Shown here in pieces: positions 1 to 11,510 of a stretch of DNA of 11,510 nucleotides; position 1 is the first letter of the stretch; each line of letters opens with the position of its first letter. The notes beneath the pieces are model-generated. The model was not told where the DNA came from. It was given only the letters and a program-made list of their open reading frames with translations, and made no database searches. Origin of the DNA: an uncultured Ruminococcus sp. (GTDB taxonomy: Bacteria; Bacillota; Clostridia; Oscillospirales; Acutalibacteraceae); NCBI GenBank assembly GCA_905234305.1, contig CAJOHT010000014.1, forward strand, positions 1 through 11,510. Direction: 5' to 3'. The translations under genes and the position numbers were made by a program.

Positions 1-370
1 GTAGAAGGTACTCTCCCGCCTTGCCGGTGATTCCATATTTGCCGATGCGGGCTTTCTTCTGATAAGTATCCCACTCTTCCATGCCCGGAGTGTCTTTGTA
101 ACCTTCTAAAAAAGCAAGGATTCCGGAAGAAAAAACTGCCAGTTCGGCGAGCGTTTTCCCGCCCAGCCGGTCATGGCTGTTATCCCAAGAGAAATGCGGA
201 TCCATTAGGGTATAGGCCAATGTGGCCACATCCCCGGCGCACTGTGCATATAACCCTCTGAAAGCATCCTGCCCCCTTTTGGAAAGACTCGAAGCCATCT
301 CCAGTATTTCAGGCACAAGGTCCTGAATATGCCCGACAGGGCTGTCGGCCCACAATGAATGATAACTCAT
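1..370 (-). CDS. Hypothetical protein, C-terminus cut off by the window edge
   Basis: Reading leftward from an ATG at 370-368 the frame stays open to the window edge, giving 123 residues without a stop (it starts MSYHSLWADSPVGHIQDL). I do not recognise the family. The visible part is soluble, with no signal peptide or membrane segment, and looks mainly helical, with many aromatic and charged residues. It lies 30 bp downstream of the hypothetical gene at 401-1129 on the same strand, so the two may be co-transcribed. No Shine-Dalgarno sequence precedes the ATG, which is common in Bacteroidales. The upstream codons stay open for a short way, so the start is the natural ATG rather than a proven one. 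The C-terminal end and the function cannot be judged here. Confidence 0.6.
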   Translation of the reverse strand, partial: MSYHSLWADSPVGHIQDLVPEILEMASSLSKRGQDAFRGLYAQCAGDVATLAYTLMDPHFSWDNSHDRLGGKTLAELAVFSSGILAFLEGYKDTPGMEEWDTYQKKARIGKYGITGKAGEYLL

Positions 371-400
371 AATCAAACACTTATGACTTCCAAACGACTA

Positions 401-1129
401 CTATATGCTCTGAATCCCGTCATCATAACCTTTCCCTTCGTAATAAACGATCTCAAAGCCATGTTTCTTGCACCACTCACTCAGATAACTTTCGCATTCG
501 AAATCCTGAGGAGTAGGCTCATAGTATTCCTCAGCCGTGCAGTACCAGTCAAACTCACCATTCAGGTATTCCTGCATGGATTCTTCGAAATAACATTTTA
601 TTTCATCGCAAGTTATGAACGGATTCTTGTCTGTCAGCATGCAAAGCCCCTTGTCTTCAGCTGTTAAGGAAGATGGTTTCAGTACAAAAGAAGCATCAAA
701 GTGACATTCTACATAAATATTCTGAACTTCCCATGTTGAGAAACCTTCCCATGAAAACTCAACATTATGCGAAAGGAAATCTCTGACACCTTTCCGTTCG
801 TTCCTGGACCAAATGGCTAGATTCTCCGATGAGTATAAGGTGAGAAATAAAGATGATAATCTTGTTGCCATCGTGGCTGAAAATGCGCATTCCTGGCTAA
901 TAATCCCGGCCAGTTCTTTTTCGGATGTATCGGGCAGAATATCTTCAATGACTCCGTTAAGGATGCATAGAAGGACACCACCTGCTGTTTGGCGGTCGAC
1001 ATAAGAAGACTCCATCAGCGCTTTGTAGGACTCAAACGGATGCGTTTTAATGTATTCCGGTCCATTCTTCTCAATCAATCCCTTGAGTATTTCTACGATT
1101 CTCTCATCCATCTTTTGTGTTTTTATCAA
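401..1129 (-). CDS. Hypothetical protein of 242 residues (unknown family)
   Basis: The frame encodes 242 residues from an ATG at 1129. A second ATG seven codons in, at 1111 (MDERIVEILKGL), is an equally plausible start. No ribosome site is evident for either. I do not recognise the family. The N-terminal third is predicted helical (EILKGLIEKNGPEYIKTHPF). The C-terminal half is rich in acidic and aromatic residues, including a Tyr/Glu cluster around EEYYEPTPQDFE. There is no signal peptide or membrane helix, so it is probably cytoplasmic. It precedes the partial gene at 1-370 by 30 bp on the same strand. Its base composition is more AT-rich than that of the operon at 1593-4012, so the pair may be an accessory insertion. 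No function is assigned. Confidence 0.65.
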   Translation of the reverse strand: MIKTQKMDERIVEILKGLIEKNGPEYIKTHPFESYKALMESSYVDRQTAGGVLLCILNGVIEDILPDTSEKELAGIISQECAFSATMATRLSSLFLTLYSSENLAIWSRNERKGVRDFLSHNVEFSWEGFSTWEVQNIYVECHFDASFVLKPSSLTAEDKGLCMLTDKNPFITCDEIKCYFEESMQEYLNGEFDWYCTAEEYYEPTPQDFECESYLSEWCKKHGFEIVYYEGKGYDDGIQSI

Positions 1130-1592
1130 ACAATCCTCGTATTTCTTTGTTCATAATTTGTCACATTCTGGTAATGCAAATGTCGGAATAAAAAGTATTT
1201 CGGACAAATCTTTGCAAATTGTTCGTCATATAAGTAGATTCGTTTTATCTTTGAAAACGGTCCTGGAGGGCTTTCAGAGCCCGAAAAAAGTTCGATAATT
1301 TAGATGGGTAGTCTACACAGTATTGAAAACCAGTCATAAACGGCTGGTTTTTTGCTTTGTTTGCTATTGACACGACCCCCAAACCCCTAGCTCGGGCACG
1401 TATCAGGCCGTTTTCCCGTCCGCGCAAGGAAAAATCCGTTGCTCGGACACGGAAACAGGGTGTTTGGTGCCACCCCTCGCCGCCTTTACTGTGTGAAGTT
1501 TCTACCAGATACACAGACCGTTTCCTGTTCCAGTGCAATCCGCTCATGGCAATCGCGAATGCGTTCCTGAACATCGGTGTAATGAAGAAATT
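1130..1592. other. Intergenic region without a convincing gene
   Basis: This 463 bp gap lies between the hypothetical gene and the nitroreductase, both on the minus strand. Short open frames exist on both strands (roughly 1245-1574 minus and 1357-1596 plus). They overlap each other, lack ribosome sites, are rich in Arg and Pro, and read through a hairpin terminator, so I treat them as chance frames. The region does hold a plus-strand TATCTTTG box at 1246-1253, which matches the Bacteroidales -7 consensus TAnnTTTG. It also holds a GGGCT/AGCCC hairpin near 1267-1281 and a terminator hairpin at 1326-1353. On the minus strand an AT-rich 7 bp hairpin overlaps the nitroreductase stop codon near 1587-1605. 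Confidence 0.6.
1326..1353 (+). terminator. Hairpin terminator, possibly acting in both directions
   Basis: An 8 bp inverted repeat, AAAACCAG (1326-1333) and CTGGTTTT (1344-1351), encloses a 10-base loop and ends in a run of six T on the plus strand. On the minus strand the arm ends in TTTTC, so it could also stop transcripts from the nitroreductase operon, whose last gene ends 240 bp upstream of it in that direction. Which transcript it serves cannot be told from sequence alone. Confidence 0.55.
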
Positions 1593-2216
1593 CTAAATCA
1601 GAATCTGGGAAAGGCTTAGTTTGGGCACGAAGTGGACGCCGTCCTTGCGATAGTATTTAAGGTCTGACGGTTCGCCGGGTACCAGAAAAATCCTTTCCGA
1701 AGGTTTTCCGATGGCAATTACGGCAATTGGATCAAGCGGGAGTGCGAGAGCCTCCCGCATTTCTTTTTTGTCAAAATTAAGGATGAATATGCCGCCAAGG
1801 CCCATCTCCGTGGCTTTGAGAAGGATACTCTGTCCGGCTATGCCAAGGTCGATGTCGACGACACGGTCTTCTGGGACTGCACTGCAAATGACGATGTATG
1901 CTTGCGGCTCCATCCCCTCATGAGGAAGATGCTCCTGGGGGAGTGCGGCGCCAAGCTTTATAAGGGGAAGAACCTTGTGTGCATCGGCGGTAACAAGCCT
2001 GTAGCGAAGAGGCTGTCGGTTCATGCCAGATGCGACAAGGGGGGTAACGGAAACAAGCTCCCGCAGTTCTTCTTCTGATACTTTGCGCGCGGAATCATAT
2101 CCCCTGTAACTGCGGTTGCGCTTGAGCAGTGAATCCAGCGAGGGACTGCTGCGCCTTACTACCTTTTTCTGCTGCGCCAGTTCCTCCTGGCGCCTTTCCA
2201 GATAATTGTCTGCCAT
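1593..2216 (-). CDS. Nitroreductase-family flavoprotein
   Basis: This 207-residue protein belongs to the FMN-dependent nitroreductase superfamily, which reduces nitro compounds, quinones or flavins with NAD(P)H in the cytoplasm. The native substrate is unknown. Visible family hallmarks are the Arg-rich FMN-phosphate segment KRNRSYR (32-38), GMNRQP (64-69, matching the usual SxxNxQP block), GIAGQSILLKATEMGLGG (125-142) and GKPSE (170-174). A charged N-terminal tail of about 25 residues precedes the domain. The ATG at 2216 has AGGAGG at 2229-2224 with a 7-base spacer. That ribosome site lies inside the last codons of the ABC gene, and only two bases separate the two genes. It is therefore the third gene of an operon with DUF1846 and the exporter. 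Members of this family are often annotated only by fold, so specificity stays open. Confidence 0.88.
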   Translation of the reverse strand: MADNYLERRQEELAQQKKVVRRSSPSLDSLLKRNRSYRGYDSARKVSEEELRELVSVTPLVASGMNRQPLRYRLVTADAHKVLPLIKLGAALPQEHLPHEGMEPQAYIVICSAVPEDRVVDIDLGIAGQSILLKATEMGLGGIFILNFDKKEMREALALPLDPIAVIAIGKPSERIFLVPGEPSDLKYYRKDGVHFVPKLSLSQILI

Positions 2217-2218
2217 TA

Positions 2219-4012
2219 TTATGCCTCCTGTGAGACCGTTTTAGCTATCTTTTCTATGTTAAGGCTGCGTGCCGATGCATCGATGATGTCCTTGTAAACT
2301 CCTCCCTTCCTGTAGACCTCGTCAGGGTCTCCGGACTGCTCTACGCGGCCTTTCTGAAGGGCATATACCAGTTCGCTGTCAATTATCTGGGAGATATTGT
2401 GCGAGATGATGATTACCGTGCGGCCTTCCTTGATTGCGTCGATGGAATTCTTGATCTGCTCTGTAGCAATGGCATCAAGGCTGGCTGTGGGCTCATCAAG
2501 GAATATGATGGGCGGGTTCTTGAGGAACATGCGGGCAATGGCGATGCGCTGCTGCTGGCCGCCGGAAAGGTCCGACGCCTTGTTCCGGAACTGTTTGGGA
2601 AGAGCCATTATCTGGTCATAGATGAATGACTTCTTTGCCGCTTCCACAACTTCTTCATGAGTGGCATCAGGTTTTCCGTAAAGGATGTTCTCTTCTACGG
2701 TACCGTCAAATATATGGTTTTTCTGGAGCACCAGGCCCACGTTGTCACGGAGGAATCTGGTATCATATTCCCGCAGGTCCACGCCGTCAAGGGTTATCGT
2801 GCCCTTCTGCGGTACGTAGAACTTGTCAAGGAGATTAACTATCGTACTCTTGCCTGCTCCTGAAAGGCCTACCAGCGCCGTAATCTTTCCGGGTTCTATG
2901 ACCATGTTTACGCCGAAGAGGGCCTGGTTGCCGTTGGGGTATGTGAAATCCACGTCCTTGAGTTCGAACCTGCCGTGAATCTTCTCCGGCCTGTAGTTTC
3001 CGCTGGGTTCGACTTCGCCGTCGGAGTCAAGGATGCTGAAGAAGCCTTCGGCATAGATGAGGGCGTCGTTGACGTCGTCGAAGATGCGCTGGAGCTGGGT
3101 GATGGGGGCGATGACGTTGGAGAACAGCATCACATGGTACATTATCTTGCCGATGGTCATTCCCGGATATTCGATGAGGACCAGATATGCCGTGAGAATA
3201 ATCACAAGGACGGTTCCGACCTGCTTTACAAAGCTCTTGATGCCGTTGAAATAGAAACTCACCCGGCGGGTCTTGACCTGATTCGCGGTTACCTGGTTCT
3301 GGAGCTCGAGTTGCTTCCCGGCCTCGATTCCTTCCCTGTTGAAGGACTTTATGACATTGATGGAGTCAATGATGTTCTTTATTCCCTGGCTCTTGGATTC
3401 CATGTAGCCGCGCATCTCGCGTCTCCAGCCCTTGAGCCTTTTTGCCTGCCGATATGTAATCCAGAAATAAACAGGCACGATTCCAAGCGCGACGAGGCCC
3501 ACATAGACGTTGGCTGCGAACATGAGAATCAGTGCCAGGAGGGCGCTGGTGAAAAGGGGGAGAAGGTCGATGAAAAAGTTCTGCACCGTCCTTGACAGGC
3601 TGCTTACGCCCTGGTCAATCCTTGCCTGGACCTTGCCGGTGGAGTTCTCATCGGCAGAGAAATATGCCATCCTGAAAGTGAGGACCCTTTCGATGACGCT
3701 TTGGGAAAGGTCCCTGGATACGAAGATGCGCATCCTTTCGCCGTAGTAGTTCTGAGCAAATGTAATAAGGGCCGACAGGACCTCCTTCCCAAGCAGGACT
3801 ATTGAGATGACGGTGAGAATCTTTGCCGCCTGTGCCCAGGTGAAATCCGTACCGATGAGGGCGTTGATGGCGTCCACCGTCTTGTCCAGGACGATGGCGT
3901 TGACCTGCTGCATGAGCGAGCCCACAAGGGTGAGCAGCAACGTGATGGCTACAAGGATGCGGTACGGCTTTACGAAAGGCCGTATTTTCTTGAAAAGTTC
4001 GAGAAGGTTCAT
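2219..4012 (-). CDS. ABC exporter, fused membrane and ATPase domains
   Basis: This 597-residue half-transporter of the ABC type I exporter class (MsbA/MdlB-like) probably works as a homodimer that drives substrate out of the cytoplasm with ATP. Six hydrophobic segments lie near residues 19-40, 66-86, 148-166, 169-188, 262-281 and 290-306. The ATPase domain follows with Walker A GLSGAGKST (382-390), Q-loop Gln430, signature LSGGQ (482-486), Walker B IIFLDE (502-507) and switch His538. All catalytic elements are present. The C-terminus ARSLNIEKIA resembles Bacteroides/Prevotella homologues that I recall. The start ATG overlaps the DUF1846 stop (ATGA, 4009-4012) with no good ribosome site, suggesting translational coupling. 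The substrate is unknown: lipid, peptide and drug are all possible. Confidence 0.92.
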   Translation of the reverse strand: MNLLELFKKIRPFVKPYRILVAITLLLTLVGSLMQQVNAIVLDKTVDAINALIGTDFTWAQAAKILTVISIVLLGKEVLSALITFAQNYYGERMRIFVSRDLSQSVIERVLTFRMAYFSADENSTGKVQARIDQGVSSLSRTVQNFFIDLLPLFTSALLALILMFAANVYVGLVALGIVPVYFWITYRQAKRLKGWRREMRGYMESKSQGIKNIIDSINVIKSFNREGIEAGKQLELQNQVTANQVKTRRVSFYFNGIKSFVKQVGTVLVIILTAYLVLIEYPGMTIGKIMYHVMLFSNVIAPITQLQRIFDDVNDALIYAEGFFSILDSDGEVEPSGNYRPEKIHGRFELKDVDFTYPNGNQALFGVNMVIEPGKITALVGLSGAGKSTIVNLLDKFYVPQKGTITLDGVDLREYDTRFLRDNVGLVLQKNHIFDGTVEENILYGKPDATHEEVVEAAKKSFIYDQIMALPKQFRNKASDLSGGQQQRIAIARMFLKNPPIIFLDEPTASLDAIATEQIKNSIDAIKEGRTVIIISHNISQIIDSELVYALQKGRVEQSGDPDEVYRKGGVYKDIIDASARSLNIEKIAKTVSQEA

Positions 4013-5469
4013 TTCTTGACCGGGTCGCAGGTGAGGCCTACTCCCAGTTTCTTGAACACCTTGCGGTCCACTTCGCCCAGCATTACCGTGCAGTGCATCT
4101 GGCAGCCTTCAAGCTGGGGAAGGCATGCGAGAGCCTTGCGGCAGTTCTCATCTGTGGTGCTGAGTACGGAAAGGGCAATGAGGACTTCGTCCGAGTGGAG
4201 CCGGGGATTTCTTCCGTGCAGGTAGGTCACCTTGGTTTCTTGAATGGGCTGAATCATGCTCTGCGGAATCAGCTTTGTCTGGTGGTCAATGCCTGCAAGG
4301 TGCTTTGTGGCATTGAGGATAAGGGCGGCGCTGGGACCGAGCAGGGGACTGGTCTCGGCGGTGATGAGGGTTCCGTCGGCAAGCTCGATTGCTGCCGATG
4401 CCTTTTCGGATATTTCCTTCCTGACCTTGGCTGCAACAGTACACAGGCGGTAGTCCGTCGTGATGCGTGCCTGTTTCATCAGCAGGGATATCTTGTTCAC
4501 TTCTTCGTCGTTGCCGTCGCCTGCCGCAAGGCGTCCGAGGGCGGTATAGTAACGGCGGATGATTTCGTGGCGGGCGGCATCGCAGCAGGCGTCTTCATCG
4601 GCAAGGCAGTATCCAATCATGTTTACGCCCATGTCGGTGGGGGACTTGTATGGATTCTCGCCGTAGATGCCTTCGAAAAGGGCGTTGAGGACGGGGAAAA
4701 TCTCGATGTCGCGGTTGTAGTTGATGGCCGTGGTTCCGTATGCCTCAAGATGGAAGGGGTCAATCATGTTCACGTCGTTGAGATCTGCGGTTGCGGCCTC
4801 ATAGGCGATGTTCACGGGATGCTTGAGGGGGAGGTTCCACACCGGGAAGGTCTCGAACTTGGCATATCCGGCCTTGATGCCGCGTTTCATCTCCTGGTAG
4901 AGCTGGCTCAGGCACACTGCCATTTTTCCGCTGCCGGGGCCGGGAGCCGTCACAACTACCAGCGGGCGGGTTGTCTCAACATAATCGTTCTTTCCGTAGC
5001 CGTTATCGCTTACGATAAGGTCAACATCGGTGGGATAGTTGGGGATAGAGTAGTGATGATAAACTTTAATACCGCTTGCTTTAAGCTGATTCTCAAACTT
5101 AACCGCGGTAGGCTGTTCGGCATATCGGGTAAGTACGACCGACTCAACACAGAGTCCTCTGCTTCTGAATATGTCGATAAGTCTCAGCACATCCAAGTCA
5201 TAGGTTATGCCTAAATCGCCGCGAACCTTATTCTTCTCGATATGGTCGGCGTTAATGACGATAACGATCTCCGCCTCATCCTTAAGCTGCATAAGCATCT
5301 GCAGCTTAGAGTCGGGTTTAAACCCAGGCAGTACGCGCGAGGCGTGGTAATCGTCGAATAGCTTGCCTCCGAATTCGAGGTAGAGCTTATCGCCGAATTC
5401 GCCTATCCTGTCCCTGATATGCTGCGATTGAGTTTCAAGATACTTTTCATTATCAAAACCGATTTTCAT
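4009..5469 (-). CDS. DUF1846 family protein; compositionally chimeric
   Basis: The 486-residue product matches the DUF1846 family (about 500 residues, function unknown, mostly Firmicutes) by the segments MKIGFDNEKYLETQ, LYLEFGGKLFDDYHASRVLPGF and RPLVVVTAPGPGSGKMA (168-184). The last has a nucleotide-binding, P-loop-like look. The start is the ATG at 5469, with AGGAGG at 5482-5477 and a 7-base spacer. The frame stays open upstream to 5592, but that stretch holds the promoter. The gene is first in the operon with the exporter and nitroreductase. Its codon use changes abruptly: 1 of 13 Val codons is GTG in residues 1-167, but 6 of the next 10 are GTG from residue 173 onward. Of 16 Leu codons in the first part 9 end in A or T, against 4 of the next 15. 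The reading frame is intact. Confidence 0.9.
   Translation of the reverse strand: MKIGFDNEKYLETQSQHIRDRIGEFGDKLYLEFGGKLFDDYHASRVLPGFKPDSKLQMLMQLKDEAEIVIVINADHIEKNKVRGDLGITYDLDVLRLIDIFRSRGLCVESVVLTRYAEQPTAVKFENQLKASGIKVYHHYSIPNYPTDVDLIVSDNGYGKNDYVETTRPLVVVTAPGPGSGKMAVCLSQLYQEMKRGIKAGYAKFETFPVWNLPLKHPVNIAYEAATADLNDVNMIDPFHLEAYGTTAINYNRDIEIFPVLNALFEGIYGENPYKSPTDMGVNMIGYCLADEDACCDAARHEIIRRYYTALGRLAAGDGNDEEVNKISLLMKQARITTDYRLCTVAAKVRKEISEKASAAIELADGTLITAETSPLLGPSAALILNATKHLAGIDHQTKLIPQSMIQPIQETKVTYLHGRNPRLHSDEVLIALSVLSTTDENCRKALACLPQLEGCQMHCTVMLGEVDRKVFKKLGVGLTCDPVKK
4918..4968. other. Probable junction between two genomes inside the DUF1846 gene
   Basis: The most conserved DUF1846 segment (residues 168-184) is encoded here. 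Codon use to the right (5' part of the gene) matches the Firmicute-like genes at 5677-11400. Codon use to the left matches the GC-rich exporter and nitroreductase. Within the segment, consecutive Val codons run GTA, GTT, then GTG, and nearly all later ones are GTG. The exact point cannot be fixed by eye. Confidence 0.5.
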
Positions 5470-5500
5470 AATCCTGCCTCCTGAAAACAAATACAAAATT

Positions 5501-5509
5501 ATTATAACA
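5501..5509 (-). promoter_or_regulatory. Extended -10 promoter of the DUF1846 gene
   Basis: Read on the minus strand this is TGTTATAAT, a perfect extended -10 box (TGnTATAAT), 31 bases upstream of the start codon. The -35 region 17 bases further up is only T-rich. The AGGAGG ribosome site follows at 5482-5477. The style is that of Firmicute sigma-A promoters, not of Bacteroidales. Confidence 0.6.
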
Positions 5510-5585
5510 CAAATCCCGACAGAAAATAAAGAAAAATGACAAAATTTTAATATTTTCCACTTCCCGTTTCCCACTAAAAAAGGGG

Positions 5586-5614
5586 GTGACAAATTATATA
5601 TTATGGTGTATAAT
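5586..5614 (+). promoter_or_regulatory. Sigma-A-type promoter of the small lipoprotein gene
   Basis: GTGACA at 5586-5591 and TATAAT at 5609-5614 are separated by exactly 17 bases. Transcription would start near 5621, leaving a 5' leader of about 55 bases. It ends in AAGGAGG at 5664-5670, six bases before the ATG at 5677. It is divergent from the DUF1846 promoter about 80 bp away. Confidence 0.7.
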
Positions 5615-5676
5615 ATTGGTGAATAATTACCTTAGGCGATACGCTGGGGTAATAAAAAATTTCAAGGAGGATAAAA

Positions 5677-6171
5677 ATGAAAAAGGTATTTAAAATTACA
5701 GCGGTTGTTATGGCGCTGGCGCTCGTTATCTCGGCTTTCGCTTCGTGCGGCGGAGGCGGCGGTTCCGTTAGCGGCGAAACCAAGACTTGGGGTAATATCA
5801 CCGTACTTGTTCCCGAGGGAATGACGCTTAAGGGCGGAGATGTTCTTAATAAGGAAGATCCCGATAAGCTCACTATCTCCAAGAACGATAATGCGATGAA
5901 TTACTTCCTCATTACTGTTTCTGACAGCGAGGATAACGCTAAGTCAAATGTTGAAACTACCCGCAGTATGAATAAGGGCTGCAAGGATGTTTCGGTTGAG
6001 ACTGAAGGCGCTAAATGGACGGGTGTTACCTATGATTATTCGGGTACAAAGGTGTTCCAGATTTACGCTAAGGTTGACGGACGTGTTGTTACTGTTCAGA
6101 GCTATGGTTTTGAAGCGGATTCCGATACTTCAAAGGCTGTTCTCGGTTCATTAAAGATAGCGGCTAAATAA
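5677..6171 (+). CDS. Small secreted lipoprotein, unknown function
   Basis: This 164-residue protein has a lipoprotein signal peptide: MKK, a hydrophobic stretch at residues 9-22 and a lipobox ending AFASC, with lipidated Cys24. A Gly-rich linker (GGGGG) follows, then a single compact domain of about 130 residues. That domain alternates beta-like stretches (NITVLVPEG, NYFLITVSDSEDN, VFQIYAKVDGRVVTVQSYGF), a pattern reminiscent of small PsbP-like extracellular domains. I do not assign it to a named family. It should be anchored on the outer face of the membrane. The ATG follows AAGGAGG at 5664-5670. The gene has its own promoter and a strong terminator, so it is monocistronic. Codon use (GTT, CTT, GAT) is typical of the right half of the window. 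Confidence 0.85.
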   Translation: MKKVFKITAVVMALALVISAFASCGGGGGSVSGETKTWGNITVLVPEGMTLKGGDVLNKEDPDKLTISKNDNAMNYFLITVSDSEDNAKSNVETTRSMNKGCKDVSVETEGAKWTGVTYDYSGTKVFQIYAKVDGRVVTVQSYGFEADSDTSKAVLGSLKIAAK

Positions 6172-6190
6172 GCTAATAGTTGATAATTAT

Positions 6191-6230
6191 AAGGCAGAAA
6201 CGTCAAATTACTGACGTTTCTGCCTTTTTA
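6191..6230 (+). terminator. Strong intrinsic terminator between convergent genes
   Basis: A perfect 15 bp inverted repeat, 6191-6205 and 6212-6226, encloses the 6-base loop AATTAC. The right arm runs into a T-rich tail (TTTTTA at about 6225-6230). It ends the lipoprotein transcript. It also lies 48 bases past the stop of the response regulator gene coming from the other side and may act weakly in that direction. Confidence 0.9.
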
Positions 6231-6244
6231 TATTTTTGAAAATT

Positions 6245-6270
6245 TTTTAATTCTTACCTTTTAATTCTTA
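6245..6270. repeat. Two tandem 12 bp copies of TTTTAATTCTTA
   Basis: The word TTTTAATTCTTA occurs at 6245-6256 and again, identical, at 6259-6270, separated by CC. It sits directly after the response regulator stop codon (6274-6276 on the minus strand). AT-rich repeats of this type are common slippage products in low-GC intergenic DNA, and I assign no function. Confidence 0.6.
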
Positions 6271-6273
6271 ATA

Positions 6274-7056
6274 TCAGTATTCGTCATACAAAAAATCCGC
6301 CCAGTAATACTGGCTCATATACTCGTTTTGGTAAGAGTTTACGGCGCCCGCGTCAAGCTCCTTGAAGCGGTAATAGTCGCAGTCGAGCGTCTCTACGTTT
6401 ACGGCTAAAGCGTTGTAGCTTTTTACAATAGCGCTTTCGGCGCCGATTTTCTTAAGGCTTTTTATCATAGCCGCGATAAGCGTTTGCAGGTAACTCTGCT
6501 GTTTCTTATCGTAGGGCTCGTCCTCGAAAAGCGCCGCGGCGATTTCACGCGTAGAGCAGGAGCTTCCGTGACGGTGGACGAGATAGGCGAAAATCTCCTT
6601 TGAACGGCTTCTTTCAAAATGTACGTTTTTGCCTTCGGGAGTAAATACGTCGAAATTGCCGAAGCATTGTACTCTTAAAAGCGAGTTGTCCTTTGGGATA
6701 ACGGGGAAGCGCAGGTCGTTAAGCTCGCTTTCTACAGCTTCTTTAGTGACAGGCTTCATAATATAACCGCTGGCGTGCAGGCGCATAGCGTCGCCCGTGT
6801 ATTCGGAAAAGCCCGTTACAAAAATTATATTCATCTTGGGATTAATCTTTTTAAGCTCGGCGGCGAGTTCGACTCCCGTCATACCGCTCATATGTATGTC
6901 GAGAAAAGCAATGTCACAGCCGTTTTTCTTAGCGTCCTCAAGCAACTCGTCAGGATATTCAAACGAAACCGTTTCCGCGTCGGGTTTAGCTTCATTTACG
7001 GCTGTCTCAAGCATTTGGAGCATTAACGGTTCGTCATCAACACATAGTATTCTCAT
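6274..7056 (-). CDS. Response regulator, receiver plus SARP-like DNA-binding domain
   Basis: This 260-residue cytoplasmic regulator is the partner of the kinase at 7056-8471. Residues 1-118 form a CheY-like receiver with the acidic pair Asp7/Asp8, phospho-acceptor Asp53 (FLDIHMSG), Thr81 and Lys101-Pro102. From about residue 126 comes an OmpR/SARP-like winged helix (LRVQCFGNFDVF, then SRSKEIFAYLVHRHG) and a short helical tail ending near YMSQYYWADFL, a pattern I know from SARP/BTAD-type regulators of Lachnospiraceae and Ruminococcaceae. It is not a LytTR domain, which LytS-type kinases more often pair with. The start ATG overlaps the kinase stop (TAATG), with AAGGAG at 7069-7064. The nearest candidate targets are the divergent HAD lipoprotein gene and its own operon, which is inference only. 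Confidence 0.9.
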   Translation of the reverse strand: MRILCVDDEPLMLQMLETAVNEAKPDAETVSFEYPDELLEDAKKNGCDIAFLDIHMSGMTGVELAAELKKINPKMNIIFVTGFSEYTGDAMRLHASGYIMKPVTKEAVESELNDLRFPVIPKDNSLLRVQCFGNFDVFTPEGKNVHFERSRSKEIFAYLVHRHGSSCSTREIAAALFEDEPYDKKQQSYLQTLIAAMIKSLKKIGAESAIVKSYNALAVNVETLDCDYYRFKELDAGAVNSYQNEYMSQYYWADFLYDEY

Positions 7057-8471
7057 TATTTTTCTCCTTTATTATTCTTTTTTGGAATCATAATCTTTGC
7101 TGTTGTACCTTCGCCGATTACGCTTTCAATTATAACTTCGGCACCGCACATTTCTTTAAGACGGCGCTTTATATTATCCATACCTATATGAGAGCGTCCG
7201 TCGTCCTTTTTTTCGTTGATGTTAAATCCAACGCCGTCGTCCGAGACTGTTACCTCATATGAGTTATCGTTTTCTTTAGTGGCGATCGTGAGCGTGCCTC
7301 CGCCTTTTTTCTTGCTTAAGCCGTGTTTTACGGCATTTTCGGCGAGAGGCTGGATCGTAAGCTGAGGCAGTTCAAAATCAGTCGCCTGAATATCGTATTC
7401 TATGTTGAGTTTTTTACCGAAACGCAGTTTTTCGATGTATAAGTATTTTTTTAAATGTTCCAGTTCCTTTTCAAAGGGTATCGGAGTTGTCTGCTTTAAG
7501 GAGTCCATATTGCCCCTTAGGTACTGCGCGAAAGTTATAGTCGCTTTGTTGGCGGTATCGGGGTCTAGTTTACAGAGCATAGCTATTGAGCTTAACGCGT
7601 TGTACATAAAGTGAGGCTGGATTTGGCTGACCATTACTCTGACCTTGGACTCGTAAAGCTCCTTTTCTGCGGCGATAAGCGCCTGCTCGCGTTTAGCTAC
7701 GACTACGCCGAATATAAGTACGATTGAAATCATCATAGCGGCGAATTCCGTTGTAAGCCCGTAGGAGTACCCCGTAATAAACTGGTTGGCTACTGGTATG
7801 AGTACGAACGAGGCAGTAATAAGCCTCTCTTTTACGGGTGTTTTTGAGATAATAAAGCCTATTATAACTATTATAAGTCCTATCGCTAAGTAGGTCTGGC
7901 TCCACATAAACAGCGGTTCGCGGTGATATACACCCTCGCTGTCTACGCTGAAAAACAGCGGCACAAAGAAGTTTATAATACAGGAAACAAGCGTCGGGAT
8001 AAGAAGGATGTTCATAATATAATTCGCTAAGTTACCGAACTTTCCCTTAAGCTCCAGAGCCGTAAATACATACCGCCATAAAAAGAATATGAGCATTGTC
8101 GAACCAGTGTAGTTTAAGATATTGACGACGGTATTCAAGTCTTTTAGTTCCTTTATGCCCTGAACAATCCAGCAACTAATGTCCGTAAAAAGTACGAATG
8201 AGGTGGCGGATATTAGCAGAGCGAAGGTGCGGGTGTATTCGCTGAAGCCTTCCTTATCCTGAGCGATACTGTACAAAAGCACGGTACATACCGCCATACT
8301 GACTATATCGGCGCCAAGATTGAAAACAGAGGTGTTCGCCATACCTGAAAAGCCCCTGATACGGCACATCACAATCGAGCATACGGTAAGAATAAGGGAT
8401 ATGATAAAGCACAGCTGAGTTACCCATTTTTGTCTGTTCCAAAAATCGTTTATCTTCGATACGATATCCAC
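7056..8471 (-). CDS. LytS-type membrane sensor histidine kinase
   Basis: This 471-residue kinase has about seven or eight membrane helices in its first 260 residues (near 17-36, 53-72, 82-102, 118-135, 152-172, 191-209, 217-237 and 243-260). A short coiled linker and a His_kinase/HATPase catalytic region follow. The phospho-acceptor is His287 in QIQPHFMYNAL. The N-box is PLAENAVKHG (375-384), the G1 box SDDGVGF (410-416) and the second glycine block HIGMDNIKRRL. All catalytic motifs are intact. The sensing part is membrane-embedded, with no large extracellular domain, so the ligand is unknown. The start is a GTG at 8471, chosen because AAGGAG (8486-8481) precedes it by nine bases. The stop overlaps the regulator start, giving coupled translation of a two-component pair. 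Confidence 0.92.
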   Translation of the reverse strand: MDIVSKINDFWNRQKWVTQLCFIISLILTVCSIVMCRIRGFSGMANTSVFNLGADIVSMAVCTVLLYSIAQDKEGFSEYTRTFALLISATSFVLFTDISCWIVQGIKELKDLNTVVNILNYTGSTMLIFFLWRYVFTALELKGKFGNLANYIMNILLIPTLVSCIINFFVPLFFSVDSEGVYHREPLFMWSQTYLAIGLIIVIIGFIISKTPVKERLITASFVLIPVANQFITGYSYGLTTEFAAMMISIVLIFGVVVAKREQALIAAEKELYESKVRVMVSQIQPHFMYNALSSIAMLCKLDPDTANKATITFAQYLRGNMDSLKQTTPIPFEKELEHLKKYLYIEKLRFGKKLNIEYDIQATDFELPQLTIQPLAENAVKHGLSKKKGGGTLTIATKENDNSYEVTVSDDGVGFNINEKKDDGRSHIGMDNIKRRLKEMCGAEVIIESVIGEGTTAKIMIPKKNNKGEK

Positions 8472-8501
8472 GCACTCACTCTCCTTTTTGAATATATCGT
8501 T

Positions 8502-8510
8502 AGTATATCA
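8502..8510 (-). promoter_or_regulatory. Extended -10 promoter of the two-component operon
   Basis: Read on the minus strand this is TGATATACT, an extended -10 box, 31 bases upstream of the GTG start. No good -35 box is seen 17 bases upstream. The promoter is back to back with that of the HAD lipoprotein gene, whose -10 lies about 75 bp away. Confidence 0.5.
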
Positions 8511-8558
8511 TTAAAGCGTAAAAAATAAAAGATTTTTTTATCCTGACGGTATTAACAC

Positions 8559-8587
8559 TTGAACGGGAAATAAGTGTATGTTATAAT
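8559..8587 (+). promoter_or_regulatory. Promoter of the HAD lipoprotein gene
   Basis: TTGAAC at 8559-8564 and TATAAT at 8582-8587 are 17 bases apart. TG at 8579-8580 makes the -10 an extended one (TGTTATAAT). The gene's ribosome site AGGAGG is at 8604-8609, seven bases before the ATG at 8617. The predicted leader is therefore only about 20 bases. Confidence 0.75.
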
Positions 8588-8616
8588 TATTTCAAAAATT
8601 ATCAGGAGGAAAGATT

Positions 8617-9729
8617 ATGAACAGTAAAGTATTAAAATCAGTATCCGCTTTATTCTTAGCGGGAATAATGATTTCGTCAGCCGCGGGATGCTCAGCGGGC
8701 AATCAGGCTCAGCCTACCGAGGCGGCGAAAACTTCGGCAACCGAGGTTATAAAGGAAACAAAGGCTAAGGACGCGCTTTCTTACTGGAAGAAGGACGCTC
8801 CTCTTAAGAAAAAGCTCGTTAAGTATATTGAGAGTGTCACCGATAAGGGCGGCGATGATTTTATCCCTGTTGAGGATCGTATCGCCGTATTTGATATGGA
8901 CGGAACTCTCTGCTGTGAGACCGACCCCGGGTATTTTGATCACAAGCTCCTCTACCACCGCGTAATGGAAGACCCCGCCTACAAGGATAAGGCGAGCGAT
9001 GAGGAAAAGGCTGTCGCCAAGGAAATCAAAAAGTATTTTGAAACGGGCGAATATCCCGAGGGAATGGACGTAAAGCACGGCAAGGCTGTAGCTTCCGCGT
9101 TCAAGGGAATGACTGTCGAGGAGTTTGACGCCTACGTAAAAAAATACAGAAAAACTCCTATGGAAAGCTATACTAACCTGACTAATGGTAAGGCGTTCTA
9201 TAAGCCTATGCTTCAGGTTGTTGATTATCTTATCGCTAACGATTTTAAGGTCTATATCGTAAGCGGTACCGACCGCCTTATTACCCGCGGACTTGCCGAG
9301 GGCATTGTAAATATTCCGCTCAGTCAGATGATCGGTTCCGACGAAAACCTAGTTTCAAGCAATCAGGGTAAAGAGGACGGATTGGAATATACCTATGAGC
9401 AGGATGATAAGCTCGTTACAGGCGGCGAATTCCTTATTAAAAACCTTAAGATGAATAAGGTAAGCGTAATCGCTCAGGAAATCGGACAGCAGCCCGTACT
9501 CGCGTTCGGCAACAGCTCGGGCGACGCTGCTATGGCTAACTATACTATCGGCAACAATAAGTATAAGGCGGGCGCATATATGCTATGCTGCGACGATACA
9601 AAGCGTGAGAACGGCAACCTTGAAAAGGCTGAGAAAATGCGTACTACCTGTAAGGAAAACGGCTATACCGCCGTTTCAATGAAGGACGACTGGACAACTA
9701 TCTACGGCGAGAATGTAACTAAGAAGTAA
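8617..9729 (+). CDS. Secreted lipoprotein, HAD-superfamily phosphatase
   Basis: This 370-residue protein has a lipoprotein signal peptide with lipobox AAGC (Cys25), then a Thr/Glu/Lys-rich linker to about residue 50, so it is anchored outside the membrane. The catalytic domain is a HAD hydrolase. Motif I is FDMDGTL with nucleophile Asp93 and acid Asp95, motif II is VSGTDR with Ser216, motif III is a Lys near 275-281 and motif IV is FGNSSGD with Asp303. The cap lies between motifs I and II (residues about 99-205). The layout recalls phosphoserine phosphatase-like and phosphocholine phosphatase-like HADs, but the substrate cannot be read from sequence. All catalytic residues are present, so it should be active and Mg-dependent. 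It is divergent from the two-component operon, a position often held by a regulated target. Confidence 0.9.
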   Translation: MNSKVLKSVSALFLAGIMISSAAGCSAGNQAQPTEAAKTSATEVIKETKAKDALSYWKKDAPLKKKLVKYIESVTDKGGDDFIPVEDRIAVFDMDGTLCCETDPGYFDHKLLYHRVMEDPAYKDKASDEEKAVAKEIKKYFETGEYPEGMDVKHGKAVASAFKGMTVEEFDAYVKKYRKTPMESYTNLTNGKAFYKPMLQVVDYLIANDFKVYIVSGTDRLITRGLAEGIVNIPLSQMIGSDENLVSSNQGKEDGLEYTYEQDDKLVTGGEFLIKNLKMNKVSVIAQEIGQQPVLAFGNSSGDAAMANYTIGNNKYKAGAYMLCCDDTKRENGNLEKAEKMRTTCKENGYTAVSMKDDWTTIYGENVTKK

Positions 9730-9829
9730 GATAGGGGTTGTGATGCAGGATGTAGGATTTAGGAGCTTTCCAAATTCCGCTTCCAGCTTAAACGATTGTG
9801 AAATATCTTATTCAAACTGATGTTTTCTA
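9730..9829. other. Gap between the HAD lipoprotein and the paaK leader
   Basis: No gene is seen here. An imperfect hairpin (GGATTT/AAATTCC with inner GGA/TCC, about 9755-9778) follows the HAD stop codon but has no T-run, so I find no clear terminator for that gene. The stretch becomes AT-rich towards the promoter at 9830. Confidence 0.5.
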
Positions 9830-9858
9830 TTGACATTTTTAAAAAAGCGATTTATACT
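9830..9858 (+). promoter_or_regulatory. Consensus promoter of the paaK leader transcript
   Basis: A perfect TTGACA at 9830-9835 and TATACT at 9853-9858 are 17 bases apart, the best promoter in the window. Transcription should start near 9865. The transcript would carry about 230 bases of leader before paaK, including a short ORF and a terminator. Confidence 0.85.
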
Positions 9859-9865
9859 ATTACCA

Positions 9866-9875
9866 CGTTGCAACG
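9866..9875. promoter_or_regulatory. Palindrome CGTTGCAACG at the predicted transcription start
   Basis: This perfect 10 bp palindrome begins seven bases past the -10 box, so it covers the predicted start site. That is a typical place for a repressor operator. The binding protein is unknown, and a palindrome this short can also arise by chance. Confidence 0.35.
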
Positions 9876-9914
9876 CTAAAGTGTAAAAATATTAACTTTG
9901 TTTAAGGAACAGTT

Positions 9915-10004
9915 ATGAAAAGAACTCTTAATTCTAAAAACAACTTCAGCTTTACATTTAACTTTACTTGGTTTTATGCAAGTAGGGTTAATTTGCTATG
10001 CTGA
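9915..10004 (+). CDS. Leader peptide of 29 residues, rich in Phe, Trp and Tyr
   Basis: An ATG at 9915 follows AAGGA (9904-9908) at normal spacing and opens a 29-codon frame ending in TGA at 10002-10004. Residues 11-21 contain Phe11, Phe13, Phe15, Phe17, Trp19, Phe20 and Tyr21, so seven of eleven are aromatic. The frame lies between a consensus promoter and a strong terminator that precedes paaK. This is the design of amino-acid attenuation leaders such as that of pheA in enteric bacteria. The peptide itself probably has no function; its translation would act as the sensor. A 6 bp hairpin, TACTTG (9965-9970) with CAAGTA (9979-9984), overlaps the aromatic codons and would be opened by a stalled ribosome. 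Confidence 0.6.
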   Translation: MKRTLNSKNNFSFTFNFTWFYASRVNLLC

Positions 10005-10054
10005 TGAATGAGGATTAAGATTAGTTAATCAACATTGGGTGTGGCTCATTAACC
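9965..10054 (+). promoter_or_regulatory. Alternative pairings, candidate antiterminator
   Basis: Several short complements compete with the terminator. ATGAG at 10008-10012, just past the leader stop codon, pairs with CTCAT at 10045-10049 in the left terminator arm. GGTTAAT at 9986-9992 pairs with ATTAACC at 10048-10054, the arm end and loop. GATTAA at 10013-10018 pairs with TTAATC at 10025-10030 and would fill the antiterminator interior. A ribosome resting at the leader stop would cover 10008-10012 and let the terminator form. One stalled on aromatic codons would leave it free. No folding energy has been computed. Confidence 0.45.
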
Positions 10055-10076
10055 GTGAGCTACACCCTTTTTTTTT
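10037..10076 (+). terminator. Strong terminator directly before paaK (attenuator)
   Basis: Arms 10037-10049 (GGGTGTGGCTCAT) and 10055-10067 (GTGAGCTACACCC) form a 13 bp stem with two G-U pairs and a 5-base loop. Nine T follow at 10068-10076. It ends 19 bases before the paaK start codon, so most transcripts from 9830 should stop here unless it is prevented from folding. Confidence 0.9.
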
Positions 10077-10095
10077 CAGAAAGGCTATGAAAACT

Positions 10096-11400
10096 ATGAA
10101 AAACTATTACCAAAAAGAAATTGAAACAGCCTCTTACGAGGAAATCCGAAAAATCCAGAACGAAAAAATTGTAAAGCAGGTTCGTTACGTTTACGATAAT
10201 GTACCTTATTACCGCAATTTAATGGAGAAAAAGGGAGTAAGTCCCGAGGATATCAAGAGCGTGGACGATATAAAGAAGCTACCGTTCCTTACTAAGGACG
10301 ATTTAAGAGAGGCCTATCCCTACGGACTTCTCGGTACTGACCTCAAGAACTGCGTACGTATCCAGTCAACCTCGGGTACTACGGGAAAGCGCGTAGTAGC
10401 TTTCTATACTCAGAAGGATATCGATATGTGGGAGGAATGCTGCGCAAGAGCGATCGTCGCCGCTGGAGGAAGCGCTGAGGACGTTGTCCAGGTATGCTAC
10501 GGCTACGGCCTCTTCACGGGAGGCCCCGGGCTTAACGGAGGTTCACATAAGGTCGGAAGTCTGACTCTGCCTATGAGTTCGGGCAATACCGACAGACAAA
10601 TCCAGTTTATGATGGATTTAGACGCGACTATCCTATGCTGTACTCCTTCCTATGCCGCTTATATCGGCGAGTCACTGGCTGAGCGGGGCTATAAGCCCAA
10701 GGATAATAAGCTCAAGGCTGGTATCTTCGGAGCGGAGCCTTGGACTGAGGAAATGCGTCAGGGTATCGAGAAAAGCCTCGGCATAAAGGCTTATGATATC
10801 TACGGACTTACCGAAACCTCGGGCCCCGGAGTAGCTTTCGAGTGTGAGGAACAGACGGGTATGCATATTAACGAGGACCATTTCTACGCCGAGATAATCG
10901 ACCCCGATACGGGCGAAGTGCTTCCCGAGGGGGAGAAGGGCGAGCTTGTATTCACCTCGCTCGATAAGGAAGGTTTCCCGCTTTTAAGATACAGGACTAA
11001 GGATATCTGTATTCTTTCCCGTAAGAAATGTTCCTGCGGAAGGACTCACGTAAAGATGACTAAGCCGCTGGGACGTTCCGACGATATGATGATTATTCGC
11101 GGTGTTAACGTATTCCCGAGCCAGATCGAGGCTGTGCTTCTTAAGGAAGGCTACCCGCCCAACTACCAGATTGTAGTTGACCGCGTTAACAATTCCGATA
11201 CATTCGATATTTACGTTGAATGTACTCCCGACAGGTTCTCGGATAAAATTTCCGATATGCAGGCTCAGGAGAAGAAACTAAACCTTGCTATGCGTTCAAT
11301 GCTTGGCATAGGTCCGAAAATCCACCTTGTCGCTCCGAAAACAATCGAGCGCTCCGAAGGTAAAGCCGTACGTGTAATAGATAAGCGTAAGCTGCATTAA
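10096..11400 (+). CDS. paaK: Phenylacetate-CoA ligase (PaaK-like adenylate-forming enzyme)
   Basis: The enzyme activates phenylacetate or a related aryl acid to its CoA thioester with ATP, in the cytoplasm. The 434 residues fit the usual 430-440 of the family. Seen motifs are the P-loop STSGTTGK (91-98), YGLTE (236-240), the Cys cluster KCSCGR before the hinge, the hinge block GRSDDMMIIRGVNVFP, and the C-terminal catalytic lysine Lys423 in SEGKA. I chose the ATG at 10096 because the N-terminus then aligns with family starts and AGAAAGG lies 11 bases upstream. The ATG at 10087 has that site too close, and a frame from 10039 would read through the terminator. The gene precedes an ACT-domain gene by 21 bases, a pairing common in anaerobes. 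In Firmicutes such enzymes often serve indolepyruvate- or phenylpyruvate-linked arylacetate metabolism. Confidence 0.92.
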   Translation: MKNYYQKEIETASYEEIRKIQNEKIVKQVRYVYDNVPYYRNLMEKKGVSPEDIKSVDDIKKLPFLTKDDLREAYPYGLLGTDLKNCVRIQSTSGTTGKRVVAFYTQKDIDMWEECCARAIVAAGGSAEDVVQVCYGYGLFTGGPGLNGGSHKVGSLTLPMSSGNTDRQIQFMMDLDATILCCTPSYAAYIGESLAERGYKPKDNKLKAGIFGAEPWTEEMRQGIEKSLGIKAYDIYGLTETSGPGVAFECEEQTGMHINEDHFYAEIIDPDTGEVLPEGEKGELVFTSLDKEGFPLLRYRTKDICILSRKKCSCGRTHVKMTKPLGRSDDMMIIRGVNVFPSQIEAVLLKEGYPPNYQIVVDRVNNSDTFDIYVECTPDRFSDKISDMQAQEKKLNLAMRSMLGIGPKIHLVAPKTIERSEGKAVRVIDKRKLH

Positions 11401-11421
11401 TAAATCAACAGGAGGTAAATT

Positions 11422-11510
11422 ATGGCTATAACACAATTATCCGCGTTTTTGGAGAATACATCAGGCACGCTTTATGACGCGCTTTGCGCTGTTACAGAGG
11501 CGGGAGTTAA
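11422..11510 (+). CDS. ACT-domain protein, 5' part only
   Basis: An ATG at 11422, with AGGAGG at 11410-11415, opens a frame running off the window. The 29 complete codons read MAITQLSAFLENTSG then TLYDALCAVTEAGV. This is the start of the stand-alone ACT protein often found next to PaaK (a tandem-ACT small protein, usually about 140 residues). ACT domains bind amino acids, so it may sense an aromatic amino acid and act on the ligase or its pathway. It is separated from paaK by 21 bases and is clearly co-transcribed. Confidence 0.85.
   Translation, partial: MAITQLSAFLENTSGTLYDALCAVTEAGV

What the first reader, a model, noticed from the sequence alone, without database searches (positions are those of the whole stretch)
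9830..10095. Candidate aromatic-amino-acid attenuator controlling a paaK-ACT operon
Seen directly: a consensus promoter, a 29-codon ORF with a normal ribosome site and seven aromatic codons among codons 11-21 (five Phe, one Trp, one Tyr), a strong terminator 19 bases before paaK, and short complements able to compete with it (10008-10012 with 10045-10049; 9986-9992 with 10048-10054). Known: pheA- and trp-type leaders work this way. Known also: rumen and gut anaerobes can make Phe, Tyr and Trp by carboxylating arylacetyl-CoA, for which an aryl-CoA ligase is needed. Inference: scarcity of charged aromatic tRNA stalls the leader ribosome, the antiterminator forms and the ligase is made, so the cell salvages arylacetates. 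I know of no described attenuator of this kind on paaK.
Basis: partly seen in the sequence, partly recalled or inferred. Interest (0 to 1): 0.82.

Follow-up and report, generated by a model that had tools for sequence, protein, structure and literature searches.

The report
Phenylalanine attenuator on phenylacetate-salvage gene
In front of a gene for activating phenylacetate, this bacterium carries a small RNA switch that appears to sense phenylalanine shortage by ribosome stalling, and the same switch recurs in related bacteria in front of this gene and of phenylalanine-synthesis genes.

Summary
The element is conserved: 20 strong homologues in 18 of 161 genus genomes (3 before paaK, 17 before aroF), paaK leaders in two further genera, and aromatic-rich leaders in 34 of 36 pattern hits in named genomes (18 paaK, 14 aroF, one aroG-pheA, one trpB-like). 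All three helices show compensatory changes; two antiterminator pairs that repeatedly change on both sides have their 3' base in the terminator loop. Phe codons are conserved; Trp occurs in 11 of 21 paaK leaders; Tyr21 is the window's own. Nine of the 30 closest family paaK loci carry instead a T-box that reads UUC (Phe) where seen. Best reading: classical ribosome-mediated, Phe-responsive attenuation of phenylacetate salvage. The mechanism is old; I found target, lineage and shared module undescribed in the papers searched. There are no expression data; the salvage direction is inferred.

The parts
9830..9858 (+). sigma-70-type promoter-like site TTGACA-17-TATACT
   Evidence: a TTGACA site scoring 10-12 of 12 begins 79-114 bases before the leader ATG in 16 of the 20 paaK leaders tested (window included, of 21 held) and 56-74 bases before it in 7 of the 7 aroF leaders tested (of 17 in the genus) (no shuffle control)
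9904..9909 (+). ribosome site AAGGAA of the leader ORF
   Evidence: sequence
9915..10004 (+). leader ORF, 29 codons, MKRTLNSKNNFSFTFNFTWFYASRVNLLC
   Evidence: homologues
9945..9977 (+). control codons F11 F13 F15 F17 W19 F20 Y21; Phe conserved, Trp in 11 of 21 paaK leaders, Tyr at codon 21 only here in alignments A1 and A2
9958..9991 (+). 1:2 hairpin (9958-9970 with 9979-9991)
9986..10002 (+). 5' arm of the 2:3 antiterminator (GGTTAAT-TT-GCTATGCT)
10038..10054 (+). 3' arm of the 2:3 antiterminator (GGTGTGGC-TC-ATTAACC)
10037..10076 (+). 3:4 intrinsic terminator (stem-loop 10037-10067, then nine T)
10087..11400 (+). paaK-type aryl-CoA ligase, 437 aa from the first ATG (the ATG at 10096 matches the start of most relatives better)
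   Evidence: AMP-binding_C_2 and AMP-binding; TIGR02155 508 bits, below its 646-bit cut-off
11422..11510 (+). start of the ACT-protein gene (runs off the window; N run beyond)
   Evidence: sequence; the homologue in L005 is an ACT domain pair

Best explanation
A ribosome-mediated transcription attenuator that senses charged tRNA-Phe (perhaps also tRNA-Trp) and controls a paaK-ACT operon. Transcription starts shortly after 9858 and a ribosome translates the leader behind the polymerase. With enough Phe it runs to the stop codon at 10002-10004, its footprint masks segment 2, so the terminator 3:4 forms and transcription ends before paaK. When charged tRNA-Phe is short it stalls at F11-F20, covers segment 1, and leaves segment 2 (9979-10002) free to pair with 10038-10054; this antiterminator can form before the terminator's 3' arm is made, so paaK-ACT is transcribed. 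The ligase then activates phenylacetate, which an indolepyruvate-type ferredoxin oxidoreductase (IorAB) can carboxylate to phenylpyruvate for Phe. Shown here: anatomy, conservation, covariation, shared use with aroF and an aroG-pheA operon, UUC-reading T-boxes before other close paaK genes. Inferred: promoter use, translation, the starvation response and the anabolic direction.
For: Anatomy in the window. Antiterminator: with bases up to 9975, 9980 or 9984 masked, nascent RNA ending at 10054, 10058 or 10062 folds with 14 of 14 counted antiterminator pairs; at 10054 the fold has -22.7 kcal/mol including a nested hairpin (the helix alone -13.9), against -22.0 for 3:4; masked to 9987 12 of 14 remain, to 9990 7 of 14. 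Conservation: 20 strong CM hits (E 5e-20 or better) in 18 of 161 genus genomes. Covariation: 2:3 pairs in 93.3% of cells in 19 genus leaders, 95.0% in 20 distinct paaK leaders, 94.0% in 30 mixed leaders, with 8, 7 and 14 double-change cells, 0 of 500 shuffles as high on either measure, slid versions 28-45%; nearly all double changes are at 9989-10051 and 9990-10050, whose 3' bases lie in the terminator loop (one cell more at 9991-10049, at its edge, one in the inner helix). 1:2 92.7 and 96.3%, 3:4 96.0 and 97.1%. In all 21 paaK leaders of A2 the three hairpins form when each stretch is folded alone. Targets: DAHP synthase; aroG-type DAHP synthase with chorismate mutase-prephenate dehydratase behind it; TrpB-like protein. 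T-boxes reading UUC before other close paaK genes.
Against: No transcript, reporter or starvation data. Most paaK genes lack the leader: leader-paaK in 3 of 161 genus genomes; of the 30 family paaK loci closest to the window 17 have neither leader nor T-box within the 1.5 kb held upstream. 18 of the 21 paaK leaders of A2 came from a pattern that fixes parts of segments 2 and 3, so conservation there is partly selected; the 5' partner of TYRAYC, segment 1, segment 4 and the codons were not in the pattern. Other covariation measures are not beyond their shuffles: number of pairs with a double change 68/500 (1:2) and 178/500 (2:3 in A2), further pair types 245/500, 393/500, 417/500 and 69/500, and related rows inflate shuffles-based counts. 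In 1:2 the two outer pairs 9959-9990 and 9960-9989 fail in 6 and 4 of 19 genus leaders. From RNA end 10066 on, the terminator is the computed minimum however much is masked. In L090/L126, L091, L105/L111 the ORF stops before or inside segment 2 and in L088/L104 it crosses it in another frame. The ligase scores below the NCBIfam PaaK cut-off.
Confidence: 0.9

Rival explanations
1. The leader works as an attenuator, but the ligase and IorAB run catabolically (Phe to phenylacetate) or handle exogenous aryl acids, and Phe shortage is not the physiological signal.
For: Passages in PMC13285125 report that IOR takes part in converting Phe to phenylacetate in Bacteroides thetaiotaomicron and that IOR of Pyrococcus serves fermentation.
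Against: A switch that turns the operon on when tRNA-Phe is uncharged would be perverse for Phe breakdown; the same element sits on aroF and on an aroG-pheA operon; the same paper's passages argue that an AMP-forming ligase beside IOR fits biosynthesis.
Confidence: 0.12
2. A general aromatic sensor: Trp and Tyr codons of the window leader count as much as Phe.
For: W stands in 11 of the 21 paaK leaders of A2 (displaced in L110); the trpB-like leaders are rich in W and Y.
Against: Tyr21 is the window's own, and a ribosome halted there should mask part of segment 2 (12 pairs left if masked to 9987, 7 if to 9990); none of the genus aroF leaders has W; ten of the 18 paaK leaders have none.
Confidence: 0.25
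3. A constitutive terminator and a fortuitous small ORF; no regulation.
For: Terminator-like sites are not rare in the region; the aromatic cluster alone occurs in 2 of 1000 shuffles.
Against: Conserved codons and three covarying helices, two of them mutually exclusive, across several genera.
Confidence: 0.02
4. A T-box or other tRNA- or ligand-binding riboswitch rather than a translated leader.
For: T-boxes do sit before other close paaK genes.
Against: No Rfam family reaches its gathering score in the window; Phe codons lie in frame behind a ribosome site.
Confidence: 0.02

Closest known systems
Leader-peptide attenuators of pheA, trp and his in enteric bacteria (recalled)
   Same: Leader ORF with control codons, 1:2, 2:3 and 3:4 hairpins, stop codon placed so that a finishing ribosome masks segment 2
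   Different: No Rfam family matches the window; Clostridia instead of Proteobacteria; target is an aryl-CoA ligase; the same module serves aroF, aroG-pheA, paaK and a trpB-like gene
Histidine leader peptides of hisS/hisZ in bacilli (PMC2965389, passages read)
   Same: Leader peptide in Firmicutes that stands where relatives have a T-box
   Different: Other amino acid, genes and clade; sequence similarity was not tested
Leucine-rich attenuator peptide of branched-chain synthesis in Staphylococcus aureus (PMC5794164, search listing only)
   Same: Codon-rich leader peptide in Firmicutes
   Different: Leu codons, ilv operon
T-box riboswitch RF00230 before paaK in relatives
   Same: Same gene, same position, reads UUC where seen; expected to turn the operon on when tRNA-Phe is uncharged
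   Different: Binds tRNA directly; no leader ORF; unrelated RNA

Membership tests
Ribosome-mediated leader-peptide transcription attenuator | Short ORF with ribosome site before the terminator | tested here: met
   (by sequence; translation itself not tested; in L089 and L118 the script found no ribosome site)
Ribosome-mediated leader-peptide transcription attenuator | Conserved cluster of codons for the regulated amino acid | tested here: met
   Phe at conserved places; 5-7 per paaK or aroF leader as the script chose the ORF, 4 plus a Tyr in L127/L039 from its nearest ATG
Ribosome-mediated leader-peptide transcription attenuator | Intrinsic terminator before the first structural gene | tested here: met
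Ribosome-mediated leader-peptide transcription attenuator | Mutually exclusive antiterminator | tested here: met
Ribosome-mediated leader-peptide transcription attenuator | 1:2 hairpin overlapping the control codons | tested here: met
Ribosome-mediated leader-peptide transcription attenuator | Stop codon placed so that the finishing ribosome masks segment 2 | tested here: met
   stop 10002-10004 directly after segment 2 in the window; it lies earlier in L090, L091, L105, L111, L120
Ribosome-mediated leader-peptide transcription attenuator | Read-through rises when the amino acid is scarce | not testable with these tools
   needs an experiment
T-box riboswitch RF00230 | Match to the T-box covariance model | tested here: not met
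   no match in the window; found before other paaK genes
Any Rfam family | Match at gathering score | tested here: not met
   4227 families, 0 matches
PaaK phenylacetate-CoA ligase (TIGR02155) | Score above the curated cut-off | tested here: not met
   508 of 646 bits; hence 'paaK-type aryl-CoA ligase'

The most novel reading that the evidence does not exclude
Leader, paaK and ACT form a regulatory cassette that has moved between rumen and gut Clostridia and, in some, stands at the place where others keep a Phe T-box; it marks the ligase-IorAB route as a Phe-biosynthetic path, switched on by Phe starvation together with aroF, so that these bacteria draw Phe from phenylacetate made by their neighbours.
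Probability: 0.45. Interest if true: 0.75.

Novelty: new member of a known kind. Interest (0 to 1): 0.6.

Why it matters
Whether the indolepyruvate oxidoreductase plus arylacetate-CoA ligase of gut anaerobes makes or breaks aromatic amino acids is under discussion (PMC13285125, passages). Two unrelated Phe-starvation switches on close paaK genes, a leader attenuator and a T-box that appears to read UUC, argue for the making direction and give a simple test. The finding also puts Phe leader attenuation, shared by aroF, aroG-pheA, a trpB-like gene and paaK, into Clostridia, where T-boxes are the better known solution (recalled), and links phenylacetate in the rumen to Phe supply.

Tried and rejected
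Taken as chance: CM matches L083, L084, L085, L094 and L167, L171, L173, L174, without a convincing aromatic ORF; L098 and L107. Weak matches on the opposite strand in L175, L178, L179, L203 (E 0.004-0.8) were not counted. The 22-36-base hits (L050-L057, L060-L062) were not followed. An R1 search of 28 loci around iorAB-paaK of relatives and around aroC found only the window's own leader and two weak places in its contig; Rfam on 19 of the fetched regions, most reaching upstream of iorA, gave only two T-boxes already known.

Left open: loss of pheA in the window genome. Prephenate dehydratase was found in 9 of 10 genomes, not in G000; aroF of this type in 4 of 7, not in G000, G175, G386. G000's aroC is followed by a gene that I read as a glycosidase (no family search), where G053 has the dehydratase. 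But in G087, the nearest leader-paaK relative in the tree, the dehydratase lies just behind aroF, so one missing contig of this 92% complete assembly would explain both absences. TrpF is also unseen; chorismate synthase is present.

Flaws: a regular expression for iorB failed (it printed 'no iorB' throughout) and was not used; L006 was read in the wrong orientation. Papers: none of the term searches showed a leader attenuator or T-box on a phenylacetate-CoA ligase gene; only 20 of 146 papers were listed, and most subscription journals are not held.

Full report
What was checked. The window is contig C14 of an unnamed, 92% complete assembly of 1.58 Mb. Named genomes with the same element are Clostridia assemblies, 14 of 36 titled Ruminococcus, from rumen or gut where the title says so. 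Seven aromatic codons in 11 occur in 2 of 1000 shuffles. The whole leader is far more stable than its shuffles (z -5.7), mostly through the terminator: without it z is -1.5 to -3.0.

The switch. 1:2 is 9958-9970 with 9979-9991. With segment 1 masked up to 9984, nascent RNA ending at 10054 to 10062 folds with 14 of 14 counted antiterminator pairs, -22.7 kcal/mol at 10054 with a nested hairpin inside (-13.9 for the helix alone); the terminator alone has -22.0. With nothing masked, 1:2 forms together with the inner half of the antiterminator. From RNA end 10066 on the terminator is the computed minimum, so antitermination rests on the order of synthesis, as in the textbook cases (recalled). Masking to 9987 leaves 12 pairs, to 9990 seven, so stalls at Phe and perhaps Trp19 should work and a stall at Tyr21 poorly (inference, with a downstream footprint of 12-15 bases, recalled).

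Homologues in the genus. A DNA search of 161 genomes gave 19 strong leaders (E 8e-9 or better) in 17 genomes, a covariance model 20 in 18. Three precede paaK (G000, G087, G122), 17 precede aroF, a DAHP synthase by family search of one of them. G087 and G122 have both. The aroF leaders read roughly MxxxLNxxNNFSFTFSFTxFTxGRVNLLC. In G087 a prephenate dehydratase lies just behind leader-aroF on C57.

Homologues beyond. In 398 family genomes the model found leader-paaK in two more genera (L088, L089; L090, L091) and weaker, plausible aromatic leaders before aroF (L093, L095, L096). A pattern scan of named genomes gave 36 stretches: 34 have an aromatic-rich ORF, before paaK in 18 and aroF in 14 (13 labelled by the script; L122 is cut short, but its leader and contig length equal those of L037), before an aroG-type DAHP synthase followed by chorismate mutase-prephenate dehydratase in L109, and before a TrpB-like gene in L120, whose leader has two Trp codons; two Rhodobacteraceae have none. 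Several of these are the same assemblies as the unnamed ones. In 394 order genomes a second model (30 leaders) matched in 18: besides the window and G033, four before TrpB-like genes with W- and F-rich leaders (L159, L160, L162, L172), seven before aroF (L163-L166, L168-L170), one before a transporter-like gene (L161) and four unconvincing; these genes were named by reading.

Structure evidence. On 19 genus leaders: 1:2 92.7% of cells paired with 12 double-change cells, 2:3 93.3% with 8, 3:4 96.0% with 12. On 21 paaK leaders (20 distinct, 18 found by the pattern): 96.3% with 18, 95.0% with 7, 97.1% with 14. On 30 mixed leaders 2:3 has 94.0% with 14. No shuffle of 500 reached the observed percentage or number of double-change cells in any of these; slid versions pair in 24-65% of cells. 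Other measures are weaker: the number of pairs with a double change and the number of pair types are reached by many shuffles for 1:2 and 2:3 (for instance 178/500 and 417/500), and relatedness inflates the rest. The telling pairs are T9989-A10051 and A9990-T10050: they change together (to C-G; to G-C or G-U), and their 3' bases lie in the terminator loop, where the terminator gives no reason to covary. Where 9989 is C, the 1:2 pair with A9960 is lost (4 of 19) while 2:3 is kept. The pair 9992-10048 is absent in 17 of 30 rows.

Codons. Trp stands in 11 of 21 paaK leaders and in no genus aroF leader. In L088/L104 the ORF crosses segment 2 in another frame while its bases stay the same, and in L090, L091, L105 and L111 it stops before or inside it, so segment 2 is kept as RNA rather than as peptide.

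Relation to T-boxes. The operon iorA-iorB-paaK-ACT is seen in L005 and L020, and an IorB tail lies upstream of paaK in most of the other genus loci. In 3 of 16 genus loci searched (L019, L020, L029) a T-box lies between iorB and paaK. Taking the 30 family paaK loci closest to the window without regard to leaders: the four at 90% identity or more (the window included) have the Phe leader, nine have a T-box (L202 at 92.3 bits just under the 93-bit cut-off), 17 have neither in the 1.5 kb held upstream. In the 11 of these 12 T-boxes whose alignment I saw, the specifier region reads GAA-UUC; UUC as specifier is my reading, and the spacing given in PMC2494555 (passage) leaves room for another register. 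In L111 the leader lies between iorB and paaK, the very place of the T-box. Exchange of T-box and leader peptide is known for hisS (PMC2965389, passages).

History. In a tree of 46 ligases (17 of 21 leader-bearing ones, four being too short, and 29 others of the genus) the leader-bearing ones form one group (99/90; 98% of 200 bootstrap trees) that spans several genera, with the window next to G087; its neighbour is one group of eight leaderless ligases of the same genus. The sample was chosen partly by the leader, and the root is a midpoint. Transfer of the cassette or an old duplicate kept by few are both possible; the patchiness (3 of 161 genomes) favours transfer.

Physiology. Phe synthesis from phenylacetate in rumen cultures is stated in PMC7356843 (passage). 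The genome has part of iorA, iorB, a second paaK-type gene with an N run, and an ACT gene on C189. Loss of pheA in this genome is possible but not shown (see tried and rejected). PMC13285125 (passages) records both views on the direction of IOR with an arylacetate-CoA ligase in Bacteroides; the regulation found here speaks for synthesis.

Verdict. A real, conserved, Phe-responsive leader-peptide attenuator, by all features that could be tested on sequence. The kind is classical; target, clade and shared module did not turn up in the papers searched.

Noticed in passing
L092 (G279:C22), 93-207: An Ile/Val-rich leader ORF (MIFNLFVSLIVVVISIIVISGSVSSRYADKR) and a terminator before a TPP enzyme that looks like acetolactate synthase: a likely branched-chain leader attenuator in the same family.
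   Followed up: partly
L159, L160, L162, L172, L120: Trp/Phe/Tyr-rich leaders before TrpB-like genes, with a segment 2 resembling the one here (only L120's gene was searched against families).
   Followed up: partly
L019, L020, L029, L186, L189, L190, L193, L195-L198, L202: T-boxes directly before paaK, apparently Phe-specific; paaK, iorA and phenylacetate do not occur in the main text of the 2008 T-box survey PMC2494555.
   Followed up: partly
G055:C23, G039:C53, G042:C7 and others: A second, about 48% identical ligase gene starts about 3.7 kb from the first, with room for iorAB between them (not examined).
   Followed up: no
L140:2212-2259 and L139 (G000:C189): Runs of N inside the ACT gene and inside the second paaK-type gene of the window genome.
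   Followed up: no
window 6274-8471, minus strand: A histidine kinase of the PF06580 kind and a response regulator with no Pfam match beyond the receiver domain.
   Followed up: no
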